DNA of 64,000 nt, from NCBI RefSeq assembly GCF_000024405.1, contig NC_013517.1, positions 3,813,989 to 3,877,988 on the forward strand, read 5' to 3'. This document shows, piece after piece, positions 1-64,000 of this stretch. Under the pieces are notes generated by a model. It searched no databases. It was not told where the DNA came from and saw only the letters and a program-made list of their open reading frames with translations. The number at the start of each line of letters is the position of its first letter. Within the stretch, counting starts at the first letter, position 1. Made by a program: the position numbers and the translations under genes. This stretch comes from Sebaldella termitidis ATCC 33386. Its GTDB lineage: Bacteria > Fusobacteriota > Fusobacteriia > Fusobacteriales > Leptotrichiaceae.

Positions 1-1510
1 ATGCAAAGGCTGCATACGGAACCAGATTTCCATTCCCCATTGCTCCGAGACAGAAAGCATAGGCTGCTTTATTCACCGGACCTCCAAGATCAAATGATAC
101 CATAGCTCCTATTATCGCTCCGAGTACAATTGCATTTGCTCCCTGCATTGCATTCAGCCAGTCTGTCAGCGCAGTATTAAGCCATGCCACCGGTTTTCCC
201 ACTACAAACATCATAAGTGTTCCTACCACAAATGTCCCTACTACGGGATACAAAAAGAAATTAAAGAAACCTGCAAGTGTTTTACCGCCTTTTATATTAG
301 CCTTAATCCATTTCATTATATAACCGGCAAGGAATCCTCCAACTAATCCTCCAAGAAACCCTGAATTAATAAGATTCGCGGCAAATCCTGCGGCAAATCC
401 CGGTGCAAGCCCCGGCTTATCTGATATTGAAAATGAAATATACGCTGCAAGTACCGGCACCATCAAGGTTCCAAGCAATCCGCCGCTTAATTTTCTGTAC
501 ATCCACAGCCATGAATTTTCCTGATCCCATAATGCTTCCAGATGAAGTGTCTGCTTCATAAGAGTGGCTATAGCAAGAAGCATTCCCCCCGCTACAATCA
601 ACGGTACTATATATGATATCCCTGTTAATATTGCTCTTTTCGATTCTTCCCTGAATGAAAGCTTTCTTTCGGGTTCCTGCGCAGCTCCTGCATAAACACT
701 TCTTCCCTTTTTGGCAATTTCAAGTGCTTTTTTTATTAGTCCTTCCCCGTTTTTAATAGGCTCGGCTACAGGTACTTCTATGCTCGGAATTCCTGCGAAT
801 CTTTCCTTTTCCTTTACTGCTACCTCAGCTGCAAATATTACAGCCTCAGCTTTGGCAAGCTCTTCATTGGTAAATCTTCCTTCTATTCCGTTTGCGCCCT
901 GTTTCTCTGTCCTTACTTTTACATTTAGTTTTCTTCCTGCTTTTTCAAGTGATTCTGCTGCCATATATGTATGTGCTATTCCTGCCGGACACGCAGTAAC
1001 TCCCAGTATTAATCTTTCTGTATCAAAATTTTTCTCATCTTCTTTTATTTCATCTTCCGAAAGCAGTTCAAGAAACTTTTTTTCATTATCAGCTTTCAGA
1101 AGCTTTTCTATTAACTCTTCATCGGCAAGCTTTGATGTAAGCTTGGTCAGTATTTCAATATGAGTACTTCCGGCCTGTGAATCCGGCACTGCAATTAAAA
1201 ATATAAGCTCTGCATCTTCTGAAGTTTCATCTATTTTCTCCCAGTCTTTTATAGGTGTTTTTACAGTGGCTGCTGCAAAACATGGCTCCAGTACAAATGC
1301 CGATTTCCCGTGCGGAATAGCCAGCTTCATCCCTACATTTGTCGCTCCCTGCTTTTCTCTTGCTTCCACATCCTTAAGATAACCCTCTTTATCGCTTATT
1401 TTTCCGCTTTCATACAGCTTCTCTGCCAGAGCCTCCAAAGCTTCCTGCTTTGATTTGTAATCTGCTTTCAGAATTACCAAATCTTCATTTGTTAATTTTT
1501 TCAAATTCAT
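1..1510 (-). CDS. PTS fructose-family EIIABC permease (3' end beyond window)
   Basis: Inner-membrane phosphotransferase permease that imports and phosphorylates a hexose or related sugar using phosphate from HPr. The 503 visible residues run EIIA, EIIB, EIIC. EIIA (about 1-150) carries the phospho-accepting His in AIPHGKS near residue 67. EIIB (about 165-260) has the catalytic Cys in VTACPAGIAHT near 174. A hydrophobic EIIC starts near residue 290 and is cut by the window edge. The ATG at 1510 follows a good AAGGAGG ribosome site. A HutC-type GntR regulator gene lies just upstream on the same strand, and two operator-like sites occupy the gap, so the gene is probably induced by its own phosphorylated substrate. 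A-B-C fusions include fructose (FruA) and mannosylglycerate (MngA) permeases; the substrate cannot be read from sequence. No fruK-like kinase is next to it, which weakens a plain fructose assignment. Confidence 0.88.
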   Translation of the reverse strand, partial: MNLKKLTNEDLVILKADYKSKQEALEALAEKLYESGKISDKEGYLKDVEAREKQGATNVGMKLAIPHGKSAFVLEPCFAAATVKTPIKDWEKIDETSEDAELIFLIAVPDSQAGSTHIEILTKLTSKLADEELIEKLLKADNEKKFLELLSEDEIKEDEKNFDTERLILGVTACPAGIAHTYMAAESLEKAGRKLNVKVRTEKQGANGIEGRFTNEELAKAEAVIFAAEVAVKEKERFAGIPSIEVPVAEPIKNGEGLIKKALEIAKKGRSVYAGAAQEPERKLSFREESKRAILTGISYIVPLIVAGGMLLAIATLMKQTLHLEALWDQENSWLWMYRKLSGGLLGTLMVPVLAAYISFSISDKPGLAPGFAAGFAANLINSGFLGGLVGGFLAGYIMKWIKANIKGGKTLAGFFNFFLYPVVGTFVVGTLMMFVVGKPVAWLNTALTDWLNAMQGANAIVLGAIIGAMVSFDLGGPVNKAAYAFCLGAMGNGNLVPYAAFA

Positions 1511-1521
1511 AATTTCCTCCT

Positions 1522-1596
1522 TGTATAGACATGTTTAACTTTTTCAAAAAAAATTGTCTTTTTCCAATAAAATCAGTATTCCAACCTGTATAGACA
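1522..1596. promoter_or_regulatory. Two HutC/GntR-type operators upstream of the PTS gene
   Basis: The decamer TGTATAGACA occurs at 1522-1531 and again at 1587-1596. Its core GTATAGAC fits the published HutC-subfamily consensus GTMTAKAC of GntR regulators. One copy overlaps the translation-start side of the PTS gene and the other lies 65 bp upstream, as expected for repression by the adjacent UTRA-domain regulator. Confidence 0.7.
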
Positions 1597-1655
1597 ACTT
1601 GTTTATTCCCAAAAAATAAAGAAGAAAAACTTCTTTACTTATATATACCATATTT

Positions 1656-2375
1656 TCAATATTTGTCAATATCTTTTTTCAAAATTTCCAAAAATTTATA
1701 TTTTTCCTGATTATAAAAAGCCTTTGTATATTCGAATATTTCCCCGTTTTCGAGTATCGCAGTATTTTCCAGTTTAAATACAGGAATATTTTCTTTTATA
1801 TTAAGAAGCTCCTTTATATCCCTGTTTGGCAATACACCCATATATTCCTTCTGCATCTCTTTTATTTTATAGTTTTCGCTTAATGCATAATTATACTTGG
1901 ACTCAAAAAATTCATTTAACCTTTTTTCATTTACAAATTTTTTCGGAATATAAGTTATCTCTACCACCACAGGCTCTTCATTGATAAATCTCAGTCTTTT
2001 CAGATATACTATACGCTCCTCCTTATTTATATTGAGCTTTTTACTTATCTGGTCAGACGGAAAACGCTCCTCATACTGGAGTACATTAGTAACTGCACTG
2101 AGATTTTCTCTTTTTGTTCTTTCACTGAATCCTATTGCCTCATTCAAATAGATTATATGCTTATTTTCATTATTTTTTACATATGTTCCTTTTCCCTTTA
2201 TCTTATACAGATAATTTCTCTGAACGAGATTTTCTATGGCTTTTCTGCATGTCATTCTGCTTACTCCGAACTTTTTTGCCAGCTCATTTTCAGATTCTAT
2301 TTTTTCCTCTGATAAATATACATCACTTTTTATATTATTCAAAATATATTCTTCTATCTTATCGAATTTCATCAT
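1656..2375 (-). CDS. GntR/HutC-family transcriptional regulator (UTRA domain)
   Basis: DNA-binding repressor that senses a small sugar-type effector. Residues 1-70 form a GntR winged helix-turn-helix, with SENELAKKFGVSRMTCRKAI as the recognition region and a GKGTYV wing. Residues 85-235 match the UTRA effector-binding fold of the HutC subfamily (for example VVEITYIP and the ENTAILENGEIFEY segment). The length of 239 residues is normal. The start MM sits at the end of an A+T-rich leader; the second Met is equally possible. The gene precedes the PTS permease on the same strand with a 145-bp gap holding two HutC-type operators, so it probably controls that permease. Relatives respond to sugar phosphates (MngR, NagR, TreR); the effector here is not known. 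Confidence 0.9.
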   Translation of the reverse strand: MMKFDKIEEYILNNIKSDVYLSEEKIESENELAKKFGVSRMTCRKAIENLVQRNYLYKIKGKGTYVKNNENKHIIYLNEAIGFSERTKRENLSAVTNVLQYEERFPSDQISKKLNINKEERIVYLKRLRFINEEPVVVEITYIPKKFVNEKRLNEFFESKYNYALSENYKIKEMQKEYMGVLPNRDIKELLNIKENIPVFKLENTAILENGEIFEYTKAFYNQEKYKFLEILKKDIDKY

Positions 2376-2449
2376 ATTCTTAGTTTTATCCCTTTATTTT
2401 TATTATATGTTATATGCATGTTTTTTTCCAGTATTTTTATTTGCAGACA

Positions 2450-2965
2450 TTACTCCATATACAGTATTTCTTCCAGAGAGGGCACCTCCGGATCATCTTC
2501 ATAAGGCAGATCCACAAAAATATCATCTAAGTACCCGACCGTACCGTCCTTTTCAAAATAAACAGTCAGGTTCAGATTAGTAAATTCATATGATCCGTCG
2601 TATTGGTCTTCTTCATGCTCAAATTCAAAATCTTTATGTGATATCTTATGATAATATTCTACTTTTTCCAGAATTGTTCTCATATCCTCGCCGCTTTTTA
2701 TTGTTAATCCTCTGTCCAGATACAGCTCATTCACTATAAAGCTCAGGGAATGATATTCTGCCTGATCTTTTTCCACATAATAATTAACTCTGTAAAAAAT
2801 CTCCAAATCTATTTCGGAATACAGAAAACTCACCTTAAAATCTTTCAATTCAGAGTCTCTTTCTATTTTTCTCTCATTCGGCGTGCCGAATACATTTATT
2901 ATTTCTCTTAAATCTATTCTTTCTATCCCGTTAATTCCGTTAGTATCATTTAAAGTAAATTTCAT
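2450..2965 (-). CDS. Unrecognised acidic cytoplasmic protein, 171 aa
   Basis: I do not recognise a family. The product is strongly acidic, has no signal peptide or membrane segment, and reads as a mixed alpha/beta protein with many Asp/Glu and Tyr residues; its C-terminus has the acidic stretch DLPYEDDPEVPSLEEI. The ATG at 2965 has a plausible ribosome site (GGGAGGTT) a few bases upstream. It sits alone between the GntR regulator and a small ORF, all on the minus strand, with an A+T-rich spacer of about 210 bp before the next gene. Acidic orphan proteins of this size can be immunity or anti-restriction proteins, but nothing here supports such a call. Codon use is like the neighbours, so I take it as a real gene. 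Confidence 0.7.
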   Translation of the reverse strand: MKFTLNDTNGINGIERIDLREIINVFGTPNERKIERDSELKDFKVSFLYSEIDLEIFYRVNYYVEKDQAEYHSLSFIVNELYLDRGLTIKSGEDMRTILEKVEYYHKISHKDFEFEHEEDQYDGSYEFTNLNLTVYFEKDGTVGYLDDIFVDLPYEDDPEVPSLEEILYME

Positions 2966-3177
2966 AACAACCTCCCTGTTGTTTATATATATATTTTGAA
3001 TTTTACCATTTTTATATCAAAAGTCAAAAAATATATTATTTTTCTCTGTATAGTAATTTTCAGATATTTTTTTAGTTGATGATTTCACTAAATTATTTAG
3101 CTTCAATAAACAAAAAAAGGCTATATCAAAATTAAAATATCTTTTGATATAGCAAATTAATCAAATCATTTTTTATT

Positions 3178-3432
3178 TCAATTTGAGTTTTTTAAATACT
3201 CTCTCAAAGCAAAACCTGACTTAAAACTAAAATCAGCACATTCTAAAAGTTCATCAAGAATCATCTCACTTATCTTACAATAATCCTTAAACACTTCATT
3301 ACCATATTTTTCCTGAAATTGATTTTCTAAATCCAAAATTTCTTGATTCAATTTTATAAGTTTTGGATCTGTAACTAGATTTTCCTCAAATAAAGTATTA
3401 AACAGTGTTTCTTTTGATATCATTGATACCAC
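3178..3432 (-). CDS. Small helical protein resembling DUF6809
   Basis: An 84-residue, largely helical cytoplasmic protein. The layout, an N-terminal L..LFEENL segment, a heptad-rich middle and a C-terminal DFSFKSGFALREYL segment, recalls the DUF6809 family, whose members end in a similar F..GF.LG..L motif; this is recognition by eye only. The start region reads MVSMIS; the first ATG follows an AAGGGGTGGTATC-like ribosome site, so 3432 is favoured. DUF6809-type genes are common in clostridial mobile elements, and the next gene upstream is also a small basic protein of a type often seen in such elements. No integrase or transposase is nearby. Function unknown. Confidence 0.55.
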   Translation of the reverse strand: MVSMISKETLFNTLFEENLVTDPKLIKLNQEILDLENQFQEKYGNEVFKDYCKISEMILDELLECADFSFKSGFALREYLKNSN

Positions 3433-3497
3433 CCCTTTTTGTTTTTATATCAATATTATATCATTCCATTTTAAAAAGTCAAGATTTTTTAAAATAA

Positions 3498-3722
3498 TCA
3501 TTTACACTTTATTACTTCCAGAAAAATCTTTTTTAATGCTTCTGTAGTGCTTTTCAGATTATTTTCTTTTATATATTCATTAAGATTACTTCTCATTTCT
3601 TCATATTCATAGTCTTCTACTTTATATCCAAAAAATTTCTTTGGATTTTTCAATGTTTTTTTTCTGCCTGTAAAGACCCCATCTCCTGATTTTCTTCCGC
3701 TCTTGCCTTTTACTCCTGACAT
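3498..3722 (-). CDS. Small basic protein with GKSGRK N-terminus
   Basis: A 74-residue basic protein starting MSGVKGKSGRKSG. I place the start at 3722 because a strong GGGGAGG ribosome site lies 6 bases upstream of that ATG; an in-frame ATG 24 bp further upstream has none. Residues 1-35 are Lys/Arg/Gly-rich and probably disordered or DNA-contacting; residues 40-74 form an amphipathic helix pair (YEEMRSNLNEYIKENN, STTEALKKIFLEVIK) that could be a ribbon-helix-helix-like or dimerisation region. Similar GxKGKSGRK openings occur on small plasmid and phage DNA-binding proteins and some terminase small subunits, but the rest is too short for a family call. Probable remnant or cargo of a mobile element, with low certainty. 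Confidence 0.55.
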   Translation of the reverse strand: MSGVKGKSGRKSGDGVFTGRKKTLKNPKKFFGYKVEDYEYEEMRSNLNEYIKENNLKSTTEALKKIFLEVIKCK

Positions 3723-3821
3723 AATTTTCCTCCCCTGCTTTTTCAAATTATATCATTTTTAAAATAATTATGTAAATATCAATTAATATTCTGTCCCTAA
3801 ATACAGATTTTTATTGCAATT

Positions 3822-3850
3822 AAAAAGACTGTCTTAATAAAGACAGCCTG
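3822..3850 (-). terminator. Intrinsic terminator of candidate small RNA A
   Basis: Minus-strand stem AGGCTGTCTT / AAGACAGTCT with one G-U pair and a four-base loop, followed by five U residues. Confidence 0.7.
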
Positions 3851-4040
3851 AAAGTTTAAAATAAAATTTCTGGAGAGATTTCAGCACCCTGTTTTATACA
3901 GTCTTAAAAATAACTGCTAAGACCGGATGCGAGTGTTAATTACCTGTTGACTTTTTTCCCGACAGTATAAAGACTTTATTCCGATACTTTTAACCCAAAA
4001 AACTCCAATTTTTTAAATTATATAAATTTTTATACTGTTT
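3822..4040 (-). ncRNA. Candidate small RNA A (paralogue of the one at 10168-10381)
   Basis: Read on the minus strand, a -10-like TATTAT (4047-4052) sits 9 bp below a TTCACA-N5-TTCACA direct repeat (4062-4078). The transcript would begin near 4040 with a stem formed by CAGTATAAA-type arms (4029-4037 with 3963-3971), carry GGAGTTTTTTGG in the loop, contain UCUCUCC (3872-3878) and end in an intrinsic terminator at 3822-3850. It has no convincing ORF. The segment 3963-4079 aligns without gaps to 10304-10420, with about two thirds of positions identical by hand count. The upstream permease stops at 4094, so this could be its 3' tail, but the promoter-like signals argue for an independent RNA of about 215 nt. 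Confidence 0.45.
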
Positions 4041-4046
4041 GATATT

Positions 4047-4078
4047 ATAATACTACTCCTATGTGAAGACAATGTGAA
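4047..4078 (-). promoter_or_regulatory. TTCACA direct-repeat promoter A
   Basis: Minus-strand TTCACA hexamers occupy 4073-4078 and 4062-4067, exactly 11 bp apart, followed after 9 bp by TATTAT (4047-4052). Tandem hexamers with 11-bp periodicity upstream of a -10 are typical of OmpR/PhoB/PhoP-type response regulators. The same arrangement recurs at 10388-10419. Confidence 0.5.
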
Positions 4079-4093
4079 TAAAAAAAATATTTT

Positions 4094-5110
4094 TTATATT
4101 TTCATATCCCCTTGTTTTATAAGTCCAGTTTTTCTCATAATACCTGATACTAAAAGAGCTATTACCGCCGGAAATATAAAATGCAGAAGAAGCATGGGAA
4201 TAAGAGACTTTTCTCCCATCACTTCAAATGTAGTAAACTGCCCCACAAGACCGCTTGTACCCATTCCTGCACCTATTTTATTATTTTCCATTTTAAATAT
4301 TGCTGCACCTACTCCCCCGAGTATTACCGAAGCTGCCATCGGAGGAACCAGAATAAGGGGATTCTTTATACTGTTCGCCATCTGAAGCTTTGAAGTTCCC
4401 AGTCCATGTGAAATAAGACCGTTAAATCCGTTGTCTTTATATCCCGCCACTGCAAAGCCCACCATATGACAGGCACATCCTATAGTCGCAGCACCAGCCG
4501 ACAGTCCTGACAGACCTAGAGATATTGCCACAGCTGCGCTGCTTATCGGAGAAGTTATTATTATTCCCATTATTAATGCCACAAGAATTCCCATAGGCAG
4601 AGGATTTAGATTAGTAGATTTATTTATTATGTTTCCTATAAGCATCATAAATCTGCTGATATAGGGTGAAGCAAATATGCTTATCACACCGCCTGCTATG
4701 ATAGTAATTCCCGGAACAACAATAATATCACACTTGGTTTTTCCAAATACTGCTTTTGATGCAAGTGCTCCTGCCACACTGGCTGCAAGCGACCCTACCG
4801 GCTCTCCCGATGCCAGTATATATGAGCTTCCTCCGTATTTAATAGTTCCTGCACCGAGCATTCCGCATACTACAGATGCAAAAACTCCCAGTGGCGGTGC
4901 TTCCAGTGATAATGCCACACCTGCACCTATAGCCGGTCCCATCATATACTGTGCTACCTGCCCAAACATAATTAATTCCTGAATATTCAGATATGTTCCG
5001 ATCTGTTTCAGTATTACCCCTGTCACCAGTGACGCCATTAACCCAAGTGCCATCCCGTTCAAAATTTTTACCAAAGTATTGTTCAAAAATCCTGCTTCTT
5101 GTTTTTTCAA
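4094..5110 (-). CDS. PTS EIIC-like permease, candidate niacin-pathway transporter
   Basis: A 338-residue polytopic membrane protein of the PTS_EIIC_2 type (PF13303-like), with about nine or ten hydrophobic segments and many Gly/Ala-rich helices such as GMALGLMASLVTGVIL and MGPAIGAGVALSLEAPP. Members of this family often stand alone without EIIA or EIIB domains, and none is encoded here, so phosphorylation-coupled sugar import is doubtful. The start follows an AGGAGAAG ribosome site. The gene lies 30 bp downstream of niaR on the same strand. NiaR regulons are known to include uncharacterised membrane proteins thought to import niacin, so a role in nicotinic acid or nicotinamide uptake is a reasonable inference. 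A generic sugar permease remains the alternative. Confidence 0.8.
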   Translation of the reverse strand: MKKQEAGFLNNTLVKILNGMALGLMASLVTGVILKQIGTYLNIQELIMFGQVAQYMMGPAIGAGVALSLEAPPLGVFASVVCGMLGAGTIKYGGSSYILASGEPVGSLAASVAGALASKAVFGKTKCDIIVVPGITIIAGGVISIFASPYISRFMMLIGNIINKSTNLNPLPMGILVALIMGIIITSPISSAAVAISLGLSGLSAGAATIGCACHMVGFAVAGYKDNGFNGLISHGLGTSKLQMANSIKNPLILVPPMAASVILGGVGAAIFKMENNKIGAGMGTSGLVGQFTTFEVMGEKSLIPMLLLHFIFPAVIALLVSGIMRKTGLIKQGDMKI

Positions 5111-5140
5111 TTCTCTTCTCCTTTTGTATATAAAAAATTT

Positions 5141-5695
5141 TTATATTATCAAATATCCTTTTTTCAGCAGCTCGTTTTTTATTTTCTCAAAGCTCTCTTT
5201 ATTCGTTGTTTCAATGGTATGCATATGAAGTCCGTCAGTAAGTGAACATAAAGGCTCTACTCTTGATGCTTCCAGTTTTTCCATAAATTTTTCAATATCA
5301 TCTTTAGTTCTTATATTCAGATTTCCTTTTACCTCACCGTAAACACCATGCTCCACAAATACATCCAGTACTTTCCCACCATGATTTACTATTATTCCCA
5401 GCTCGTCCTCCAGCTCATATTTTCCTGAATGACGGCAGACGATAGTATTAAGAACTCCTTCCCGCCTGAGCTTTATGTATCCGTTCGGAGTAGCTATGAT
5501 ATCCTCTCCGGTTGCTCTCAAAAGAGATATATCCTGTACTATTACCTGCCTTGAAACATTAAATTTTTTCCCCAAAGCACTTCCTTTTACACTTTCAGAA
5601 GATTCATTTAATATTTTCAATATTTGGTTTCTTCTTTCCTGATTATCCAAAATTTTACACCTCATTTCACACTGTATATTCTTCTGTCTTGTCAC
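5141..5695 (-). CDS. niaR: NiaR niacin-responsive repressor (HTH_11 plus 3H domain)
   Basis: Repressor of NAD synthesis and niacin-uptake genes, using nicotinic acid as co-repressor. An N-terminal HTH_11 winged helix (ERRNQILKIL through VSRQVIVQDISLLR) is followed by a 3H domain carrying the metal-binding His residues in CRHSGKYE and LTDGLHMHTI. The open frame begins at a GTG (5695) with no spaced ribosome site; an ATG at 5665 or, best supported, a TTG at 5650 preceded by GAGGTG gives a start MDNQERR like known NiaR proteins, so the real gene is probably 160-170 residues. It is followed 30 bp later by the EIIC-like permease and is divergent from the hydrogenase operon. NiaR is known in Fusobacteria. 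Confidence 0.88.
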   Translation of the reverse strand: MTRQKNIQCEMRCKILDNQERRNQILKILNESSESVKGSALGKKFNVSRQVIVQDISLLRATGEDIIATPNGYIKLRREGVLNTIVCRHSGKYELEDELGIIVNHGGKVLDVFVEHGVYGEVKGNLNIRTKDDIEKFMEKLEASRVEPLCSLTDGLHMHTIETTNKESFEKIKNELLKKGYLII

Positions 5696-5809
5696 CTTTG
5701 ATATTTAATTTATCATATTTTGAAGTTTTTTTCAAACTTTATTTTCAAAAAGTATGTATATAAAAATAATTTACACGATCTTATAATCTAATATTATAGA
5801 CCTAATTTA

Positions 5810-5872
5810 CTTTACATATGTAAAGCAAAGGAATATTTGTTCTTGACAATAAAAAAATTTTGAGCCTATAAT
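5810..5872 (+). promoter_or_regulatory. hydCBA promoter with upstream 16-bp palindrome
   Basis: TTGACA (5843-5848) and TATAAT (5867-5872) are separated by 18 bp and point at hydC. A perfect palindrome, CTTTACATATGTAAAG, spans 5810-5825. If transcription starts about 7 bp after the -10, the palindrome is centred near -61.5, a common class I activator position. It could equally serve the divergent niaR gene. Confidence 0.6.
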
Positions 5873-5953
5873 TTATTACAGACTGTATTTTACCTGATAT
5901 GAAAATAAATTGTTTCTATTTATAAAGATTTCTAGAAAAGGCGGTTGATAAGT

Positions 5954-6430
5954 ATGTGTCCAAACCGATTAAAAGAAAACGGATTCAGGGAGCTGGAGTC
6001 TTATATAAATTCACTGGATACCAAGGAGGAAGCATTAATCACAGTTTTACATAAAGCTCAGGAAATCTTCGGTTATCTTCCCAAAGAGGTACAGGAATTT
6101 ATCGCCGACAAACTCAATGAACCCCTTGCCCGTGTTTACGGCGTCGTTAGTTTTTATTCATTTTTTACCATGATTCCCAAAGGAGATATTGCAATATCCG
6201 TCTGTCTGGGAACAGCCTGCTTCGTCAGAGGAGCAGAAAAGGTACTAGATGAGTTTCAAAGCAGGCTTGGAATAAAAGCAGGCGAAACCTCTCCCGACGG
6301 AAAATTTTCACTGGATGTGCTGCGCTGCATAGGTGCCTGCGGAATCGCCCCTGTGGTGCTGGTAAACGGGAAAGTATACAAAAAAGTTGAAGCAGGTGAA
6401 GTAAAAAATATTGTTAGTGAATATATGTGA
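5954..6430 (+). CDS. hydC: HydC/NuoE-type [2Fe-2S] subunit of the hydrogenase
   Basis: Thioredoxin-fold [2Fe-2S] subunit of a trimeric, NAD- and ferredoxin-linked [FeFe]-hydrogenase (HydABC/HndA type) in the cytoplasm. The 158-residue protein has the helical N-terminal NuoE region (residues 10-75, with EIFGYLPKEVQEFI) and the cluster-binding Cys motifs CLGTAC near residue 88 and RCIGACG near 130. The usual NuoE length is about 150-170. I chose ATG 5954 because AGGCGG lies 9 bp before it; the upstream in-frame TTG abuts the ribosome site. It is the first gene of the hydCBA operon: its stop lies 14 bp before the next start. A consensus promoter lies about 80 bp upstream. Confidence 0.93.
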   Translation: MCPNRLKENGFRELESYINSLDTKEEALITVLHKAQEIFGYLPKEVQEFIADKLNEPLARVYGVVSFYSFFTMIPKGDIAISVCLGTACFVRGAEKVLDEFQSRLGIKAGETSPDGKFSLDVLRCIGACGIAPVVLVNGKVYKKVEAGEVKNIVSEYM

Positions 6431-6444
6431 AGGGAGTGAAGTAT

Positions 6445-8289
6445 ATGCCCCGTGACGAACTTATTGAAAGACTCGAAGATATGAGAAGCAGTATTACCAA
6501 GGAAAGAAATTACAAAAAACAGGTACTTGTCTGCTGTGGAGTAAACTGTCTCACTTCGGGAAATGACATTATTCTGGATAAATTTCAGAGCAGGATGAAA
6601 GAAATGAGGCTGGATAACGAAATAAACGTAACAAAAACAGGCTGCTTCGGCTTTTGTGCCAGAGGCCCTATAGTAGAAATCCTCCCTGATAAAATCTTTT
6701 ATACTGAAATAACATTGGATGACGTTGACAAAATTATAGACAAACATCTCTTAAAAAATCAGGAAATCGAAGAACTCTTATACACCAATCCTCTTACCAA
6801 AGAAAAAATAAGCAAACCTAAAAATATGGACTTTTATAAAAAACAGAAAAAAATTGCTCTCAGAAACTGTGGTATTATTGATCCAGAAAATATAGACGAC
6901 TATGTTTTAGCTGACGGATATACTGCTTTGGACAAAGCTTTGAAAATGACTCCAGAAGAAGTCGTGGAAATCATCAAAAAATCAGGACTCAGAGGCCGCG
7001 GCGGTGCAGGCTTTCCTACTGGAAAAAAATGGGAAATAGCACTTCATAATAAGGCACCGAAAAAATATGTAGTCTGTAATGCTGATGAAGGTGATCCCGG
7101 AGCATTTATGGACAGATCTATCCTCGAAGGTGATCCTCATTCCATTGTGGAAGCTATGGCTGTCTGCGGTTATGCCATCGGAGCTGAATATGGTCTTGTA
7201 TATATCAGGGCAGAATACCCTAATGCAATGAAAATCCTTGCTAAAGCTATAAAAGATGCAAAAAATCACGGCTTTCTCGGGAAAAATATTTATAATACCA
7301 ATTTTAATTTTGATATTCAGCTGAAATATGGTGCCGGTGCTTTTGTCTGCGGCGAAGAAACCGCTCTTATACGTTCCATGCAGGGAAAAAGAGGGGAGCC
7401 TGTTAATAAACCGCCGTTTCCCGCAGAAAGAGGATATAAAAATTCTCCTACCAATGTAAATAATGTGGAAACTTTAGCTAATATTCCGGTTATTATAAAA
7501 AAAGGCGCAGAATGGTTCAGATCCTTTGGTACTGAAAATTCACCGGGAACAAAGGTATTTGCCCTTGCCGGAAAAATTAACAATACCGGTCTTATAGAAG
7601 TCCCTATGGGAACTACACTAAGAGAAATTATATACGAAATCGGCGGCGGAATCAAAAACGGCAAAAAATTCAAAGCTGTCCAGACAGGAGGACCGTCAGG
7701 AGGCTGTCTTACTATGGATGATCTGGATACTCCCATTGATTTTGACAATCTTGTTGCCAAAGGCTCTATGATGGGTTCCGGAGGTATGATTATTATGGAT
7801 GAAGATAACTGCATGCCTGCCGTGGCAAAATTCTACCTTGATTTTACCGTGGATGAATCCTGCGGAAAATGTACTCCGTGCAGAATAGGAAATAAAAGAC
7901 TTCTTGAAATATTAAAAAGAATAACTGATGGTGAAGGAACTGAGGATGATCTGGATACACTAAAAGAGCTTTCACTAATTATAAAAGATTCTGCATTATG
8001 CGGCTTGGGACAGACAGCTCCAAATCCTGTTCTTTCTACTCTTGAAAAATTCTGGGATGAATATGTCGCCCACGTAAGAGATAAAAAATGCCCTTCCGGA
8101 CAGTGTAAAGCTTTGATAAAATATGTAATAAACAACAAATGTATAGGGTGTACGCTCTGTGCAAGAATCTGCCCCGAATCCTGCATTACCGGAAGCCCGA
8201 AACAAAGACATTATATTGATGCCGAAAAGTGTATTAAATGCGGTTCATGTTATGAGGCCTGTAAATTTCATGCAATTAACAGAGATTAA
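6445..8289 (+). CDS. hydB: HydB/NuoF-type flavoprotein subunit of the hydrogenase
   Basis: NADH-binding flavoprotein subunit of the trimeric hydrogenase. Domains in order: an N-terminal thioredoxin-like [2Fe-2S] domain (Cys in VCCGVNC and GCFGFCARG, about residues 25-110); the NuoF core with GRGGAGFPTGKKW and CNADEGDPGAF for FMN/NADH (about 180-240); an SLBB region; the N3-type [4Fe-4S] motif SCGKCTPCRIG (about 480); and two C-terminal ferredoxin clusters (CIGCTLCARICP and CIKCGSCYEAC). This layout matches HydB of Thermotoga and HndC of Desulfovibrio rather than complex I NuoF. ATG 6445 has AGGGAG 8 bp upstream; a GTG start at 6427 is less likely. HydB is thought to be the NADH-binding, bifurcating flavin subunit. 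It lies between hydC and hydA. Confidence 0.94.
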   Translation: MPRDELIERLEDMRSSITKERNYKKQVLVCCGVNCLTSGNDIILDKFQSRMKEMRLDNEINVTKTGCFGFCARGPIVEILPDKIFYTEITLDDVDKIIDKHLLKNQEIEELLYTNPLTKEKISKPKNMDFYKKQKKIALRNCGIIDPENIDDYVLADGYTALDKALKMTPEEVVEIIKKSGLRGRGGAGFPTGKKWEIALHNKAPKKYVVCNADEGDPGAFMDRSILEGDPHSIVEAMAVCGYAIGAEYGLVYIRAEYPNAMKILAKAIKDAKNHGFLGKNIYNTNFNFDIQLKYGAGAFVCGEETALIRSMQGKRGEPVNKPPFPAERGYKNSPTNVNNVETLANIPVIIKKGAEWFRSFGTENSPGTKVFALAGKINNTGLIEVPMGTTLREIIYEIGGGIKNGKKFKAVQTGGPSGGCLTMDDLDTPIDFDNLVAKGSMMGSGGMIIMDEDNCMPAVAKFYLDFTVDESCGKCTPCRIGNKRLLEILKRITDGEGTEDDLDTLKELSLIIKDSALCGLGQTAPNPVLSTLEKFWDEYVAHVRDKKCPSGQCKALIKYVINNKCIGCTLCARICPESCITGSPKQRHYIDAEKCIKCGSCYEACKFHAINRD

Positions 8290-8343
8290 TTATAAAGCAT
8301 GTCAGTTTGCACAATTAACTGAATCCCAAAAAGGAGGATATTT

Positions 8344-10107
8344 ATGAAACATAATTTAATCACCCTTACTATAGATCATAAAACTGTGGAAGTACCTGAA
8401 GGCACTACCATACTTGCTGCAGCTAAAAGTGTCGGCATTAGTATTCCTACTCTCTGTTACCTGAATCTTTCAGACTTCGGCTGTGTAAATACCCCGTCTT
8501 CTTGCAGAATGTGTCTTGTAGAAGTAGAAGGCAGAAGAAATCTTGCTCCTGCATGCGTTACTCCTGCTTCTGATAAAATGACAGTCAGTACTAACTCTGT
8601 AAGAGCACTGAAAACCAGAAAAACAATGCTGGAATTACTTCTTTCAGATCACCCGAAAGACTGCCTGACCTGTCAGAAATCAGGAAACTGTGAATTGCAG
8701 AGCCTTGCTGATAAATTTTCTATAAGAGATATAAAGCTGAAAGGAGAACAGTCTGCTTACAGACTGGATATCTCAAAATCCCTTATCCGTGATATGGATA
8801 AATGTATTATGTGCCGCCGCTGTGAAACAATGTGCAATGAAGTACAGACTGTAGGAGTATTATCTGCTATAAACAGAGGGTTTGAATCTGTTATTGCCAC
8901 TGCTATGGAAATAAATCTGAGTGACTCTGTATGCACATATTGCGGACAGTGTGCTGCCGTCTGTCCCACAGGAGCCTTGGTAGAGAATGATGCTACATGG
9001 GATGTTGTCAAAGCTTTGGGAGACCCGGAAAAAACAGTCATTGTCCAGACTGCTCCTTCGGTAAGGGCAGCACTCGGAGAAGAATTCGGGCTGGAGCCGG
9101 GAACACTTGTTACGGGTAAAATGGTGGCAGCATTGCGCGGTCTTGGTTTTGACAAGGTATTTGATACAGATTTTGGTGCTGATCTTACTATAATGGAAGA
9201 AGCTTCCGAATTTTTAGACAGATTAACACGGCATCTTGACGGTGACACCAGTGTAAAACTTCCTATACTTACTTCTTGCTGTCCTGCATGGGTAAACTTT
9301 TTTGAGCATAATTTCAGCGACCTTCTGGATGTTCCTTCCACTTCAAAATCTCCTATGCAGATGTTCAGTGCCGTAGTAAAAAATGTTTACGCTCAGGAGC
9401 TGGGTGTAGACAGAAAAAACCTTGTGGTTGTTTCTGTTATGCCTTGTCTTGCAAAAAAATACGAAGCAAGCCGTGATGAATTTTCAATAGGAAATGACTA
9501 TGATACTGATATCGTTCTTTCTACAAGGGAACTTGCAAAATTAATAAAACAATATAATATAGAATTTAATCTGCTGAAAGATGAAGAGTTTGATAATCCT
9601 CTCGGAGAATCAACAGGTGCAAGTATTATTTTCGGAAGAACAGGGGGAGTTATTGAAGCAGCGCTCAGAACAGCTGCTGACTGGTATACCAAAGAAGATC
9701 TGCAGGACATTGATTATACTCAGGTCAGAGGATTTGAAGGAGTTCGAAGTGCTGATGTAAAAATCGGCGATCTGGAGCTGAAAATCGGAATTGCTCATGG
9801 TCTGGGAGAAGCACGCAAGCTGCTTGAGGAAGTAAGAGCCGGAAAATCTGCATACCATGCTATAGAAATAATGGCCTGTAAAGGCGGATGTATCGGCGGC
9901 GGCGGACAGCCTTACCATCACGGGAATACTGCTATACTAAAGAAGCGAACCGAGGCGCTCAAAACTGAAGACGAATCTAAAAAAATCAGAAAATCCCATG
10001 AGAATCCTTATATTATAAAACTATATAAAGAGTATTTCGGAGAGCCTTTAAGCCACAGATCCCACGAATTACTGCATACAAAATATTTCAAAAAGCATAA
10101 AATATAA
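8344..10107 (+). CDS. hydA: HydA catalytic [FeFe]-hydrogenase subunit
   Basis: Makes or oxidises hydrogen at an H-cluster. N-terminal electron relay: [2Fe-2S] ligands C38, C54, C57, C71; His-ligated [4Fe-4S] H103, C107, C110, C116; two ferredoxin clusters at C154-C164 and C197-C207. H-cluster motifs: TSCCPAW (310-316), MPCLAKKYE (366-374) and MACKGGCIGGGGQP (510-523). The C-terminus carries the small-subunit domain with EYFGEPLSHRSHELLHTKY. All catalytic residues are present. AAAAGGAGG precedes the ATG. Together with HydB and HydC it should couple ferredoxin and NADH oxidation to H2 release (electron confurcation), although direction is inference. The maturases HydE, HydF and HydG are not in this window. 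A strong terminator follows. Confidence 0.96.
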   Translation: MKHNLITLTIDHKTVEVPEGTTILAAAKSVGISIPTLCYLNLSDFGCVNTPSSCRMCLVEVEGRRNLAPACVTPASDKMTVSTNSVRALKTRKTMLELLLSDHPKDCLTCQKSGNCELQSLADKFSIRDIKLKGEQSAYRLDISKSLIRDMDKCIMCRRCETMCNEVQTVGVLSAINRGFESVIATAMEINLSDSVCTYCGQCAAVCPTGALVENDATWDVVKALGDPEKTVIVQTAPSVRAALGEEFGLEPGTLVTGKMVAALRGLGFDKVFDTDFGADLTIMEEASEFLDRLTRHLDGDTSVKLPILTSCCPAWVNFFEHNFSDLLDVPSTSKSPMQMFSAVVKNVYAQELGVDRKNLVVVSVMPCLAKKYEASRDEFSIGNDYDTDIVLSTRELAKLIKQYNIEFNLLKDEEFDNPLGESTGASIIFGRTGGVIEAALRTAADWYTKEDLQDIDYTQVRGFEGVRSADVKIGDLELKIGIAHGLGEARKLLEEVRAGKSAYHAIEIMACKGGCIGGGGQPYHHGNTAILKKRTEALKTEDESKKIRKSHENPYIIKLYKEYFGEPLSHRSHELLHTKYFKKHKI

Positions 10108-10111
10108 ATAT

Positions 10112-10146
10112 AAAACAGCTGGTAAGAAAAAAACAGCTGTTTTTAT
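10112..10146 (+). terminator. Terminator of the hydCBA operon
   Basis: AAAACAGCTG at 10112-10121 pairs with CAGCTGTTTT at 10134-10143 and runs into a T-rich tract, directly after hydA. Confidence 0.85.
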
Positions 10147-10167
10147 TTTATAATTATTATTTCTGTC

Positions 10168-10201
10168 AAAAAAAGAGGCTTGGCAGCTGCCAACCCCTTT
10201 T
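10168..10201 (-). terminator. Terminator of candidate small RNA B
   Basis: A near-palindrome with perfect core TTGGCAGCTGCCAA (10180-10193) is followed on the minus strand by a seven-U run (10174-10168). No minus-strand protein gene ends within 350 bp, which implies a separate minus-strand transcript. The plus strand has only a short T run, so it may also back up hydA termination. Confidence 0.7.
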
Positions 10202-10381
10202 AGGTGTAAATTTAGGAGATAAGGTTTCTCTTTCAGCTGTTTCAGTATTCTCACATAAATTCTGAAACATTCTCTTCAAAACCCTTTTTCTTGCATTTAC
10301 CCGCAGTATATAATACTATTTTCAAAACTTTTTACCAAAAACTCCCGGATTAACTACATTAACAAAAATATTATACTGCTT
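10168..10381 (-). ncRNA. Candidate small RNA B (paralogue of the one at 3822-4040)
   Basis: On the minus strand a TTCACA-N5-TTCACA repeat (10403-10419) and TATTAT (10388-10393) would start a transcript near 10381. It opens with a stem whose arms start CAGTATA (10372-10378 with 10304-10310) and whose loop holds GGGAGTTTTTGG. It includes UAUCUCCUAAAUUU (10208-10221), which could pair with AGGAGA-type ribosome sites, and ends in the terminator at 10168-10201. No credible ORF is present: the longest runs into the terminator and lacks a ribosome site. Spacing and order of all elements match candidate A. The nearest upstream minus gene (glycerate kinase) ends 175 bp before the promoter. Predicted length is about 210 nt. 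Confidence 0.5.
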
Positions 10382-10387
10382 ATATAC

Positions 10388-10419
10388 ATAATATTATTTC
10401 AATGTGAAAATAATGTGAA
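10388..10419 (-). promoter_or_regulatory. TTCACA direct-repeat promoter B
   Basis: Minus-strand TTCACA at 10414-10419 and 10403-10408, 11 bp apart, then TATTAT at 10388-10393, 9 bp downstream. Geometry is identical to 4047-4078. Confidence 0.5.
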
Positions 10420-10554
10420 TAATAAAAAAATTCTGCGTATATTTATACAGAATATGAACTAATTCTCTTTAAATATAAAAAAGAACTGTCTCAAAATATT
10501 TTTTTATTTCAATAATTTTATATCAAAATCTATTTTGAAGCAATTCTTTATATA

Positions 10555-11700
10555 TTAATTTTTTTTATTCTGTTTTATAAGTCTGAATATCTGTTCTGCT
10601 GTTTTTTCTACCAGTCTTTGTGCATTTTTTGTATCCATAGCTTCACCAAGAGTCATCGGTGAATCTATTATTGAAAAAGCTGCTGTAATACCGCAGTCAT
10701 ATATATTACCTATCTCATCATCAACACTTCCGCCTATTGCTATAACAGGAATTCCGTATTTTTTAGCCAGCTTTGCCACTCCTGACGGTGTTTTTCCCAT
10801 CGCCGACTGAAAATCTATTCTTCCTTCTCCCGTAATAACATAGTCCGAACCGTTTATCTTATTTTCCAATTCTATTTTTTCAGTAATGATATCTATTCCT
10901 GGTTTCAATTCTGAATTAAAAAAGGCTGTAAATGCTCCTCCAAGTCCTCCTGCTGCTCCTGAACCGGAAATATTTGAAATATCAGTTTTTTTTATTTTTT
11001 CTATTACATTTGAAAAATTTCTCATGCCGTCATCAAGTATTTTTATAATATCACCGGTAGCACCTTTTTGTTTCCCGTATACATGGGCGGCACCGTTAGT
11101 TCCGTAAAAAGGATTGTCCACATCACATGCAATCAGAAATTTTGCTTCTGACACTTCTTTCATGACTTTATCATCCTTAAAACTTTTTATATTAATAAGA
11201 TTCTCTCCGTTTGGTTCCAATTCATTCCCGTTTTCATCCAGAAATATATATCCAAGAGCTGAAAGCATCCCTGTACCTGCATCATTAGTCGCACTTCCCC
11301 CAATTCCTATAATAAACTCCCGGCATCCTTTTTCAAGAGCATCTTTTATCAGCTCTCCTGTTCCGAATGTCGTAGCTTTTAGAGGATTGCGTTCGTCCGG
11401 GCTGAGAAGCGGGAGTCCGCTTGCTGCTGCCATCTCTATTACTGCTGTTTTCCCGTCTCCAGAAATGCCGTAAAATGAATCTATATCACGCATCAAAGGA
11501 TCCTTCACCTTAATATTGACCATTTTTCCGTCCAGATTATCTATCAGTGCTTTTACCGTTCCTTCCCCGCCGTCTGCAAGAGGAATTTTTATGAATTCGG
11601 CATCCTTATATACTTTTTTTACACCTTTTTCAAATGCTGCTGCTACTTCCAATGATGTCATACTGCCTTTAAATGAATCTATTGCTGCTACTACTTTCAC
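10555..11700 (-). CDS. glxK: Glycerate 2-kinase (GlxK/GarK family)
   Basis: Phosphorylates D-glycerate with ATP to 2-phosphoglycerate, feeding lower glycolysis. The 381-residue protein shows the family hallmarks AAIDSFKGSMTSLEVA at the N-terminus, PLADGGEGT near residue 50, GIGGSATNDAGTGML near 125, GAAGGLGGAF near 250 and the C-terminal GEGRIDFQSAMGKTPSGVA segment. I start at GTG 11700 because AAGGAGG lies 9 bp upstream; the frame remains open for 22 more codons without a ribosome site. An FCD-type GntR regulator gene lies 124 bp upstream on the same strand and is the obvious candidate controller. No glycerate or glycolate dehydrogenase is adjacent. Family call is secure. Confidence 0.94.
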   Translation of the reverse strand: MKVVAAIDSFKGSMTSLEVAAAFEKGVKKVYKDAEFIKIPLADGGEGTVKALIDNLDGKMVNIKVKDPLMRDIDSFYGISGDGKTAVIEMAAASGLPLLSPDERNPLKATTFGTGELIKDALEKGCREFIIGIGGSATNDAGTGMLSALGYIFLDENGNELEPNGENLINIKSFKDDKVMKEVSEAKFLIACDVDNPFYGTNGAAHVYGKQKGATGDIIKILDDGMRNFSNVIEKIKKTDISNISGSGAAGGLGGAFTAFFNSELKPGIDIITEKIELENKINGSDYVITGEGRIDFQSAMGKTPSGVAKLAKKYGIPVIAIGGSVDDEIGNIYDCGITAAFSIIDSPMTLGEAMDTKNAQRLVEKTAEQIFRLIKQNKKN

Positions 11701-11824
11701 TTTTTTACTCCTCCTTATTGGAATATAATATTCTTTAGTTATAAGATAAATTCTATATTTTGTCAATTTAATTCTGTATTTTTTCTTATCCCCGAATTAT
11801 TAATTTCAATCAGGTGCAGCAGTC

Positions 11825-12499
11825 TTACATATTTTCCTTAACTTCATTTATTGAGCTTTCTACATGTCTTACAGAAAAAATCTTTGCTGTTTCAATATCA
11901 TTTTCTCTTATTGCATTCAAAATTTTTATATGTTCTTCAAGTCTGTCCTGATTCTCGCTATTATCTTTATCAATATTTCTTCGTCCGTGAATTTTTAATA
12001 ATTGCGATATTATATCATATAATCTAGTCATTAGTTCATTATCAGTACATTCTGCAATTTTTTTATGAAATTCCATATCCCATTCGTTGAATTCCCTGTC
12101 TGAATCTTTATGCTCCATCATTTTTTCTACAATCGGTATCAGTTCCGCTGTCAAAATGCTGCAGTTATTAGCCATTGCCACACTGACTGCAAGCGGATCC
12201 AGAGCTTTTCTCACTTCCAGTATTTCGAGATATCCGTCCAAATTAAGTGAAATATTCGGTATAATATCATTAAAATAAATATTCGGCGTTAAATTGTTTA
12301 CATAAGTCCCACCGCCCTGTGTTCTCGAAAGTATGTTTAGCGCAACAAATTTTTTTATAGCCTCTCTTACTACTGACCGGCTGACGCCTAATTCTTTGGA
12401 AAGAGATATTTCCGGTGTTATTTTATCTCCTATATCCCATTCGCCCGTCAAAATTTTTTCCTGTACATAGTTAAATACTTTACCAACCTTATCATCCAT
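11825..12499 (-). CDS. FadR/GntR-family regulator (FCD domain)
   Basis: Transcription factor with an N-terminal GntR winged helix (residues 5-70: VFNYVQEKILTGEW, SLSKELGVSRSVVREAIKKF, TQGGGTYV wing) and a helical FCD effector domain (residues 85-215), including the metal-ligand-type residues in EWDMEFHKKIAECTDN and the C-terminal FSVRHVE segment. At 224 residues it has normal length. FCD regulators commonly sense sugar acids such as galactarate, gluconate, lactate or glycolate, which fits its position directly upstream of glycerate kinase on the same strand. It probably regulates that gene and itself. A candidate operator, TGACAGATTGTCA at 12644-12656, overlaps a TTGACA-like -35 about 150 bp upstream. 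Confidence 0.9.
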   Translation of the reverse strand: MDDKVGKVFNYVQEKILTGEWDIGDKITPEISLSKELGVSRSVVREAIKKFVALNILSRTQGGGTYVNNLTPNIYFNDIIPNISLNLDGYLEILEVRKALDPLAVSVAMANNCSILTAELIPIVEKMMEHKDSDREFNEWDMEFHKKIAECTDNELMTRLYDIISQLLKIHGRRNIDKDNSENQDRLEEHIKILNAIRENDIETAKIFSVRHVESSINEVKENM

Positions 12500-13086
12500 A
12501 GTTTTTCTCCCTTAAGTTTAAATAAATTATAGTTCCATACTTCTAAAATAATCCTAACAAAAAATTTTTCATAATACAAAATGACCTGATAATCTCCAGT
12601 TTAAAATATGATCATCATTAATTCTACATAATTAAAAAAATTATGACAGATTGTCAAATATATTCAGTTAAATTTTTTATTTTATACAATCACCTCCTTG
12701 TTTAATTCTTTCATTATCTTAAAAAAATATTAACTATTGACATGTTTTTCTAAAACAGTTTTTTATTTTGGGATGAGATTTTTTATTATAATTTCGTCTA
12801 TTTGCATATATAATCATAGTATAAACATATATTATTATATTGTCAATAGAAATTTGCCATGCATTTCTGATAAAAGTATATACCTTTTCAATTTTTAATT
12901 TTTCCTTGTAATGAATCACCTAAAATTGTTTACATATTTTATTATCTTTTTATAAACGCTGATAATAAAATTTTATTTTCTCAGTTTTTATGATACATGG
13001 TCCGTTCTATGACTTTTTAGTCCAGATCTGTCTGATCAAAATCCATCCGGCATGTAGTAATGCTAATACTGCTTTATCATTTATTT
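12500..13086. other. Gene-poor A+T-rich spacer
   Basis: No convincing gene. It holds the imperfect palindrome TGACAGATTGTCA (12644-12656), a strong minus-strand ribosome-site sequence AAGGAGGTG (12691-12699) with no real ORF behind it, and a 61-codon minus frame (12734-12919) without a ribosome site, which I reject. No clear U-tract terminator follows hldD. Confidence 0.5.
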
Positions 13087-14067
13087 TTACAGATACTTAT
13101 CCTCTTTCATAAGATAATTCTGTACATAATCTTTTACTCCGTCTTCCAAAGAGGTAAAATCTCTGCTGTAACCGGCTTTTTTCAATTTATCTATCTTTGC
13201 CTCTGTAAAATACTGATACTTTCCTCTCAAATCCTCAGGCATATCTACAAACTTAATCTTGCCTGCATCTCCGTCTGCTGCTTCCACTGTAGATTTAGCT
13301 AATTCATAGAAAGCTCTTGCACTGCCTGTTCCAAGGTTATAAACACCGCTAGGGGCATTGATCTCTTTCATAAGAAAGTACATTACATTCGTAACATCTT
13401 TTATATATACAAAGTCTCTAAGCTGATATCCGTCTTTATATCCGTCTTTATGCGATTTAAAAAGTTTTACTTCTTTTTCTGCATTATATTGATTGAAAGC
13501 ATGAAAAACCATACTTGCCATTCTTCCTTTATGATATTCCTGAGGTCCGTATACATTAAAATATTTTAGTCCGAACCATTTTTTCGGAGTTTTTTCCTGC
13601 TTTAAAGCCCATACATCAAAAATCTTTTTGGAATAACCGTATTTATTTAACGGTCTTAGTGCATTATGCCCTTCAAGACCTATTTCGTCATCATAGCCAA
13701 GCTCACCGTCTCCATATGTAGCAGCACTGCTTGCATATATGAAAACCGCATCATTTTTTACCGAATAATCCCAAAGTTTTTTTGTATATTCATAGTTATT
13801 TTCCATAAGAAAATCCATATCTTTTTCAGTTGTTGCAGAACATGCTCCCATATGAATAATCGCTGTTATCTTCTCAGCTGTTGTTTCCAGATAATCAAAC
13901 AGCTTATCCTTATCAACCCAGTCGTAATATTTTCTCTTGGCAAGATTCAGCCATTTTTCCTCTGTTCTGAGCTTATCCGAAACTATGATATCCTCTATTC
14001 CCATTTCATTCAGCTGCCATACAAAGGCACTTCCTATAAATCCTGCTGCTCCAGTAACTATTATCAT
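13087..14067 (-). CDS. hldD: ADP-L-glycero-D-manno-heptose 6-epimerase
   Basis: Converts ADP-D-glycero- to ADP-L-glycero-manno-heptose, the last step in making the heptose donor for LPS inner core. It is an extended SDR protein: NAD(P)-binding TGAAGFIGS at residues 5-13, the catalytic region SSAATYGDG near 113-121 and YGYSK at 143-147, plus family motifs HMGACSATTE (72-81) and LKYFNVYGPQEYHKGRMAS. Length (326) is slightly above the roughly 310-residue enterobacterial enzyme. It starts 3 bp after the stop of the DNPH1-like gene, so the two are cotranscribed. Its presence shows the organism has an outer membrane with heptose-containing lipopolysaccharide or a related glycan. No other heptose-pathway gene is adjacent. 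Confidence 0.95.
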   Translation of the reverse strand: MIIVTGAAGFIGSAFVWQLNEMGIEDIIVSDKLRTEEKWLNLAKRKYYDWVDKDKLFDYLETTAEKITAIIHMGACSATTEKDMDFLMENNYEYTKKLWDYSVKNDAVFIYASSAATYGDGELGYDDEIGLEGHNALRPLNKYGYSKKIFDVWALKQEKTPKKWFGLKYFNVYGPQEYHKGRMASMVFHAFNQYNAEKEVKLFKSHKDGYKDGYQLRDFVYIKDVTNVMYFLMKEINAPSGVYNLGTGSARAFYELAKSTVEAADGDAGKIKFVDMPEDLRGKYQYFTEAKIDKLKKAGYSRDFTSLEDGVKDYVQNYLMKEDKYL

Positions 14068-14070
14068 TTT

Positions 14071-14487
14071 TTATACCTCCCCGGCAAATATTTTAGCCAA
14101 TCTTTCCATTGCTTCATTTATATCAGTATATTCAAGTATTGTTATTTTTTGGTTTCCTCTTATCATAGCCGACAGCTTTTTCTCAGAGCTCTGATCGTAA
14201 AGACATATTACCCTTTTTTCCATTGCATCGGCATAACCGATTTCATAGCCTACTCCTATAGAAAGTATCGATACTTCCGCGACCATTATGTCACTTTCTC
14301 TAAGCCAGTTTATATCCTGCTCATATATTTCCCTGTCTGTCTGATGATAAACGAATTTTTCCTCTTCAGGCTCTGATATATGCTCTGTAAGAACTTTACC
14401 ATATTCCTTTAATTTTCCTATTATCATCTCGAATTCTTTTCTTTTTTCTCTTCCGCCTCTTACCGAGCCTGCAAAATATATTTTCAT
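14071..14487 (-). CDS. DNPH1/RCL-like 2'-deoxynucleoside 5'-phosphate N-hydrolase
   Basis: Predicted to cleave the N-glycosidic bond of deoxynucleoside monophosphates, giving base plus deoxyribose 5-phosphate; a possible pool-sanitation or salvage role. The 138-residue protein matches the RCL/DNPH1 branch of nucleoside deoxyribosyltransferases: MKIYFAGSVRGG with Tyr4, IYEQDINWL with Asp58, GVGYEIG with Glu82 and the phosphate-binding LSAMIRG near 105-111. Tyr4, Asp58 and Glu82 match the spacing of Tyr13, Asp69 and Glu93 in rat Rcl closely. It is coupled to hldD (3-bp gap) with no obvious biochemical link. The upstream PHP gene is separated by a hairpin at 14526-14551. Family call is strong; physiological substrate unproven. 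Confidence 0.88.
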   Translation of the reverse strand: MKIYFAGSVRGGREKRKEFEMIIGKLKEYGKVLTEHISEPEEEKFVYHQTDREIYEQDINWLRESDIMVAEVSILSIGVGYEIGYADAMEKRVICLYDQSSEKKLSAMIRGNQKITILEYTDINEAMERLAKIFAGEV

Positions 14488-14525
14488 ATTCTATTACACC
14501 TTTCTGTTTTCATTCATTTAGTTAA

Positions 14526-14551
14526 AAAGGAAGATTTGAAATTCTTCCTTT
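14526..14551 (-). terminator. Hairpin after the secA-PHP operon
   Basis: AAAGGAAGA (14526-14534) pairs with TCTTCCTTT (14543-14551). On the minus strand the stem ends in a short U run, so it is a modest terminator for the PHP gene. Confidence 0.6.
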
Positions 14552-14589
14552 GGTCTGATACATCGATCCGCTTAGTTTGATCCAAAGTA

Positions 14590-15429
14590 CTAATGCTTGT
14601 TTTTTTGTTCATAAAGCTCATTCCAGATGTAAAAAAGTTCTTTTGGTGCATAATTATCTCCAATATCCACACCTTTTCTATTTTCACCGTGAAAATCAGA
14701 CCCGGCACTTCTTATAAGAGAAAATTTTTCTGCTATTTTTTCAAAGTATTTCATATCTTCCTTTGAAAATAGGGAATAGTATGTTTCTATTCCATCCAGT
14801 CCATGATCCTTCATATCCTTCACAAGCCGGACAAAGTCTTCTTCTTCCAGTCCTATAAGCTTAGGGTGGGCTAAAAACGCCAACCCTCCGCTTTTTTTTA
14901 TTATCTCTATTCCGTCAAAAGGATTCAGATTTGATTTTGGAACATAGGCAAGTCCGTTTGATCCCAGATATTTGCTAAATGCTTCCTTTACATCTTTTAC
15001 GTAACCTTTGGCTATCAGAGCTCTTGCCAGGTGTGTTCTGCTTATAATTACTCCTTCTGCCTCACGGAATGTATCCTCTTTCGTAATCTCTATTCCATGA
15101 TTATTCAGTATTTTTATAGCTTTTTCATTTCTGTTGATTCTTGCCTGTTTCATTTCATTAGAAAAATCTATCAGGCTTTTATCTTTCTCATCTATAAAAT
15201 AACCGAGTATATGTACTTCTTTTCCTTTATATTCTGTAGATATCTCTATTCCGTTTATGAATTTTATGTTATTTTCTATGCACTCTTTCGCAGCCTCGGC
15301 AAGTCCTTCCACAGTGTCATGATCTGTAAGCGACAATATTTTTATACCCTTTTCACCGGATCTTTTCACTAATTCAGAAACACTGAAAGTTCCGTCTGAA
15401 TATAGAGAATGCATATGAAGATCTACCAT
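14590..15429 (-). CDS. PHP-domain phosphoesterase (RNase AM / YciV-like)
   Basis: Metal-dependent phosphoesterase with a polymerase-and-histidinol-phosphatase fold. Metal-binding motifs are present: DLHMHSLYSDGT (residues 3-14), LTDHDTVEG (about 34-42), GIEISTEYKGKEVHILGY (about 60-77), FLAHP (about 190) and the C-terminal SAGSDFHGENR. The 279-residue length and the insert between residues 95 and 170 fit the YciV/TrpH group, which hydrolyse nucleoside 3',5'-bisphosphates and short RNA 5' ends. It starts 5 bp after the secA stop and is therefore probably cotranscribed with it. No signal peptide, so cytoplasmic. The exact substrate (pAp, RNA or another phosphoester) cannot be decided from sequence. 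Confidence 0.9.
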   Translation of the reverse strand: MVDLHMHSLYSDGTFSVSELVKRSGEKGIKILSLTDHDTVEGLAEAAKECIENNIKFINGIEISTEYKGKEVHILGYFIDEKDKSLIDFSNEMKQARINRNEKAIKILNNHGIEITKEDTFREAEGVIISRTHLARALIAKGYVKDVKEAFSKYLGSNGLAYVPKSNLNPFDGIEIIKKSGGLAFLAHPKLIGLEEEDFVRLVKDMKDHGLDGIETYYSLFSKEDMKYFEKIAEKFSLIRSAGSDFHGENRKGVDIGDNYAPKELFYIWNELYEQKNKH

Positions 15430-15434
15430 TACTG

Positions 15435-18107
15435 CTACCTTCTTCCTTTATGATTCTGTCTTTCCAGTTCTCTTCTTTTCTTTCTTGAAACATGAAGCAT
15501 TTCACTTTCCGCCTTCTCAAGTGCATCTTCCACTTCCTCGGCTTCTTCTATTTCTGCATGGGGAGCCTGAAGACTCTGTGCTCTTTCCTCAGCTTCCATC
15601 TCCTCTTCTGTTTTGAATCTCAGCTTCATCAGAAATGAACTTACTTCTCTTTTTATACCGTCTATCATTTCATTATAAAGATCGGTACTTATTATTTTAT
15701 ACTCATTAATCGGATTCTTTTGCCCGTATGATCTCAGATAAATTCCTTCACGTAATTCAGTAAGATTTTTCAGGTTCTCTCTCCATCTCTGATCCAATAC
15801 CTCCAGCATTATGTATCTTTCCACATCTCTAAACTGATCAGAGCCGATTTCCCGCTCTTTGTTATTATATCTGTCAAGAAGATCCTGAATAATTTCAGCT
15901 TTCATTTTATTTTTTTCCATATCAAGATACAGCTCCGGAACATGGTAATTATAATTATCTCTCAAATTATCCACCAGATAATCAAAGTTCCAGTCCTCTC
16001 TTGAATCTCCCGAAAGAGCGTTATCAATTAAATCCTCTACTGTTTCTTTCATCATGGAAATAATCAGGTCTTTCAGATCTTCATTTCTCAAAACAAGATC
16101 TCTTTGCGCGTAGACTACTTCTCTCTGTTTATTATTAATATCATCATATTCCAGCAGATTTTTTCTTATTGAGAAGTTTCTGCTTTCTACTCTTTTTTGT
16201 GCTCCTTCTACTGCTTTTGTAATGAATTTATTTCTTATTTCCTCATGCTCTTCTACTTTCAGAGAAGCCATCATATTCTGCAGTCTGTCTCCGCCGAACA
16301 GTCTCATCAGATCATCCTCAAGAGACAGATAAAATTCTGATGCTCCCGGATCTCCCTGACGTCCTGCCCGTCCTCTAAGCTGGTTATCTATACGTCTGCT
16401 CTCGTGTCTCTCTGTTCCCAGTATGAATAATCCTCCTGCTGCTATGACTTTCTCCTTATTTTCCTCACATTCAATCTGATACTGATCTACCAGTTCCCTG
16501 AATTCAGGAGTTCCTCTTTCAGCAGTTTTTAGTGCAAGAGATTCAGGATCTCCGCCCAGTTTTATATCCGTTCCTCTTCCGGCCATGTTTGTCGCTATTG
16601 TTACTGCTTTATATCTTCCCGCCTGTGCTATTATCTCAGCTTCTCTTGTATGCTGCTTTGCATTCAGTACATCATGCGGAATCCTTGCTTTTTTCAGCAG
16701 CTTTGACAGATCCTCGGAGTTTTGTATTGAAGCCGTACCTACCAGTACCGGCTGTCCGTTCTCATAAAGTTCTTTTATTTTTTCTACTATTGCATTATAT
16801 TTTGCTCTTTTTGTAATGTAAATAACATCAGAAAAATCTCTTCTTATAACAGGCTTATTTGTAGGTATTGCCACAACACCCAGCTTGTATATCTGCTTAA
16901 ACTCATCTTCCTCTGTTTTTGCAGTACCCGTCATTCCCGACAATTTTTCATACATTCTGAAATAGTTCTGCAGTGTAATTGTAGCAAGAGTCTGATTTTC
17001 CCCGGCTACTTCCAGATTTTCCTTAGCTTCTATAGCCTGGTGAAGACCGTCGGAATATCTTCTTCCTTCCATTAGTCTTCCTGTAAACTCATCTACTATT
17101 ATTACTTCGTCATCTTCATTTATTATGTAGTCTCTGTCCAGCTTAAACAGTTCTTTAGCCTTTAATGCCTGTGCCAGAAAGTGGGTAAGCTCTACATGCT
17201 CCGGTGAATAAAGGTTTTCTATATTCAGAATTTTCTCTACATTCTTTATACCTTTTTCAGTCATTGTTACATTGTGTCCTTTTTCATCCACTTCGTAATC
17301 TTCGTAGTCTTCCTCAGGTATCACAGTATTTTTCTTATCTTTTATTTTTTCTGTCTTCACACTTCTTTTCAGCTGCAGTACTACTTTCGCAAAAACATTA
17401 TACCAGTGTGTAGTTTCTTCTGCTGCTCCCGAAATTATAAGAGGTGTTCTTGCCTCATCTATCAGAATCGAATCTATCTCATCGACTATTGCATAATGAT
17501 GCAGTCTTTGTACTTTTTCTTTGATATTATGAACCATATTATCTCTCAGGTAATCAAAACCGAATTCATTATTCGTACCATAAGTAATATCAGATGCATA
17601 AGCTCTTTTTCTCTCTTCATTTGATATTCCGTTTATTATTACCCCTACTGACAGTCCGAGAAAATTATACAGAGGTCTCATTATCTCCATATCTCTTTGT
17701 GCCAGATAATCATTTACCGTAATTATATGTACACCTTTGCTTGAAAGTGCATTCAGATAAATAGCAAGTGTCGCCATCAGGGTTTTTCCTTCTCCGGTTT
17801 TCATCTCTGCTATTCTTCCGCTGTGCAGAATCATTCCTCCTATTAACTGCACATCATAATGACGCATTCGAAGTACTCTTTTTGCCCCTTCTCTTGCCAC
17901 GGCAAAAGCTTCCGGCAATATATCGTCAAGATCTTCCCCGCCTTCAAATCTTATTTTGAACTCTTCTGTTTTTCCTTTCAGTTCAAAATCTGTAAGTTTT
18001 TCTATCTTTGGCTCAAGGGCATTTATCGCGTCTACCTTTTTCATTAATTTTCTTACTTCTCTCTCATCAGAAGTTCCGAATATTTTGTTTGCTACTGCGT
18101 TTAACAT
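15435..18107 (-). CDS. secA: SecA preprotein translocase ATPase
   Basis: Motor that drives unfolded preproteins through SecYEG. The 890-residue protein has the DEAD-like motor with [13 protein letters not shown] (Walker A, about residue 105), [19 protein letters not shown] (Walker B region, about 210), the preprotein cross-linking domain, the second motor with [14 protein letters not shown] and [14 protein letters not shown]-type motif VI, and the helical scaffold and wing domains. The C-terminus ends in a Lys/Arg-rich tail and lacks the Cys/His zinc motif that binds SecB in many bacteria. AAAGGAGA precedes the ATG. It is followed by the PHP gene after 5 bp. Long Glu-rich linkers near residues 855-880 are normal for this region. 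Confidence 0.97.
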
Positions 18108-18165
18108 TTTTTCTCCTTTAAGTTTTATTTTTCAGTAATATTTATATGACAAAATAAAGGAGTTC

Positions 18166-18537
18166 CTATTCCAGACTTCTCTCCATCACTTCCTGAAGCT
18201 TTTTATTTTTTATTTCTTCATTTTTATTTATATATATTATTTTTTCAGTCTCTTTTTTTGAACTTATAAAATAATTTCTAAAGTCTTCGGGCTTTATGCT
18301 GGCTTCTGTATAATAACTGTCATGCAGATCCTTGAGCTCGTCTATACTAAGATTATCCTTTTTTATATCTTTTATCTTAAGTATAAGTCTTTTTAACTCT
18401 TCCTCATTCAGACCCGATATAAAGTCCAGTTTTTCCCTGTGTATAATTAAACCCTGACTTTTTTCAGCATAATTATTTGTATAACTTAAAAGAAATAATA
18501 CTAATGATGCCAAAAACAAGGCTTTTTTACTTTTCAT
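18166..18537 (-). CDS. Small exported protein of unknown function
   Basis: I do not recognise a family. The 123-residue product begins with a clear Sec signal peptide (KSKK then ALFLASLVLFLLS, probable cleavage after NNYA near residue 24) and continues as a charged, mostly helical mature domain with Lys/Glu-rich repeats (LNEEELKRLILKIKDIKKD, KKETEKIIYINKNEEIKNKK). There is no lipobox Cys, so it is likely periplasmic. It lies 58 bp upstream of secA on the same strand and could be cotranscribed. A ribosome site (AAAGAGG) is present before the ATG. The adjacent 361-bp spacer upstream holds nothing else that I can identify. Confidence 0.7.
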   Translation of the reverse strand: MKSKKALFLASLVLFLLSYTNNYAEKSQGLIIHREKLDFISGLNEEELKRLILKIKDIKKDNLSIDELKDLHDSYYTEASIKPEDFRNYFISSKKETEKIIYINKNEEIKNKKLQEVMERSLE

Positions 18538-18898
18538 GTTTTACCTCTTTTTTCTTATTAATTATCGGTTTTTTTACAGGCATATTGTTAAATTAACTTG
18601 ATTTCCGCCAATATCAAAACACTCATATCCATTCCGTTTATTCAAATATTAATATATAGACGGAACAGAGCAATCCTATTTTATCATTTATTAATAAATT
18701 TGTATAGTTAAATAGTGAAATTATTATGCTTTTCAAAGAAAAAAATATTTTTTTAATTATAAACAATATTTTGAGAAATATTCCGATAATTTATAACCTA
18801 TATATTTTTTAATAAAATATTTTTATAAATTTATTTTTATTCTATTTTTATCATATTTAATCATAATTTTGTCAGATTGGATGCTTTGTTATATTTTT
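18538..18898. other. A+T-rich spacer without identifiable genes
   Basis: Very A+T-rich spacer. It would contain the promoter of the 18166-18537 gene; I see no ORF, RNA structure or repeat I can support. Confidence 0.5.
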
Positions 18899-19225
18899 CT
18901 ATCCTGCCAAAATAAATAATATTAATATAATAAAATAAAAGATATCAATTATTACAGTATATTTCATACTCTTTTTTGTTATAAAAAGAAATTTTACAAT
19001 CAGCAGTAAAAGTGATATTACTGTCAGCAGAAATGCTATCTTTGTATTTATTCTCTCCATTCCGTAAACAGCTGTAAATATTAACAAAAAAAATATGTAA
19101 AAACCTGCTGTTGCAATACTCAGAAAATAATCGAATATTTTTACAAAGGCTTTCTCTCTATATTTTTTATACATAAAATATTTTATACCGTATATCAAAA
19201 AAATTATTCCTATTAATCCTGCCAT
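18899..19225 (-). CDS. Small integral membrane protein of unknown function
   Basis: A 108-residue, very hydrophobic protein with about four predicted transmembrane segments (roughly residues 1-17, 30-52, 60-82 and 88-107), the first running straight from the initiator Met (AGLIGIIFLIYGIKYFMY). Short basic stretches (YKKYREK, TKKSMK) mark likely cytoplasmic loops. No family motif is visible. An AAGGAGT ribosome site precedes the ATG. It stands alone, divergent from the AraC-like fragment. Membrane proteins of this size and low complexity are frequent orphan genes in low-GC genomes; I give no function. Confidence 0.65.
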   Translation of the reverse strand: MAGLIGIIFLIYGIKYFMYKKYREKAFVKIFDYFLSIATAGFYIFFLLIFTAVYGMERINTKIAFLLTVISLLLLIVKFLFITKKSMKYTVIIDIFYFIILILFILAG

Positions 19226-19391
19226 GTTTATTTCATACTCCTTTATGAAAAATAAAATTTTATATACATTTTAGCACAAAAAATATAGAATATTCAAAGA
19301 AAATCTCAATAACAAAAGTTTTTTATGATATAATTCTGTTAAAATAAATCTAATTTCACAATGAAAAATTATAAATAAAGAGGTGTATAAA

Positions 19392-19838
19392 ATGAAAGAT
19401 ATCATAATCTGCAAATATATGGAAAAATATACTGAAGCCCGTAGCAGCAGCAACGTAATAAAGATAATCCAGACATTAGCCGAAAACGGAGAAATTATTA
19501 TCGAAAATAAATCTTATCCTATAGAATTCGGAAACCTTTATTTTATAAACTGCTCAAAAAAATACTCTGTAATACCAGCTCAAAAAGATGATTATCTCCA
19601 GAATACTGTTATGGTTTCCAGAGAATTTTTGGATAAACTCACAGAATTATTGGATTTTACCAAAGAGACAGAAGATATTTTTAAAAACGGATATTTTCTT
19701 CCTGTTAAACATCATAAAATCATTGATGACCACTTCAAAAAAATGTCTTCTGTATATAATTCAGAAAAGGCTTTTTCAAAAGCTCTCTTTACGGCTAAAT
19801 TTTTGGAGCTGCTAAATTATGCTGTTTCTTCTCTTTAA
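19392..19838 (+). CDS. AraC-type sensor domain without a DNA-binding domain
   Basis: A 148-residue protein that resembles the N-terminal cupin-like ligand-binding domain of AraC regulators: a beta-rich stretch ENGEIIIENKSYPIEFGNLYFI, then VSREFLDKLTELLDF and a helical C-terminal part typical of the AraC linker region. The protein stops at 19838 and no AraC helix-turn-helix pair follows in any frame before the next gene starts at 19939. ATG 19392 has GAGGTG 6 bp upstream; the track-style earlier GTG overlaps that ribosome site. It is either a decayed regulator or a stand-alone sensor that could heterodimerise with a full-length AraC protein. The next gene is a MerR regulator on the same strand with its own promoter. 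Confidence 0.6.
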   Translation: MKDIIICKYMEKYTEARSSSNVIKIIQTLAENGEIIIENKSYPIEFGNLYFINCSKKYSVIPAQKDDYLQNTVMVSREFLDKLTELLDFTKETEDIFKNGYFLPVKHHKIIDDHFKKMSSVYNSEKAFSKALFTAKFLELLNYAVSSL

Positions 19839-19864
19839 CAGTTAATAATATCTCAAAGTTTTCC

Positions 19865-19895
19865 TTGACCTTCCCCTTACGGAAAAGTGTATAAT
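19865..19895 (+). promoter_or_regulatory. MerR-type promoter with 19-bp spacer and dyad operator
   Basis: TTGACC (19865-19870) and TATAAT (19890-19895) are 19 bp apart. The spacer holds an imperfect dyad, CTTCCCC and GGAAAAG around TTAC. Overlong spacers with a dyad are the signature of MerR-activated promoters; the adjacent downstream gene encodes a MerR protein. Confidence 0.8.
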
Positions 19896-19938
19896 TATAT
19901 CAAAGCCCGGGAAAATAATTTTAAGGAGGTTATAAAAC

Positions 19939-20742
19939 ATGCTGCCTATAGGTATTTTTTCAAAATTTTGTAATGTTACCACCAAAACTTTAAGATACTA
20001 TGATGAAATAGGTCTTTTGAAACCTGTGTACATTAATAATGAAAACGGATACCGGTATTATAATACCGAACAGCTGGTAACAGTACTGGTAATAAAAAAG
20101 TTAAAACTATACGGTTTTTCTCTGGAGGAAATTTCAGAGATAATGAAAACACCTGATGACAATGATCTTTTTCTTTTTTATATGAAGAAAAAACAGGAGG
20201 ATATGCAGAATAAAATAAAAGACTATACCCATATTCTTACTAGTTTAAATAAGGATATTATAAATTTAGAAAAAGGAGTAAATATTATGGCATATTTAGA
20301 TGATATTCAAGTAAGCATCACAGAAACACAGCCTAAAAACATTCTTTTTCTCAGACAAAAAATGAATGTCAGCGATTACGGGGGGTATCTGGGCAGGCTC
20401 TATGAAATAATTATGAAAGATAAATACAAAACTATTGGTGCTCCCTTATCTATACATCACGATAAGGAGTTTGACCCGGAAAATTATGATATTGAGATAG
20501 CAGTGCCTGTAGAGGATAAAACTGAAAAAACCCGCGAGCTTTCAGGCGGTTTATGCGCAACAGTACTCTACAAAGGTCCGTATTCTAATCTTACTTCTGT
20601 TTATGCAAAATTGATTCAATGGATAGAAACTGAGGGATATAAAATTACAAATGCCCCATATGAAATTTATCTCACTAATCCCGGAACCACAGCGCCGGAA
20701 AATTATATGACAGAAATATATTTCCCTGTTGCCAAAAAATAA
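19939..20742 (+). CDS. MerR-family regulator with GyrI-like effector domain
   Basis: Ligand-responsive transcription factor of the BmrR/BltR type. Residues 1-70 form the MerR winged helix (GIFSKFCNVTTKTLRYYDEIGLLKP, GYRYY, LYGFSLEEISEIM), followed by a coiled-coil dimerisation helix (about 75-115) and a C-terminal GyrI-like effector domain (about 120-267, with ENYDIEIAVPV, CATVLYKGPYSNL and NYMTEIYFPV). AAGGAGG precedes the ATG. The promoter just upstream has the 19-bp spacer and dyad expected for MerR activation, so the gene is probably autoregulated. GyrI-like domains bind hydrophobic cations and other small molecules. No efflux pump gene is adjacent, so the response output is unknown. A terminator follows at 20791. 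Confidence 0.93.
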   Translation: MLPIGIFSKFCNVTTKTLRYYDEIGLLKPVYINNENGYRYYNTEQLVTVLVIKKLKLYGFSLEEISEIMKTPDDNDLFLFYMKKKQEDMQNKIKDYTHILTSLNKDIINLEKGVNIMAYLDDIQVSITETQPKNILFLRQKMNVSDYGGYLGRLYEIIMKDKYKTIGAPLSIHHDKEFDPENYDIEIAVPVEDKTEKTRELSGGLCATVLYKGPYSNLTSVYAKLIQWIETEGYKITNAPYEIYLTNPGTTAPENYMTEIYFPVAKK

Positions 20743-20790
20743 ATCATCAGAATTTTGCAGTCAAAATCTGATAAAAAAATTTTATATGTT

Positions 20791-20820
20791 AAAAGGACAG
20801 TTTAAGCTGTCCTTTTTATC
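20791..20820. terminator. Bidirectional terminator
   Basis: AAAAGGACAG (20791-20800) pairs with CTGTCCTTTT (20807-20816); both strands end in U-rich tracts. It separates the MerR gene from the convergent DJ-1 gene. Confidence 0.85.
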
Positions 20821-20839
20821 ATAATTCTATTTTTAAAAC

Positions 20840-21364
20840 TTACAAAGCCCATATAAAGTAAGGAATCATCTCCATTGCACTTTCTTCTGTCTTTGCAGTA
20901 AATACATTCTGAGATATCATCGAACTGTTATCAGTGGCAATTCCGCTGTTTACCGCTGCTTTGGCATATGGATGCAGTGCTACTTTTTTATCTTTTATCA
21001 CACCTGCTATTTCAAATACCAGACCTGCTGCACAATGTCCTGCCAGTTTTTTGTTTAATTCATTAAATTTAGCTATTACCTCAAACATATCTTTATATTC
21101 TGCTTCTTCCTTATGCTTTGCAAATTCCTTGATCGCATCTCCGCATGCAAACACTGCACCGTCATATTCTGCTTCATGACCTTTCAGATCACCGATTACA
21201 CCATCTAATTCCAAAGCCAGCCCTGAATTAGTTTTTACATTTTTTGTACTGTTTACTGCAAATGTTTTATACTCCACACCATTTTCAAAAAATGCTTCCA
21301 GATATGCGAATAATCCATAACCATTCACTGGATTTGGTACCAATACTGCTACTTTCTTTCCCAT
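20840..21364 (-). CDS. DJ-1/PfpI-family protein
   Basis: A 174-residue Rossmann-like protein of the DJ-1/PfpI superfamily. It opens with KKVAVLVPNPVNGYGL, has the DGAVFACGDAI strand-turn near residue 68, and GHCAAGLVFEIAG near 109-121 carries the nucleophile-elbow Cys111 position. A Glu and His of the DJ-1 active site cannot be assigned confidently, so it may be a chaperone, glyoxalase-like or stress protein rather than a protease. The neighbours are a nitroreductase and an Rrf2 regulator in the same orientation, a common redox or electrophile-stress grouping. AGGAGG lies before the ATG. Gaps of 48-123 bp permit cotranscription, but internal promoters cannot be excluded. Confidence 0.82.
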   Translation of the reverse strand: MGKKVAVLVPNPVNGYGLFAYLEAFFENGVEYKTFAVNSTKNVKTNSGLALELDGVIGDLKGHEAEYDGAVFACGDAIKEFAKHKEEAEYKDMFEVIAKFNELNKKLAGHCAAGLVFEIAGVIKDKKVALHPYAKAAVNSGIATDNSSMISQNVFTAKTEESAMEMIPYFIWAL

Positions 21365-21487
21365 TACAAAACCTCCTGACTGTATTTTTTCTATATATAA
21401 ATCTGCCTGTTTTTATGAGCTGTCATTTTATCTGCTGCAGTTTTATATTTTTTATCTATCTTACTCTTTACTATTAATATCAGCTGT

Positions 21488-22093
21488 TTAATAAAGCTTT
21501 ACAACTTCGCTGAAATCAAGAAACTTTCTGTCTCCCGGTACTTCATCAGCAGCTCCGAAAGGCATTTGAGCTCTTAATCTCCATGTAGAAGGTACATTCC
21601 ATTCCTTTTTTACCGAAGCATCTATCAGCGGGTTATAATGCTGCAATGATGCTGCAAGTCCTTCTGTATGTAACAGCATCCACACTGAGTGCTGCAGCAT
21701 TCCGTTTGCCTGCTCTGCCCATACAGGAAAGTTATCTGCATATAATGAGAAATTATCCTGCATATTTTTTACTGTTGTATCTTCTTCAAAAAACAGTATT
21801 GTACCAAAACCTGCTGCAAAACCGTTTAATTTATCTTCAGTAGGCTTAAAATCCTGTCCTTCGGGTAATGTTTTCTTTACCTCGGCTTTAGCTATATCCC
21901 AAAGCTTTTTATTTTCATCTCCAGTTACTACAATCATTCTTGCACTCTGCATACCAAATGCAGAAGGTGTATAAAGTGCCACTTTTAAAATTTCTTCGAT
22001 TTTTTCTTTTGTCATATTTTCAGGTTTTTTCAAATTTCTTATTGATCTACGTTCCTTAATTGCATCTGCAATACTTTTAGAATTCATTGACAT
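21488..22093 (-). CDS. Nitroreductase-family FMN oxidoreductase
   Basis: A 201-residue FMN-dependent NAD(P)H oxidoreductase. The N-terminal IKERRSIRNLKKPENMTKEKIEEIL motif contacts FMN phosphate, PSAFGMQSARMIVVTG follows near residue 53, and the C-terminal half contains the substrate/dimer region and MPFGAADEVPGDRKFLDF, typical of the family. Length is normal. The start could be MSMNS (22093) or the second Met. It lies between the DJ-1 gene and the Rrf2 regulator on one strand; the Rrf2 repressor, carrying few cysteines, could control it in response to electrophiles or oxidants. Natural substrate is unknown; family members reduce quinones, flavins and nitroaromatics. Confidence 0.92.
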   Translation of the reverse strand: MSMNSKSIADAIKERRSIRNLKKPENMTKEKIEEILKVALYTPSAFGMQSARMIVVTGDENKKLWDIAKAEVKKTLPEGQDFKPTEDKLNGFAAGFGTILFFEEDTTVKNMQDNFSLYADNFPVWAEQANGMLQHSVWMLLHTEGLAASLQHYNPLIDASVKKEWNVPSTWRLRAQMPFGAADEVPGDRKFLDFSEVVKLY

Positions 22094-22141
22094 TCTAAAT
22101 CACTCCCTTAATTAAGTTTTATTTTAAAAGTTTCAAGTGTT

Positions 22142-22555
22142 TCATAATATTTCCAGAATATCTTTTATACTTGTATCTTTAAGAACCTGCTCCATAGCTT
22201 CCTGTGCTTTCAAAAGAAATATTTCCAGTACTCCCTGTATTTTTGCACCTACAGGACAGTCTGTATTGGGATGCTCATGAATACTGAACAGTTCTCCGGC
22301 AGAAACCACTTCTCCCGCCTTATACACATCATATAAAGATATCTCTTCCGGTGCCTTCAAAAGATGTGCACCGCCTGTACCGCTTTTCACGTCTATTAAT
22401 CCTGCTTCTTTTAGTTTCCCCATAATTCTTCTTATGACCACAGGATTCGTATTTACGCTGCCGGCAATAAATTCAGAAGTAAATATTTTGTCTTTTCCGC
22501 ATTCCAGCAATACCAATATATGAATTGCCACACTAAATCTACTGCTTATTTTCAT
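22142..22555 (-). CDS. Rrf2-family transcriptional regulator
   Basis: A 137-residue winged helix regulator. It starts KISSRFSVAIHILVLLEC, has the recognition helix region NTNPVVIRRIMGKLKEAGLI and the wing SGTGGAHLLK, and ends in the dimerisation helix. The three-Cys iron-sulfur motif of IscR and NsrR is absent: only Cys23 and the Cys in NTDCPVGAK are visible, so it belongs with the cluster-free YwnA-like members that sense thiol chemistry. I place the start at ATG 22555, after GAGGTGG; upstream in-frame codons lack a ribosome site and overlap the operator. A near-perfect 23-bp palindrome overlaps its -10. It heads the Rrf2-nitroreductase-DJ-1 run. Confidence 0.92.
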   Translation of the reverse strand: MKISSRFSVAIHILVLLECGKDKIFTSEFIAGSVNTNPVVIRRIMGKLKEAGLIDVKSGTGGAHLLKAPEEISLYDVYKAGEVVSAGELFSIHEHPNTDCPVGAKIQGVLEIFLLKAQEAMEQVLKDTSIKDILEIL

Positions 22556-22568
22556 TTTTACCACCTCT

Positions 22569-22606
22569 GATGTAACTATTATAGTTACATCTTCAAAAAA
22601 AGTCAA
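22569..22606 (-). promoter_or_regulatory. Rrf2 promoter with 23-bp palindromic operator
   Basis: Minus strand TTGACT (22601-22606), 17-bp spacer, TATAAT (22578-22583). The -10 sits at the centre of a 23-bp palindrome (22569-22591) with arms GATGTAACTAT, symmetrical except for the central base. Strong evidence for autorepression by the adjacent Rrf2 protein. Confidence 0.88.
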
Positions 22607-22744
22607 GTTATTTTTTTATATACAAATAAAATACAGCCTGCTTTAATTGATCAAAGCATTATTTTATTGAGCTTCACCAGCTTGATTATTATTTATTTTA
22701 ATCTATATTTCTAATATCATAGTATATTTTTTTATTAATTAAGA

Positions 22745-22770
22745 AAAACCGGATCAAATGATCCGGTTTT
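22745..22770. terminator. Terminator of the PFOR gene
   Basis: AAAACCGGATCA (22745-22756) pairs with TGATCCGGTTTT (22759-22770), directly after the PFOR stop on the minus strand and followed by U residues. Confidence 0.88.
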
Positions 22771-22777
22771 CTCTATA

Positions 22778-25700
22778 TTAATTTTGTGAATAATCAAGTG
22801 AAGCCAATCTCTTGTAGTAATTCCATCTGTCCTGAGCATTGCTCTTATTTTGTGCAAATAATACTTTTGCTCTTTCAGGGAATTCTCCTGCAAGAATTGT
22901 ATATCTTCTTTCTCTTTTCAGATAATCTTCAAATTTATCCCAATCAGGATCCTTACAATCTATTTGTAACGGATTCTTACCTTGTTCGATTAATCTTGGA
23001 TCAAATCTGAAAATTGGCCAGTATCCAGCTTCTGTAGCTAATTTTTCTTCAGTCTGAGATTTTCCCATACCTTCTTTGATTCCGTGTGCTATACATGGTG
23101 AGTATGCTATTACAATTGATGGTCCCGGATAAGCCTCAGCTTCTTTGAATGCTTTTAGTGCCTGATTTTGATTTGCACCCATAGAGATTTGAGCTACATA
23201 AATATTTCCATAAGTCATAGAAATAGCTGCCAGGTCTTTTTTCTTAGTTGGTTTACCAGATGCCGCAAATTTTTCTACAGATGCTGCAGGTGATGACTTA
23301 GATGCCTGTCCTCCAGTATTAGAATAAAGCTCTGTATCTAATACAAGAACATTTACATCTTCTCCTGATGCAAGTACATGGTCAAGACCTCCGTAACCTA
23401 TATCATATGCCCATCCATCTCCTCCGAATATCCATTGTGATTTCTTAACGAGATATTGTTTTAGAGAAAGAATTTCTTTTGCTCCCTGTCCGCTTTCTTT
23501 TTCCAGTAACGGAAGCATTTTATTTCTTAATTCTTTTGTTTTATCTCCGTTTTGTTTGTTTTCTATCCATTCTTTGTATAATCCCTGTAATTCAGGAGAT
23601 ACTTCGTTCATAGTATTTGTCATTACTACTTCTATTCTGTTTCTAAGAGTTTCTACTCCTAAGAACATCCCGAATCCGTACTCAGCATTATCTTCAAATA
23701 ATGAAGATGCCCAAGCTGGTCCTTCTCCGTCAGCATTTGTAGTATAAGGTGTTGCCGGTGCAGATCCTCCGTAAATAGAAGAACATCCTGTAGCATTTGC
23801 TACCATCATTCTGTCACCGAATAACTGTGTAACTAATTTTACATATGGTGTTTCCCCGCATCCTGCACATGCTCCAGAGAATTCAAATAACGGCTGTGCA
23901 AACTGAGAAGATTTTACATTATCTTTACCCATAATATGATCTTTGTAGCTTACTTTATTAAATAAGTAATCTGTATTTTCTTTTTCGCCTTTATCTATTT
24001 GTGATTCAATAGGCTCCATTTTAATAGCTTTTCCTTTTGGTGCAGGACATACGTTTACGCATGATCCGCATCCTGTACAGTCTAATGTAGAAACCTGTAT
24101 TTTATACTGAAGACCTTCAAGTCCTTTACCCATAGCTTTTATAGTTGTTAATCCTTCCGGCGCAGCTGCAAGCTCTTCTTCATTAATTAAGAATGGTCTT
24201 ATTACTGCATGAGGACAAACAAAAGCACACTGGTTACACTGTATACAGTTTTCAGGTACCCATTCAGGAACATTTACTGCTATTCCTCTTTTTTCATATG
24301 CAGTAGTTCCGTTTTCAAACGTTCCGTCTTCATATCCTAAGAATGCTGATACTGGTAATTCATCACCTTTTACTGCATTGATAGGTTCTGCTATTCTTTT
24401 TACGAATTCTGGTTTTCCGCTGTCTACTATATCTTTGTCTACAGGAAGGTTAGACCATGCAGGATCTACTGTTACTTCTACAAGTCCTTCAGTTCCTTTG
24501 TCTACAGCCGCCCAGTTCATTTTTACTATGTCCTGTCCTTTTGCACCGTATGTTTTTTCGATGTATTCTTTCATGTATGTTTTAGCTTCTTCATAAGGTA
24601 TTACATTAGTCAGCTTGAAGAATGCAGACTGCATAATTGTATTCGTTCTAGTACCCAATCCTACTTCTTCCGCCATAGCTGTTGCGTTTATGATATAAAA
24701 CTTTGCTTTTCTGTCAGCAAGTAATTTTTTTATTTCATTCGGCAGATGTTCCACTACTTTATCTGCATCCCAGATACTGTTTAGTAAGAAAGATCCTCCT
24801 TCTTTAAGTCCTGTAAGCATATCATATTTCCCTAAATATGCAGGAACAGAACATGCTACGAAGTTAGCCTTTGTAACTAAGTATGTAGATCTGATCGGAT
24901 CTTTACTGAATCTAAGGTGAGATCTTGTTACTCCTCCTGATTTCTTAGAATCATATGCAAAATATCCTTGTGAATACAGAGGTGTTTTATCCCCTATGAT
25001 TTTAATTGAGTTTTTGTTTGCTCCTACTGTTCCGTCTGATCCCAGTCCGAAGAATAAACACTCAGTTACATCTGCATTTCCTGTGAAAACAGGTTCAGCA
25101 AGCGGTAATGATGTGAATGTAACATCATCTATTATTCCTATAGTGAACTGATCTTTTGGTTCAGGCTGCTTTAAGTTATTATATACTGCTACTATCTGTT
25201 CAGGAGTAGTATCTTTTGAAGATAAACCGTATCTTCCCCCTACTATGATCGGAGCATTTTCTTTTCCGTAGTAAATAGATTTTACATCAAGATATAAAGG
25301 TTCTCCTGTAGCTCCAGGTTCTTTAGTTCTGTCTAATACTCCCAGTCTTTTTACACTCTTAGGCATTGCATCAAAGAAGTATTTTGCCGAGAATGGTCTG
25401 TATAGGTGAACACTTAGTAATCCTACTTTTTCACCTTTTGATATTAAAAGATCTACTGTTTCTTTTATAGCTTCTGTTACTGATCCCATTGCTACTATTA
25501 CATATTCTGCATTCGGGTCTCCGTAATATACAAACGGTGCATATTCTCTTCCAGTTACCTTCGAGATTTCCTTTAAATAATGATTCATGATATCAGGTAC
25601 TGCATCATAAAATTTATTTTGTACTTCTCTTGTCTGGAAATATATATCATCATTTTCAGCAGTTCCTCTTGTTACCGGATGCTCAGGATTTAATGCATGC

Positions 25701-26314
25701 TCTCTGAATCTTGTTACTGCTTCCATATCGATTAAGTCTTCATATACTTTATAATCCATTACTTCTACTTTTTGTATTTCATGTGAAGTTCTGAATCCGT
25801 CAAAAAAGTGTAAAACTGGAACTCTTGATTTTATTGCAGCTAAATGTGCAACACCAGCTAAGTCCATTACCTGCTGAACTGAACCAGTTGCCAGCATTGA
25901 CCATCCGGCCTGTCTTGCAGAGTAAATATCAGAGTGGTCTCCAAAGATTGATAAAGCCTGAGCTGACAGTGCTCTAGCACTTACATGCATTACTCCAGGT
26001 AATAATTCTCCGGCTATTTTATACATATTAGGTATTTTTAAAAGTAAACCTTGTGACGCCGTATAAGTAGTCGTTAACGCTCCTGATTGCAGTGATCCAT
26101 GTACAGTTCCTGCTGCTCCTCCTTCTGATTGCATTTCCGCCATTTTTACCGGTACGCCGAACAGATTTTTCTTTCCGTATGCTGCCCATTCATCTGTGTA
26201 TTCAGCCATTGGTGAAGATGGTGTGATTGGATAAATTCCGGCAACTTCTGTAAATGCATATGATGCATATGCGGCTGCCTGGTTTCCATCCATAGTTTTC
26301 ATTACTTTAGCCAT
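22778..26314 (-). CDS. nifJ: Pyruvate:ferredoxin (flavodoxin) oxidoreductase
   Basis: Converts pyruvate and CoA to acetyl-CoA and CO2 while reducing ferredoxin or flavodoxin; the central catabolic step of anaerobic fermenters. All domains are fused in 1,178 residues: domain I with YPITPSSPMAEYTDEWA near residue 29; domain II/III; a gamma domain around 410-620; the ferredoxin domain with CIQCNQCAFVCPHAVIRP and CTGCGSCVNVCP (about 690-760); the extra cluster Cys in CAGCGETPYV; and the thiamine diphosphate region with GDGWAYDIGYGGLDHV (about 970). AGGGAGG precedes the ATG. It is monocistronic, between a strong promoter and a strong terminator. Reduced ferredoxin from it can feed the hydrogenase at 5.9-10.1 kb. 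Confidence 0.97.
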   Translation of the reverse strand: MAKVMKTMDGNQAAAYASYAFTEVAGIYPITPSSPMAEYTDEWAAYGKKNLFGVPVKMAEMQSEGGAAGTVHGSLQSGALTTTYTASQGLLLKIPNMYKIAGELLPGVMHVSARALSAQALSIFGDHSDIYSARQAGWSMLATGSVQQVMDLAGVAHLAAIKSRVPVLHFFDGFRTSHEIQKVEVMDYKVYEDLIDMEAVTRFREHALNPEHPVTRGTAENDDIYFQTREVQNKFYDAVPDIMNHYLKEISKVTGREYAPFVYYGDPNAEYVIVAMGSVTEAIKETVDLLISKGEKVGLLSVHLYRPFSAKYFFDAMPKSVKRLGVLDRTKEPGATGEPLYLDVKSIYYGKENAPIIVGGRYGLSSKDTTPEQIVAVYNNLKQPEPKDQFTIGIIDDVTFTSLPLAEPVFTGNADVTECLFFGLGSDGTVGANKNSIKIIGDKTPLYSQGYFAYDSKKSGGVTRSHLRFSKDPIRSTYLVTKANFVACSVPAYLGKYDMLTGLKEGGSFLLNSIWDADKVVEHLPNEIKKLLADRKAKFYIINATAMAEEVGLGTRTNTIMQSAFFKLTNVIPYEEAKTYMKEYIEKTYGAKGQDIVKMNWAAVDKGTEGLVEVTVDPAWSNLPVDKDIVDSGKPEFVKRIAEPINAVKGDELPVSAFLGYEDGTFENGTTAYEKRGIAVNVPEWVPENCIQCNQCAFVCPHAVIRPFLINEEELAAAPEGLTTIKAMGKGLEGLQYKIQVSTLDCTGCGSCVNVCPAPKGKAIKMEPIESQIDKGEKENTDYLFNKVSYKDHIMGKDNVKSSQFAQPLFEFSGACAGCGETPYVKLVTQLFGDRMMVANATGCSSIYGGSAPATPYTTNADGEGPAWASSLFEDNAEYGFGMFLGVETLRNRIEVVMTNTMNEVSPELQGLYKEWIENKQNGDKTKELRNKMLPLLEKESGQGAKEILSLKQYLVKKSQWIFGGDGWAYDIGYGGLDHVLASGEDVNVLVLDTELYSNTGGQASKSSPAASVEKFAASGKPTKKKDLAAISMTYGNIYVAQISMGANQNQALKAFKEAEAYPGPSIVIAYSPCIAHGIKEGMGKSQTEEKLATEAGYWPIFRFDPRLIEQGKNPLQIDCKDPDWDKFEDYLKRERRYTILAGEFPERAKVLFAQNKSNAQDRWNYYKRLASLDYSQN

Positions 26315-26365
26315 TTCTTTTCCTCCCTAGATTTATATATAAAAATTATTATTACGTTCATAAAA

Positions 26366-26395
26366 ATCATACTACTAATTTTGTCGTTTAGTCAA
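26366..26395 (-). promoter_or_regulatory. Promoter of the PFOR gene
   Basis: Minus strand TTGACT (26390-26395), an 18-bp spacer and TATGAT (26366-26371), about 50 bp before the start codon. Confidence 0.65.
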
Positions 26396-27026
26396 GCAGA
26401 TTTTTTGCTCAAAGCCTTTGTTTCGAATACTTTGAAGTGTATATATTTTGAAGTTCAAAGCATTTATTTTCTAAAAGCTAGATATTTAGAGCCACCTAAA
26501 AAATCAACCTTGTTAATTTCTTAACTTTTTTCTGACTTTTACGATTATACTTTTTTTTTATAAATAAACCTAAATGTATTTATTTGATTTATGCTTTAAA
26601 ATTTAGTATAAATCCGTCAATCATTAATTATATTAAAAATCTGTAAATCAAAAGTCCATGAGTAAAAACAGCATCTGGTGCTTTTTTCCTCCTGATCTGT
26701 CTGAACCGGATAAAATATCAAATTTCTAAAGACTTCTTGATATAATTATATTTTATATCAATTAATTCATTGTACAATATTTCACGAAAAATTTCAAATA
26801 AATTTGTATATGAAAATATTTGATAATAATATACACAGTATCTGTAATAAAAAAATAATTCAGACAGCTGTTTTTGCTTTCACAAATTATTCTATTCTTA
26901 TTTTAAACTTATATTTACCTTAGATAATATTGACATTTAGGCACTTATAATTTAAACTTATTATACAATATGCAGAATGGAGAATTACTCCAAAATATAT
27001 ACAGGAAATAAACGGAGGTATTTTAT
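26396..27026. other. Divergent spacer between PFOR and htrA genes
   Basis: A long A+T-rich divergent spacer. It must contain upstream control of PFOR and the htrA promoter; a TTGACA lies at about 26930 but no well-spaced -10 is evident. No ORF with a ribosome site and no strong hairpin was found. Confidence 0.5.
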
Positions 27027-28430
27027 ATGTATTTTAAAAAGTCACTTTTAACAGTGGTGTGTGCTTTATTTTTATTCAGCTGTTCCAATTCCAAAGCAGA
27101 CAGCCAGACTGCAATAACTTCTTCCAGTCTTGCAGTGTCTAAAAATGCTATTGAAACACAAAATGAATTTGTTAGTGTTTCTAATAAGCTAAAGGATTCT
27201 GTGGTAAATATAAGGACTAAAAAGACCGTTTATGTGAATTATTATAATCCTATCGAGCAGTTTTTATACGGAAGATCGGAGCCCAGAACTGAAAAGAAAG
27301 AATCCGGTTCTCTTGGTTCAGGATTTATAATATCTACAGATGGTTATGTTATGACGAATAACCATGTGGTAAACGGTGCCGATGAAATTTTTGTAAAATT
27401 CTCTGACGGAAGAGAATTAGAGGCAAAGCTTGTTGGTAATGATCCTGAAGTTGATATAGCAATATTAAAAATACAGTCAAAGGAAACATTTAAACCGGCA
27501 GAGTTTGGGAATTCCGACAATATAAGTGTCGGTCAATGGGCTATTGCTTTTGGAAATCCTCTTGGTTTAAATGATACTATGACAGTAGGTATAGTAAGTG
27601 CAAAAGGAAGAAGCTCATTAGGAATTGAAAAAATAGAGAACTTTATACAGACTGATGCTGCAATAAATCAGGGAAACAGTGGCGGACCTCTTGTTGATAT
27701 AAGCGGGAAAGTAATAGGAATTAATACTGCCATCTATTCTCCTTCTGGAGGAAGCATAGGAATCGGATTTGCAATTCCGGCTAATCTGGCTGTTAATATC
27801 AAAGATTCCATAATAAGAACAGGTAAAGTGGAGCGTGCATTTTTAGGAACAGAGCTTCAGGATCTGAATCCGCAGCTGGTTAAACAGTTTAATTTATCCA
27901 CTTCAAACGGAGTTCTTGTTACAAATGTAACTGAAGGCTCACCTGCAGAAAAAGCCGGATTGAAATCAGGAGATGTTATTACACAGCTGAATGATTCAAG
28001 AGTCAACAGTGCAAGCCAGCTGGTAGCACAAATAGCATCTTTAAGAGTGGGAAGCAATATCTCGCTTACTTATATAAGAGACGGTAAAACTTATAAGGCA
28101 AACACAGTGTTAACCAAAAGAGCCGAAACACCAGTTTCACAGGCAGCAGCCTTTTCTGGTCTGTCACTAAAAACACTTACTAAACAGGATATTCAGAAAT
28201 ACGGATATTCAGCCAGTATGACAGGACTTATTGTCACAGGCGTAGGCAGCAATACAGAAGCTGCAAAGATAGGTATACAGCCGGGCATGATAGTCAGAAG
28301 CATAAACAGAGTTTCTGTTAATTCAGTAGAAGATTTCAAAAAAGTATATGACAGCATCCAAAAAGGAGCAAGCATGTTAATTTTAATTGCTACTCCTAAC
28401 GGTTCACAGTACATAACATTAAACAAATAG
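27027..28430 (+). CDS. HtrA/Deg-type serine protease, predicted lipoprotein
   Basis: Periplasmic-side protein-quality protease. The chymotrypsin-like domain has the full triad: His113 in TNNHVV, Asp143 in DPEVDIAI and Ser218 in GNSGGP. Two PDZ domains follow (about residues 270-360, with NVTEGSPAEKAGLKSGDVI, and about 380-467, with EAAKIGIQPGMIV). The N-terminus has a signal peptide ending in a lipobox-like LFSC with Cys19, so the protein is predicted to be lipid-anchored, unlike soluble DegP. Between the anchor and the protease domain there is a Ser/Thr-rich linker. GGAGGT precedes the ATG. It is monocistronic with a terminator at 28443. Degradation of misfolded envelope proteins is the expected role. 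Confidence 0.94.
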   Translation: MYFKKSLLTVVCALFLFSCSNSKADSQTAITSSSLAVSKNAIETQNEFVSVSNKLKDSVVNIRTKKTVYVNYYNPIEQFLYGRSEPRTEKKESGSLGSGFIISTDGYVMTNNHVVNGADEIFVKFSDGRELEAKLVGNDPEVDIAILKIQSKETFKPAEFGNSDNISVGQWAIAFGNPLGLNDTMTVGIVSAKGRSSLGIEKIENFIQTDAAINQGNSGGPLVDISGKVIGINTAIYSPSGGSIGIGFAIPANLAVNIKDSIIRTGKVERAFLGTELQDLNPQLVKQFNLSTSNGVLVTNVTEGSPAEKAGLKSGDVITQLNDSRVNSASQLVAQIASLRVGSNISLTYIRDGKTYKANTVLTKRAETPVSQAAAFSGLSLKTLTKQDIQKYGYSASMTGLIVTGVGSNTEAAKIGIQPGMIVRSINRVSVNSVEDFKKVYDSIQKGASMLILIATPNGSQYITLNK

Positions 28431-28442
28431 TAAAACATACAC

Positions 28443-28466
28443 AGCGGGTTTTTACCCGCTTTTTTA
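28443..28466 (+). terminator. Terminator of the htrA gene
   Basis: AGCGGGT pairs with ACCCGCT around a short T loop, followed by six T residues. Confidence 0.9.
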
Positions 28467-28539
28467 TTATTTTCCCCGTGAAAATCTGCTGTATTTATGG
28501 TATAATTTTAAAAACATCATTATAATTTAAGGAGCTGCA

Positions 28540-29601
28540 ATGTACGATATCGCAATAATAGGTCTGGGACCTGCCGGTTCCACACTGGCAAGAATGTTAG
28601 ATAAAAAATTTAAAATAATCGCTATAGATAAAAAAACAGAAGATGAAAACAAAGGATTTCAAAAACCCTGCGGCGGTCTTCTTTCGCCTGATGCACAGAA
28701 AATGCTTATACAGTTTAATCTTACCCTGCCTGTAAATATTCTGTCGAACCCTCAGATTTTCGGTGTAAAAACCATCGATACCGGATCAAACCTGCTGCGC
28801 AATTATCAGCGTACCTATGTTAACGTAGACCGTCATAAATTTGATTTATGGCTGAAATCTCTGATTCCTGAGAATATAGAAATAAAAAACAATTCTTTTT
28901 GCAGAAATATAAGAAAAACTGAAAACGGCTATCTTCTTAATTTCGTAGAAAACGGAAAAGAAAGTACTATATCGGCAAAATATATCATAGGAGCAGACGG
29001 TGCCAATTCCATTGTACGAAATACTGTTTACGGAAAAAATAAAATACCGCAGTACACCTCTATTCAGCAGTGGTTCAGGGATATAAACCCTAATCCCTTT
29101 TATTCATGTATATTTGACAGGGATATTCTGAAAACATGTGCATGGAGTATATCCAAGGACGGCTATTTTATATTTGGCGGTGCATTTGGACTTGAAAAAT
29201 CAAGGGAGAATTTTGAAAAGTTAAAAGAAAAGCTGAAAAAATACGGCTTCAATTTTGGAGATGTCATCAAGACCGAGGCCTGCCTTGTTTTGGCTCCAAA
29301 GAAATTTTCAAATTTCTGCTGCGGAAAGGACAACTCTTTTCTTATAGGTGAAGCTGCCGGCTTTATAAGTCCGAGTTCATATGAAGGAATAAGCTACGCC
29401 TTTGACAGTGCCTATATATTAAGTAAAGTTCTTAATTCGGAAATTAGCAGCCCGAATCAAAAATATAAATCAAAGACACTGAAAATACGTTTAAAAATTT
29501 TTACAAAAATTATAAAAGCAAAAATTTTATATAATCCTTTCCTAAGAAAAATGATTATGAAAAGCGGAATCAGCAATATTAATATAATTGATGAAAAATA
29601 A
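28540..29601 (+). CDS. FAD-dependent oxidoreductase, geranylgeranyl-reductase-like
   Basis: A 353-residue flavoprotein with a PHBH-type fold. It begins DIAIIGLGPAGSTLARML, the FAD ADP-binding motif; CGGLLSPDAQKML near residue 47 and YIIGADGANSIVRNTVYG near 150 are typical of the geranylgeranyl reductase/halogenase group; FLIGEAAGFISPSSYEGISYAF near 265 is the second FAD motif. Its function in Fusobacteria and clostridia is not established: relatives reduce prenyl chains or hydroxylate small substrates. AAGGAGC precedes the ATG. It appears monocistronic, bounded by terminators at 28443 and 29614. The final 55 residues are Lys/Ile-rich and may form a membrane-associating helix pair. Confidence 0.82.
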   Translation: MYDIAIIGLGPAGSTLARMLDKKFKIIAIDKKTEDENKGFQKPCGGLLSPDAQKMLIQFNLTLPVNILSNPQIFGVKTIDTGSNLLRNYQRTYVNVDRHKFDLWLKSLIPENIEIKNNSFCRNIRKTENGYLLNFVENGKESTISAKYIIGADGANSIVRNTVYGKNKIPQYTSIQQWFRDINPNPFYSCIFDRDILKTCAWSISKDGYFIFGGAFGLEKSRENFEKLKEKLKKYGFNFGDVIKTEACLVLAPKKFSNFCCGKDNSFLIGEAAGFISPSSYEGISYAFDSAYILSKVLNSEISSPNQKYKSKTLKIRLKIFTKIIKAKILYNPFLRKMIMKSGISNINIIDEK

Positions 29602-29613
29602 ATAAATTTTTGG

Positions 29614-29640
29614 ACTGCAGTTTAGAGCTGCAGTTTTTTT
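29614..29640 (+). terminator. Terminator of the FAD oxidoreductase gene
   Basis: ACTGCAG (29614-29620) pairs with CTGCAGT (29628-29634), followed by a T run. Confidence 0.8.
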
Positions 29641-29735
29641 ATCTGAAAATTCTAAGGAAACAGACACAGAACTGCCATATTCTTTCGCTATAATGAATGT
29701 AACCAAAAAATACGCTATATTTAGGAGGTAACATC

Positions 29736-29864
29736 ATGAAAAAGTTTATTTTATTTTCAGTTTTATTTACTCTCACTACATTTTCAGTGATGGCAGATGC
29801 AATAACTTATGATACGCCTGAGGAAATAATAGGAAGAATCCAAATGGAAATGAAACATAAATAA
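29736..29864 (+). CDS. 42-residue exported peptide
   Basis: A small gene with a strong AGGAGG ribosome site 7 bp before ATG 29736 and its own terminator 8 bp after the stop. The product is 42 residues: a Sec signal peptide (KKFILFSVLFTLTTFSVMA, probable cleavage after VMADA near residue 22) and a mature part of about 20-23 residues, ITYDTPEEIIGRIQMEMKHK, which is charged and potentially helical. No Cys. Ribosome site, signal peptide and dedicated terminator together make chance unlikely. It may be a secreted peptide, a toxin-like or regulatory peptide, or the remnant of a longer exported protein. No partner gene is adjacent. Confidence 0.65.
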   Translation: MKKFILFSVLFTLTTFSVMADAITYDTPEEIIGRIQMEMKHK

Positions 29865-29871
29865 CATGCAG

Positions 29872-29900
29872 GAAGGTGTAAACAAAACACCTTCTTTTTA
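29872..29900 (+). terminator. Terminator of the small peptide gene
   Basis: GAAGGTGT (29872-29879) pairs with ACACCTTC (29887-29894), followed by five T residues. Confidence 0.88.
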
Positions 29901-29909
29901 TTATTATGC

Positions 29910-30785
29910 TTATCTGTTTTCTCCTGTATATTTTTCAAGCAAATAGGTTATCCATTCCCCCTTTTTTCCGCGTTTGTCAAATACAGTATAACCGGCTCCG
30001 CTGTATACATAGTCAGTCTTCCAGAAATTATCCGATGTTTTCTTCTGCTTTATATAATTCAGGGCACTCTCACAGGATATATCATTAATATTTCCCGTAA
30101 GATACATTATTTCCAGTAATTCCATTATGTTTAGCTGATATGACTGCGGATAAGATATATCGAGCATATGTCTGTTTATCGGCTCTTCATTACTTAAGTG
30201 CTTATAAAGACGATGTTTTTTTATATAAGTGATTCCTTTTTGAATCAGTTTTTCCGCTTTTACATCATAATTTGAGGAATATTTATTATAGTATATAAGT
30301 GCTTTTACACTTTTTACCACTCCTGTATAACAAGGGGTCATTTTCAGGCAGCCGCCGTATTTCTGTATTCCTTTACCATTCCAACACGTCTTTTCATTTC
30401 TTTCAAAAAGCTGATATTTTTTTATCCAGTTTACTGATCTTTTGACGAAGTCAGCATCTGCAAAACCTAATTTTGAAAAGGCTTCGGCCAGCATAGCATT
30501 ATAACAAGGAAGTAAATCTGTTTTTTTTCCTGAAAGTGTAAATCCTTCACCGTCAAACATATTTTTTCTTATATACTTTATCAGTCTTTTTGTGTATTTC
30601 AGTTCTGCCGTATATGGTATTTCCGCCAGAGCTGTTATTCTCCATACAGCATACAGAGGTTTTTCAGCTAATTCTGATACTAAATCCGAAATCAGATTTG
30701 AAGAATTCAATAAAGAAACTGCTTCATTTTTACTTATTTCCTCACCGCTGTCACATAATTTTCTCAAAATAAGTGCACTGTCCAT
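29910..30785 (-). CDS. Alpha/alpha-toroid (prenyltransferase/cyclase-like) protein
   Basis: A 291-residue cytoplasmic protein with repeated helical hairpins and spaced Trp, Cys and His residues that recall the terpene cyclase/prenyltransferase alpha-alpha toroid fold: LYAVWRITALAEIPY, CYNAMLAEAFSKLGFADADFVKRSVNWIKKYQ, CWNGKG, TPCYTGVVKSVKALIYY and SYPQSYQLNIMELLEIM. The catalytic DxDD motif of squalene cyclases is not present, so cyclase activity is unlikely. Cys/His placement could bind zinc as in protein prenyltransferases, but this is a guess. It stands alone on the minus strand, divergent from the methyltransferase gene. No function can be assigned beyond the probable fold. Confidence 0.6.
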   Translation of the reverse strand: MDSALILRKLCDSGEEISKNEAVSLLNSSNLISDLVSELAEKPLYAVWRITALAEIPYTAELKYTKRLIKYIRKNMFDGEGFTLSGKKTDLLPCYNAMLAEAFSKLGFADADFVKRSVNWIKKYQLFERNEKTCWNGKGIQKYGGCLKMTPCYTGVVKSVKALIYYNKYSSNYDVKAEKLIQKGITYIKKHRLYKHLSNEEPINRHMLDISYPQSYQLNIMELLEIMYLTGNINDISCESALNYIKQKKTSDNFWKTDYVYSGAGYTVFDKRGKKGEWITYLLEKYTGENR

Positions 30786-30908
30786 AATATCACCTTCCTT
30801 ATCAGAATTTTACTGTATATAATATGACAACTGCATGTTCACTTTAATTATGCTTTTTTTCTATACTTAAAATATGTTATAATTCAATAAAAAATAAAGG
30901 GAGTCGGT

Positions 30909-31514
30909 ATGAACCATTATTATTCGGAAAAACCAACATCAAAATCTGATATAAAAGAAATAGAATTTCTATTTTTAAATAAAAGCTTTAAATTTTTAAC
31001 TGACAGCGGAGTCTTTTCAAAAAATAAAATAGATTTTGGAAGTGAACTTATGCTGAAAACCTTCCTTAAACACAGCAGTCTCAAAGAAGGAAAATTCCTT
31101 GATATAGGCTGCGGCTACGGCCCTGTGGGAATTATTGCCAAAAGCTTTGTTCCGGGTCTGGATATATCTTTATCTGACGTAAACGAAAGAGCACTGGAGC
31201 TTGCCGAAAAAAATATAAAGCTTAATAATATAACAGAGTATAATATTATAAAATCCTATATTTTTGATAATATTCATGAAAACTTTGACTGCATACTCTC
31301 TAATCCTCCAATACGTGCAGGTAAGGATGTCATTTTCAAGATTTATGAAGAATCTTGGAAGCATCTTAATACCAATGGTGTATTTTACTGTGTACTGCAG
31401 ACGAAGCATGGTGCTAAAAGTACATTCAAAAAGCTGGAAGAAATATTTGGAAACTGCAAAACACTTGATATCGATGCAGGATACAGAATTTTATTCTCAC
31501 AAAAAAACACATAA
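30909..31514 (+). CDS. RsmC-like class I SAM methyltransferase
   Basis: A 201-residue methyltransferase. The SAM-binding motif I FLDIGCGYGPVGI lies near residue 63, the acidic motif II SLSDVNERALELAEKN near 90, and the catalytic SNPPIRAG (NPPY-type) near 130, which marks exocyclic-amine methyltransferases acting on nucleic acid. It corresponds to the stand-alone C-terminal domain of RsmC (16S rRNA m2G1207), the form common in Gram-positive bacteria and Fusobacteria. The N-terminal MNHYYSEKPTSKSD opening is typical of this short form. AAGGGAG precedes the ATG. The exact rRNA target is inferred from family, not shown. Confidence 0.88.
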   Translation: MNHYYSEKPTSKSDIKEIEFLFLNKSFKFLTDSGVFSKNKIDFGSELMLKTFLKHSSLKEGKFLDIGCGYGPVGIIAKSFVPGLDISLSDVNERALELAEKNIKLNNITEYNIIKSYIFDNIHENFDCILSNPPIRAGKDVIFKIYEESWKHLNTNGVFYCVLQTKHGAKSTFKKLEEIFGNCKTLDIDAGYRILFSQKNT

Positions 31515-31627
31515 ACGGACATTGCATATCTTTAGATATATAACAGCTAATTCAGATATAATACTCAATTGAATTAACATTCAAAATATGGTAGAATATT
31601 TTAAAATTATAAAAAAAGGAGTATTTT

Positions 31628-32326
31628 ATGAATTATCGTTTATCAAATGAAGGAGCTTTTCCTTTAGTTTTAGTTAATTTAAATGCCAATGAAGAGATCA
31701 GAATAGAGAGCGGATCAATGGTTTATCACAATGGAAAGGTCACTCTTGAAGGAAAAATGAACAGCAACGGTTCAGGCGGAATAGGCGGACTTCTGAAAGC
31801 TGCGGCAAGATCAGTAGTCAGCGGTGAAGGATTTTTTATCACTACTGCAAAGGGTACTGCTGATAATGCATTAGTAGCAATCGCACCGGGATCAATCGGG
31901 CAGATTAAAGAGCTAAAAGTAGGAGAATCAAAATGGTGTATTAATGACGGAGCTTTCCTTGCATGTGACAGCTCAGTTACATATAATATGAAGAAGCAGT
32001 CTGTAGGCCGTGCTATTTTCGGCGGTACAGGAGGATTTTTCGTAATGGAAACAGCAGGTGAGGGGACAATGCTGGTTAACGGATTCGGAGATATCATAGA
32101 GGTAGATCTTGACGGTTCAAGTCCGTTTGTAGTGGATAACTTTCATGTGGTAGCATGGGAAAGCACGCTGGCATATAATATTAAAGCTGCCTCTGGTATG
32201 TTTGGATTTACTACAGGAGAAGGTGTAGTAAATGAATTTACAGGAAGAGGAAAACTTCTGGTTCAGACAAGAAATATTTCAGGACTTGCAGGATTAGTAA
32301 GACCTTTTATTCCTACAGGGAAATAA
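31628..32326 (+). CDS. AIM24-family (TIGR00266-type) protein
   Basis: A 232-residue beta-rich protein of the AIM24 family, recognised from ANEEIRIESGSMVYH near residue 20, the long Gly-rich segment GGIGGLLKAAARS, GEGFFITTAKGT, and the repeated beta-hairpins LVAIAPGSIGQIKEL and FVVDNFHVVAWESTL. Related proteins form tryptophan-RNA-attenuator-like trimeric barrels; in mitochondria AIM24 affects inner-membrane structure, but the bacterial role is unknown. AAAAGGAG precedes the ATG. A GTG-started 48-residue membrane peptide gene follows after 28 bp and is probably cotranscribed, suggesting membrane-related function. Confidence 0.9.
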   Translation: MNYRLSNEGAFPLVLVNLNANEEIRIESGSMVYHNGKVTLEGKMNSNGSGGIGGLLKAAARSVVSGEGFFITTAKGTADNALVAIAPGSIGQIKELKVGESKWCINDGAFLACDSSVTYNMKKQSVGRAIFGGTGGFFVMETAGEGTMLVNGFGDIIEVDLDGSSPFVVDNFHVVAWESTLAYNIKAASGMFGFTTGEGVVNEFTGRGKLLVQTRNISGLAGLVRPFIPTGK

Positions 32327-32354
32327 TATATAAAATTACAAAAGAGGTTTAAAA

Positions 32355-32501
32355 GTGAAAAAATATATCAACAGACAAATATCAGATGCAGTATATAAAG
32401 GGCTTACTAAAATTTTCGGAGAAAAAGGTGCACATTTTGCCTGGGGCGGATTAATTATACTTGGAATTATGATAGGAGTAATACTAAATTTAGCCAGATA
32501 A
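32355..32501 (+). CDS. 48-residue single-span membrane protein
   Basis: A small ORF starting at GTG 32355 with GAGG 7 bp upstream. The 48-residue product has a basic amphipathic N-terminus (KKYINRQISDAVYKGLTKIF), then one transmembrane helix (FAWGGLIILGIMIGVILNLA) ending at Arg48. Its position 28 bp after the AIM24-family gene, with a terminator 25 bp after its stop, indicates an operon of two genes. It may anchor or partner the AIM24-type protein. Small proteins of this type are commonly missed by automated annotation. A chance ORF is possible but the ribosome site, spacing and composition argue for a real gene. Confidence 0.6.
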   Translation: MKKYINRQISDAVYKGLTKIFGEKGAHFAWGGLIILGIMIGVILNLAR

Positions 32502-32526
32502 GAACGATTACTATTTACTGATTCAC

Positions 32527-32565
32527 ATTCCCTTTTGCTGTTAATTGCAGTAAAAGGGAATTTTT
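32527..32565 (+). terminator. Terminator after the AIM24 operon
   Basis: ATTCCCTTTTGCTG pairs with GCAG-AAAAGGGAAT around a six-base loop, followed by T residues. It is the first of three hairpins in this gap. Confidence 0.85.
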
Positions 32566-32623
32566 ATAATCTTTACTCTTATTATTCGACCCTGTAATAA
32601 AACCAAATCTTCATATTTTCCTC

Positions 32624-32668
32624 AGGCATAAAAAAAGCAGTGCATATTTTTTATGCCTGCTTTTTTAT
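32624..32668. terminator. Overlapping alternative hairpins
   Basis: AGGCATAAAAAA (32624-32635) pairs with TTTTTTATGCCT (32647-32658), while AAAAAAGCAG (32631-32640) can pair instead with CTGCTTTTTT (32657-32666). The two stems share bases and cannot both form, although either would terminate. Confidence 0.6.
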
Positions 32669-32707
32669 GCTTTAAAACCAGTAATTTCATATCTCTTTTT
32701 CATGAAC

Positions 32708-32738
32708 AACTGCCGCCGAAATTTAAGGCAGTTTTTTT
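32708..32738 (+). terminator. Third hairpin with T tract
   Basis: AACTGCC (32708-32714) pairs with GGCAGTT (32727-32733), followed by a T run on the plus strand, converging on the M20 gene. Confidence 0.75.
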
Positions 32739-32758
32739 TACTAATACTTATACTTTCA

Positions 32759-33958
32759 CTAATTGTCCAATGACAAATATTTTAGTATAAACATAATATT
32801 GATATAAACAACCTTATATAAATTTTCCTCGTTAATATCGAATTTTTCAGTATGATGCGCATGATAAGCCCCGTCTATAAGACGTTTTGAACCGAAAAAA
32901 TAATAAAATCCGGGTATTTCCTTTAGGAAATAACTAAAATCCTCACCTATCATCGTAGGTCTGTCCAGAATTTTATATTCATTTTCCGGCATATTTTCTC
33001 TAAGGACTTCTATGAATTCTTTCACAAGATCCTTATTATTTTCTAAAACAGGTGCTCCATAAATGTAATTATAATCTATGTCAGCTCTGTAAGCTTTTGC
33101 TGTATGATATGCTATTTCTTCTATTCTGTTATTAATATAATTTCTTATATTTTCATCAGTACATCTTACAGTTCCTTCCAGTTCTATACTTTTTGGAATT
33201 ATATTGGCTGCTGTCCCTCCCTCTATCTTTCCGAAACTGACAACTGCACTCTCCTTCGTGTTTATTTCCCTGCTTACTATGCTTTGCACACCCAGAAGAA
33301 TTTCTGCAGTTGCTATAAAAGGATCTCTTGCCTTATACGGCTCTGCTCCGTGAGATTCTTTTCCCGTCATTTTCAGACTGAAAGTGTCAAGACTACTCAT
33401 AACCTTGCCAAATCCTATTCCGAATTCTCCATCTCCTAACTCATCAAATATAGATCCTACATGTGAAGAAAAAATAACATCAGGTTTAATATCTTTAAAC
33501 AAATCTTCTTTCAGCATCTTTTCAGCTCCGAGATATCCTTCTTCACCGGGCTGAAATATAAACATAACACTGCCATCCAGATTATCCTTAATCTGGTTTA
33601 AAATCCTCAAAGTCAAAAGCATTACCGCCATATGGCCGTCATGACCGCAGGCATGCATATTACCGTTATCCGAAGCAAAGCTCAGCCCTGTTTTTTCTCT
33701 TATAGGCAAAGCATCCATATCACTTCTTACAGCAATTATTTTTCCTCTGTTTTTTCCTTCTATCAAACCGTAAACTCCATCTACGGTTTTTGTTTCTCTA
33801 TATTTTATTCCGGAGCTGTCCAGCTCCTTCTTTATATATTCTATTGTTTTAGGTAGTTTCAATCCAATTTCAGGTATCCTGTGCAAGTTTCTTCTATGTC
33901 TAACTAAATCTTCTTTAAAATCTTCGATTATTTCCTTTATCTGATGTTTATCTGTCAT
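32759..33958 (-). CDS. M20 amidohydrolase (N-acyl-amino-acid/IAA hydrolase type)
   Basis: Zinc amidohydrolase of the M20D group, which removes acyl groups from amino acids or cleaves related amides. Metal-site motifs: RSDMDALPI near residue 83, HACGHDGHMA near 107, QPGEEGYLGA near 143 and the HHTEKFD-type C-terminal His region. The lid domain spans about 190-300 (ESHGAEPYKARDP). I place the start at ATG 33958, with AGGATG upstream; the frame continues for 17 codons without a ribosome site. The resulting 399 residues match the family. It is monocistronic and unrelated by position to the nucleoside operon further right. The in vivo substrate is unknown. Confidence 0.92.
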   Translation of the reverse strand: MTDKHQIKEIIEDFKEDLVRHRRNLHRIPEIGLKLPKTIEYIKKELDSSGIKYRETKTVDGVYGLIEGKNRGKIIAVRSDMDALPIREKTGLSFASDNGNMHACGHDGHMAVMLLTLRILNQIKDNLDGSVMFIFQPGEEGYLGAEKMLKEDLFKDIKPDVIFSSHVGSIFDELGDGEFGIGFGKVMSSLDTFSLKMTGKESHGAEPYKARDPFIATAEILLGVQSIVSREINTKESAVVSFGKIEGGTAANIIPKSIELEGTVRCTDENIRNYINNRIEEIAYHTAKAYRADIDYNYIYGAPVLENNKDLVKEFIEVLRENMPENEYKILDRPTMIGEDFSYFLKEIPGFYYFFGSKRLIDGAYHAHHTEKFDINEENLYKVVYINIMFILKYLSLDN

Positions 33959-34593
33959 TTTTTCACATCCTGAGTTATAGATTAGAATACTATAGTTCCT
34001 TTGCTGCATATAATTTTACATTTTATAAAGCACCTGCCAAACAAAACACTTCCTAAATTTATCGGCCTCCTTATTTTTCACGATTAAAAGTTAATGATAT
34101 GGTTAATCAAAACCTTGAAAAACTCTTCCTCACTCTCCTTTCACCCTAAAGTTTTAAAGTGCTGTTTTTATATGTCTGTATCTCTTAAATATTTCAATGG
34201 CAACACTGCTGTTTTTCAGATAACTAACTAAACTAATAAACTCCTTTCTGATTTTTATAAAACAAAAATAATTTAAAACTCCAAAAAGCAGAACACTTGC
34301 CTGCTGTCCTGAGATGAGATTACTTTTTTTATTATATTCAGACATAGTTCTGCTGTCTTTACATCTCTTCTGAAATAAGCAGGTTTCCTATATTCATATA
34401 TTACCTTAAAAAATGTAAAATGCAACTTATAAAAAATATATAGTATGATAAATCTAGTATATAAAAAATCCATTAATGAATTTTTTTCATAATCAATATG
34501 ATTATTTAATGGAAGACTGTACGAAATATCCTGTTAATATTACGGATATTTAGACAGTCTTCATTGTTTTTTCATCTAAAACATCTATGCTTA
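33959..34593. other. Spacer with adjacent hairpins
   Basis: No credible gene. Two overlapping minus frames (34154-34345, 34273-34473) lack ribosome sites. At the right end, CCATTAAT and ATTTAATGG arms (about 34470-34512) abut a long hairpin at 34512-34562, described separately. Confidence 0.5.
34512..34562. terminator. Long two-part hairpin at the end of the nucleoside operon
   Basis: GAAGACTGT (34512-34520) pairs with ACAGTCTTC (34554-34562) and, inside it, AAATATCC (34524-34531) pairs with GGATATTT (34544-34551). It lies 32 bp beyond the last operon gene. The minus strand lacks an adjacent U tract, so it may act as an mRNA 3' stabiliser rather than a classic terminator. Confidence 0.55.
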
Positions 34594-35340
34594 TTATTTT
34601 TCGGTAAGCCAGCTTATAATATTCAGCCACAATTTATCGTAATATTTCCATTCCACAAATTCCATTGAACCCCAGTGAGGAGCAAAATCAGATGTGAATG
34701 CCAGACTTTTTCCTTTCCCGAAATTTCCTGCGGCTATAAACGGATCTCCATTTATTTCTGCAAGGATTTCACCTATTTCACTGCATCCTATTGTTTTATT
34801 ATATCCGAGAAAATATGGAAATTCCTCATCTATTCCTTTGAAAATCTTATGTTCCTTTACTTTTTTCGGATTTACACCCTGAGGAAGTTCCTGTCTGTCG
34901 TCTTTATCCAGAAGCTTTACAGGCAGTATATCCTTAACTGCTGTTTCACCATATCTTGTTTTGGCATCTACCCCTGTAAATGACATATATCCTCCTATCA
35001 TTACAAAAGCTCCGCCTTCATTTACATATTCCTTCAGCAGCTCACATCTGTTAGGAACCTTCATTCCTTTAGCAAATACCTGATCAGGGAGAAGAAGAGT
35101 ATTTGATCCTATATCAGAAAGAAATACCACATCATATTTTTTTAGTTCTTCAAGAGTTACCGGAAATTTTTCCGGTGCAAGATGATTTGGTATATAATCT
35201 ACCTCTACCCCGTTTTTCTCCAGTCCTTCTTTAAACCATTTTACTCCTTCCTCATACTTGCTTGTAGTAAATGTATCAAAACCTTTTATGTGAATTGTAT
35301 GGCTTGTCCATGATTCACCTGCTATTAATATTTTAGTCAT
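34594..35340 (-). CDS. Glutamine amidotransferase-like protein (PF07090-type)
   Basis: A 248-residue class I glutamine-amidotransferase-fold protein resembling the DUF1355/PF07090 family (ThuA-related). It opens KILIAGESWTSHTIHIKGFDTF, has VVFLSDIGSNTLLLP near residue 70, GGAFVMIGGYMSF near 105 and a C-terminal SDFAPHWGSMEFVEW segment. The nucleophile-elbow Cys of true amidotransferases is replaced by the MIGGYMSF turn, so glutaminase activity is unlikely. It is the last gene of the LacI-controlled nucleoside operon, 15 bp after the deacylase. PF07090 proteins often accompany carbohydrate-utilisation genes; their chemistry is unknown. AGGAGA precedes the ATG. Confidence 0.8.
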   Translation of the reverse strand: MTKILIAGESWTSHTIHIKGFDTFTTSKYEEGVKWFKEGLEKNGVEVDYIPNHLAPEKFPVTLEELKKYDVVFLSDIGSNTLLLPDQVFAKGMKVPNRCELLKEYVNEGGAFVMIGGYMSFTGVDAKTRYGETAVKDILPVKLLDKDDRQELPQGVNPKKVKEHKIFKGIDEEFPYFLGYNKTIGCSEIGEILAEINGDPFIAAGNFGKGKSLAFTSDFAPHWGSMEFVEWKYYDKLWLNIISWLTEK

Positions 35341-35355
35341 TCTGTTTCTCCTCTC

Positions 35356-36609
35356 CTAAAAACTCATAATTAAATCTGCATAGATTTTTATATATTTGAA
35401 ATACTCGTCTATACTTATACTTTCATCTATACTGTGACAATCCACAAGCCTTCCAGGCCCTAAAATAACAGTAGGAATATTTCCAAGATTTTTCAAAAGT
35501 CTTGCATCATTACCTGCTATTCCTCCATTTATTGGAATATCAGCGGTTTCATTTGCTTTTTCATGGACAAATTTCACGAATTCATCCGAGGAGTCCATTT
35601 CAAAGCCTCCTCCCAGCTGATAAATCTCTACCTCAGGCAGATTATCCTTTAAGAATTCATCCCCCTGTGAACGTAAAAATATCCGTCTTTCAAATTCCTG
35701 TTTTACTTGTGAAAAACTCATAATTCCAGGTAAATAATGAACACAAACCTTGAATTCACAAAAATCCGGTACAGTGGAACCGGCAGTTCCTCCGTTTATC
35801 ACACCTACATTTAAAGTCGGCGGTGGCAGTAAAGGATGCTTATATTTCATAAGCCATTCTTTTTCCAGTTCACCCAGCTCATGAATAAGACTTACAGCTT
35901 TTTCTATAGCATTTACACCATTCCACTTTCCTGCCGAATGAAGGGCTTTACCTTTTACTGATACTTTAAAAAATACAAATCCCATATGGGCTATAAGAAT
36001 CTCATTATCTGACGGTTCACACACTACCGCAGCATCTCCGGTATCTTTATTCATCATAGCTGTGATAGTTCCGTTTCCTCCGCCCTCTTCATCGGCTACA
36101 GACATTATTTTTACATTACACGGCAGTTCAAGACCGGAATCCTTTATTAATTTTACTGCCATTATTCCGGCCATGAGTCCGCCTTTCATATCTGTGCTTC
36201 CGAGTCCGTATACTTTTCCGTCTTCCACTACAGGATCCAGCGGATCATGCTTCCATGCTTCTTTTTCACCGTAAGGCATAGTGTCTATATGACCGTTAAA
36301 TATAATTGTTTTATCTTTTTTCCCTTTAAAATCTCCTATTATATTGTATCTGTCTTTATTATTATGTCCGAGATTTCCTTCATTATATGTTTCATATGCC
36401 TGTTTTAACAAAGCTTCATCAAGATCTTCTTTTTTTATTTCCGCTCCAAGATCACTAAGAAGCTTTTGAATGTACTCCTGTCCTTCTTTTTCCTTTCCTC
36501 CGAGTATCCCGTGTCCGATTGTCTGTGTATCTATACTGAGAAGTTTTTTCAGGTGTCCAAGGTACTCTTCTTTTTTATTGTTTAATGTTTTTTCTAATAC
36601 ATCAAGCAT
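35356..36609 (-). CDS. ArgE/DapE-family M20 deacylase
   Basis: A 417-residue zinc deacylase of the ArgE/DapE/CPG2 group. Metal ligands lie in FNGHIDTMPYG (about residue 103), GSTDMKGGLMAG (about 138), ADEEGGGNGT (about 172) and CEPSDNE; the dimerisation domain spans about 210-320 (GKALHSAGKWNGVNAIEKA). The substrate is not predictable: relatives cleave N-acyl amino acids, carbamoyl compounds and formyl groups. It sits in the nucleoside operon between nucleoside hydrolase and the PF07090 protein, so a purine- or pyrimidine-derived amide (for example a carbamoyl or ureido compound) is a possible substrate, by context only. AAAGGAGA precedes the ATG. Confidence 0.9.
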   Translation of the reverse strand: MLDVLEKTLNNKKEEYLGHLKKLLSIDTQTIGHGILGGKEKEGQEYIQKLLSDLGAEIKKEDLDEALLKQAYETYNEGNLGHNNKDRYNIIGDFKGKKDKTIIFNGHIDTMPYGEKEAWKHDPLDPVVEDGKVYGLGSTDMKGGLMAGIMAVKLIKDSGLELPCNVKIMSVADEEGGGNGTITAMMNKDTGDAAVVCEPSDNEILIAHMGFVFFKVSVKGKALHSAGKWNGVNAIEKAVSLIHELGELEKEWLMKYKHPLLPPPTLNVGVINGGTAGSTVPDFCEFKVCVHYLPGIMSFSQVKQEFERRIFLRSQGDEFLKDNLPEVEIYQLGGGFEMDSSDEFVKFVHEKANETADIPINGGIAGNDARLLKNLGNIPTVILGPGRLVDCHSIDESISIDEYFKYIKIYADLIMSF

Positions 36610-36694
36610 ACCTTTCTCCTTTTAAATTTATCTACCAAAAGCCTTAATTTTTTCAGTGTCAAAACACTAGTTTTATATTTCTTCAAAATAAATA

Positions 36695-37621
36695 TTATTT
36701 ATACAGCTTTAAAGTTTCGTATACTATATTCCAAAATTTATCAAAATCAAGCTTTACAGCTACATCTACATTTGGTTCCTTTTTAAGTATCCCAAAATAA
36801 TCACATAGTGTTCTTCCGTAAGAATCCTCACTCTTTAGCTCTATTTTACAATACATAGGCTTTGTTTCTATACATGAAGGATCTATCAGATATGCCACTG
36901 TAGTAGGGTCATGTACCGGAGGTGCACTCCACCCGAATACATCATGCTGTGTTTTGGCAAAAAATTCCATTAAATCCACAAATAATTTTGATGCTTTATT
37001 GTTCAGGCTCCCTATTTTATCAACTACCTCTTTTGTTGCAAGAGCCTGTCTTGTAAGATCCAGACCCATCATTACCACGGGAAGACCGGAACTAAATACT
37101 ACATATGCAGCCTCAGGATCGGCAAAAATATTAAATTCTGCAGCGGGTGTGCTGTTCCCGAGCTGATACGCCCCTCCCATCAGTACTATTTGTTCTATTT
37201 TTTCTTTGATACGCGGCTCTTTTCTTAGCGCCATACCTATATTACTAAGCGGTCCTGTAGGCACCAAAGTTATTTTTTCATCTGACCCCAGCAGTTTTTC
37301 GATAATATAATCCACTGCATGCATTGTTTCGCCTTTTTTTGTTATCTCACCGAAATCTGGACCGTCCAGACCTGTTTCACCATGAATATCATCTGCTATT
37401 ACCTGCTCTCTTACCATAGGTCCCGGCATTCCTTTATACACAGGTACATCTATTCCAAGATGAGAACATACCTTCAGAGCATTGTTAAAAGTCTTTTCCA
37501 ATGTCTGATTCCCTGCAACTACAGTAATTCCCAACAAGTCTATTTCCGGGTTAAAAGCTGCCAGCATTATTGCCACAGCATCATCATGTCCGGGATCTAC
37601 ATCCAAAATTATCTTTTTCAT
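36695..37621 (-). CDS. Nucleoside hydrolase (inosine-uridine-preferring type)
   Basis: Hydrolyses ribonucleosides to free base and ribose. The 308-residue protein has the calcium-binding DVDPGHDDAVAIMLA at residues 7-21, the family signature GNQTLEKTFNNALKV near 42, TGPLSNIG near 117, MGGAY near 137 and the C-terminal PVHDPTTVAYL with the catalytic-region His near residue 241. All key Asp residues are present. Together with the ABC importer and ribokinase encoded upstream in the same operon, it completes a path from external nucleoside to ribose-5-phosphate. The gap to the preceding permease gene (171 bp) is larger than others in the operon. Purine versus pyrimidine preference cannot be told. 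Confidence 0.95.
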   Translation of the reverse strand: MKKIILDVDPGHDDAVAIMLAAFNPEIDLLGITVVAGNQTLEKTFNNALKVCSHLGIDVPVYKGMPGPMVREQVIADDIHGETGLDGPDFGEITKKGETMHAVDYIIEKLLGSDEKITLVPTGPLSNIGMALRKEPRIKEKIEQIVLMGGAYQLGNSTPAAEFNIFADPEAAYVVFSSGLPVVMMGLDLTRQALATKEVVDKIGSLNNKASKLFVDLMEFFAKTQHDVFGWSAPPVHDPTTVAYLIDPSCIETKPMYCKIELKSEDSYGRTLCDYFGILKKEPNVDVAVKLDFDKFWNIVYETLKLYK

Positions 37622-37792
37622 TAAGCCTCCTAGCGTTTTATTTAACTTATATTCAAAATAACTAATCCTTTATATTATCAAATTTCTTATACCTGTTCCT
37701 GCCTCTAATATTACCGAAATATAGACAGGCTAAAATTCCGTTTTTTTTTCTGATTCATTTAAACAGCCTGACTTCCCTATAAATCAGCTGTA

Positions 37793-38722
37793 TTAATTTA
37801 CTGCACTCTTCATCTTTTTATTTTTTCTCTGTTTACTTATCATGGAAATTGCCAATATAATTACCGTAGAAAGATAAGGTATCATAAGTACAAACTGCGA
37901 CGGAAATCCGTAAGCCTGAAGTCTGGCACCTATGGAATCCGCAAAACCGAAAATGAAGCATCCTATTGTAGTGAATACAGGATTTGCATTTCCGAAAAAC
38001 ATTGCTGCTACTCCCATAAATCCTCTACCGTTTGTCATATTTTCCACGAACATATTAGAATAACCAAGGGACAAATGTGCTCCCGCAAGTCCTCCTATTA
38101 CTCCGGATAAAAGTATTACCTGAAATTTTCTTTTATATGTATTTATACCGGCTGTTTCTGCCGCTTCCTCATTTAATCCTATACTCCTTGTCCTTAATCC
38201 CCATATTGTTTTATATAATACAAACCACATTAGTACAACAATCGGAACGATTAGAACCTCTAAAAGTGAGTAATTATTAAAAACACTGTTTAGTATTGGT
38301 GTTTTCTCCAAAAAGGCAAAGTGTATCTTCGGCATTGGTGCTATTTCCGCTGAGTAAAAACTTCCAGAAGCTTTTAAAAGTTTCTGTAGTAAAAATCTTG
38401 TTAAAGCAAGTACCAAAAGATTTACAGTCATACCTACGGCAAATATATCACCCTTATACTTTAGATGGGCCAAGCCTATGATTACAGCAACCAGAAGACC
38501 TACTACCACTGCAGCCAGTACCGCAAGAATCCAGCTCCCTGTGAGAAAACTTACATATACTGCCATAAAAGCACTCATCAGCATTATTCCTTCTACACCT
38601 ACATTCAGTATATTTGCCTGCTGGGTTATTACCGCTGAAAAAGCTGCAAGCAGTATAGGAGTGGAAGCTCTTATTGTGGCATGTATTATTGAATAATCTA
38701 TTATAGAAGTTAATCCTTTCAT
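37793..38722 (-). CDS. Nucleoside ABC transporter permease (NupQ-like)
   Basis: Second membrane subunit of a BMP-type nucleoside ABC importer. The 309-residue protein has about eight to nine transmembrane segments and the family motifs RASTPILLAAFSAVITQQANILNVGVEGIMLMSA near the N-terminus and GLNEEAAETAGINTYKRKFQVILLSG, the cytoplasmic EAA-like coupling region, near residue 180. It belongs to the BPD_transp_2 family, like YufQ/NupQ of Bacillus and RbsC-type permeases. It starts 4 bp after the stop of its partner permease gene, indicating tight translational coupling. The order binding protein, ATPase, permease, permease is that of nupNOPQ. Confidence 0.93.
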   Translation of the reverse strand: MKGLTSIIDYSIIHATIRASTPILLAAFSAVITQQANILNVGVEGIMLMSAFMAVYVSFLTGSWILAVLAAVVVGLLVAVIIGLAHLKYKGDIFAVGMTVNLLVLALTRFLLQKLLKASGSFYSAEIAPMPKIHFAFLEKTPILNSVFNNYSLLEVLIVPIVVLMWFVLYKTIWGLRTRSIGLNEEAAETAGINTYKRKFQVILLSGVIGGLAGAHLSLGYSNMFVENMTNGRGFMGVAAMFFGNANPVFTTIGCFIFGFADSIGARLQAYGFPSQFVLMIPYLSTVIILAISMISKQRKNKKMKSAVN

Positions 38723-38726
38723 TTTT

Positions 38727-39758
38727 CTACTCCTTATTCTTTTTTTTCTTGCTTTTTATGAAACTAAATAAAGTATCCATCGTGGCAAGCAGTATAAATA
38801 ATGCTATCAGTACATCGATCAAAGACTTTGGTACCCCGGTATATCTTTCCATTCCCAGTGAACCGCTCTTCAGCGCTGCTATAAACAGGCTCAAAACAGG
38901 GAGTGCCGCCAGACTTCCTTTTGCTATCAAGGCTGCCAGCATACCGTCTCCTGCTATATTCAATGAAAAGTTATCCAGAAATACTCCGTAAATCCCCATT
39001 ACTTCTATTGCTCCTGCAAGTCCTCCAATAGCTCCGCTCATCAGCATACCCAGTATCATTACTTTTTTAGGTCTTACCCCTACATACTCTGCAAAAAAAG
39101 GATTGCTTCCCGTATTTCTCATTTCAAATCCAAATTTAGTTTTTCTTATAATAAAATATATAAGGATACATACACCAATTGCTATAAACAAACCTATATT
39201 TGCCCTGCTGGGTTTCAGTATTCTCATTAAAGAAGCCGTTTTTTCTATAGGCGGAGTCTGAGAAACACCTGTATGACCCGACAGCGGGTAGTTTACCAAA
39301 TAAGAAGTTATATAAATTGCCACATAGTTCATAAGAATCGTAACACACACTTCATTTACGCTGAAATATGCCTTTAGATACGCAGGTATGAATGCCCATG
39401 CAGCTCCTACTATCATTGCAGCTGCGAAACATAAAATTATGTGTATTACACTCGGCATTCCTTTCAGGCTGTACCCTACCCAGGCTGCAGTTACTGCCCC
39501 AAGATAAAGTTCACCTTCCACTCCTACGTTAAAAACTCCTACTTTGGCTCCTACTATAAATGCCAAACCTGTAAGTAACAGAGGAACAAATTTCTCCAGA
39601 GTCGAACCCAGATTAAAGTTTCCGACAAATGCTCCCCTGAATAACTGAATATATGCTTCGACAGGATCTTCTCCCATTATGGCTATAATTATACCGCTTA
39701 AAAACATACATACAATAATGGAGATAAATATATTTATATACTTATTTTTCATATTCAT
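38727..39758 (-). CDS. Nucleoside ABC transporter permease (NupP-like)
   Basis: First membrane subunit of the nucleoside importer. The 343-residue protein starts with a transmembrane helix (YINIFISIIVCMFLSGIIIAI) and has about eight to ten spans; FIVGAKVGVFNVGVEGELYLGAV near residue 68 is the family signature and SNPFFAEYVGVRPKKVMILGMLMSGAIGGLAGA near 215 contains the coupling helix. It matches YufP/NupP of the BMP-associated transporters. Its start codon overlaps the end of the ATPase gene by 17 bp, so the two are translationally coupled. The C-terminus is Lys-rich and cytoplasmic. Confidence 0.93.
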   Translation of the reverse strand: MNMKNKYINIFISIIVCMFLSGIIIAIMGEDPVEAYIQLFRGAFVGNFNLGSTLEKFVPLLLTGLAFIVGAKVGVFNVGVEGELYLGAVTAAWVGYSLKGMPSVIHIILCFAAAMIVGAAWAFIPAYLKAYFSVNEVCVTILMNYVAIYITSYLVNYPLSGHTGVSQTPPIEKTASLMRILKPSRANIGLFIAIGVCILIYFIIRKTKFGFEMRNTGSNPFFAEYVGVRPKKVMILGMLMSGAIGGLAGAIEVMGIYGVFLDNFSLNIAGDGMLAALIAKGSLAALPVLSLFIAALKSGSLGMERYTGVPKSLIDVLIALFILLATMDTLFSFIKSKKKKNKE

Positions 39759-41274
39759 GAGCTTTATTTCCTCCTGTCATTAGAAATCCTACATTCTCCT
39801 CCGTAGCCTCTTCTGCACTGAGAATTCCCGCTATTCCGCCTTCATACATTACAATTATTCTGTCAGATAGAGACATTACTTCTTCCAGCTCGGCTGAAAC
39901 CAGTAAAATACCTTTTCCTCTGCTCTTATACTCATTTATGTTTTTTCTGATAAATTCTATGGAACCAATGTCTATTCCTCTTGTAGGCTGCGAAGCAATC
40001 AGAAGATCAGATTCACTTCCCAGCTCTCTTGCCACTATTATTTTTTGTGCATTTCCTCCTGACAGACTTTTTGTACTTATTTCAGGATTATCAGGACGAA
40101 TATCAAATTTCTTTATTGCTTCCACAGCGTAATTTCTTATTTTTTTATAATCCAGCAGAATTTTTCCTGAAAATTCTTTTTTATAAAATCTTGTAGCAAC
40201 AAGATTCTCTTCTATATTCATATCCCTGTTAAGACCTCTTTTGTTTCTGTCTTCCGGAATATGTGATATTCCTATATCTCGAATTGTCTTTACCGTTTTA
40301 TTTTTTATATCCTTACCTTTGAATGTTATATTTCCTTTTTCTACTTCCCTTATGCCTGTTATGGCTTCTATCAGTTCACTCTGACCATTTCCGTCCACTC
40401 CGGCTATTCCTACTATTTCTCCTCTTTTTACCTCAAATGAAATACCTCTTATCTTCGCGAGCTCCCTTTCACTGGAAACATAGATATCGTCTACTTTCAG
40501 CAGTGTTTCTTCTACCTGCGGCTTTGTTTTTTCTATATTCAGAAAAACCTCACGGCCTACCATCATTTTAGCCAGTTCTACAGGATTAGTCTCATTTTTG
40601 GCAACAGTATTTATATGCTTGCTTTGTCTCATGACAGTTATTCTGTCACTGATCTTCATTACTTCATTTAATTTATGAGAAATAAAAATTATAGATTTCC
40701 CGTTATTTTTCAGATTTTCCAAAATCACAAAGAGCTTTTCAGTTTCCTGAGGCGTAAGAACTGCTGTAGGTTCATCCAGAATCAGAATATCAACACCTCT
40801 GTAAAGTGTCTTTATTATTTCCACCCTCTGTGCTTCTCCCACAGATATATCCTGAATTTTTTTATTAACCTGTACATCAAGGTTATATTTTTCAATATAT
40901 TCCTCTATAGATTCCTTTGCTTTGGCAAAGTCAATTCTGTCCATTGATTTTTTTGGTTCAAAACCAAGTATTATATTTTCCAGAACTGTCATTTCCTTAA
41001 CCAGCATGAACTCCTGATGCACCATTCCTATCCCGAGCTCTATTGCTGTTTTAGTAGAGTAGTCATCATAAACTGTTCCCCGTACTTCGAGCGTTCCCCC
41101 GTCTTTCGGATAGAGACCGTATAAAATTTTCATCATAGTGGATTTCCCGGCTCCGTTTTCACCTATAAGCGAGTGAATCTCACCTTCATATAAATCAAAA
41201 AATCCGTTTTTTATTGCTGAAATACTGCCGAATCTTTTTTCTATGTCTTTCATTAATACAATCTGTTTTTTCAA
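39742..41274 (-). CDS. Nucleoside ABC transporter ATPase (NupO-like, tandem domains)
   Basis: Energises the nucleoside importer. Two nucleotide-binding domains are fused in 510 residues. The first has Walker A GENGAGKST (about residue 38), signature VGEAQRVE (about 145) and Walker B LILDEPTAVL. The second has the degenerate Walker A GVDGNGQSE (about 290), signature SLSGGNAQK (about 400) and a Walker B-like LLIASQPTRG, in which the Asp-Glu pair is replaced; asymmetric second sites are normal for this family (YufO/NupO, RbsA, MglA). It is placed between the BMP lipoprotein and the permeases in the operon. Confidence 0.95.
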   Translation of the reverse strand: MKKQIVLMKDIEKRFGSISAIKNGFFDLYEGEIHSLIGENGAGKSTMMKILYGLYPKDGGTLEVRGTVYDDYSTKTAIELGIGMVHQEFMLVKEMTVLENIILGFEPKKSMDRIDFAKAKESIEEYIEKYNLDVQVNKKIQDISVGEAQRVEIIKTLYRGVDILILDEPTAVLTPQETEKLFVILENLKNNGKSIIFISHKLNEVMKISDRITVMRQSKHINTVAKNETNPVELAKMMVGREVFLNIEKTKPQVEETLLKVDDIYVSSERELAKIRGISFEVKRGEIVGIAGVDGNGQSELIEAITGIREVEKGNITFKGKDIKNKTVKTIRDIGISHIPEDRNKRGLNRDMNIEENLVATRFYKKEFSGKILLDYKKIRNYAVEAIKKFDIRPDNPEISTKSLSGGNAQKIIVARELGSESDLLIASQPTRGIDIGSIEFIRKNINEYKSRGKGILLVSAELEEVMSLSDRIIVMYEGGIAGILSAEEATEENVGFLMTGGNKAHEYEK

Positions 41275-41307
41275 TTCCTTTTTCCTCCCGTTCTTTTTTG
41301 AGGAACA

Positions 41308-42384
41308 TTATTCAAATTTGAACCCTGGATAAGATTCTACTTTTATTTCTCCAGATTTTATTTTTTCTGTTAATTCATTTATTGTTGTAAGTATGTCCTC
41401 AGGAAATTTATCTCCCAGTGCCTGTTTCATTACTGACATATCTGTAAGACCGATTCCTCCGTTAGCCACATTCATTTTTAGGATTTCTCCGCCTTTGAAT
41501 TTATCTTCTGCTACTGATTTGATTACTTCATATGTTCCTACGTCCACTCTCTTAAGCATAGATGTAAGTATGAATCCCGGATAAATGTCATCCTGATTGA
41601 TATCCACACCAACTGCATATTTTTGTGAATCTTTTGCAGCTTCCAATACTCCGTTTCCAGTGTTTGAAGCTACGTTCATTATTATATCAGCACCCTGGCT
41701 GTATTGTGCAAGTGCAAGCTCTTTCCCTTTCAAAGGATCATTAAAAGTCCCGGCAAATGATACTAATACCTTTGTATCAGGATCTATATATGTTGCACCC
41801 TGCTTATATCCTGTAAGAAAATCCTGAAGTACGGGAATATCCATTCCTCCTACCCATCCTATTATCTTTTCGGCATTTACATTAGGCACATCTGTTTTTT
41901 GTGTAAATAATGCAGCGGCTGCGCCTGCAAGAAACGATCCTTCGTTTTGTGCAAATACTACAGACATTACATTTGGCTCATCTACTACTGTATCAATAAT
42001 CGCAAATTTTACATTTGGAAATTCAGGAGCATGTTTTTTTATAATATCCTGAAACTGGCTTGAGTTACCTATTACCAGATCATATCCTTCCGAAGCCATA
42101 GAAACCACATTTGTTTCCCAGTCAGACGGTACCTTTGATTCCAGTGTTTTTACCTCTATGTCATATTCAGCCATTGCTTTTTTTATTCCTTCGTTGGCTG
42201 AGTCATTAAACGACTTATCCCCTAAAAATCCGGCATGCACTATAGCTATTCTTAATTTTTTCTTTCCGCCTTCTGACGTTCCTCCTGCTGCCTGATCTCC
42301 GTCTTTCTTGTCACCGCCGCAGCTTACTACCATCAAAAATACCAATAACATTGTAAAAACTCTCATAAAACTTTTTACTTTCAT
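41308..42384 (-). CDS. BMP-family nucleoside-binding lipoprotein
   Basis: Substrate-binding lipoprotein of the importer. The signal peptide ends in the lipobox VVSC with Cys22 (FTMLLVFLMVVSCGG), then a short Gly/Ser linker. The mature BMP domain has KLRIAIVHAGFLGDKSFNDSANEG near residue 44, IGNSSQFQD near 105, FAQNEGSFLAGAAAALF near 145, GWVGGMDIPVLQDFLTGYKQGA and VASNTGNGVLEAA. These match PnrA of Treponema and NupN/BmpA proteins, which bind purine and other nucleosides. It is the first transporter gene after ribokinase, with a 22-bp gap, and GGAGG precedes the ATG. High expression of binding proteins is usual. Confidence 0.94.
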   Translation of the reverse strand: MKVKSFMRVFTMLLVFLMVVSCGGDKKDGDQAAGGTSEGGKKKLRIAIVHAGFLGDKSFNDSANEGIKKAMAEYDIEVKTLESKVPSDWETNVVSMASEGYDLVIGNSSQFQDIIKKHAPEFPNVKFAIIDTVVDEPNVMSVVFAQNEGSFLAGAAAALFTQKTDVPNVNAEKIIGWVGGMDIPVLQDFLTGYKQGATYIDPDTKVLVSFAGTFNDPLKGKELALAQYSQGADIIMNVASNTGNGVLEAAKDSQKYAVGVDINQDDIYPGFILTSMLKRVDVGTYEVIKSVAEDKFKGGEILKMNVANGGIGLTDMSVMKQALGDKFPEDILTTINELTEKIKSGEIKVESYPGFKFE

Positions 42385-42406
42385 TTCTTACCTCCAAAAA
42401 TAGACT

Positions 42407-43321
42407 TTATTTAGATTCTAAAAACAATTTTAATTCTTCTTGTGTAGGCAATGATTGTTGTGCGCCGCTTCTTGTTACCGTTAGTGCTGAAACGCCTACG
42501 GCAAACTCAAGAGCATCTGATACACCTGCATTCTCTGCAAGCTTTAGTGCAAAAGCTCCTATAAAAGAGTCTCCTGCTGCTGTAGTATCTACAGCTGTTA
42601 CTTTTAGAGCTTTATACTCCTTTATTTCCTCTCCCTCTGTGTACATTCCTCCTTTCTCACCCAGAGTCAGTATAATATTTTTGGCTCCTTTGTTTCTTAA
42701 TTCATTTATCGTATAAATATATTCTGTTTCAGGTATACTTTCTTTTCCCGATATTATCTCAAGTTCTGTTTCATTTAATATCAGAAAGTCAGTCGCAGCC
42801 AGTACTTTTTCACTTATCTTCACTGCCGGAGCAGGATTTAATATTGTTATTTTCCCTTTTTCGGCTGCCAGCTCCAAGGCATATTCCACAGTTTCCATCG
42901 GAATTTCCTGCTGTAATATTACTATATCTGCTTTATCAATTAAGTCAGATGCCGAATCCAAATCTTCCTTTGAGAGTTTTAAGTTACTGCCCGGAATAAC
43001 CACAATACTGTTATTTCCCTTGCTGTCTACTTCTATGACAGCAGTACCGGTAATATCATCACATCTTATAATTCCTTCTGTCTTAATATTATTACTTTTC
43101 AGATTCAGAAGTAATTGTTCACCATAGTTGTCCTTTCCCAGCTTTCCTATCATACTTACATTGCCGCCCAGTTTCGCTGCTGCTACAGCCTGATTGGCTC
43201 CTTTTCCCCCGGGATTTTCATAAAGCGTTTCACCCAATATTGTTTCCCCGAGTTTTGGCAGTTTTTCCACTTTCACTACCAAATCCATATTTAAGCTTCC
43301 TATTACCAGAATGTGTTTCAC
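42407..43321 (-). CDS. rbsK: Ribokinase
   Basis: Phosphorylates ribose, here presumably released by the nucleoside hydrolase, to ribose-5-phosphate. The 304-residue PfkB-fold enzyme has GSLNMDLVVKVEKLPKLGET at the N-terminus, the sugar-binding GGKGANQAVAAAKLGG near residue 38, ILNPAPA near 160 and the C-terminal ATP-site signature DTTAAGDSFIGAFALKLAE with catalytic Asp near 250. Length and motifs are those of RbsK. Its ATG overlaps the stop of the LacI regulator by 4 bp (ATGA), so the two are translationally coupled. This pairing of regulator and kinase at the head of the operon supports ribose or nucleoside as the inducer source. Confidence 0.95.
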   Translation of the reverse strand: MKHILVIGSLNMDLVVKVEKLPKLGETILGETLYENPGGKGANQAVAAAKLGGNVSMIGKLGKDNYGEQLLLNLKSNNIKTEGIIRCDDITGTAVIEVDSKGNNSIVVIPGSNLKLSKEDLDSASDLIDKADIVILQQEIPMETVEYALELAAEKGKITILNPAPAVKISEKVLAATDFLILNETELEIISGKESIPETEYIYTINELRNKGAKNIILTLGEKGGMYTEGEEIKEYKALKVTAVDTTAAGDSFIGAFALKLAENAGVSDALEFAVGVSALTVTRSGAQQSLPTQEELKLFLESK

Positions 43322-44340
43322 TTTTTTACATCCTCCTTCCCTCTAATGTTCTTTATACTCAACTTTTGATTTGCAGCCCTTTCTAAATCCACCTCTACTT
43401 TTTGGTTAAAAGTCTTGTCTTCTATTCTTCTGAAAAGAACTTCTACCGCTTTTTGCCCCATGAGTTCGAATGGTATCTTATATGCAGAAATCTCAAGTCC
43501 GAAATATTCTCCCCATTCTATTTCCTCAAATGAAAATACACTTATATCTTCCGGTATTCTATGTCCTGATTCACGTGCTGCCTTTAGAAGTCCTATTGTC
43601 ATCAGGTTATTCGATACGAATACTCCTGTGATTTTTTTGTTTTTCAGTATCTCCTTTGACATTTCATATCCGCTCTCTACATTAAAGTCTCCGTAAAATA
43701 TATTTTGTTTCTTTACTTTCAGCTTGTTGTCAAGCATTGCTTTTTTATAACCTTCCAGTCTGTCAGTAGCTGTTTTTTCAGTTAATGGACCTGTGATTAT
43801 GGCAATCTCTTTATGTCCGTTTTCTATAAAAAGCTTCGTAGCATCATATGCCAGTTCAAAGTTCGGCATCAAAACACTTGGAAGGTCTGTTTTAAGTGCT
43901 CTGTCTAATATAATAACAGGAATTTCTTTTATATATTCTTTCAAAAAATCACTTTTGGGATATGTCTCCCTTGTCGCAATAAGTATAATGCCTTTTATTC
44001 TCTGCTCTATCAGTGTCTTTATAAATTTTTCCTGATTTTTGAATTCTTCTCCCGAATTGCACAAAAATACATTCAGTCCCTTTTTTTCCGCCTCTATAGA
44101 TATTTTATCCACTATTTTTGCGAAAAACGGGTTACTTATATCTGGAATAATAACACCTATGGAATTATTTTCTCTTTTTGATAAATTTCTTGCTATTGCA
44201 TTAGGGTAATAATTATTTTTTTCAATAATTTTCATTATTTTTTCTCTTGTTTCTTCCTTTACATTGGGACTGTTATTTAATACCCTTGATACTGTTGCTT
44301 TCGATACTCCCGATAACTCTGCTATGTCTGTTATTTTCAT
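43318..44340 (-). CDS. LacI-family repressor of the nucleoside/ribose operon
   Basis: Repressor with an N-terminal LacI helix-turn-helix (KITDIAELSGVSKATVSRVLNN, then YYPNAIARNLSK hinge) and a periplasmic-binding-protein-like effector domain (about residues 60-335, RbsR/PurR type, with GVIIPDISNPFFAKIV). The 340-residue form from ATG 44340 has AAAGGTGG 4-5 bp upstream; a GTG 36 bp earlier lacks a spaced site. Two copies of the same operator lie upstream. The gene heads the operon and overlaps rbsK by 4 bp, so the regulator controls its own transcript and all genes down to 34594. Ribose, ribose-phosphate or a nucleoside is the likely effector. Confidence 0.94.
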   Translation of the reverse strand: MKITDIAELSGVSKATVSRVLNNSPNVKEETREKIMKIIEKNNYYPNAIARNLSKRENNSIGVIIPDISNPFFAKIVDKISIEAEKKGLNVFLCNSGEEFKNQEKFIKTLIEQRIKGIILIATRETYPKSDFLKEYIKEIPVIILDRALKTDLPSVLMPNFELAYDATKLFIENGHKEIAIITGPLTEKTATDRLEGYKKAMLDNKLKVKKQNIFYGDFNVESGYEMSKEILKNKKITGVFVSNNLMTIGLLKAARESGHRIPEDISVFSFEEIEWGEYFGLEISAYKIPFELMGQKAVEVLFRRIEDKTFNQKVEVDLERAANQKLSIKNIRGKEDVKK

Positions 44341-44352
44341 AAAACCACCTTT

Positions 44353-44415
44353 TTGGAAACGGTTACATTTTTTCACCGCCTTAAAAATCCTTTAGTTTTT
44401 TGGAAACGGTTACAT
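44353..44415 (-). promoter_or_regulatory. Twin LacI-type operators
   Basis: TTGGAAACGGTTACAT occurs at 44353-44368 and 44400-44415, 47 bp apart. The minus-strand core GTAACCGTTTCC is a typical LacI-family site. The inner copy lies 13 bp before the start codon. Spacing of between four and five helical turns would suit looping or cooperative repression. Confidence 0.88.
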
Positions 44416-44754
44416 AATTTTTATAAAAAAAATTTGTGTTAATAATTTTTGTTTTTGTATGAATTTTTGTAATTTACCAGATAAGTCAGATTGTAGATTT
44501 AGATGTTTTGAATTTTCACTACTAAGATACCTTGAAAATTATAAAATGCAAAATTATATAATATATATTTATAAATAGAAAATAAATATACATAACAGAT
44601 ATATCATCAGTAAAATTTTACTTTACACTATGATTTTCCTATATTCTTTTCAATTCAAAAATTTTCTGTTTTTTATAATTTATAATATTTTTTTGAAGAT
44701 AAAAAGCACTTTATAATTTTTTCACAATACTTTCGCCAAAAAAAATCATAAAAA
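44416..44754. other. A+T-rich spacer upstream of the LacI operon
   Basis: Extremely A+T-rich. It should contain the -35 region for the LacI operon (a TTAACA-like hexamer near 44433-44438). No ORF or structured RNA was recognised. Confidence 0.45.
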
Positions 44755-44783
44755 AAACAAGATTCATAAAAAATCTTGTTTTT
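44754..44783. terminator. Terminator after the glycosyltransferase pair
   Basis: AAACAAGATT pairs with AATCTTGTTT around a short loop, with U-rich tracts on both strands, just beyond the stop at 44787. Confidence 0.85.
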
Positions 44784-44786
44784 GAA

Positions 44787-45806
44787 CTAATTCTCTTCTT
44801 TTGACAGTATATAATCATAATATTCTTTATATTTTATTCCTATTTTGGAAAGCTCTCTCTCCCTTGCCACCTCATAAGCATTCTCTGTTACTTCAGAAGT
44901 ATTATTATTTATAATATATTCTATATGCTTAGTAAATTCCGCATTATTACTTCCTTTAAAACATGTTTTTTTATTTTTCAGCCAGTCTTCATAAACAGGT
45001 ATATCTCTGAGAAGCGCAGGCAGTTTCATAGACAATGCCTCTAAAACAACTATTCCTTCATTTTCCTCATATGTGGGGAAAAAAAACAGATTTGCCGAGC
45101 TGTAAGCCCCAAGCAAAATTTCCTCATCCACAAAACCCGGAAAAATCACATTTTTGGGAGGATTTTCTATGATATTTTTTACTTTTTTCGGAAGTATATT
45201 TTTTATGCTTGAAGCCCCGAACCAGATAAATTTATACTCGGGATTTTCCTTCGCTATCTCCACGAGATCCAGTACTCCTTTTCTCTGAAAAGGAAGACCA
45301 GCTGATATTATTACTATATCTTCATCACTATAGCCGAACTTCTCTCTGAATTTCCGGCCAAGCTCCTCATTTTTGCTAAAACGTTTTATATCCACACCAT
45401 TTGATATTACTCTTATTTCCTTGTTATTCACATATTTTGATGAAATAAGATTTTTTGTGTAATTAGTAGGCGAAATCAGATAATCAGCACTATTATAGAG
45501 CTTTTTTGCCCAAAATTTTATAATAACCGAAAGCTGATTGCTGAACTTTATACTTCCCCTAAAATCTTCACTTGTAGTATGTGTATGATAGACTACAGGT
45601 TTTTTCTTTTTTTTGGCACTTCTCAGTACTCTCCAAGAAGCAAGTCCTATTGTATTTATATGTGCTATATCATATTCATCATCAGGATCAAGCGTATACT
45701 CTACCCCGTTAAGACCAAGGGCCTTTTTTTGGTGCTCTAAAGCCTTTCCAACGCCTGATTTGCTGAATAAATTTTTTCCCTCCGAAAAAAGTAAAATTTT
45801 TGCCAT
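44787..45806 (-). CDS. CpoA-like glycolipid glycosyltransferase (GT4)
   Basis: Predicted to add a second sugar to a monoglycosyl-diacylglycerol at the cytoplasmic membrane face. The 339-residue GT4 enzyme starts KILLFSEGKNLFSKSGVGKALEHQKKAL and has YDIAHINTIG near residue 46, HTHTTSEDFRGS near 74, SNGVDIKRF near 138, SAGLPFQRKGVLDLVE near 170 and the nucleotide-sugar motif FPTYEENEGIVVLEAL near 248. This set closely resembles streptococcal CpoA. AAAGGAG precedes the ATG. Its start overlaps the end of the upstream glycosyltransferase by 98 bp in another frame. The pair mirrors the Alr/MgtA-CpoA gene pair of streptococci. Confidence 0.82.
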   Translation of the reverse strand: MAKILLFSEGKNLFSKSGVGKALEHQKKALGLNGVEYTLDPDDEYDIAHINTIGLASWRVLRSAKKKKKPVVYHTHTTSEDFRGSIKFSNQLSVIIKFWAKKLYNSADYLISPTNYTKNLISSKYVNNKEIRVISNGVDIKRFSKNEELGRKFREKFGYSDEDIVIISAGLPFQRKGVLDLVEIAKENPEYKFIWFGASSIKNILPKKVKNIIENPPKNVIFPGFVDEEILLGAYSSANLFFFPTYEENEGIVVLEALSMKLPALLRDIPVYEDWLKNKKTCFKGSNNAEFTKHIEYIINNNTSEVTENAYEVARERELSKIGIKYKEYYDYILSKEEN

Positions 45807-46962
45807 GTTTAAACTCCTTTATTGTGTCATAATAGACATTTTCTATACTGACCCCAAAAGCTTCAGCCGAAAATTCTTTTGAGATTTCCAGGGCATTGTT
45901 TTTTAATACTTTTACCAGCTCTTTATCAGCCTTTATTGTTTTGATATTAGAAAGAAATTCGTCTGTATCTTTATAAAGCAGTCCTGCTTCTCTTTTAGTT
46001 ATTAGTTTTTCAAGATTTTCATCAAATCTGGCATTAACTATTACTTCCGCAGCCATAGCTTCAATAAAAGTAAGACCCTGAGTTTCGGAAATACTTGCAT
46101 TCAAAAATACATCACCGATCTGGTAATATATTGGTATTTTCTCATACGGAATTTCTCCTGAAAATATAACTCTGCCTCCAAAATCAAACTGTTCGGCAAA
46201 GAGCTTAAAATCCTCCAGATCAGGTCCTTTTCCTATTATCAAAAGTTTCATTTTTTCATCATCTATTTTGGCAAATGACTCTATCAGATAGTCTATACTT
46301 TTTTCCTTAGCCACTCTTCCTATATAGACACACAAAAATTCGTCATCCTTTATACCATATTCATGTCTTAACTGCTGTCTCTCTTCATCTGTATAATTCT
46401 TTCTGTAGAATCTCTCTACATCTATTCCTGTAGGGATAATATATATATCCTTTTCCACACCGTAAGATTTTATTATTTTTTCCACCTTTTCAGTGGGAAC
46501 TACCAGAGAATCACACATATCACAGTAAAATTTGCTTATTTTCTGTGCCAGCTTACGTGCCTGCTTCTTAAAATGCCCTTTAGTCACATAATGGGTATAA
46601 TATTCATACAATGTGTGATATGTATGGACTAAGGGAATATTAAGCCTCTTGGCAGCAAATCTTGAAAATGTTCCAACGCCCCATTCTGTCTGTGAATGGA
46701 TTATATCAAGATTCAGTTTTTTTATTTTATTTATTACTCTGTTTGAATAGATCATTCCAAGCCTGTATTGTGGAGCAGGTCTGAAAACAAGACTGGGAAG
46801 TCTCAGAACATTACTCTCCGGAGAATGAACCTCCGGATCCGAAGTTGTTATAATATAAACTTTGTGCCCCTTTTTTCTGAGTTCTCTTTCTAGTACAGTG
46901 ATAGAAGTTACTACTCCGTTTACCTGCGGCTTGTACGTATCGGTAAAAATCCCTATTTTCAT
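45709..46962 (-). CDS. Diacylglycerol glucosyltransferase-like enzyme (GT4)
   Basis: Predicted to transfer glucose from UDP-glucose to diacylglycerol, making monoglucosyl-diacylglycerol. The 417-residue GT4 protein has IGIFTDTYKPQVNGVVTSI at residues 3-21, DIIHSQTEWGVG near 90, HTYHTLYEYYTHYV near 112, IPTGIDVERF near 180, YIGRVAKEKSIDYLIESF near 215 and SETQGLTFIEAMA near 300. It resembles streptococcal and clostridial 1,2-diacylglycerol 3-glucosyltransferases. The last 32 residues (Lys/Arg- and aromatic-rich, ending KKGPWS) are encoded within the start of the next gene and look like an extension rather than part of the domain. It begins the two-gene glycolipid operon. Confidence 0.84.
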   Translation of the reverse strand: MKIGIFTDTYKPQVNGVVTSITVLERELRKKGHKVYIITTSDPEVHSPESNVLRLPSLVFRPAPQYRLGMIYSNRVINKIKKLNLDIIHSQTEWGVGTFSRFAAKRLNIPLVHTYHTLYEYYTHYVTKGHFKKQARKLAQKISKFYCDMCDSLVVPTEKVEKIIKSYGVEKDIYIIPTGIDVERFYRKNYTDEERQQLRHEYGIKDDEFLCVYIGRVAKEKSIDYLIESFAKIDDEKMKLLIIGKGPDLEDFKLFAEQFDFGGRVIFSGEIPYEKIPIYYQIGDVFLNASISETQGLTFIEAMAAEVIVNARFDENLEKLITKREAGLLYKDTDEFLSNIKTIKADKELVKVLKNNALEISKEFSAEAFGVSIENVYYDTIKEFKHGKNFTFFGGKKFIQQIRRWKGFRAPKKGPWS

Positions 46963-47481
46963 TCTTATCCACCTTAAAAATTAATTGTTTATACTATTAT
47001 GATATTAAAAAAGCAAAAAAAAGTCAAAATAATTTACTTTTTGCTAAATGTACATTTTTTTATTCAAAAAATGTATTTTGATCCCTTTAAAAAACATCTG
47101 TTACACAAAAGGTTTTTAAAGACGGCCAAAACTATAATAAAATGAATAATACATTTGGCGTTTTTTCTTAAATATACCTGTATGCATTCCAAAGTGTACA
47201 GACGTATTATATCACATTCAGATTTTCTAAACAATTGATTTTGTTATATCTTTACATGAATTTTTTCTATACTTGAAATATTTATTCATAAAATTATGCT
47301 CTCAAAAATTTTCATTCAATTTCACACTCTGAAAAAAAAGAACTGTCAATAATAGCCCAGCATCTTACAGTCCAAAAAAACACTTGATTAATTACAGAAA
47401 AACATTATGCTGAAATACTGAAAAACCTTATTTATATTTTAATCAGAAAAAATTTAACGATATTCGATTTAAAGAATTAAA
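46963..47481. other. Gene-free spacer upstream of the glycosyltransferases
   Basis: No supported gene. There is a U-flanked hairpin, ACATTTTTT (47052-47060) with AAAAAATGT (47066-47074), and a TGTACAGACGTATTATATCAC stretch near 47197-47217 with promoter-like composition. I cannot assign either. Confidence 0.45.
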
Positions 47482-47516
47482 AAAACGGTTTTTTATCTAA
47501 TTTAAAAAACCGTCAT
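47482..47516. terminator. Terminator of the EamA transporter gene
   Basis: ACGGTTTTTT pairs with AAAAAACCGT around a nine-base loop, about 50 bp beyond the transporter stop; U-rich both ways. Confidence 0.8.
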
Positions 47517-47562
47517 TTATATTTGATTAATTATTGTTAAAAAATTTAGAAAAAATCATATT

Positions 47563-48483
47563 TTATTCCGATTTTTTTTGCTTTTTTGAATTAAAAAATA
47601 AAGAAAGTACTACCAGTACTAATCCTGCTATCGTATAAATATTAGGTATTTCTTTAAGAAGTAAAAATGCAAGAATCGCTCCGCTCACAGGCGTTATGAA
47701 CTTCCATATATTCAATTCTGATACTGTCATCAGCTTTTTTTGAAGAATTGTGTACCAGATAGTGAAAGCAAATGTAGAAACTATTACCAGCCATCCTATT
47801 GCCATCAGCAAAGGCATTTCAAACTGGAGAAAATTCTGCTCTTCTCCCGCTATCGTTCCCAGCAGTATCAATAAAGCTCCGCCGATAAAAAGCTGCCCGC
47901 CGTTTATAATAACAGGATTCACACCAAGCGATTTTTTTGCCACATATATATTTACCAAAGCATTTATAATCTGATTCAGTATTAATAAAAATGCACTGAC
48001 CAGAGTTATGAGAAAAGGATTATGAGCAGTACCGTCTCCTCCTGAAGCCTTTCCTATAACCACTACAAATATCCCCAAAAATCCCAGTACCAGACTGATT
48101 ATCTTATTTTTATTAAGCTTATCATCCTTTAGTACTATATGTGAGACGAGAGCCGTTGTCACCGGACTGCCTCCCACAATTATTGAAGAAACCGTAGCAT
48201 CAATATATTTCAAAGCTGTGTAAAATACTGCATAACCTATAAATATCTGAAAAAAACCTATTATAAACAATACCTTAAAATTAGCAAAAAACATTTTCAT
48301 ATACTTTAATGAGAACAATAATAAAATAACACCGGCAAGAAAAAATCTTATCCCTGCAAAAGTAAACTGACCACTGTAATACCTGTACCCTATTTTAATT
48401 GCTACAAAAGCCGTTGACCACAAAAAGGAACTTATAAAAGCACCCAGTGCGGCAACAGCTCTTGTATTTTTAATCTCAGACAC
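47563..48483 (-). CDS. EamA/DMT-family transporter
   Basis: A 306-residue inner-membrane transporter with ten predicted spans made of two EamA repeats (residues about 10-145 and 160-300). Typical features are the first-helix ALGAFISSFLWSTAFVAIKIG, the loop FAGIRFFLAGVILL, GGSPVTTALVSHIVLKDDKL at the end of repeat 1, and FITPVSGAILAFLLLKEIP in repeat 2. DMT proteins export amino acids, nucleobases or metabolites; the substrate is not predictable. Its start overlaps the stop of the SDR gene by one base, so they form an operon. The C-terminus is Lys-rich and cytoplasmic (KKQKKSE). Confidence 0.9.
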   Translation of the reverse strand: MSEIKNTRAVAALGAFISSFLWSTAFVAIKIGYRYYSGQFTFAGIRFFLAGVILLLFSLKYMKMFFANFKVLFIIGFFQIFIGYAVFYTALKYIDATVSSIIVGGSPVTTALVSHIVLKDDKLNKNKIISLVLGFLGIFVVVIGKASGGDGTAHNPFLITLVSAFLLILNQIINALVNIYVAKKSLGVNPVIINGGQLFIGGALLILLGTIAGEEQNFLQFEMPLLMAIGWLVIVSTFAFTIWYTILQKKLMTVSELNIWKFITPVSGAILAFLLLKEIPNIYTIAGLVLVVLSLFFNSKKQKKSE

Positions 48484-49193
48484 TATAAGTTTAATCCTCC
48501 GTCTACTCTTATTACCTGTCCTGTAATAAATTTCGACATATCGCTGGCTAAAAATAAAGCGGCATTAGATACATCCTCAGATTCTCCCATTGAACGCAAA
48601 GGAGTATTTGCAAGAACAGATTCTATTACCTGTTCAGGAAGTACATGTGTCATGTCAGTTTTTATAAATCCTGGTGCAATTGCATTTGATCTTACATTTC
48701 TTCTTCCGAATTCTTTCGCCCAAGTTTTTGCCATGGCGATAACTCCGCCTTTTGTAGCAGAATAGTTAGTTTGTCCTGCATTCCCGTCAAGACCTACTAC
48801 TGAAGCCATGTTTATTATACTTGCGTTTCCGCTCTTTAAAAGAAGTGAAATGAATCCCTGCGTTACGTTATAAACACCTTTCAGGTTTATATCCACAACC
48901 AGATCCCAGTCTTCCTCTTTCATTTTTAATAATATGGCGTCTCTTGTAATTCCGGCATTATTTACTAATATATCTAATTTTCCATACTGTTCTTTTATTT
49001 TTGATGCAGCTTCTTTTATGTTATCTCTGTCAGTAACATTAAGTTTAACAAAGCTTACATTTTCATGTGTATAATCCGGATCAATCAGATCTCCGGAAAT
49101 TACTGTTGCTCCATTATTAGCATATTTTAATACTATATCTTTTCCTATTCCTCTGGATCCGCCTGTAACTAAGGCTATTTTTCCCTGTAGCAA
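48483..49193 (-). CDS. fabG: SDR 3-oxoacyl-ACP reductase-like enzyme
   Basis: NAD(P)H-dependent short-chain dehydrogenase. It has the Rossmann motif TGGSRGIG near residue 10, NNAG near 83, catalytic Ser in SVVGLDGNAGQTNYSATKGG (Tyr-x3-Lys near 147-151) and the C-terminal GQVIRVDGGL. These are FabG features, although many FabG-like proteins serve other pathways, and no other fatty-acid genes are nearby. I prefer a TTG start at 49193, with AAAGGTGG 5 bp upstream, giving MLQGKIALVTGG; the GTG at 49202 overlaps that site. It is translationally coupled to the EamA transporter (1-bp overlap), suggesting a shared small-molecule pathway. Confidence 0.88.
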   Translation of the reverse strand: MLQGKIALVTGGSRGIGKDIVLKYANNGATVISGDLIDPDYTHENVSFVKLNVTDRDNIKEAASKIKEQYGKLDILVNNAGITRDAILLKMKEEDWDLVVDINLKGVYNVTQGFISLLLKSGNASIINMASVVGLDGNAGQTNYSATKGGVIAMAKTWAKEFGRRNVRSNAIAPGFIKTDMTHVLPEQVIESVLANTPLRSMGESEDVSNAALFLASDMSKFITGQVIRVDGGLNL

Positions 49194-49217
49194 TTTTACC
49201 ACCTTTCTTCATAAACA

Positions 49218-49709
49218 CTATTTTATAATTTCTAATTTCACTGAAGTAACTCCAGTATTTAAACTTTCAATAGCTCCGAATGCAGCAGTACTTAAGTCAA
49301 TAACTCTGCCTTTTACATAAGGTCCTCTGTTATTTATTCTAACAACTACTGATTTACCGTTGTTTAAGTTTGTTACTTTTACTTTTGTTCCGAACGGTAA
49401 AGTTTTATGTGCTGCTGTCATGGTATACGTATCAAAAATTTCACCATTAGCTGTTTTTCTTCCGTGCCACTTCCCTCCGTAAAATGATGCTTTACCAGTT
49501 TCATAATACTCAAGCTTATCTGCCTTTGCTACCTCCACTGTATTTTTATCCGGTAAACTTTTAGCCTCTTCAAAGAACTGCGGTAAGATTACGCTCTCTC
49601 TTATTTTATCAGCCGCGTCATTTACATTGTTACTCTTTTTACCAGCTGTACTTTCTGTATAAGTTATTGTGCTCATTAGTACCACAAGTAAAATTAGTGC
49701 CTTTTTCAT
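49218..49709 (-). CDS. RlpA-like exported double-psi beta-barrel protein
   Basis: A 163-residue secreted protein. The signal peptide ([17 protein letters not shown]) is followed by a linker of about 50 residues and an RlpA-like double-psi beta-barrel (about 72-163) with [19 protein letters not shown], the catalytic Asp-containing region [18 protein letters not shown] and [18 protein letters not shown]. RlpA-type proteins bind or cleave denuded peptidoglycan glycan strands at the septum. Here the lipobox Cys and the SPOR domain are missing, so this is the short, soluble form. Active-site His and Asp residues (in AAHKT and VIDLS) are present. GGAGG precedes the ATG and a TATAAT lies 32 bp upstream of it. 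Confidence 0.9.
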
Positions 49710-49774
49710 AAAACAAAAACCTCCAATTTTTTTGGTTGCTAGAATTATATCATATTATTTAAAAAAATCAAAAT

Positions 49775-49847
49775 TTAATAGAGTCCGCATAAAGCGGACT
49801 CTAATAAAAGGGGGGGTTAATTGAGGTTTCAGATCTTACGATCTAAA
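49775..49847 (-). ncRNA. Candidate small RNA with C7 linker
   Basis: On the minus strand a TATAAT (49851-49856) is followed by a small hairpin (AGATC-GUAA-GAUCU, 49831-49844), an unpaired A+C segment with seven consecutive C residues (49810-49816) and a strong nine-pair hairpin AGAGTCCGC/GCGGACTCT (49780-49802), then an A+U-rich tail. It lies between korB (stop 49917) and the RlpA-like gene. Two hairpins joined by a C-rich single strand is a common small-RNA layout, the C run being able to bind ribosome sites. It could instead be the 3' terminator of korAB; the -35 is weak. Confidence 0.4.
49780..49802. terminator. Hairpin after korB
   Basis: AGAGTCCGC pairs perfectly with GCGGACTCT around ATAAA. 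The minus strand has AUUAAAUUUU downstream, so termination is plausible but the U tract is interrupted. Confidence 0.6.
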
Positions 49848-49916
49848 ATGATTATACTACACTTATTGAATAAATGCTATTATTATTTTATTAATTTTTG
49901 TTTTTTTTTATATTAA

Positions 49917-50777
49917 CTACATTCCGAGTTTGTGTAAAACCCTTTCTATTGCTGCTTTTCTTTCATACAATGGTTTTTTTGAATCTTTATAAAACCACAT
50001 ATTATCTTCCTGTGTAGGAATATCCTCTCTTTTGTATATTATACCCAAACCGAACATTTCTCTTTCATGATCGTCAAAAGCCAGTTTCAATGCTTTTTCC
50101 CTATCTGCAGGGTCATGACCTTCAAGTTTATATGTATGCTCCTGATACCATTTGAAGGTATTCGTTTTATTGAAGCTCGGACATGGATCAAAAATATCTA
50201 CCAAAGCGTATCCTTTATGCTGTATTGCTGCTTTTATAATTTCCTTTGTTCCCTGCATATCGCCTGTAAAAGCTTTTGCTACAAATGTCGCACCGAGACT
50301 TATTGCTACAGCTATTGGATTAAAAGGAATTGATGTGACTCCGTTAAGCTGGAGACTTGTTTTCTGACCTATTGAACTCGTAGGAGAACCCTGTCCCTTT
50401 GTAAGTCCGTATACCTGATTATCATGCACTAAATGTACAATATCAGGATTTCTTCTTACATTATGTATAAAATGATTTCCGCCTTCTCCGTACATATCAC
50501 CGTCTCCGCCTTCTGCAATTACATTCAGGTTAGGATTCGCCATTTTTATTGCGACCGCCACAGGAAGCCCTCTTCCATGAAGTCCGTTATAAAAATTCAG
50601 ATCTATATACTGCGGCATTTTAGCTGCCTGTCCGATCCCCGAAGAAATCACGGTATTTTTAGGATCCATATCCAGCTCTTTTAATGCACTCTGAATTATT
50701 CTCAGTAAAGAAAAATTCCCGCATCCAGGGCACCAGGCAATATCTTCATTTTTTGCAATTTTGAATTTATCTTCCAT
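49917..50777 (-). CDS. korB: 2-oxoacid:ferredoxin oxidoreductase beta subunit
   Basis: Thiamine-diphosphate-binding beta subunit of a 2-oxoacid:ferredoxin oxidoreductase. It has [18 protein letters not shown] at residues 15-32, [16 protein letters not shown], the Mg/ThDP motif [21 protein letters not shown] near 94 and [16 protein letters not shown] near 119, and [12 protein letters not shown] near 200. At 286 residues it matches KorB-type subunits. It starts 2 bp after the alpha-subunit stop. Like other two-subunit enzymes it lacks a ferredoxin domain, apart from the Cys pair and distal Cys that may hold one cluster. Reaction: 2-oxoglutarate (or a branched 2-oxoacid) plus CoA to acyl-CoA, CO2 and reduced ferredoxin. 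Substrate choice is not certain. Confidence 0.92.
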
Positions 50778-50779
50778 AA

Positions 50780-52435
50780 TTAATACTCTCCTATCTCTTG
50801 GATTAATTCTTCTATATTAAAAGGCAGACCGTTATATTTCAAAACTTTTTTATGAAACTCTACCCCGGTTTTCAGCTTTATCAGATCGCCAAAATGTCCC
50901 ACTGCGTTATTCTCAATCAAAACAAGCTTTTTAGCCTTATCCAGATAGCTCTTTGTAGACTTCGGCAGCGGGAATACCTGCTTAAAACTCAGAAATGCTG
51001 TTTTTTCATTTCCGCTCTTCAAAAGAGCTTCTTTTATTGCCCCGTATGTAGAACCCCAGCCTACGATCAGTGTTTCATAATCAGGATTTCCTACTAATTC
51101 AGGTTCTATATCAACATATTTATCAAGCTTTTTCATTCTCTTATCCATCATTTTTATTCTGACATCAAAGTCTTCTGTAATAAGCCCTTCCTCAGTATGC
51201 TCATCAGAATCTACTTTTACAAGTCCTTTTCCGTAGCCAGGAACAGATCTCGGTGATATTCCCGATTCTGTATACTGATATCTCTTATAATCCTCGGTAC
51301 TTTCTACAACGTGATATTCATTTTCTTCAAGATTTACTTTTCCCAAATTCATTGACTGAGACAAATAATTAGCATCACTTAGTATTATTACCGGCACTTG
51401 ATATTTATCAGCTATATTAAAGGCTTTTTGCCCCAGCTCCACACCGCTTTCAAGTGATGTAGGCGCCAGAAGAACACGCGGAAAGTCTCCATGTCCTGCA
51501 TACATTGCCAGATTCAAATCACCCTGTTCCGTTCTCGTAGGCAGCCCGGTTCCCGGACCTGGTCTCATAGCATTATGAATTACAAGAGGCAGCTCCCCTA
51601 TACCGGACATGCTTATTGCTTCCTCCATTAATGCAAATCCTCCCCCAGAAGTAGAAGTCATCGCCCTTGCACCTGCATACCATGCACCAAGAACCATATT
51701 TACAGCAGCGATTTCATCTTCTGCCTGCTCTACTATTATCCCGAATTCTTTCTCCCACTGTGCTGCAAGCATTACTACATCAGTACCCGGAGACATAGGA
51801 TAAGCTGCTACAAAGTTCATGCCGCCTGCTGCTGCACCGTATGTAACAGCCTCATTACCGGAAATATGCTTTTGCGGTTCTCCTTTTTTCAGATTCAGTT
51901 TATACTCTTCACCAAGAGAATATCCTTTTTCAAAAGCTGCTATATTTTCCTGAACCAGTTTTTCCCCTTTTCTGGCAAATTTCTCGTCTAGTGCCTTATA
52001 TACTTCTTCTTTCGTAGCATTCAACATTCCTAAAATCATTCCCATAACAATTGTATTGGAATAAATAGGGTTTCCTATTTCACTTGCCAGCCGCAGGAAT
52101 TCGGCTTCTTTTATATTATACTTTCCAAAATCCTCTTCTTTAAAAAATGATTTCGGTCCGATTATTACTGTTTCTTTCTGGATTCTGTCTTCTAGTCTAT
52201 ATAATGCATTCGGATTAAATACGAACAAAAAATCTGTTTTATTAACATATGAACCAATATATGAATTAGACACTCTTATTTGGGTAGTATTATTTCCGCC
52301 CCTTACTCTTGACATAATTTCTTTTGACGCATATATATTATATCCGTCTTGAGCCAATATTTTGGTAACCATCTCTTCTACTGTTTTCAAGCCTTTTCCG
52401 GCTTCTCCCGATAGGACAATTGAGATTTCATCCAT
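50780..52435 (-). CDS. korA: 2-oxoacid:ferredoxin oxidoreductase alpha subunit (gamma-alpha fusion)
   Basis: Large subunit of the 2-oxoacid:ferredoxin oxidoreductase. The N-terminal 185 residues are the gamma domain ([35 protein letters not shown]), followed by the pyrimidine-binding alpha domain ([29 protein letters not shown] near 195; [15 protein letters not shown] near 260; [17 protein letters not shown] near 290) and a C-terminal transketolase-like domain. The fusion is typical of KorA in anaerobes. The ATG at 52435 has GGAGGTG 8 bp upstream; a TTG one codon earlier is possible. It is cotranscribed with korB. The YPMSPGT motif differs from the pyruvate enzyme at 22.8 kb, as expected for another 2-oxoacid. 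Confidence 0.92.
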
Positions 52436-52643
52436 CAAAGCTACACCTCCATGAAATATTTTTCATTTTACTCTACAAACAATATATAATTTTTTTCAGA
52501 AAAAATCAAGCTTTCTTTTTATTTTGTCGCTTTTATTCTGTATTTTCCCTGACATTTTTATCAGACAATTCCTTTAACCCTACGTTTTTCAATATTTGTA
52601 TAAAAAAATTACAAAAAAAGATTTTTTGTAATTTTTAATTTCA

Positions 52644-53447
52644 TTAAAATTTATAACCTCTGGGCAGTACATTTCTGTCCTGAAATATTTTCAAATACCG
52701 CCCTGCAAGCTTTTTATTCTTTTTATTCAGTTTTTCCAGACTTTCCACCACTGCATTGGTATAATTCTGTCTTTCTATGTCACTGTAATTGGAACTAAGA
52801 GGATTGATAAGCAGAAGCTTTTCAAGAGCTTTTACATACTCTGCCTTGACTGTATAAATATCCGCTATCCCTATGATAGAATCCAGCCTTCTGTTTTCCA
52901 GTATTACTTCTGCTCTGTCAGGAAACTTCTCTGTATTATAATTATTATAGTTTTTTAAGGCATCTGAATAATATTTCAGGGCATAATCCTCATTTTCCTC
53001 TTCTTCATATATTTGAGCAAGAATATAATACCCGTCAGGATAATCCGGATGTTTTTCCACAAGTATTTCTGCATACATTCTCATTTTTTCTTTATTTCCT
53101 TCTGAACGGTATAAATCTATTAAATAATTATATGAATCATAGCCGTCAGGGTTTACCTCTATGGATTTCAGATAATAATTTCCTGCCTCCTGTATATTCC
53201 CTTCCATTCTGGCTATATTTCCCAGCTCATCAAGTGCAAGATAATTACGCCCGTCTTCTTTTACAGCATCTCTGTATGCACTTCTTATTTCACTGTTTTC
53301 TCCGTTCATACTTTTTATGTTTAAAGCTTTATTATAATATTCTATTGATTTATCCGAAATTCCAAATTCATGTAAAAATACATCATTTGTTTTTGAAAAA
53401 ATTCCGGAAGTAATTATAAATAATAATATTATAATCAATTTTTTCAT
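52644..53447 (-). CDS. Exported TPR-repeat protein
   Basis: A 267-residue protein with a Sec signal peptide (KKLIIILLFIITSGIFSKT) and four to five tetratricopeptide repeats across about residues 25-235: IEYYNKALNIKS, LALDELGNIARMEGNIQEAGNYYLKSIEVNPDGYDSYNYLIDLYRSEGN, YPDGYYILAQIYEEEENEDYALKYYSDAL and ADIYTVKAEYVKALEKLLLINP. No lipobox, so probably periplasmic. TPR proteins act as scaffolds for envelope assembly, but no partner is suggested by the neighbours. I start at ATG 53447 after GGAGG; an ATG 18 bp upstream overlaps that site. The C-terminal 30 residues are basic. Confidence 0.85.
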   Translation of the reverse strand: MKKLIIILLFIITSGIFSKTNDVFLHEFGISDKSIEYYNKALNIKSMNGENSEIRSAYRDAVKEDGRNYLALDELGNIARMEGNIQEAGNYYLKSIEVNPDGYDSYNYLIDLYRSEGNKEKMRMYAEILVEKHPDYPDGYYILAQIYEEEENEDYALKYYSDALKNYNNYNTEKFPDRAEVILENRRLDSIIGIADIYTVKAEYVKALEKLLLINPLSSNYSDIERQNYTNAVVESLEKLNKKNKKLAGRYLKIFQDRNVLPRGYKF

Positions 53448-53704
53448 AATTTTCCTCCATTTCATTTCAGAAATATTTGTATTTTAATCCAATCAATTTT
53501 CCTAACTTTTTTCAAATAAATTATAACATATTTATAATTAAGAAAAAATAGTATGTGTTATGTATTTTTTGTTTAACTCTGATTTTTTTACAGAAAAATA
53601 TCTCTTTAGAAACATGATAAAAACTCTTTTTTACAATAAATAGCTTTTAATTTTCCTAAATATAGTATATAATTCTGTTAATAATCTATATGTAGGAGGG
53701 AACA

Positions 53705-54148
53705 ATGAAAAAAGTTTTATTAATCATGTTGTCTGTACTGTTTTTGTTCACTGTATCATCTGCCAAAACAGCAAAATTTAAAAAGATAAAAACTTTATCG
53801 TCAACTTCTTGGAAATTAACTGATTTTCAGAATGAAACATTAATATACCAATATATAGGCTCAAAAACTTTAGGAGAAATTACTCTTAATTTTGCCAAAA
53901 AAGAAAATCTGGTATCAGGATTTTCAGGAGTAAATACTTACAGCGGAAACTTTGAAATAAATGGTGAAAATATCACATTTTCAAATTTGGCAAGTACTAA
54001 ATTATATGGTCCGAGAAATGTAATGGAACAGGAATATAAATATCTTACTGTACTTCCTGAAACTGCCACGTATAAAGTGCTGGACGAAAAAACCCTGAAG
54101 CTGATTACTTCTGACGGGACAGAATTAACATTTACAAGAACTAAATAA
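53705..54148 (+). CDS. META-domain exported protein (HslJ-like)
   Basis: A 147-residue secreted protein: signal peptide (KKVLLIMLSVLFLFTVSSA, cleavage near residue 20), then one META domain (about 33-145). The domain is recognised from STSWKLTDFQNE, LNFAKKENLVSGFSGVNTYSGNFEINGENITFSNLASTKL and YKYLTVLPETATYKVLDEKTLKLITSDGTELTFTR. META proteins include E. coli HslJ and Leishmania META1; the function is poorly known and linked to envelope stress. There is no lipobox. AGGAGGG precedes the ATG. Monocistronic, with a long terminator at 54178. Confidence 0.88.
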   Translation: MKKVLLIMLSVLFLFTVSSAKTAKFKKIKTLSSTSWKLTDFQNETLIYQYIGSKTLGEITLNFAKKENLVSGFSGVNTYSGNFEINGENITFSNLASTKLYGPRNVMEQEYKYLTVLPETATYKVLDEKTLKLITSDGTELTFTRTK

Positions 54149-54177
54149 AGATTATCAAATCATTAGTTTAAAACTAA

Positions 54178-54226
54178 CAAAAAAGGAATCATCTTCTAAA
54201 AAAATTTAAGATAATTCCTTTTTTTA
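54178..54226 (+). terminator. Terminator of the META-domain gene
   Basis: AAAAAAGGAAT and ATTCCTTTTTT arms with an inner CTT/AAG pairing, followed by T residues. Confidence 0.8.
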
Positions 54227-54227
54227 T

Positions 54228-54305
54228 TGCTCCCCCCTCATTTCCGGCTTTATTCTTCCAGATTCCGACCCCCAGAAATCCTCCCCCCTTTAATAAAGCC
54301 ATTTT
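54228..54305 (+). other. C-run-rich hairpin segment
   Basis: Plus strand carries C6 (54232-54237), C5 (54269-54273) and C6 (54283-54288) in an otherwise A+T-rich genome. GGCTTTATT (54246-54254) pairs with AATAAAGCC (54292-54300), placing UCCUCCCCCC in a large loop, and TTTTT follows. It could be a ribosome-site-binding RNA, or its G-rich complement could form quadruplexes. Confidence 0.4.
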
Positions 54306-54306
54306 T

Positions 54307-54503
54307 AATATTCGCTTTTTGATAATTATGCGAACTTTTTAGTTGATGAAAAATTTGTTTCTCTCTATATTTTACATACTTAAATACATTAGATTAATTA
54401 TTCAATTTAAAAATATTAATTATACAAAAAAAATAGATTGACATTTTGTTTTTTTGTATGTATAATAAATTATGATTCGCATAATTATCAATGTGCGAAT
54501 ATT
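54307..54503. repeat. Inverted-repeat-bounded element with an internal promoter
   Basis: A 28-bp sequence at 54307-54334 recurs inverted at about 54476-54503 with three central mismatches; the shared blocks are AATATTCGC and TTGATAATTATGCGAA. Each copy is itself partly palindromic (TTCGC...GCGAA). Between them, TTGACA (54439-54444) and TATAAT (54462-54467), 17 bp apart, form a consensus plus-strand promoter that faces no gene start. Possible invertible promoter segment, MITE or insertion-sequence relic. Confidence 0.5.
54439..54467 (+). promoter_or_regulatory. Orphan consensus promoter
   Basis: Exact TTGACA and TATAAT hexamers with a 17-bp spacer. Transcription would enter the 3' end of the convergent glycosylase gene antisense, after crossing the quasi-palindrome at 54474-54503. 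Confidence 0.6.
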
Positions 54504-55096
54504 TATTTTTTACTTATAAATTTATTATTTTTTATATAAAATCTCCAAAGCTTATCTTTATATTCTTCTGCATAATCAATACCAATTCTCTTAGAGCATA
54601 CTACCTCAATATCTTTTCTGTTTTCATTTTTTTCCAGATATAATTCTTTCCCGCTGATAAGATCGTATCCTGAAAAGGTTCTGTCTATTCCGAGAGCCGA
54701 GCATAATTTTCCTGGTCCGTTGCTAAGATTATGTATATTTTTCACAGGGCTTCTGTTATCAAAAAGAAGATCAAATTCATTCAAAGGCTCTACGGCTCTC
54801 AGCAGCAGTGCTTCTGGCTTTCCCTTCCGCTGACATACTATATTTATACAGTTATACATTCCGTAAATCAAATATACATATGCATGTCCGCCTTCACTAA
54901 ACATCGGCTCTGTTCTTGCTGTTCTTTTATTCTTATAAGTATGGGCGCCCTTATCCTCCGGTCCCACATACGCCTCTACTTCTGTTATCATTGTCTTTAC
55001 AGTCCTGTCGTTTATTTTTCTTATAAGATAATGACCCAAAATTTCGGGCCCTACTTCAAGTGCATCACGTAAAAAATATTCTCTGTCAAACCTCAT
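54503..55096 (-). CDS. 3-methyladenine DNA glycosylase (AAG/MPG family)
   Basis: Base-excision repair enzyme that removes alkylated purines and hypoxanthine from DNA. The 197-residue protein shows the AAG fold markers: RDALEVGPEILGHYLIR near residue 10, the catalytic Glu in MITEVEAYVGPEDKGAHTYKN near 37-57, the minor-groove-intercalating region GGHAYVYLIYGMYNCINIVC near 70-89, LLLRAVEP near 97 and NGPGKLCSALGIDRTFSGYDL near 125. Length is typical of bacterial Mpg. Its last codons overlap the right arm of the inverted-repeat element. It is divergent from argS with an 84-bp gap. Confidence 0.94.
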   Translation of the reverse strand: MRFDREYFLRDALEVGPEILGHYLIRKINDRTVKTMITEVEAYVGPEDKGAHTYKNKRTARTEPMFSEGGHAYVYLIYGMYNCINIVCQRKGKPEALLLRAVEPLNEFDLLFDNRSPVKNIHNLSNGPGKLCSALGIDRTFSGYDLISGKELYLEKNENRKDIEVVCSKRIGIDYAEEYKDKLWRFYIKNNKFISKK

Positions 55097-55180
55097 TGCA
55101 AGCTCCTTTTCTGATAAATACTTTATTTTATGGACATATTTTGATATAATTATTTATATTATATAACATTGGGGTGAATT

Positions 55181-56896
55181 ATGGAACTTATTAATAAACA
55201 GCTTGAAAAACTAATATATGAAAATGTTAAAAATATTTTTAACATTGATTCAGACATAGAAATTCAAAGCTCAAACAAAAAAGGATTTGGAGATTTTGCT
55301 ACGAATTTTGCCATGGTTAATTCAAAAACACTTGGTAAAAATCCAAGGGAAATTGCCCAGACATTCATAGATAATTTTTCAGAAAATGATATTATCGAAA
55401 AACTTGAAATTGCCGGACCAGGCTTTATAAATATATTTTTGAAAAGTAAATTTATAAATAGTGAATTTAAAAAAATAGGGAAAGAAGACTATGATTTTTC
55501 ATTCCTTGATAACGGGAAAAAAACTATTATTGACTATTCATCGCCTAATATAGCCAAAAGAATGCATATCGGCCACCTTAGAAGTACGATTATAGGTGAT
55601 TCCATAAAAAGAATCATGAAATTTACCGGTTTTGAGATATTGGCGGATAATCATATCGGCGACTGGGGAACACAGTTTGGTAAATTAATCGTTGGTTATG
55701 ACAGATGGCTTGATCAAAAAAATTATGAAGAAGACCCTATAGAGGAATTGGAAAGAATCTATGTAAAATTTTCCGAAGAATCCAAAAATGATCCTGAGCT
55801 GGAAAGCATCGCCCGTGAAGAACTGAGAAAGCTCCAGAGCGGTGATGAAAGAAATAACAGACTCTGGCATGAATTCATAGATATTTCACTAAAAGAATAT
55901 GACAAAATCTACAAAAGACTTAATATTACATTTGATTTATATAACGGTGAATCATTTTATAATGATATGATGCCCGATATTCTGGATATACTTGTTTCAA
56001 GAAAGATAGCAGTAGAAGATCAGGATGCTCTTGTTGTATTTTTTGATGAAGATACAAAGCTTCACCCTTGTATAGTTCAGAAAAAAGACGGGAGTTTTCT
56101 GTATTCTACCTCAGATCTTGCAACTATAAAATATAGAAGAGAAGTGCTCCATATTGATAAAGCAATCTATATTACTGATGAAAGACAGCAGGATCATTTT
56201 AGACAGGTATTTAAAATAGCTGAGATACTTGGTGACGGCTTTGATTATGAAAAAGTACATGTTTGGTTTGGTATTATGAGATTTAAAGATGGAATATTCT
56301 CTACCAGACTGGGTAATATTATTAAACTTAATGACCTTCTGGATGAAGCCAAAAAAGAAGTACGTAAAACTATTGAAATCAAAAATCCGGGAATCCCTGA
56401 TGATGAAAAAGAAAAAATTTCTGAAATTGTCGGTATCGGAGCTATCAAATATTTTGATCTTAGTCAGAACAGAACTTCACCTGTTATATTTGAATGGGAA
56501 AAGGTACTGAGCTTTGAAGGAAATACAGGACCGTATTTACAGTATACATATGCAAGAATTATGTCTGTTTTTAGAAAGCTTAACGGAGAGAATATAGGAT
56601 ATAACGAAGAATCAGAAATCATTCTGGAATCTGACATAGAAAGAGACCTGTCGCTTATGCTTCTGAATTTTCCAAATATAGTGGTAAAAGCCGGGGAAAC
56701 ATACAGACCAAACCTGATTGCAGATTACTTATTTGAAACAGCAAAAACTTTCAGTACTTTTTATAATCAAAAGCATATTGCAAATGAAACAGATTTAGCA
56801 CTACGAAATTCAAGAATAACTCTTGCTTCCAAAACGGCACATGTTTTAAAAGCAGGACTGGATCTTCTTGGAATCAAAACTGTCGACAGAATGTAA
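55181..56896 (+). CDS. argS: Arginyl-tRNA synthetase
   Basis: Charges tRNA-Arg with arginine in the cytoplasm. The 571-residue class I synthetase has the Add1 N-terminal domain (about 1-90, with GDFATNFAMVNSKTLGKNPREIA), the HIGH motif in DYSSPNIAKRMHIGHLRSTIIGD near residue 122, the Rossmann core with GDWGTQFG, the FSTRLGNIIKL segment replacing KMSKS near 370, as is usual in many ArgRS, and the DALR anticodon-binding domain (about 450-571). The start has a GGGGTG ribosome site. A queH gene follows after 15 bp. There is no T-box leader, because the upstream gap is only 84 bp. Confidence 0.97.
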   Translation: MELINKQLEKLIYENVKNIFNIDSDIEIQSSNKKGFGDFATNFAMVNSKTLGKNPREIAQTFIDNFSENDIIEKLEIAGPGFINIFLKSKFINSEFKKIGKEDYDFSFLDNGKKTIIDYSSPNIAKRMHIGHLRSTIIGDSIKRIMKFTGFEILADNHIGDWGTQFGKLIVGYDRWLDQKNYEEDPIEELERIYVKFSEESKNDPELESIAREELRKLQSGDERNNRLWHEFIDISLKEYDKIYKRLNITFDLYNGESFYNDMMPDILDILVSRKIAVEDQDALVVFFDEDTKLHPCIVQKKDGSFLYSTSDLATIKYRREVLHIDKAIYITDERQQDHFRQVFKIAEILGDGFDYEKVHVWFGIMRFKDGIFSTRLGNIIKLNDLLDEAKKEVRKTIEIKNPGIPDDEKEKISEIVGIGAIKYFDLSQNRTSPVIFEWEKVLSFEGNTGPYLQYTYARIMSVFRKLNGENIGYNEESEIILESDIERDLSLMLLNFPNIVVKAGETYRPNLIADYLFETAKTFSTFYNQKHIANETDLALRNSRITLASKTAHVLKAGLDLLGIKTVDRM

Positions 56897-56911
56897 GATG
56901 AGGTAAAAAAC

Positions 56912-57529
56912 ATGAATAAAATAAATTATAATAAAAAAATGGAAGAAATCATAAAAAGCTTAGCCGGGAAAAAGGCTAAGCTTTTGCTTCACAGCTGCTG
57001 TGCACCGTGCAGCTCATATGTACTGGAATATTTATCTTCTTCTTTTGATATTACACTTTACTATTATAACCAGAATATACACCCCGAAAGTGAATATATA
57101 CGAAGATTCAATGAATTAAAGGATTTTACCGGAGAAGTCTACAAAGGTAAAATAGAGATTATTTCTGAAACATATAATCCGACGGAATTTTTTGATACTA
57201 TACATAATTATGAGGATAAAGCCGAGGGCGGTTCACGCTGTTCATTATGCTACCATATGAGATTAAAAAAAGCGGCAGAAAGAGCAAAAGAGGGGGGCTT
57301 TGATTACTTTGGCTCTGTTCTTACTATCAGCCCTCATAAGAATGCTGACAGAATTAATCTGATCGGTGCAAACCTTGAAAAAATATATAACATAAAATTT
57401 TTATATTCCGATTTCAAAAAGAATAATGGTTTTAAAAGATCACTTGAAATCAGCAGGGAATATGATCTTTACAGACAGCAGTACTGCGGCTGTTCTTTTT
57501 CTATAAGAAATCAGGCGGAATATTTATAA
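56912..57529 (+). CDS. queH: Epoxyqueuosine reductase QueH
   Basis: Last step of queuosine synthesis, reducing epoxyqueuosine in tRNA to queuosine, using iron-sulfur chemistry unrelated to QueG. The 205-residue DUF208 protein has the N-terminal CCAPCSSYVLEYL (Cys pairs near residues 29-33), YYYNQNIHPESEYIRR near 50, GGSRCSLCYHMRLKKAAE near 105 and the C-terminal QQYCGCSFS. These Cys sites hold the metal centre. It is the second gene of the argS operon (15-bp gap). Its presence implies that queuosine is used in this organism; the other que genes are not in the window. A terminator stem overlaps its stop codon. Confidence 0.94.
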   Translation: MNKINYNKKMEEIIKSLAGKKAKLLLHSCCAPCSSYVLEYLSSSFDITLYYYNQNIHPESEYIRRFNELKDFTGEVYKGKIEIISETYNPTEFFDTIHNYEDKAEGGSRCSLCYHMRLKKAAERAKEGGFDYFGSVLTISPHKNADRINLIGANLEKIYNIKFLYSDFKKNNGFKRSLEISREYDLYRQQYCGCSFSIRNQAEYL

Positions 57530-57555
57530 TTCAGTTTATGACATCTGCCTTTTTT
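57513..57555 (+). terminator. Terminator overlapping the queH stop
   Basis: AGGCGGA (57513-57519) pairs with TCTGCCT (57544-57550) including one G-U pair, followed by six T residues. The stem's left arm is inside the queH coding region. Confidence 0.65.
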
Positions 57556-58000
57556 ATACTCTTGAAACTGCTCTCTTATCTTCAAAATCTATAATTACAC
57601 CATCCATCACCTGTATATCTTTCCACCATCTGCATTCTATAAGAACAAATTCTGCCAGCACTGCTTCCGGCTTTGATGCAAAACGCTCAAATGAAGCGGG
57701 AAGTATATTTTTATATTCTGTCATAATTTCTTTATTTTTCTCATCTGAAGCATATCCTAAAATTTTTCCGGTTCCTTTTATCTGTATAGTATCTGCACAT
57801 AGTGCTATATTAGGATTTTTTTCTATCTGTTCCAGCTTTTCACTTCCCATAGACGTAATATAGAATTTTTCATTAAACAGAATAACAGTTACCATACGTG
57901 AGCTTACATTCCCCTCATATGAAGCAGACAATACCATATTATATGTTTTCCCTATTTTATCAAATAATTCCTTTTTTTCTCTTTCAAAATTTCTTTTCAT
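57554..58000 (-). CDS. Pyridoxamine 5'-phosphate oxidase-fold flavoprotein
   Basis: A 148-residue split-barrel protein of the PNPOx-like/FMN-binding type. ASYEGNVSSRMVTVILFNEKFYITS near residues 27-51 forms the FMN-contacting beta-strands, IEKNPNIALCADTIQIKGTGKILGYA follows, and EFVLIECRWWKDIQVMDGVIIDFED closes the barrel. Members bind flavin, heme or F420 and act in stress responses; real pyridoxamine oxidase activity is unlikely. It is divergent from the WYL regulator, 99 bp apart, and the palindrome that overlaps the regulator's -35 may also control it. AGGAGG precedes the ATG. Confidence 0.85.
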   Translation of the reverse strand: MKRNFEREKKELFDKIGKTYNMVLSASYEGNVSSRMVTVILFNEKFYITSMGSEKLEQIEKNPNIALCADTIQIKGTGKILGYASDEKNKEIMTEYKNILPASFERFASKPEAVLAEFVLIECRWWKDIQVMDGVIIDFEDKRAVSRV

Positions 58001-58044
58001 TTATTTCCTCCTTAATATTTATAAAAAAATTATAACACAAAAAC

Positions 58045-58073
58045 TTGACATCACTATGTCATGATTCTATAAT
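58045..58073 (+). promoter_or_regulatory. Promoter with TGACAT palindrome upstream of the WYL regulator
   Basis: TTGACA (58045-58050), 17-bp spacer, TATAAT (58068-58073). The perfect inverted repeat TGACAT-N4-ATGTCA (58046-58061) overlaps the -35, as expected for autorepression by the adjacent YafY-type protein, and may serve the divergent flavoprotein gene too. Confidence 0.85.
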
Positions 58074-58099
58074 AATAATAAAACTTAAGGAGATTATTT

Positions 58100-59029
58100 A
58101 TGAAAATAGAACGTCTGCTTTCTATTATTGTTATTCTGCTGGAAAGAAAAAAAGTACCTGCACCAAGACTGGCTGAAATTTTTGAAGTCTCTACGCGTAC
58201 TATTTACAGAGATATTGACACTCTTAATGCTGCTGGAATTCCTGTCATTACTTATCCAGGTGTCAATGGCGGTGTAGGAATCCTTGAGGAATTTAAACTT
58301 GAAAAAAATTTATTTACTTCTGAGGACCTTAGTTCGCTTCTTACAGGACTCAGCAGTATCAGCTCTGCTTTTTCAAGCTCTGAAATCACAAACGCACTGA
58401 TCAAGCTGAAAGGAATCATTCCGGAAAAAAGGCTGAAAGATATAGAAAAGAAAACAAACAGAATAATTATTGACCTTACTCCATGGAAAAATACAAATAA
58501 TGTCAGCTCTGATCTGAAAAGCATTAAGTCTGCAATGGACAAAAATAAAATCCTGACCTTCAAATATGAGGACAGACAGCGAAAAAAAAGTACACGCAAA
58601 ATAGAGCCGTACAGAATTATACTTAAAGGTAATGACTGGTATGTTGAGGGGTTTTGCATTCTGCGAAATGATTTCAGATATTTTAAATTATCCAGAATAT
58701 CTGACTTAAAAATTACAAAAAAATCATTTGCACCAAGAGAGATTCCCGAAGCTGAGCCTGAAAACGGCCCTATTCAGGAAAATATAATAATATTGAGAGT
58801 ATCTGTTGATAAATCACTAAAAGGGGAATTTACCGAATTATATGGAGAACAATGTTTTATTTCTGAAAAAGACAGTAAATATGTAGCTGATATACCATTT
58901 GCTGATAATGAATACAGTTACCGGATTTTGATGGGTTTTGCAGATAAATGTGAGATTCTTGAGCCTAAAAACATAAGAAATGAATTTATTTCAAGAATAA
59001 AAAAAGCTGCCGCTCTTTACAAAATGTAG
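58100..59029 (+). CDS. YafY-type HTH/WYL-domain transcriptional regulator
   Basis: A 309-residue regulator with an N-terminal HTH_11 winged helix (RLLSIIVILLERKKVPAPRLAEIFEVSTRTIYRDIDTL), a PVITYPGVNGGVGIL wing, a WYL domain (about residues 140-225, with ILTFKYEDRQRKKSTRKIEPYRIILKGNDWYVEGFC) and a WCX-type C-terminal segment. WYL domains sense nucleic acids or small ligands; YafY-type members frequently repress divergent stress genes. AAGGAG precedes the ATG. A perfect palindrome overlaps its -35 and lies between it and the divergent flavoprotein gene, its likely target. Confidence 0.93.
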   Translation: MKIERLLSIIVILLERKKVPAPRLAEIFEVSTRTIYRDIDTLNAAGIPVITYPGVNGGVGILEEFKLEKNLFTSEDLSSLLTGLSSISSAFSSSEITNALIKLKGIIPEKRLKDIEKKTNRIIIDLTPWKNTNNVSSDLKSIKSAMDKNKILTFKYEDRQRKKSTRKIEPYRIILKGNDWYVEGFCILRNDFRYFKLSRISDLKITKKSFAPREIPEAEPENGPIQENIIILRVSVDKSLKGEFTELYGEQCFISEKDSKYVADIPFADNEYSYRILMGFADKCEILEPKNIRNEFISRIKKAAALYKM

Positions 59030-59037
59030 TATTAAAA

Positions 59038-59076
59038 AACAGGACTTTTTATAAAAATAACAGTCCTGTTTTTATT
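59038..59076 (+). terminator. Terminator of the WYL regulator gene
   Basis: AACAGGACT pairs with AGTCCTGTT, followed by a T run. Confidence 0.85.
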
Positions 59077-59097
59077 ATTTATTTACTTTTCTTATTC

Positions 59098-59595
59098 TTA
59101 TTCATTTTCTGTAATTTCACTGCTGACAGTGTGATTAATAAAAGCCATTCTGATATAATATACATTTTTTCCGTATACTTTCAAATGTGAAAGAGCTTCC
59201 GGAGGTAAAAGTCCCTTTAATTCACTGTCTTCTGACGAGACTGACACTGTTATGGCACTGGCAAGATTTTCGTCTATTTCTGCAGGTCTTGTCTTTTTAG
59301 GCATTGGTTTTGTCTTAGTTTCTATCAGCTGCAGATCTCCTTCTTTAGAATCTACTATAATCATTTCTCTGTATTTTATGTACATTCCATTGTGTCCGTC
59401 TTCATTTTTAAATACCTTAAATTCCTTATAAGGATTTCCCTTAAATATTACGCTGCAGTCTTTTTTAGCAGTAGAATCACTTGAAATACAAATACTCCAT
59501 GTACTATTTTTATTGTATTTCCTTTCTAACTGGATTTCTTCTGAAAAACCAATTACTGATATTACAAGTACTAGACACAAAATTATTCTTTTCAT
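59098..59595 (-). CDS. Exported protein of unknown function, 165 aa
   Basis: I do not recognise a family. The product has a clear signal peptide (KRIILCLVLVISVIGFSEE, cleavage near residue 18) and a beta-rich mature domain with alternating charged and hydrophobic residues (STWSICISSDSTAKKDCSVIFKGNPYKEFKVF; GMYIKYREMIIVDSKEGDLQLIETK; KVYGKNVYYIRMAFINHTV). Two Cys in the mature part could form a disulfide. A GGAGGCAG ribosome site precedes the ATG. It is monocistronic, between the WYL and BI-1 genes, with no functional hint. Probably a periplasmic or surface-associated small protein. Confidence 0.72.
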   Translation of the reverse strand: MKRIILCLVLVISVIGFSEEIQLERKYNKNSTWSICISSDSTAKKDCSVIFKGNPYKEFKVFKNEDGHNGMYIKYREMIIVDSKEGDLQLIETKTKPMPKKTRPAEIDENLASAITVSVSSEDSELKGLLPPEALSHLKVYGKNVYYIRMAFINHTVSSEITENE

Positions 59596-59754
59596 AGTCT
59601 GCCTCCTAAAATCAATTTTTGTTACTTAATTATAACATTAAGTAATAATTTTTTAAATAGTATGACATTGATTTTTTTTAAATTATTTTCTTATCAAAAA
59701 AATACAGTTTTATTCAGGTTTTATACCCGCCTAAAACTGTATTCATCAGAAAAT

Positions 59755-60480
59755 TTATCTTTTTTTCCCGAAAAGTCTTAATAAATAAAGGAATAAATTT
59801 ATAAAATCAAGATATAAATTTAATGCCCCTGCTATTTGTATTCTGTCCAGCATAGTATTGTCTTCCATAGCATAGTCTGTGAGTCTGTGTCTGATTATAT
59901 TCATATCTATTGCTGTGAATGCCGAAAATATTATTACTCCTGCATATGACATTATCCAGTAAAAATAATCATTTTTCATAAAAATATTTAACAGAGACAC
60001 TACTATAAGTGCTATTAAACCAGCCATTACATAAGGAAGATATCTTCCTAAATTATCTCTTGTAAGATAACCATATGCAGCAAGACAGGCATAATATACT
60101 ACTGTCCCTAAAAATACATAAATAATTGACTCGCCTGTATAAATATAACCTATTATGCTTAAAGTTATCCCGTTTAGTACAGCGTATAATAAAAACATTC
60201 CACGTAATGCTCCTACAGAAGCTTTCATTAACATCATCGAAAACATAAATACAAGACCTAGTTCCACAAAAAACAATACATAATACAAGTTTGTTCCAAA
60301 TATAAGACTCATTATTTCAACATTTGTCATTACTAAAAATCCACTTATCCCAGATACAAGAAGCCCGACAACCATCCAAAGTATACACCCAGTCATTTTC
60401 TGAGCTACAATTCTGTTTATCTCTTCATAATCAAGGTAGCCTGATCTGTAATCATCATGTCCAAAATCATCATTTCTCAT
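59755..60480 (-). CDS. Bax inhibitor-1/YccA-family membrane protein
   Basis: A 241-residue integral membrane protein with seven predicted spans and the BI-1 signature. Residues 1-30 are soluble and Asp/Tyr-rich (HDDYRSGYLDYEEINRIV); spans run from about residue 33 on, and the C-terminal segment FTAIDMNIIRHR, with the conserved Asp pair region, and ALNLYLDFINLFLYLLRLFG are family hallmarks. Bacterial BI-1 proteins are pH-dependent calcium leak channels (BsYetJ) or interact with FtsH (YccA). GAGGTG precedes the ATG. Monocistronic, with a hairpin between it and the preceding gene region. Confidence 0.93.
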   Translation of the reverse strand: MRNDDFGHDDYRSGYLDYEEINRIVAQKMTGCILWMVVGLLVSGISGFLVMTNVEIMSLIFGTNLYYVLFFVELGLVFMFSMMLMKASVGALRGMFLLYAVLNGITLSIIGYIYTGESIIYVFLGTVVYYACLAAYGYLTRDNLGRYLPYVMAGLIALIVVSLLNIFMKNDYFYWIMSYAGVIIFSAFTAIDMNIIRHRLTDYAMEDNTMLDRIQIAGALNLYLDFINLFLYLLRLFGKKR

Positions 60481-60634
60481 TCATTTCACCTCTTATAAGC
60501 TTTTATAGTATTATACTAAATATATTTAAAACCGTCAAATATATCGTAGCCCGTGATTTTACTTTCAGATATCAAAGTGTTATAATTTATGTTGTTTTAA
60601 AAATTTTTATAAAATACAAAAGGCGGTTGATTAT

Positions 60635-61117
60635 ATGAAGAAATTATTATTAATTCTCCTGACTTATTTATTGGTACTTACCTGCTCAAACAGCAGAACA
60701 ATAAAGCTCCCTGATAAAAATCTCAAAATAACAGATGATATTATTTATTATAAAAATGAACCATATACAGGTACACTCAGCGGAACGGACATAAATAATA
60801 ATTCTGCCAGATTCAGAGCAGAGATAAAAAACGGGATAGTTGAAGGAAAAGTAGAGCTTCTGGCTTCTGATATAGATTTTATTTATAATATTTCAGGCGG
60901 GAAACTTAACGGGGAAAGTTCTGTACTGGATATAATAATGCTTTATAAAGATGATGTAATACAGAAATGTTATTCCAATGTCTCTTTTGCCACGCAGGAA
61001 ATGGCAGATGCATTTTGCAGAGTTGTAAAAGAGAATCCTGACGGGGAAAGCTTTCCTTCCACAGGAAAGGAACTTCAGAAAAGAACGATTAATATTATAA
61101 GAAGGCTTAATAATTAA
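60635..61117 (+). CDS. Predicted lipoprotein with MORN-like hairpins
   Basis: A 160-residue predicted lipoprotein. The signal peptide ends in a lipobox-like LVLTC with Cys17. The mature part starts with LKITDDIIYYKNEPYTGTLSG, resembling the repeated xYxGxxxG beta-hairpins of MORN_2-type proteins, and continues with NGIVEGKVELL and GGKLNGESSV. The C-terminal 60 residues are helical with two Cys. AAAGGCGG precedes the ATG. The gene at 61660-62145 on the other side of the tRNA cluster has the same layout (N-terminal anchor then YKNGVLYTKAGEKYTGKV), so they may be distant paralogues. No specific function is known. Confidence 0.7.
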   Translation: MKKLLLILLTYLLVLTCSNSRTIKLPDKNLKITDDIIYYKNEPYTGTLSGTDINNNSARFRAEIKNGIVEGKVELLASDIDFIYNISGGKLNGESSVLDIIMLYKDDVIQKCYSNVSFATQEMADAFCRVVKENPDGESFPSTGKELQKRTINIIRRLNN

Positions 61118-61168
61118 AAAAATGCTCATTTGATAGATAAAAGTATATTATCAAAGGAGCATTTTATA
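61118..61168. terminator. Bidirectional terminator between lipoprotein gene and tRNA cluster
   Basis: AAAATGCTC plus TTTGATA pair with TATCAAA plus GAGCATTTT; both strands end in U-rich sequence, so it can stop the lipoprotein mRNA and the tRNA transcript. Confidence 0.8.
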
Positions 61169-61241
61169 TTTTAAATATTATTATCATATAAATTTTTGCC
61201 TGTAAATAAAAAAAGAATAGCATATCTATCCTGTTAAAAAA

Positions 61242-61316
61242 TGGAGGCGACGACCGGAATCGAACCGGTGTACAAGGTTTTGCAGACCTCTGCCTAAGCC
61301 TCTCGACCACGTCGCC
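61242..61316 (-). tRNA. tRNA-Cys (GCA)
   Basis: Minus-strand cloverleaf: acceptor GGCGACG pairs with CGTCGCC, T loop GGTTCGATTCC, anticodon loop CTGCAAA giving GCA, and CCA encoded in the DNA. It is last in the Val-Asp-Phe-Cys cluster. Confidence 0.95.
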
Positions 61317-61334
61317 ATTATTAGAGTTTCTACA

Positions 61335-61410
61335 TGGTGCCCAGACGCGGAATCGAACCACGGACACAGGGATTTTCAGTCCCTTGCTCTACCGACTGAG
61401 CTATCTGGGC
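61335..61410 (-). tRNA. tRNA-Phe (GAA)
   Basis: Minus-strand cloverleaf of 76 nt: acceptor GCCCAGA with TCTGGGC, T loop GGTTCGATTCC, anticodon loop CTGAAAA giving GAA, encoded CCA. Confidence 0.97.
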
Positions 61411-61415
61411 TTGTA

Positions 61416-61492
61416 TGGCGGGAGTGACGGGGCTCGAACCCGCGACCTCTGGCGTGACAGGCCAGCGCTCTAACCAGCTGAGCTACACCCCC
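61416..61492 (-). tRNA. tRNA-Asp (GTC)
   Basis: Minus-strand cloverleaf of 77 nt: acceptor GGGGGTG with CACTCCC-type pairing, T loop GGTTCGAGCCC, anticodon loop CTGTCAC giving GTC, encoded CCA. Confidence 0.97.
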
Positions 61493-61502
61493 AAAAAAAT
61501 AA

Positions 61503-61578
61503 TGGTGGTCGCTACTGGGCTCGAACCAGTGACCCCCTGCTTGTAAGGCAGGTGCTCTCCCAACTGAGCTAAGCGACC
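61503..61578 (-). tRNA. tRNA-Val (TAC)
   Basis: Minus-strand cloverleaf of 76 nt: acceptor GGTCGCT with AGCGACC, T loop GGTTCGAGCCC, anticodon loop CTTACAA giving TAC, encoded CCA. First in the cluster, about 80 bp after the 61660 gene. Confidence 0.97.
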
Positions 61579-61659
61579 TTCTCCATAATACTCAAACATT
61601 ATATCGTAATTTCTCAAATTTTGCAAGCATTTATTTCAAAAAGTTTTATTTTTCTCTTG

Positions 61660-62145
61660 CTAATCCTCTGTGTCTGTATCCTCGTATATCCCAAGTGCAG
61701 ATAAAACAACTGTTTGAGGAGTCTGATTTCCGCTGGTATTTTCTTCAAAATATTTTTCTATCTCAATATTCTTTAATTCTAATGTTTTTTCGGAATTTTT
61801 TATTTTAAGCTCTGTTATAGTACCATTTTTGGCTTTGCCTTTCACTTCTGCACCATGCCATAATTCACTGAATGATATAAATTCAAATTTACCGTTCATC
61901 AATCCTTTTTTCACTGTTACAAATCCTTCTGATATCTGAACTCCGTTTATTTTTGCCTTATATCCTTCCGATTCTGTTACTTTTCCAGTATATTTTTCAC
62001 CTGCTTTAGTATACAGCACACCGTTTTTATATTGCAGACTATCACCCTGAACACTTTCTGGTCCGGAATTTGAAAAAAAGACAGCTGCAATAAAAATCAG
62101 GATAATTATCGAAAATATTCCATAAAACTGTTTTCTGTTTATCAT
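61660..62145 (-). CDS. Membrane-anchored protein with MORN-like hairpins
   Basis: A 161-residue protein anchored by one N-terminal transmembrane helix (FYGIFSIIILIFIAAVFF) with no lipobox. The outer domain has DSLQYKNGVLYTKAGEKYTGKVTE, KKGLMNGKFEFISF and KAKNGTITELKIKNSEKTLELKN, again recalling MORN_2-type hairpins; the tail is Thr/Asp/Glu-rich. It resembles the 60635-61117 lipoprotein in layout, and the two genes converge on the tRNA cluster. It lies 52 bp after the DNA polymerase III subunit gene on the same strand. GGAAAGG precedes the ATG. Function is unknown. Confidence 0.7.
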   Translation of the reverse strand: MINRKQFYGIFSIIILIFIAAVFFSNSGPESVQGDSLQYKNGVLYTKAGEKYTGKVTESEGYKAKINGVQISEGFVTVKKGLMNGKFEFISFSELWHGAEVKGKAKNGTITELKIKNSEKTLELKNIEIEKYFEENTSGNQTPQTVVLSALGIYEDTDTED

Positions 62146-62197
62146 TTTGCTTTCCTTTCCTGATACTTAAAATCGTATCCTTTTACTTCACGGATTA

Positions 62198-63346
62198 CTA
62201 CTCATAAAACATAAAAAAATTAGAAATCAGAGCTCTTATATTTACATTATTATCAATACTGTTTTTTATTTCTATTATTTTTTTCAGATTCTTTATTTTA
62301 TTTTTCTTTATAAAAATCAATCTGTCCAAAAAATTCTTTAAATCTTTTTTATTTTTAGTAAAAATATCGTTTACTCTTTGATTAACCTCTATCTTTTCAG
62401 AGCTTTTATAATATTTATAATTTTTACCAAGCATCATTATACTTTGTATATACTTTATCTTTATAATCAGATAGATTTCTTTGAGATACAGATTCACAGC
62501 CTGAAGATGAAGGGCAAAATCATCATTATTCTTTAGCTTTTCCACATCAAAAGAATCCTCTGTATCTTCATAAATCTCCAGCAGCTCTTTTATATAATCC
62601 TTAAAGATCTTAAAGTCCGGCTTGCTCATAAACTCCTTTTTATCGTTGAACAGCTTTTCTGCCTGTACTCTCATAAGAAGCTCCGTCAGCTCATTATAAA
62701 TATAATATACTTCGATATTTCTGAAAATCTCCTCCAGAGAAAGCTGTCCGCAGCTAAGATCTTGTTTTTTCTTTTTCCATAGTTCTATATCTTTTACATT
62801 TCCGTCAAAAAAATAGTAGATTTCTTTTTCTACCTCCAGAGCTTCTATATCAAGCGGTTTTATCACAAAAGTCATAACTCTTGATTTTATAGTCGGAATT
62901 ATATTCAGACTCTTTGAAAGGAGTATGAAATAAAGATTTTTTGGCGGTTCTTCTATTATTTTCAGTAATGCATTTGCTGATTCTTTACGCAGCTTTTCCA
63001 CTCCGTTCAGGATATAAACTTTTTTCTTTGCCTTATATGGTGATTCTATGGCATTTAGTATTATTTCCCTTACATCATCTATTTTTACACCCTGCTCATC
63101 TTTATTTATTATTTCTATATCAGGATATGAATAATTATCTACACTTTTGCATACATTGCACACACCGCAGTAATCATTATCCTTAAAATTTTCACACAAA
63201 AAAAGTTTTGAAAACTCTAAAGCATAAAAAAGCAAGTCTACTCTTTTATCACCATAAAAAAGATAACTTGCGCTTTCTTTATCTTTAGCAGCCTCATTAA
63301 TCAGTCTGTCTATTAAAAAAGTATCTTTAAGATCCTTTATGCTCAT
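62198..63346 (-). CDS. holB: DNA polymerase III delta'-like clamp-loader subunit
   Basis: Subunit of the clamp loader that loads the beta sliding clamp. The 382-residue AAA+ protein begins with SASYLFYGDKRVDLLFYALEFSK, has the zinc-site Cys cluster CGVCNVC near residue 60 with an upstream Cys, the YKAKKKVYILNGVEKLRKESANALLKIIEEPP region near 97-130 and the sensor-1-like IPTIKSRVMTF near 150. The Walker A is degenerate, as in delta'. After residue 170 it diverges into a long Lys/Glu-rich helical tail, longer than in E. coli HolB (334). The start is 1 bp beyond the mreB stop, so the two are cotranscribed. Called from the N-terminal half; the tail is unusual. Confidence 0.88.
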   Translation of the reverse strand: MSIKDLKDTFLIDRLINEAAKDKESASYLFYGDKRVDLLFYALEFSKLFLCENFKDNDYCGVCNVCKSVDNYSYPDIEIINKDEQGVKIDDVREIILNAIESPYKAKKKVYILNGVEKLRKESANALLKIIEEPPKNLYFILLSKSLNIIPTIKSRVMTFVIKPLDIEALEVEKEIYYFFDGNVKDIELWKKKKQDLSCGQLSLEEIFRNIEVYYIYNELTELLMRVQAEKLFNDKKEFMSKPDFKIFKDYIKELLEIYEDTEDSFDVEKLKNNDDFALHLQAVNLYLKEIYLIIKIKYIQSIMMLGKNYKYYKSSEKIEVNQRVNDIFTKNKKDLKNFLDRLIFIKKNKIKNLKKIIEIKNSIDNNVNIRALISNFFMFYE

Positions 63347-63347
63347 T

Positions 63348-64000
63348 TTACGTATTTTCCTTCATTTGAAGAGTTCTCAGAAGATTTCTGTTATCAAATG
63401 CCAGTCCTCCGCCCAGAACTACAGATTCCAGCGGCTGTTCAGCAAGGAATACATTTATCTTTGTCTCTTCTTCCATCAGGTTTGTAAAGTTTCTTACAAG
63501 CGAACCTCCGCCTGTCATAACTATACCATTATCCAATATATCCACAACCAGCTCCGGCGGACATTTTTCCAATACTTCTTTTGTGTTATTTATAATTTCA
63601 TATAATGAATCTCTTATAGCTTCATATATTTCATTCGAAGAAAGTTTTACAGTTTTTGGAAGTCCCGTGATTAAATCTCTTCCCTTTATGTCTATTATTT
63701 CCTCTTCCTCAAGCGGTATTGCAGTTCCAAGTTCCTTTTTTATCTTTTCTGCTGTTCTTTCCCCTATAAGAAGACTGTATTTTTTCTTAACATATTTTAT
63801 AATATCATCATCAAATGTATTACTAGCTATTCTCAGGGACTTACTGACAACTATTTCGTCAAGAGACAGAATTGCTATATCAGTAGAACCTCCTCCTATA
63901 TCTATTACCATGTTTCCTTCAGGTGCGGAAATATTTACTCCTGATCCCAGAACTGCTGCTCTTCCTTCTTCTATGATGTATACTTTTTTAGCTCCGGTAA
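63348..64000 (-). CDS. mreB: Rod-shape actin MreB (5' end beyond window)
   Basis: C-terminal 217 or so residues of the bacterial actin that directs lateral cell-wall growth. Visible are AKKVYIIEEGRAAVLGSGV at the window edge, the phosphate-2 motif GNMVIDIGGGSTDIAILSLDEIV, TFDDDIIKYVKKKYSLLIGERTAEKIKKELG, the IIDIKGRDLITGLPKTVKLSSNEIYEAI strand, and the adenosine motif NGIVMTGGGSLVRN. GGGST replaces the commoner GGGTT. The N-terminus lies past position 64000. It precedes the delta' gene on the minus strand with a 1-bp gap. MreB indicates a rod-shaped cell. Confidence 0.95.
   Translation of the reverse strand, partial: TGAKKVYIIEEGRAAVLGSGVNISAPEGNMVIDIGGGSTDIAILSLDEIVVSKSLRIASNTFDDDIIKYVKKKYSLLIGERTAEKIKKELGTAIPLEEEEIIDIKGRDLITGLPKTVKLSSNEIYEAIRDSLYEIINNTKEVLEKCPPELVVDILDNGIVMTGGGSLVRNFTNLMEEETKINVFLAEQPLESVVLGGGLAFDNRNLLRTLQMKENT

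What the first reader, a model, noticed from the sequence alone, without database searches (positions are those of the whole stretch)
3822..4079. Candidate small-RNA gene A, one of a pair of related intergenic RNAs
Seen: on the minus strand, TTCACA-N5-TTCACA, TATTAT, a CAGTATA stem-loop, a UCUCUCC segment and a U-tailed terminator occur in order within about 260 bp, with no ORF. The 117 bp from 3963 to 4079 align without gaps to 10304-10420 (78 matches by my hand count). Inference: a regulated trans-acting RNA of about 215 nt whose UCUCC segment binds ribosome sites. The A+T-rich background inflates identity, but identical element order and spacing are hard to get by chance.
Basis: partly seen in the sequence, partly recalled or inferred. 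Interest (0 to 1): 0.78.

Follow-up and report, generated by a model that had tools for sequence, protein, structure and literature searches.

The report
Twin stress-controlled small RNAs in Sebaldella
The window carries one of two related genes for small non-coding RNAs, found only in the bacterial genus Sebaldella, whose promoters carry the same control site as a set of cell-envelope genes and the sensor-regulator pair that probably controls them all.

Summary
The 117-bp pair shares 78 positions (dinucleotide shuffles: mean 40, maximum 59 in 2000) and A/B is the only such pair in the 4.49-Mb genome (blastn E=2.7e-11). A lies behind the same gene in all four Sebaldella genomes held; B is in two. 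Neither occurs in 92 other Fusobacteriales genomes. The RNA part is conserved in its own right: a 10-bp 5' stem with compensatory changes, GGAGUUUUU in its loop, a UCUCC element 52-59 nt before the 3' end, and a terminator.

The new result is the promoter. TTCACA-N5-TTCACA-N9-TATTAT is a genome-wide operator (45 sites against 5 for the reversed pattern). Of 23 other good sites, 19 precede secreted or envelope proteins (P=2e-9). One drives a ZraP/Spy-like gene, an OmpR-family regulator and a sensor kinase, an arrangement kept in all four genomes. A and B therefore look like the non-coding arm of an autoregulated envelope-stress two-component regulon, closely analogous to streptococcal CiaR csRNAs.

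That UCUCC blocks ribosome sites is plausible but not shown: target searches found nothing convincing. New member of a known kind.

The parts
4062..4078 (-). Operator TTCACA-N5-TTCACA of RNA A, in place of a -35 box
   Evidence: Read directly; motif enriched 45:5 over reversed control genome-wide
4047..4052 (-). -10 box TATTAT, 9 bp after the second repeat; predicted start near 4040
   Evidence: same spacing in 25 aligned sites
3821..4040 (-). RNA A, about 215-220 nt, non-coding
   Evidence: No ORF; conserved in four Sebaldella genomes; fold z -3.07
3962..4038 (-). 5' stem-loop of A: arms 4038-4029 and 3971-3962 (ACAGTATAAA/TTTATACTGT)
   Evidence: 96.7% of cells paired, two pairs with changes on both sides
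3996..4006 (-). GGAGTTTTTTG in the 5' loop, the most conserved loop sequence of A and B
   Evidence: GGAGTTTTT invariant in all six sequences
3872..3878 (-). UCUCUCC, candidate pairing segment (anti-Shine-Dalgarno)
   Evidence: UCUCC 52-59 nt from the 3' end in five of six copies (UCUCU in the sixth); P about 0.001
3821..3850 (-). Intrinsic terminator of A
   Evidence: 10-bp hairpin followed by U5
10403..10419 (-). Operator TTCACA-N5-TTCACA of RNA B
10388..10393 (-). -10 box TATTAT of B
10167..10381 (-). RNA B, about 213 nt, paralogue of A; convergent with hydA
10215..10219 (-). UCUCC element of B
10337..10345 (-). GGAGTTTTT in the 5' loop of B
4094..5110 (-). PTS EIIC gene upstream of A (synteny anchor in all four genomes)
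   Evidence: PF13303 E=1.8e-108; tblastn 76-96%

Best explanation
A and B are twin small regulatory RNAs transcribed from promoters in which two TTCACA repeats, bound by an OmpR/PhoB-family response regulator, replace the -35 box. The regulator is most likely the one encoded in the operator-driven ZraP/Spy-like gene - response regulator - sensor kinase operon at contig position about 1.238 Mb. When the kinase senses envelope stress it would switch on periplasmic and surface proteins (coding arm), its own operon (feedback) and the two RNAs (non-coding arm). The RNAs then most likely act in trans by base pairing without Hfq, through the UCUCC segment between the 5' stem-loop and the terminator, on Shine-Dalgarno regions of target mRNAs. 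Shown by sequence: paralogy, conservation, structure, operator, regulon content, genomic linkage of the regulator. Inferred: transcription, binding by this regulator, the stress signal, base-pairing mode and targets.
For: Only two copies in the genome, E=2.7e-11. A is in four of four Sebaldella genomes and B in two, with changing downstream genes. Stem covariation: two pairs changed on both sides, 96.7% of cells paired, against 20-63% when slid. Operator TTCACA-N5-TTCACA-N9-TANNAT: 45 sites against 5 for the reversed control; 19 of 23 other good sites precede secreted proteins against 23% background, P=2e-9. One site drives the ZraP/Spy-like - RR - HK operon, conserved with its operator upstream of the RR in all four Sebaldella genomes. 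In other Fusobacteriales the operator precedes ZraP/Spy-like genes and a TolC-like outer-membrane efflux gene. Spy-like assignment: profile hits the ZraP structure 3lay, E=4e-4, and ZraP NCBIfam, E=1.2e-8. UCUCC at a fixed distance from the 3' end. No Hfq over cut-off in 96 genomes.
Against: No transcript data. Only six sequences, so covariation rests on few events. No target found: 13-nt complements lie inside genes or fall near chance level, and duplex energies in 542 genes are not better for secreted proteins. UCUCC is partly paired in predicted folds, strongly so in G087 and G089, and is UCUCU in G089. The genome may hold other OmpR-family regulators that could use the same site.
Confidence: 0.7

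Rival explanations
1. The RNAs are regulator-controlled but do not act through UCUCC. The conserved 5' loop GGAGUUUUU is the active part, as a decoy for a protein or for other C-rich RNAs, or as a ribosome-binding mimic.
For: GGAGUUUUU is invariant in all six copies and lies in a closed stem-loop; no UCUCC target emerged.
Against: UCUCC is also held at a fixed distance from the 3' end. No candidate binding protein was tested; only Hfq was searched, and it is absent.
Confidence: 0.2
2. A and B are short mRNAs or decayed genes of the regulon: operator, then a Shine-Dalgarno GGAG and a tiny reading frame.
For: In true regulon genes GGAG and a start codon lie at a similar distance from the operator. 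GGAGUUUUUUG could be an SD followed by a TTG start.
Against: No reading frame is conserved: TTG-GGT-TAA in A, different frames in the other copies. The stem pairs through compensatory changes.
Confidence: 0.08
3. A is a 5' leader (attenuator) of the downstream gene at 3498-3746 rather than a free RNA.
For: That small gene is on the same strand about 75 bp downstream of the terminator.
Against: The downstream genes differ in other Sebaldella genomes while A stays. That gene has its own promoter-like sequence. B has no same-strand gene close downstream.
Confidence: 0.05
4. The similarity is only A+T composition or shared promoter DNA.
For: A+T about 66%; the promoter contributes much of the score.
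Against: Shuffles reach at most 59 of 117; RNA-only alignment exceeds all 1000 shuffles; orthologues in other genomes.
Confidence: 0.02

Closest known systems
CiaR-dependent csRNAs of Streptococcus (PMC3091779)
   Same: Several similar small RNAs driven by one OmpR-family regulator through a 6-N5-6 direct repeat about 10 bp before the -10 box; two stem-loops; unpaired anti-Shine-Dalgarno stretch
   Different: Repeat is TTCACA, not NTTAAG/TTTAAG; Gram-negative Fusobacteriota host; regulon is envelope proteins with a ZraP/Spy-like gene; RNAs longer; no targets known
FoxI and FoxJ of Fusobacterium nucleatum (PMC11005410)
   Same: Pair of envelope-stress RNAs in the same phylum, C-rich seed, no Hfq
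   Different: They depend on the sigma factor sigma-E; A and B carry a response-regulator operator. FoxI/FoxJ sequences were not at hand for alignment
OmrA/OmrB and other Cpx/OmpR-linked RNAs of E. coli (PMC6737893 lists cyaR, omrA, omrB, rprA, CpxQ; OmrA/OmrB details from own knowledge)
   Same: Twin RNAs with conserved ends and a divergent middle, placed under an OmpR-family regulator in an envelope response
   Different: No Rfam match to any such family; no Hfq in the order; the regulator falls below the CpxR and OmpR model cut-offs
CpxRA/CpxP and ZraSR/ZraP envelope stress systems
   Same: Periplasmic Spy/ZraP-like protein linked to a two-component system and under its operator
   Different: Here the Spy-like gene lies in line upstream of RR-HK on the same strand; regulator and kinase do not reach Cpx cut-offs

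Membership tests
CiaR csRNAs | NTTAAG-N5-TTTAAG repeat | tested here: not met
   Repeat is TTCACA-N5-TTCACA
CiaR csRNAs | 6-N5-6 direct repeat about 10 bp upstream of the -10 box | tested here: met
   N9 to TATTAT in A and B and across the site set; PMC3091779 used distance ten
CiaR csRNAs | Unpaired anti-Shine-Dalgarno segment between two stem-loops | tested here: inconclusive
   UCUCC is between the stems but only partly unpaired in predictions
CiaR csRNAs | Dependence on CiaR | not testable with these tools
   No expression data; regulator is an OmpR-family protein of Fusobacteriota
FoxI/FoxJ sRNAs | Sigma-E promoter | tested here: inconclusive
FoxI/FoxJ sRNAs | Sequence homology | not tested
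   FoxI/FoxJ sequences not retrieved; R1 model finds nothing outside Sebaldella
OmrA-B and other Rfam sRNA families | Covariance-model match at gathering score | tested here: not met
   Only tRNAs in the window
CpxR regulator | NCBIfam CpxR equivalog cut-off (341 bits) | tested here: not met
   125.9 bits; best models CseB, RpaB and PhoB also below cut-off
OmpR/PhoB-family response regulator | Receiver plus Trans_reg_C domains | tested here: met
   PF00072 E=9.2e-31, PF00486 E=2.5e-23
Spy/CpxP/ZraP periplasmic proteins | Family profile match | tested here: inconclusive
   Metal_resist below cut-off; alignment profile hits ZraP 3lay E=4e-4

The most novel reading that the evidence does not exclude
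Each RNA carries both a Shine-Dalgarno mimic (GGAG in the 5' loop) and an anti-Shine-Dalgarno (UCUCC) that can pair with each other, the neighbouring pair appearing to covary (U-A in A, A-U or G-U in B). The 5' loop would act as a built-in lock on the seed, or as a link between A and B, giving a self-gated envelope-stress RNA.
Probability: 0.12. Interest if true: 0.65.

Novelty: new member of a known kind. Interest (0 to 1): 0.5.

Why it matters
In Fusobacteriota the characterised envelope-stress small RNAs (FoxI, FoxJ) depend on sigma-E. This gives sequence evidence for a second route, a two-component system with a defined operator, a regulon of some 25 promoters and two RNAs, in an order without detectable Hfq. 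The operator makes the whole regulon testable, and it appears in other genera of the order upstream of ZraP/Spy-like genes.

Tried and rejected
Rfam scan: only tRNAs. One poorly built pattern found nothing. Complements of the B seed (TTAGGAGATAAGG, 1 mismatch) gave fewer hits than the reversed control, mostly inside genes or otherwise unsuited. The shared complement TAAATTTNGGAGA gave 113 hits against 86 in the control; of the 30 hits examined, the two exact matches other than B itself had no start codon following and the few near starts formed no coherent target set. Duplex energies on 542 genes from an 18% genome sample: no envelope enrichment, P=0.997 for A and 0.92 for B. Hfq as partner: absent. 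Leader of a downstream gene and AT-composition artefact: rejected. Structure prediction of the Spy-like protein was not run because its locus came from a route the tool does not accept.

Full report
Where it is. The window is part of a 4,486,650-bp genome in three contigs. The size, and the named MAGs that carry the same RNA, one of them a Sebaldella sp., point to Sebaldella termitidis; the species name is my inference.

Observation. The 117-bp alignment has exactly 78 matches, whereas 2000 dinucleotide-preserving shuffles average 40 and never exceed 59. Genome-wide, B is the only significant secondary match of A (E=2.7e-11). With the promoter removed, the RNA parts still score above all 1000 shuffles. 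The signal lies in the 5' stem-loop, and the region after the stem does not align significantly as a whole. Both RNAs fold better than all shuffles (z -3.07 and -3.56).

Conservation. A is present behind the same PTS EIIC gene in all four Sebaldella genomes (88-95% identity in two, 73% in the most distant). B is present in one further genome, 6.4 kb from A as here. In G087 the NuoE-NuoF-HydA genes and B are both missing between NiaR and glycerate kinase. A covariance model built from the six sequences found nothing else in 96 Fusobacteriales genomes. An exact pattern scan of 84,980 species genomes found only two records, one titled Sebaldella sp. and one Fusobacteriales bacterium, whose contigs match G087 and G089 in length. 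The family is therefore confined to this genus as far as these collections show.

Anatomy. From 5' to 3': two TTCACA repeats with an 11-bp period; 9 bp; TATTAT; a stem beginning at or next to the predicted start; GGAGUUUUU in its loop; a variable middle; UCUCC 52-59 nt from the 3' end (UCUCU in G089); a terminator. The 10-bp stem pairs in 96.7% of cells, with A-U to G-C and A-U to U-A replacements. The number of sequences is small, so this is support rather than proof. The UCUCC position has a chance probability of about 0.001 per sequence, and the 3' elements of the most distant A and of B align (P=0.001). No ORF is conserved.

Operator and regulon. The strict operator-plus-minus-10 pattern gives no reversed-control hits in this genome, and one across the 96 genomes of the order. 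With up to two mismatches there are 45 sites against 5 in the control. Of the 23 sites with at most one mismatch other than A and B, 19 are followed by a protein with a signal-peptide-like start, against 23% of a genome sample (P=2e-9; simple hydropathy rule, not a trained predictor). One of these drives an operon of a ZraP/Spy-like secreted protein, an OmpR-family response regulator and a sensor kinase. The operator, the ZraP/Spy-like gene and the regulator are kept in this order in all four Sebaldella genomes. In another genus the same operator stands before ZraP/Spy-like genes in several species, and in a third before a TolC-like outer-membrane gene. Weaker TTCACA/TTCATA repeats lie near some more distant regulator homologues. 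The regulator is not a CpxR by NCBIfam cut-offs, so 'Cpx-like' describes the logic, not membership. That this regulator binds the repeats is inferred from autoregulatory linkage and from the 11-bp repeat typical of its family; it was not tested.

Function. The most likely mode is antisense pairing by UCUCC to Shine-Dalgarno regions, as for the streptococcal csRNAs (PMC3091779) and the C-rich seeds of FoxI and FoxJ (PMC11005410). Hfq is not detected over cut-off in the order, in line with the report for F. nucleatum. I could not identify targets. Complement searches gave results at or near chance level, and in 542 genes from an 18% sample duplex energies were not better for secreted proteins. 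The idea that A and B repress envelope proteins is therefore an analogy only. The conserved GGAG loop is unexplained; it can pair with UCUCC in the same RNA, with an apparent covarying neighbour pair (read by eye from the sequences), but six sequences cannot decide this.

Verdict. A real, genus-limited pair of small RNA genes, very probably the non-coding arm of an autoregulated envelope-stress two-component regulon. Known in kind, new as a family and as a control route in Fusobacteriota.

Noticed in passing
L070 (G000:C1:1204683-1204714, +): Operator with one mismatch followed by no gene on its strand, a GGAGTTTTTTG motif and a terminator-like hairpin, in the intergenic region between a HydE-like gene and an AhpF-like gene (names from memory of the sequences): possible third small RNA of the regulon, or a decayed secreted-protein gene (TTG-AAG-AAA-AAA... 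stops after 10 codons).
   Followed up: partly
L093:3892-9247: Three small secreted, coiled, ZraP/Spy-like-looking proteins in tandem, each with its own operator, lie beside the ZraP/Spy-like - RR - HK operon.
   Followed up: partly
window:5945-10107: NuoE-NuoF-HydA operon (NADH-dependent [FeFe] hydrogenase, group A6) whose 3' end converges on RNA B; both are missing together from the G087 locus.
   Followed up: partly
L044, L045, L047, L049, L054, L055: The same TTCACA-N5-TTCACA operator precedes ZraP/Spy-like genes in another Fusobacteriales genus (g25).
   Followed up: partly
window:61245-61578: Cluster of four tRNA genes on the minus strand.
   Followed up: no

What the first reader, a model, noticed from the sequence alone, without database searches (positions are those of the whole stretch)
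10168..10420. Candidate small-RNA gene B, paralogue of A, between hydA and glycerate kinase
Seen: same promoter geometry, same stem arms and loop GGAGTTTTTGG, a UAUCUCCUAAAUUU segment, and a terminator with perfect core TTGGCAGCTGCCAA followed by seven U on the minus strand. No protein gene on that strand ends nearby, so the terminator has no other obvious owner. Two copies in one 64-kb window suggest a multi-copy family in this genome.
Basis: partly seen in the sequence, partly recalled or inferred. Interest (0 to 1): 0.78.

Follow-up and report, generated by a model that had tools for sequence, protein, structure and literature searches.

The report
Stress-regulated small-RNA pair in Sebaldella
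The spot holds a real-looking gene for a small regulatory RNA, one of a pair, that is probably switched on by a two-component sensor which also controls cell-envelope proteins, suggesting that these little-studied bacteria have an RNA arm to their envelope-stress response much as E. coli does.

Summary
The window lies in Sebaldella termitidis NCTC 11300 (replicon sizes match PMC3035275). B is a ~214-nt minus-strand transcription unit (about 10381..10168), conserved with its promoter, 5' hairpin, UAUCUCC segment and terminator in a second Sebaldella genome. Its paralogue A is conserved in all four Sebaldella genomes. A box-plus-hairpin covariance model finds exactly two copies here and none outside the genus, so 'multi-copy' means two. 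Rfam has no match.

The TTCACA-N5-TTCACA element is not specific to A and B. With a -10 box about 9 nt downstream, it fronts a regulon rich in exported and outer-membrane proteins (9 of 12 boxes against 18% background, p = 3e-5). Of eight OmpR-type regulators, only one has the box at its own operon, in all four Sebaldella and, degenerately, before a related regulator in other Fusobacteriales.

Best reading: A and B are paralogous trans-acting sRNAs forming the noncoding arm of a Cpx/OmpR-like envelope response, comparable in design to OmrA/OmrB but unrelated in sequence. Targets are unproven: exported-protein start sites were not enriched among predicted seed targets. No Hfq was detected. A third noncoding regulon member, C, was found. 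All evidence is in silico.

The parts
10403..10419 (-). TTCACA-N5-TTCACA direct repeat, presumed response-regulator box of B
   Evidence: Exact match; 11 exact sites in the whole genome against 1 for the reversed control pattern; kept in the G001 orthologue
10388..10393 (-). -10 box TATTAT, 9 nt from the second repeat; start of transcription inferred near 10381
   Evidence: Read; the 9-nt spacing is shared by all 12 one-mismatch regulon boxes listed
10168..10381 (-). sRNA gene B, about 214 nt (ends inferred from -10 box and U tract)
   Evidence: 77% identical over 253 nt in G001 at the syntenic place, E = 1.9e-43; fold better than all shuffles
10303..10379 (-). 5' hairpin closed by GCAGUAUA/UAUACUGC, paired in all copies; the outermost pair is G-C in B and A-U in A
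   Evidence: covariance model R1 finds A and B only in this genome
10335..10345 (-). Displayed motif GGAGUUUUUGG
   Evidence: GGAGUUUUU invariant in five aligned copies; the 9-mer occurs 60 times on both strands of 2.06 Mb
10205..10222 (-). UUAUCUCCUAAAUUUACA, candidate pairing segment (anti-Shine-Dalgarno-like)
   Evidence: Kept in G001 B with one change; UCUCC kept in A of G000, G001 and G003, changed to UCUCU in G002 A
10168..10203 (-). Intrinsic terminator, stem with core TTGGCAGCTGCCAA, then U7
   Evidence: stem conserved in G001 by pair-keeping changes (read)
3822..4040 (-). sRNA gene A, paralogue, about 219 nt; box at 4078-4062, -10 TATTAT at 4052-4047, terminator 3849-3822
   Evidence: orthologues in G001, G002 and G003

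Best explanation
A and B are two paralogous, independently transcribed regulatory RNAs that form the noncoding arm of an envelope-stress-type two-component regulon in Sebaldella. A response regulator of the OmpR/PhoB type, encoded with a histidine kinase behind a small exported Spy/CpxP-like protein (G000:C1 about 1237.9-1239.2 kb), is inferred to bind TTCACA-N5-TTCACA and to activate transcription from the -10 box 9 nt downstream. Each RNA has a 5' hairpin displaying GGAGUUUUU, a variable middle, a C-rich segment (UCUCC) and an intrinsic terminator. The RNAs most likely act in trans by pairing the UCUCC segment with ribosome-binding sites of target mRNAs and lowering their translation, without Hfq. 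Shown by sequence and comparison: gene unit, conservation, two copies, shared box, regulon content, regulator co-occurrence. Inferred: regulator binding, induction, trans pairing, identity and sign of targets. Separate estimates: real sRNA gene 0.9; control by this regulator 0.75; pairing with mRNA ribosome-binding sites as the mode of action 0.5.
For: Conservation of the complete unit in other Sebaldella genomes. A covariance model finds exactly two copies here, six in four Sebaldella genomes, none elsewhere among 80 genomes. Orthologues break fewer predicted pairs than random substitutions would: 14 against 22.8 for B, 8 against 19.4 and 8 against 14.7 for A. No conserved ORF (sequences). 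The box fronts exported-protein genes: 9 of 12 with a signal peptide against 18.5% background, p = 3.2e-5. Only one of eight OmpR-family regulators carries the box at its own operon, in all four Sebaldella; a 53-54% identical regulator in another genus has TTCATA-N5-TTCACA-N9-TATACT directly upstream. No Hfq found. C-rich segments are the pairing sites of the fusobacterial sRNAs FoxI and FoxJ (PMC11005410).
Against: No transcript data. No enrichment of signal-peptide genes among the best predicted targets of the A or B segment. The most attractive B target, the start site of a giant autotransporter, is not conserved in the G001 orthologue. UCUCC is UCUCU in G002 A. Regulator-box binding rests on co-occurrence only.
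Confidence: 0.6

Rival explanations
1. A and B are regulated sRNAs, but the working part is the displayed GGAGUUUUU loop rather than UCUCC: it acts as a ribosome-binding-site mimic or sponge that captures another RNA or a protein.
For: GGAGUUUUU is invariant in A and B copies and recurs in the unrelated regulon RNA C, although it is rare in the genome, 60 sites in 2.06 Mb on both strands. A of G003 carries an internal perfect complement, AAAAACUCCU (sequence).
Against: No partner known; complements of the loop near start codons are almost absent, 1 of 1756 genes. The UCUCC side is also conserved.
Confidence: 0.2
2. The transcript is only the processed 3' end of glycerate kinase mRNA, or a structured intergenic terminator region without function of its own.
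For: B lies downstream of glycerate kinase on the same strand, and the terminator scan reports no terminator between the gene and the B promoter.
Against: B has its own conserved box and -10. A, with the same 5' half, lies behind a different gene. A weak hairpin followed by T7 (10453-10424) precedes the B promoter. A persists in G003 in altered surroundings.
Confidence: 0.08
3. B encodes a very small peptide (dual-function or mRNA).
For: GGAGUUUU could serve as a ribosome-binding site for a UUG start in B (13 codons) and in G003 A (15 codons) (read).
Against: There is no start after GGAG in G001 B, and only 2-5 codons in G000 and G001 A; the frames are not alike (sequences).
Confidence: 0.03

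Closest known systems
OmrA/OmrB sRNAs of Enterobacterales (OmpR-controlled twins)
   Same: Two paralogous sRNAs from duplication, conserved ends and divergent middle, controlled by an OmpR-family regulator of envelope genes (PMC12692685)
   Different: No Rfam match; 214-219 nt instead of 82-88; about 6.3 kb apart instead of in one 600-bp intergenic region; no Hfq found; the candidate pairing segment is 3', not 5'; targets unknown
FoxI/FoxJ of Fusobacterium nucleatum
   Same: Pair of sRNAs tied to the envelope response in the same phylum, with C-rich pairing segments (PMC11005410)
   Different: FoxI/FoxJ are driven by sigma-E; A and B carry a tandem response-regulator-like box. Sequence relation not tested: the text read gives no FoxI/FoxJ sequence
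Cpx regulon with CpxP, Spy and CpxQ
   Same: Box-controlled small exported protein beside a regulator/kinase pair, envelope regulon, sRNA members (PMC6737893)
   Different: The regulator does not reach the NCBIfam cut-off for CpxR. The exported protein only weakly resembles Metal_resist, below cut-off. The box is TTCACA repeats; from memory, CpxR uses GTAAA repeats. A and B have their own promoters, unlike CpxQ.

Membership tests
Bacterial trans-encoded sRNA (general class) | Independent promoter and intrinsic terminator in intergenic DNA | tested here: met
   conserved in G001
Bacterial trans-encoded sRNA (general class) | No conserved coding frame | tested here: met
   Frames read on five orthologous or paralogous sequences
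Bacterial trans-encoded sRNA (general class) | Detected transcript | not testable with these tools
   No RNA data available
Bacterial trans-encoded sRNA (general class) | Base-pairing with target mRNAs | tested here: inconclusive
   No enrichment of exported-protein targets; the single candidate is not conserved
OmrA/OmrB family | Sequence and structure match to a described Rfam family | tested here: not met
   No family reaches its gathering score
FoxI/FoxJ (sigma-E sRNAs) | Sigma-E promoter | tested here: inconclusive
   A and B have a tandem box plus a sigma-70-like -10; the fusobacterial sigma-E motif is shown only in a figure of PMC11005410 and could not be compared
OmpR/PhoB-family response regulator (candidate activator) | Receiver domain plus winged-helix Trans_reg_C domain | tested here: met
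   PF00072 at 106.7 bits and PF00486 at 82.4 bits, both over cut-off
CpxR orthologue | NCBIfam CpxR equivalog cut-off (341 bits) | tested here: not met
   125.9 bits

The most novel reading that the evidence does not exclude
A, B and the unrelated regulon RNA C form a set of response-regulator-driven RNAs that all display a GGAGUUUUU ribosome-binding-site mimic and work as decoys or sponges, or by feedback on the regulator operon's intercistronic hairpin, rather than by ordinary antisense seeds: an Hfq-independent noncoding arm of an envelope response peculiar to Fusobacteriota.
Probability: 0.12. Interest if true: 0.72.

Novelty: new member of a known kind. Interest (0 to 1): 0.5.

Why it matters
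The only described noncoding arm of an envelope response in Fusobacteriota that I found in the searched literature is the sigma-E pair FoxI/FoxJ. A pair of sRNAs under a two-component system would show that the twin-sRNA design known from OmrA/OmrB arose independently in a distant, apparently Hfq-less phylum. The work also yields a defined operator (TTCACA-N5-TTCACA-N9-TANNNT), a candidate regulator and a first regulon list for Sebaldella.

Tried and rejected
Rfam scans, strict and permissive: nothing above cut-off. Plasmid BLAST: no match. Genome-wide complement searches for the A and B segments: hit numbers for B are below control; the one attractive start-site hit, a giant autotransporter, is not conserved in G001. 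Duplex ranking of 1756 start regions: no enrichment of exported proteins. Loop complement AAAAACTCC near starts: 1 of 1756. GGAG-CUCC intramolecular kissing: only 4-5 pairs, and the flanking pair fails in G003 (sequences). Peptide-coding reading: frames not conserved. A genome-contig scan for the B segment found nothing; the tool notes that the window's own genome or near ones may be left out there. F. nucleatum CarR as the regulator: CarR has its own 17-bp AT-rich motif (PMC12186487), and the passages read give no sequence that could be compared with TTCACA.

Full report
Identity of the window. The genome holding the window has 4,486,650 bases in three contigs, the largest 4,418,842. These are the published figures for Sebaldella termitidis NCTC 11300 (PMC3035275), a termite-gut member of the Leptotrichiaceae, Fusobacteriota.

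Observation. All elements reported at 10168-10420 exist. The tandem TTCACA-N5-TTCACA with up to one mismatch occurs only at A (4078-4062) and B (10419-10403) in the window, both exact, with 0.35 expected. The terminator at 10193-10168 is the only one found in 10080-10600. Folding of B and A is better than all 200 shuffles.

Is it a gene? The B unit is found at the same place in a second Sebaldella genome, G001: 77% identity over 253 nt, E = 1.9e-43. Its box, stem arms, loop, ACCTTATCTCCTAARTTTACAYCTA segment and terminator are all kept. A is found at the syntenic place in G001 and G003. A covariance model of box plus hairpin, built from five copies, then found a sixth copy in G002 with 113.8 bits and nothing comparable outside Sebaldella among 80 genomes. 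The S. termitidis genome holds exactly two copies. The closing stem is paired in all five sequences, with one G-C to A-U exchange separating B from A; the other pairs of that stem never vary, so covariation there is weak. Over the whole predicted fold, orthologues break fewer pairs than random placement of the same number of substitutions (14 against 22.8 for B; 8 against 19.4 and 8 against 14.7 for A). No ORF is conserved (sequences). B cannot be a leader: downstream it meets the convergent end of hydA. The gene beyond A has its own 11-of-12 promoter.

What controls it? The box is present 11 times, exactly, in the genome, against 1 for the reversed pattern. Besides A, B and C, seven sites precede genes whose products begin with signal-peptide-like sequence, and one is unclear (read). 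In 2.06 Mb of the genome (1756 ORFs called by script, with a simple signal-peptide rule), 12 boxes with at most one mismatch and a -10 lie upstream of ORFs. All have a 9-nt spacer, and 9 precede predicted signal-peptide genes against 18.5% background, p = 3.2e-5. Letter-permuted hexamers give 0-1, except TCACAT (8), which is TTCACA read one base out of register. One product is an OMP_b-brl outer-membrane protein; a box in the distant relative G004 precedes an LTXXQ (Spy/CpxP) protein.

Of eight OmpR-family regulators in the genome, only one has the box at its own operon: small exported protein, response regulator, histidine kinase. The arrangement, with box, is present in all four Sebaldella, with the regulator 85-100% identical. 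A 53-54% identical regulator in another Fusobacteriales genus has TTCATA-N5-TTCACA-N9-TATACT just upstream. This regulator is therefore the best candidate activator. It is an OmpR/PhoB-type protein but not a CpxR orthologue by NCBIfam cut-off, and its small exported partner only weakly resembles Metal_resist.

How might it act? The UCUCC segment before the terminator is suited to pair with Shine-Dalgarno sequences. C-rich segments are the pairing sites of FoxI and FoxJ (PMC11005410). The genome has no detectable Hfq. However, ranking start regions by duplex energy gives no excess of exported proteins. The best-looking single target is not conserved, and UCUCC is UCUCU in G002 A. A possible feedback site in the regulator operon is only weakly supported. 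The alternative that the GGAGUUUUU loop is the working part is kept open because the motif recurs in a third regulon RNA, C.

Comparison. In design, the pair resembles OmrA/OmrB: twin sRNAs of an OmpR-family regulon with conserved ends and divergent middles (PMC12692685). It is not a member of that family, or of any Rfam family, at the curated scores. It differs from FoxI/FoxJ in its tandem-box promoter. Verdict: a new, genus-restricted sRNA family of a known general kind, with an unusually well-defined regulatory context and unknown targets. All statements about expression, regulator binding and targets remain to be tested.

Noticed in passing
L044:1184-1400 (+) (G000:C1:1204683): Third candidate noncoding RNA, C, with an exact TTCACA box, no ORF of 30 aa or more in the transcribed stretch, conserved in G001 (86%) and G002 (93%). 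Its end holds AAGGAGTTTTTTGAAGAAAAAAGTTATTTTTCTTTTAGCA, readable as a ribosome-binding site plus UUG-started MKKKVIFLLA, or as a terminator stem.
   Followed up: partly
L172:2140-2381 (G000:C1 about 1238.55-1238.79 kb): Between the small exported protein gene and the response regulator lies a long hairpin (GGAGAAATAAATA / TATTTATTTCTCC) kept in all four Sebaldella. The A segment can pair with its 5' edge (TTTTGGAGA) at the same site in G000, G001 and G003, shuffle fractions 0.15, 0.05 and 0.03: possible feedback.
   Followed up: partly
G000:C1:1233954-1239198 (in L233): Three more small exported-protein genes, each with a one-mismatch box, lie next to the regulator operon.
   Followed up: no
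G000 genome-wide, e.g. G000:C1:3723544 (L162): 47 matches in the genome to the N-terminus of one giant autotransporter-like protein, most in open frames of 2100-2800 codons, a very large family.
   Followed up: no
L043 (G003) against window 3800-11800: In G003 the syntenic locus lacks both the hydrogenase cluster and B, while A is present; B may have arisen or arrived together with the hydrogenase genes.
   Followed up: partly

Follow-up and report, generated by a model that had tools for sequence, protein, structure and literature searches.

The window, meaning the whole 64,000-nucleotide stretch analyzed here, comes from the genome of Sebaldella termitidis ATCC 33386 (G000 below; 4,486,650 bases in 3 contigs) and holds, between two genes, a pair of inverted sites surrounding a promoter. 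On the left, a convergent META-domain protein gene (plus strand) reaches its 3′ end and is followed, in the interval between this gene and the element, by a bidirectional terminator-like hairpin (54179–54224, no strand assigned) and by a flank that is C-rich on the plus strand and carries three conserved G-runs on the minus strand (54225–54306, minus strand). On the right lies a methylpurine-DNA glycosylase gene (mpg, 54503–55096, minus strand), the 3′ end of which faces the promoter and the stop codon of which abuts the right arm of the element. Beyond it, argS, which has its own, weaker promoter-like site at 55131, starts at 55181 on the plus strand.

The element itself (54311–54499, no strand assigned; 54307–54503 with the outer AATA/TATT) consists of two 24-bp sites and a 141-bp interior. 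The distal site, D (54307–54334, minus strand), contains a 24-bp unit of the form TTCG-N16-CGAA at 54311–54334 with a putative crossover region at 54320–54328, and the promoter-proximal site, P (54476–54503, plus strand), contains a 24-bp unit at 54476–54499 with a putative crossover region at 54482–54490. Enclosed by these two inverted recombination-type sites is a rightward TTGACA-N17-TATAAT promoter (54438–54466, plus strand) that matches the consensus at 12 of 12 positions with a 17-nt spacer; P begins 9 nt past its −10 box. P can also be drawn as a hairpin of 9 bp with a T-rich stretch behind it (54475–54500, plus strand), a possible terminator of the rightward transcript, and a 211-nt region folds much better than its shuffles on both strands (z of −5.75 and −6.78). 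The first-pass annotation had reported inverted 28-bp sites around a consensus promoter with no gene start immediately downstream, and both observations stand. The arms (54307–54334 and 54476–54503, 28 nt each and 141 nt apart) are complementary at 25 of 28 positions (89%). Such a pair, defined by at least 25 of 28 matches, at least 7 G+C and at most 300 bp of separation, occurs once in the window and never in 20 simulated 64-kb sequences with the nearest-neighbour frequencies of the window. No gene starts close downstream of the promoter in either direction.

The element occupies the same place in the same orientation in all four genomes of the genus (G000, G001, G002, and G003). A search of 196 genomes found the pair adjoining the glycosylase gene in G001 and G002, at 169 bp start to start, and a more diverged pair, at 155 bp start to start, was seen in G003 by inspecting its sequence. 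The promoter hexamers are perfect in all four orthologues, including G003, where the spacer sequence has diverged; the spacer measures 17 nt in three genomes and 16 nt in G001. The cores read TTATCA in G000, TTAACA in G001 and G002, and TTTACA in G003, and are identical within each pair. No inversion was found among these orthologues.

A search for further copies of the 28-bp site in G000, as the first-pass annotation had suggested, allowed up to 3 mismatches and returned just the two copies in the window. The 251-bp region has no second copy in G000 either, its sole match being 32 bp long and AT-rich. Exact copies of the site were absent from both the genome_contigs and the viral_contigs collections, phage and plasmid collections gave at most weak AT-rich matches, none spanning 80% of the query, and no Rfam match came near the gathering score. 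Scanning for the full anatomy yielded no match in viral_contigs and eight in genome_contigs, two of which are G002 (JAITVW records, Fusobacteriales bacterium TD116_bin61). The other six were rejected as chance matches, their arms being unmatched (8–14 of 24 positions). The half-site resemblance to dif noted in the first pass proved to be at chance level, a relaxed dif (Xer) pattern giving 15 matches against 21 in a reversed control.

A second element at an unrelated locus in G001 (L028), through its weak similarities, led to more elements. We ran a pair pattern of two TTCG-N16-CGAA sites 114–144 bp apart over 100 genomes and obtained four matches in G000, five in G001, and two in G002, with none in the genus for the reversed control. 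The only matches outside the genus, in G029, belong to a tandem-repeat array and were discarded. A search that relaxed the sites and covered the regions upstream of autotransporter-like genes found a pair in 9 of 85 such regions and none in the reversed control; in G000, 49 autotransporter-like N-terminal matches were found, and 7 of the 49 upstream regions carry an element. The fetched loci contain 20 distinct elements, 18 of them in the genus of the window (nine in G000, six in G001, two in G002, and one in G003) and two in G032, a genome from another family of the order. The elements are ~165–190 bp long with an interior of 115–119 bp, save the window orthologues (141 bp; 131 bp in G003). 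Every element has a sigma-70-like promoter aimed at one of its sites, which we call P, the other being D; the −35 box is poor in G001:C181. An autotransporter gene or operon lies on the D side of the sister elements. A 2210-aa ORF of G000 contains an autotransporter beta-domain; the small ORFs of the Sebaldella operons, the one tested of which had no Pfam match, look FadA-like.

We then compared the two sites of each element. In 16 pairs, of which those from the pair pattern were unselected for pairing (the pattern fixes the ends only) and those from the other searches were partly chosen on arm likeness, positions 7–15 of the 24-bp site match at 144 of 144 comparisons, though they vary between elements. 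Permuting the partners 10,000 times gave a mean of 84.7 and a maximum of 118, and one representative per locus group gave 99 of 99 against a mean of 58.0. Mismatches within pairs are confined to positions 1, 2, 5, 6, and 16–21, and the outer arms differ at 2–3 positions per pair. The same holds in 33 Fusobacterium pairs from G081 and G053, where positions 7–15 match at 295 of 297 comparisons and the variable dinucleotide at positions 12–13 at 64 of 66, against 28.7 by permutation. Strand exchange would require just this combination of a core identical in partner sites and arms that vary more freely, and positions 7–15 behave as expected of the crossover region of a recombinase. A separate observation concerns L268 (2575–2749, G081:C1), where, alone among the sampled pairs, the core dinucleotides do not match: the element carries the cores of the neighbouring L267 and L274, as if elements had recombined.

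The outer flanks of all 20 elements were compared. One locus pair, G002:C7 and G000:C2, has flanks that correspond across the promoter, with a collinear left flank (144/155, 93%) and right flank (102/109, 94%). The interior aligns only when inverted (107/117, 92%), the same-orientation score of 29 lying at the level of shuffled DNA (mean 26.9), and the inversion breakpoints coincide with the sites. The G000:C2 promoter faces away from an operon comprising three small ORFs together with one autotransporter-like ORF. The G002:C7 promoter faces the equivalent side, on which the contig runs out. This is a single, interspecies case in which one of the two genomes is metagenome-assembled, and no inversion was seen between 1054k and G001:C19, between 601k and G001:C38, or between the two G032 copies. 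The invertible switch proposed in the first pass is thus borne out for the family, by this sister-locus inversion and the matched cores; at the window locus itself no inversion was seen, the four orthologues being all alike.

A different locus has the full element in G001 (L028 1505–1671) and one site alone in G000 (L052 1993–2016, G000:C1:3455992). The single site consists of one side's outer arm, a palindromic TTATAA core, and the other side's outer arm. Its right flank is identical to that of the element at 35 of 50 positions, a level reached by none of 20,000 random pairs; the immediate left flank is uninformative (21/50), and the region further left aligns. Since a symmetric core would permit deletion instead of inversion, the L052 site looks like a deletion scar, judging from its sequence, though it may instead be an older site into which the element inserted in G001.

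The family extends to Fusobacterium-type genomes. Two elements were found in G032 via a promoter-plus-site pattern, and a BLAST search with the G032 element gave 25, 35, 56, and 39 matches in G032, G070, G081, and G053, respectively (matches, not elements). From a sample of these matches, 82 loci were examined (80 fetched, plus L088 and L089) and 56 pairs were found; 26 of the 80 fetched loci have no pair under the criteria used, several of them showing other end letters or one site, and were left out of the orientation count. Of the 56 pairs, 38 have a clear promoter with a large ORF in range, and in each of the 38 the promoter faces away from that ORF. The remaining 18 fall outside this count: 10 have no gene within reach, the promoter or gene is unclear in 7, and 1, L269, points toward the gene from a poor promoter. 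Free flipping would give 50:50, so a strong OFF bias must be assumed: either OFF is strongly favoured in sequenced cultures or flipping is rare. A 927-aa ORF of G032 carries an autotransporter beta-domain, and a 1229-aa ORF beside G032:109k has no autotransporter match; the other large ORFs are called autotransporter-like by their position and N-terminal likeness.

Two further features were noted in these genomes. In L303 and L304 (G032), inverted sites resembling these, at 2445 and 2576, precede ORFs starting MLFNSYEFIFLFLPITLI, which we take to be an O-acetyltransferase-like start, so the targets may include surface sugar modification. In L316, L286, and L328, the distal site is now a GC-rich hairpin between T-runs and resembles a terminator.

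We also looked for a recombinase. Searching G000 for the tyrosine recombinase family PF00589 gave eight matches. One of these proteins, of 190 residues and encoded at G000:C1:432484–433053, has close relatives in G001 (92%) and G003 (75%) and homologues with 44–51% identity in 10 of the 12 genomes of the G032 genus, and other genera of the family to which the window belongs gave much weaker matches. It was not found in G002, a genome that is 86% complete and has elements. All 13 aligned homologues retain the catalytic R, K, HxxR, H, and Y, and the protein scores far below the cut-off of every named NCBIfam recombinase that it matches. No element was detected within 1.5 kb of the gene, and no inverted pair was found near it in any of 20 loci. 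Since the protein is also encoded by genomes in which we found no clear element, its link to the elements is suggestive at most. Judged by its sequence and distribution, this tyrosine recombinase, common to Sebaldella and Fusobacterium, is a plausible candidate enzyme.

Taken together, these results make it quite probable that the feature in the window is a promoter element that can be inverted by site-specific recombination. The two inverted sites would be paired by a recombinase, probably the small tyrosine recombinase with its gene elsewhere on the chromosome, which would cut within the core that must be identical in both; the interior would flip, and the single strong promoter would then point left or right. 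In sister elements, inversion would switch the autotransporter gene or operon on the D side on or off. For the window copy, we infer the enzyme, any current flipping, and the output. In its present state, the promoter is aimed at the 3′ end of the glycosylase gene and probably yields at most a short or antisense RNA, and any rightward transcript would run straight into the P hairpin. The targets of the sister elements lie on the D side, so the window target should lie to the left, where no reading frame of note starts. Once flipped, the promoter would read the G-rich, terminator-ended stretch.

This stretch (54306–54225, minus strand), in which the three G-runs are conserved across four species, leads into the terminator-like hairpin and could encode a small RNA on either strand. 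Its fold is better than that of shuffles by a z of −2.96, and the outer hairpin is absent in G001. Its identity (79/84 in G002 and 57/71 in G001) is not clearly higher than that of the coding neighbours, the glycosylase gene giving 550/590 and 492/587, respectively. With conservation not clearly raised and the outer hairpin missing in G001, we treat the small RNA as a hypothesis, and rather doubt that phase variation at the window copy switches a regulatory small RNA (54306 to 54179, minus strand) on and off instead of a surface protein.

Other explanations of the window copy have to be weighed against an invertible promoter. The most serious is that the copy is a descendant of the invertible family that has stopped flipping and persists as a fixed promoter or terminator between mpg and its neighbour. 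The single orientation of all four orthologues, the lack of a protein target either way, and the 2–3 differences between the outer arms of each pair fit this idea, which we regard as possible though on balance unlikely; against it, the core substitutions between species have hit both sites together (TTATCA, TTAACA, and TTTACA), and the promoter hexamers have stayed perfect despite the diverged spacer of G003. The arms might also covary through pairing in DNA or RNA, or through template switching by the polymerase, with no inversion at all, as the strong folding of the 211-nt region on both strands and the uniform orientation of the orthologues would allow. However, the promoter sits between the arms, so its transcript contains one arm only; the pattern of perfect positions 7–15 and often broken positions 16–21 is unlike a helix; and pairing alone does not predict the inversion between G002 and G000. 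A pure hairpin is thus improbable.

Still less credible is the main alternative of the first-pass annotation, a MITE or an insertion-sequence remnant with terminal inverted repeats. Elements of ~165–190 bp with inverted ends, several copies per genome, and a locus at which G001 has the full element but G000 just one site would all suit it. Yet the end cores vary from copy to copy and match within a copy, where a MITE should have constant terminal repeats and dispersed near-identical copies, a pattern that our searches did not show. Moreover, the single-site locus retains outer arms and a core and is not a plain target, the window copy is syntenic in four species, and many copies lie upstream of surface-protein-like genes. 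If a DNA-looping regulator acted on the enclosed promoter through the two sites as paired operators, this would fit the placement of P 9 nt after the −10 box, the position expected of a repressor site, but the cores differ within one genome, which one regulator would tolerate poorly, and an inversion bounded by the sites has been seen; we give this reading very little weight.

An invertible promoter family of this kind bears on the control of surface proteins. F. varium Fv113-g1 has 44 autotransporters, six of them relatively highly expressed (PMC5720691). The control of the dozens of autotransporters in F. varium-type genomes is unexplained, and the elements put an OFF switch before many of them. 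Locus-specific cores would stop the switches from recombining with one another. Surface phase variation across a whole bacterial group becomes testable, with one candidate enzyme named. Within the family, the window copy is a conserved, puzzling outlier, and it raises the question of whether such a switch can serve a non-protein target.

Promoter inversion is a known mechanism. In Bacteroides, each genome has many invertible promoters at separate loci, and one master enzyme encoded at a distance, a serine recombinase, flips them through a repeat that they share. Here, in contrast, each locus has its own core. In C. difficile, RecV, a tyrosine recombinase, controls switches at several unlinked loci, an arrangement like the one proposed here. 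Among gut invertons detected with PhaseFinder, targets include surface products, and Fusobacteria are not mentioned in the main text, to which this statement is confined (PMC11892184). The family described here is clade-wide, and the literature searched yielded no account of invertible promoters in Fusobacteriota; we claim no priority. A close parallel concerns the group of fimS, hyxS, and ipuS, which are inverted by tyrosine recombinases, some acting at several sites, and in which promoter inversion at ipuS controls the autotransporter UpaE in uropathogenic E. coli CFT073 (PMC6083910). Our elements resemble ipuS in having an invertible promoter between short inverted repeats and an autotransporter target. 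They differ from it in their dimensions and arrangement: ipuS has 7-bp repeats, a length of 260 bp, and adjoining recombinase genes, whereas the elements reported here have 24-bp sites, measure ~165–190 bp, have no recombinase gene beside those examined, and number nine in G000 and dozens in Fusobacterium-type genomes.
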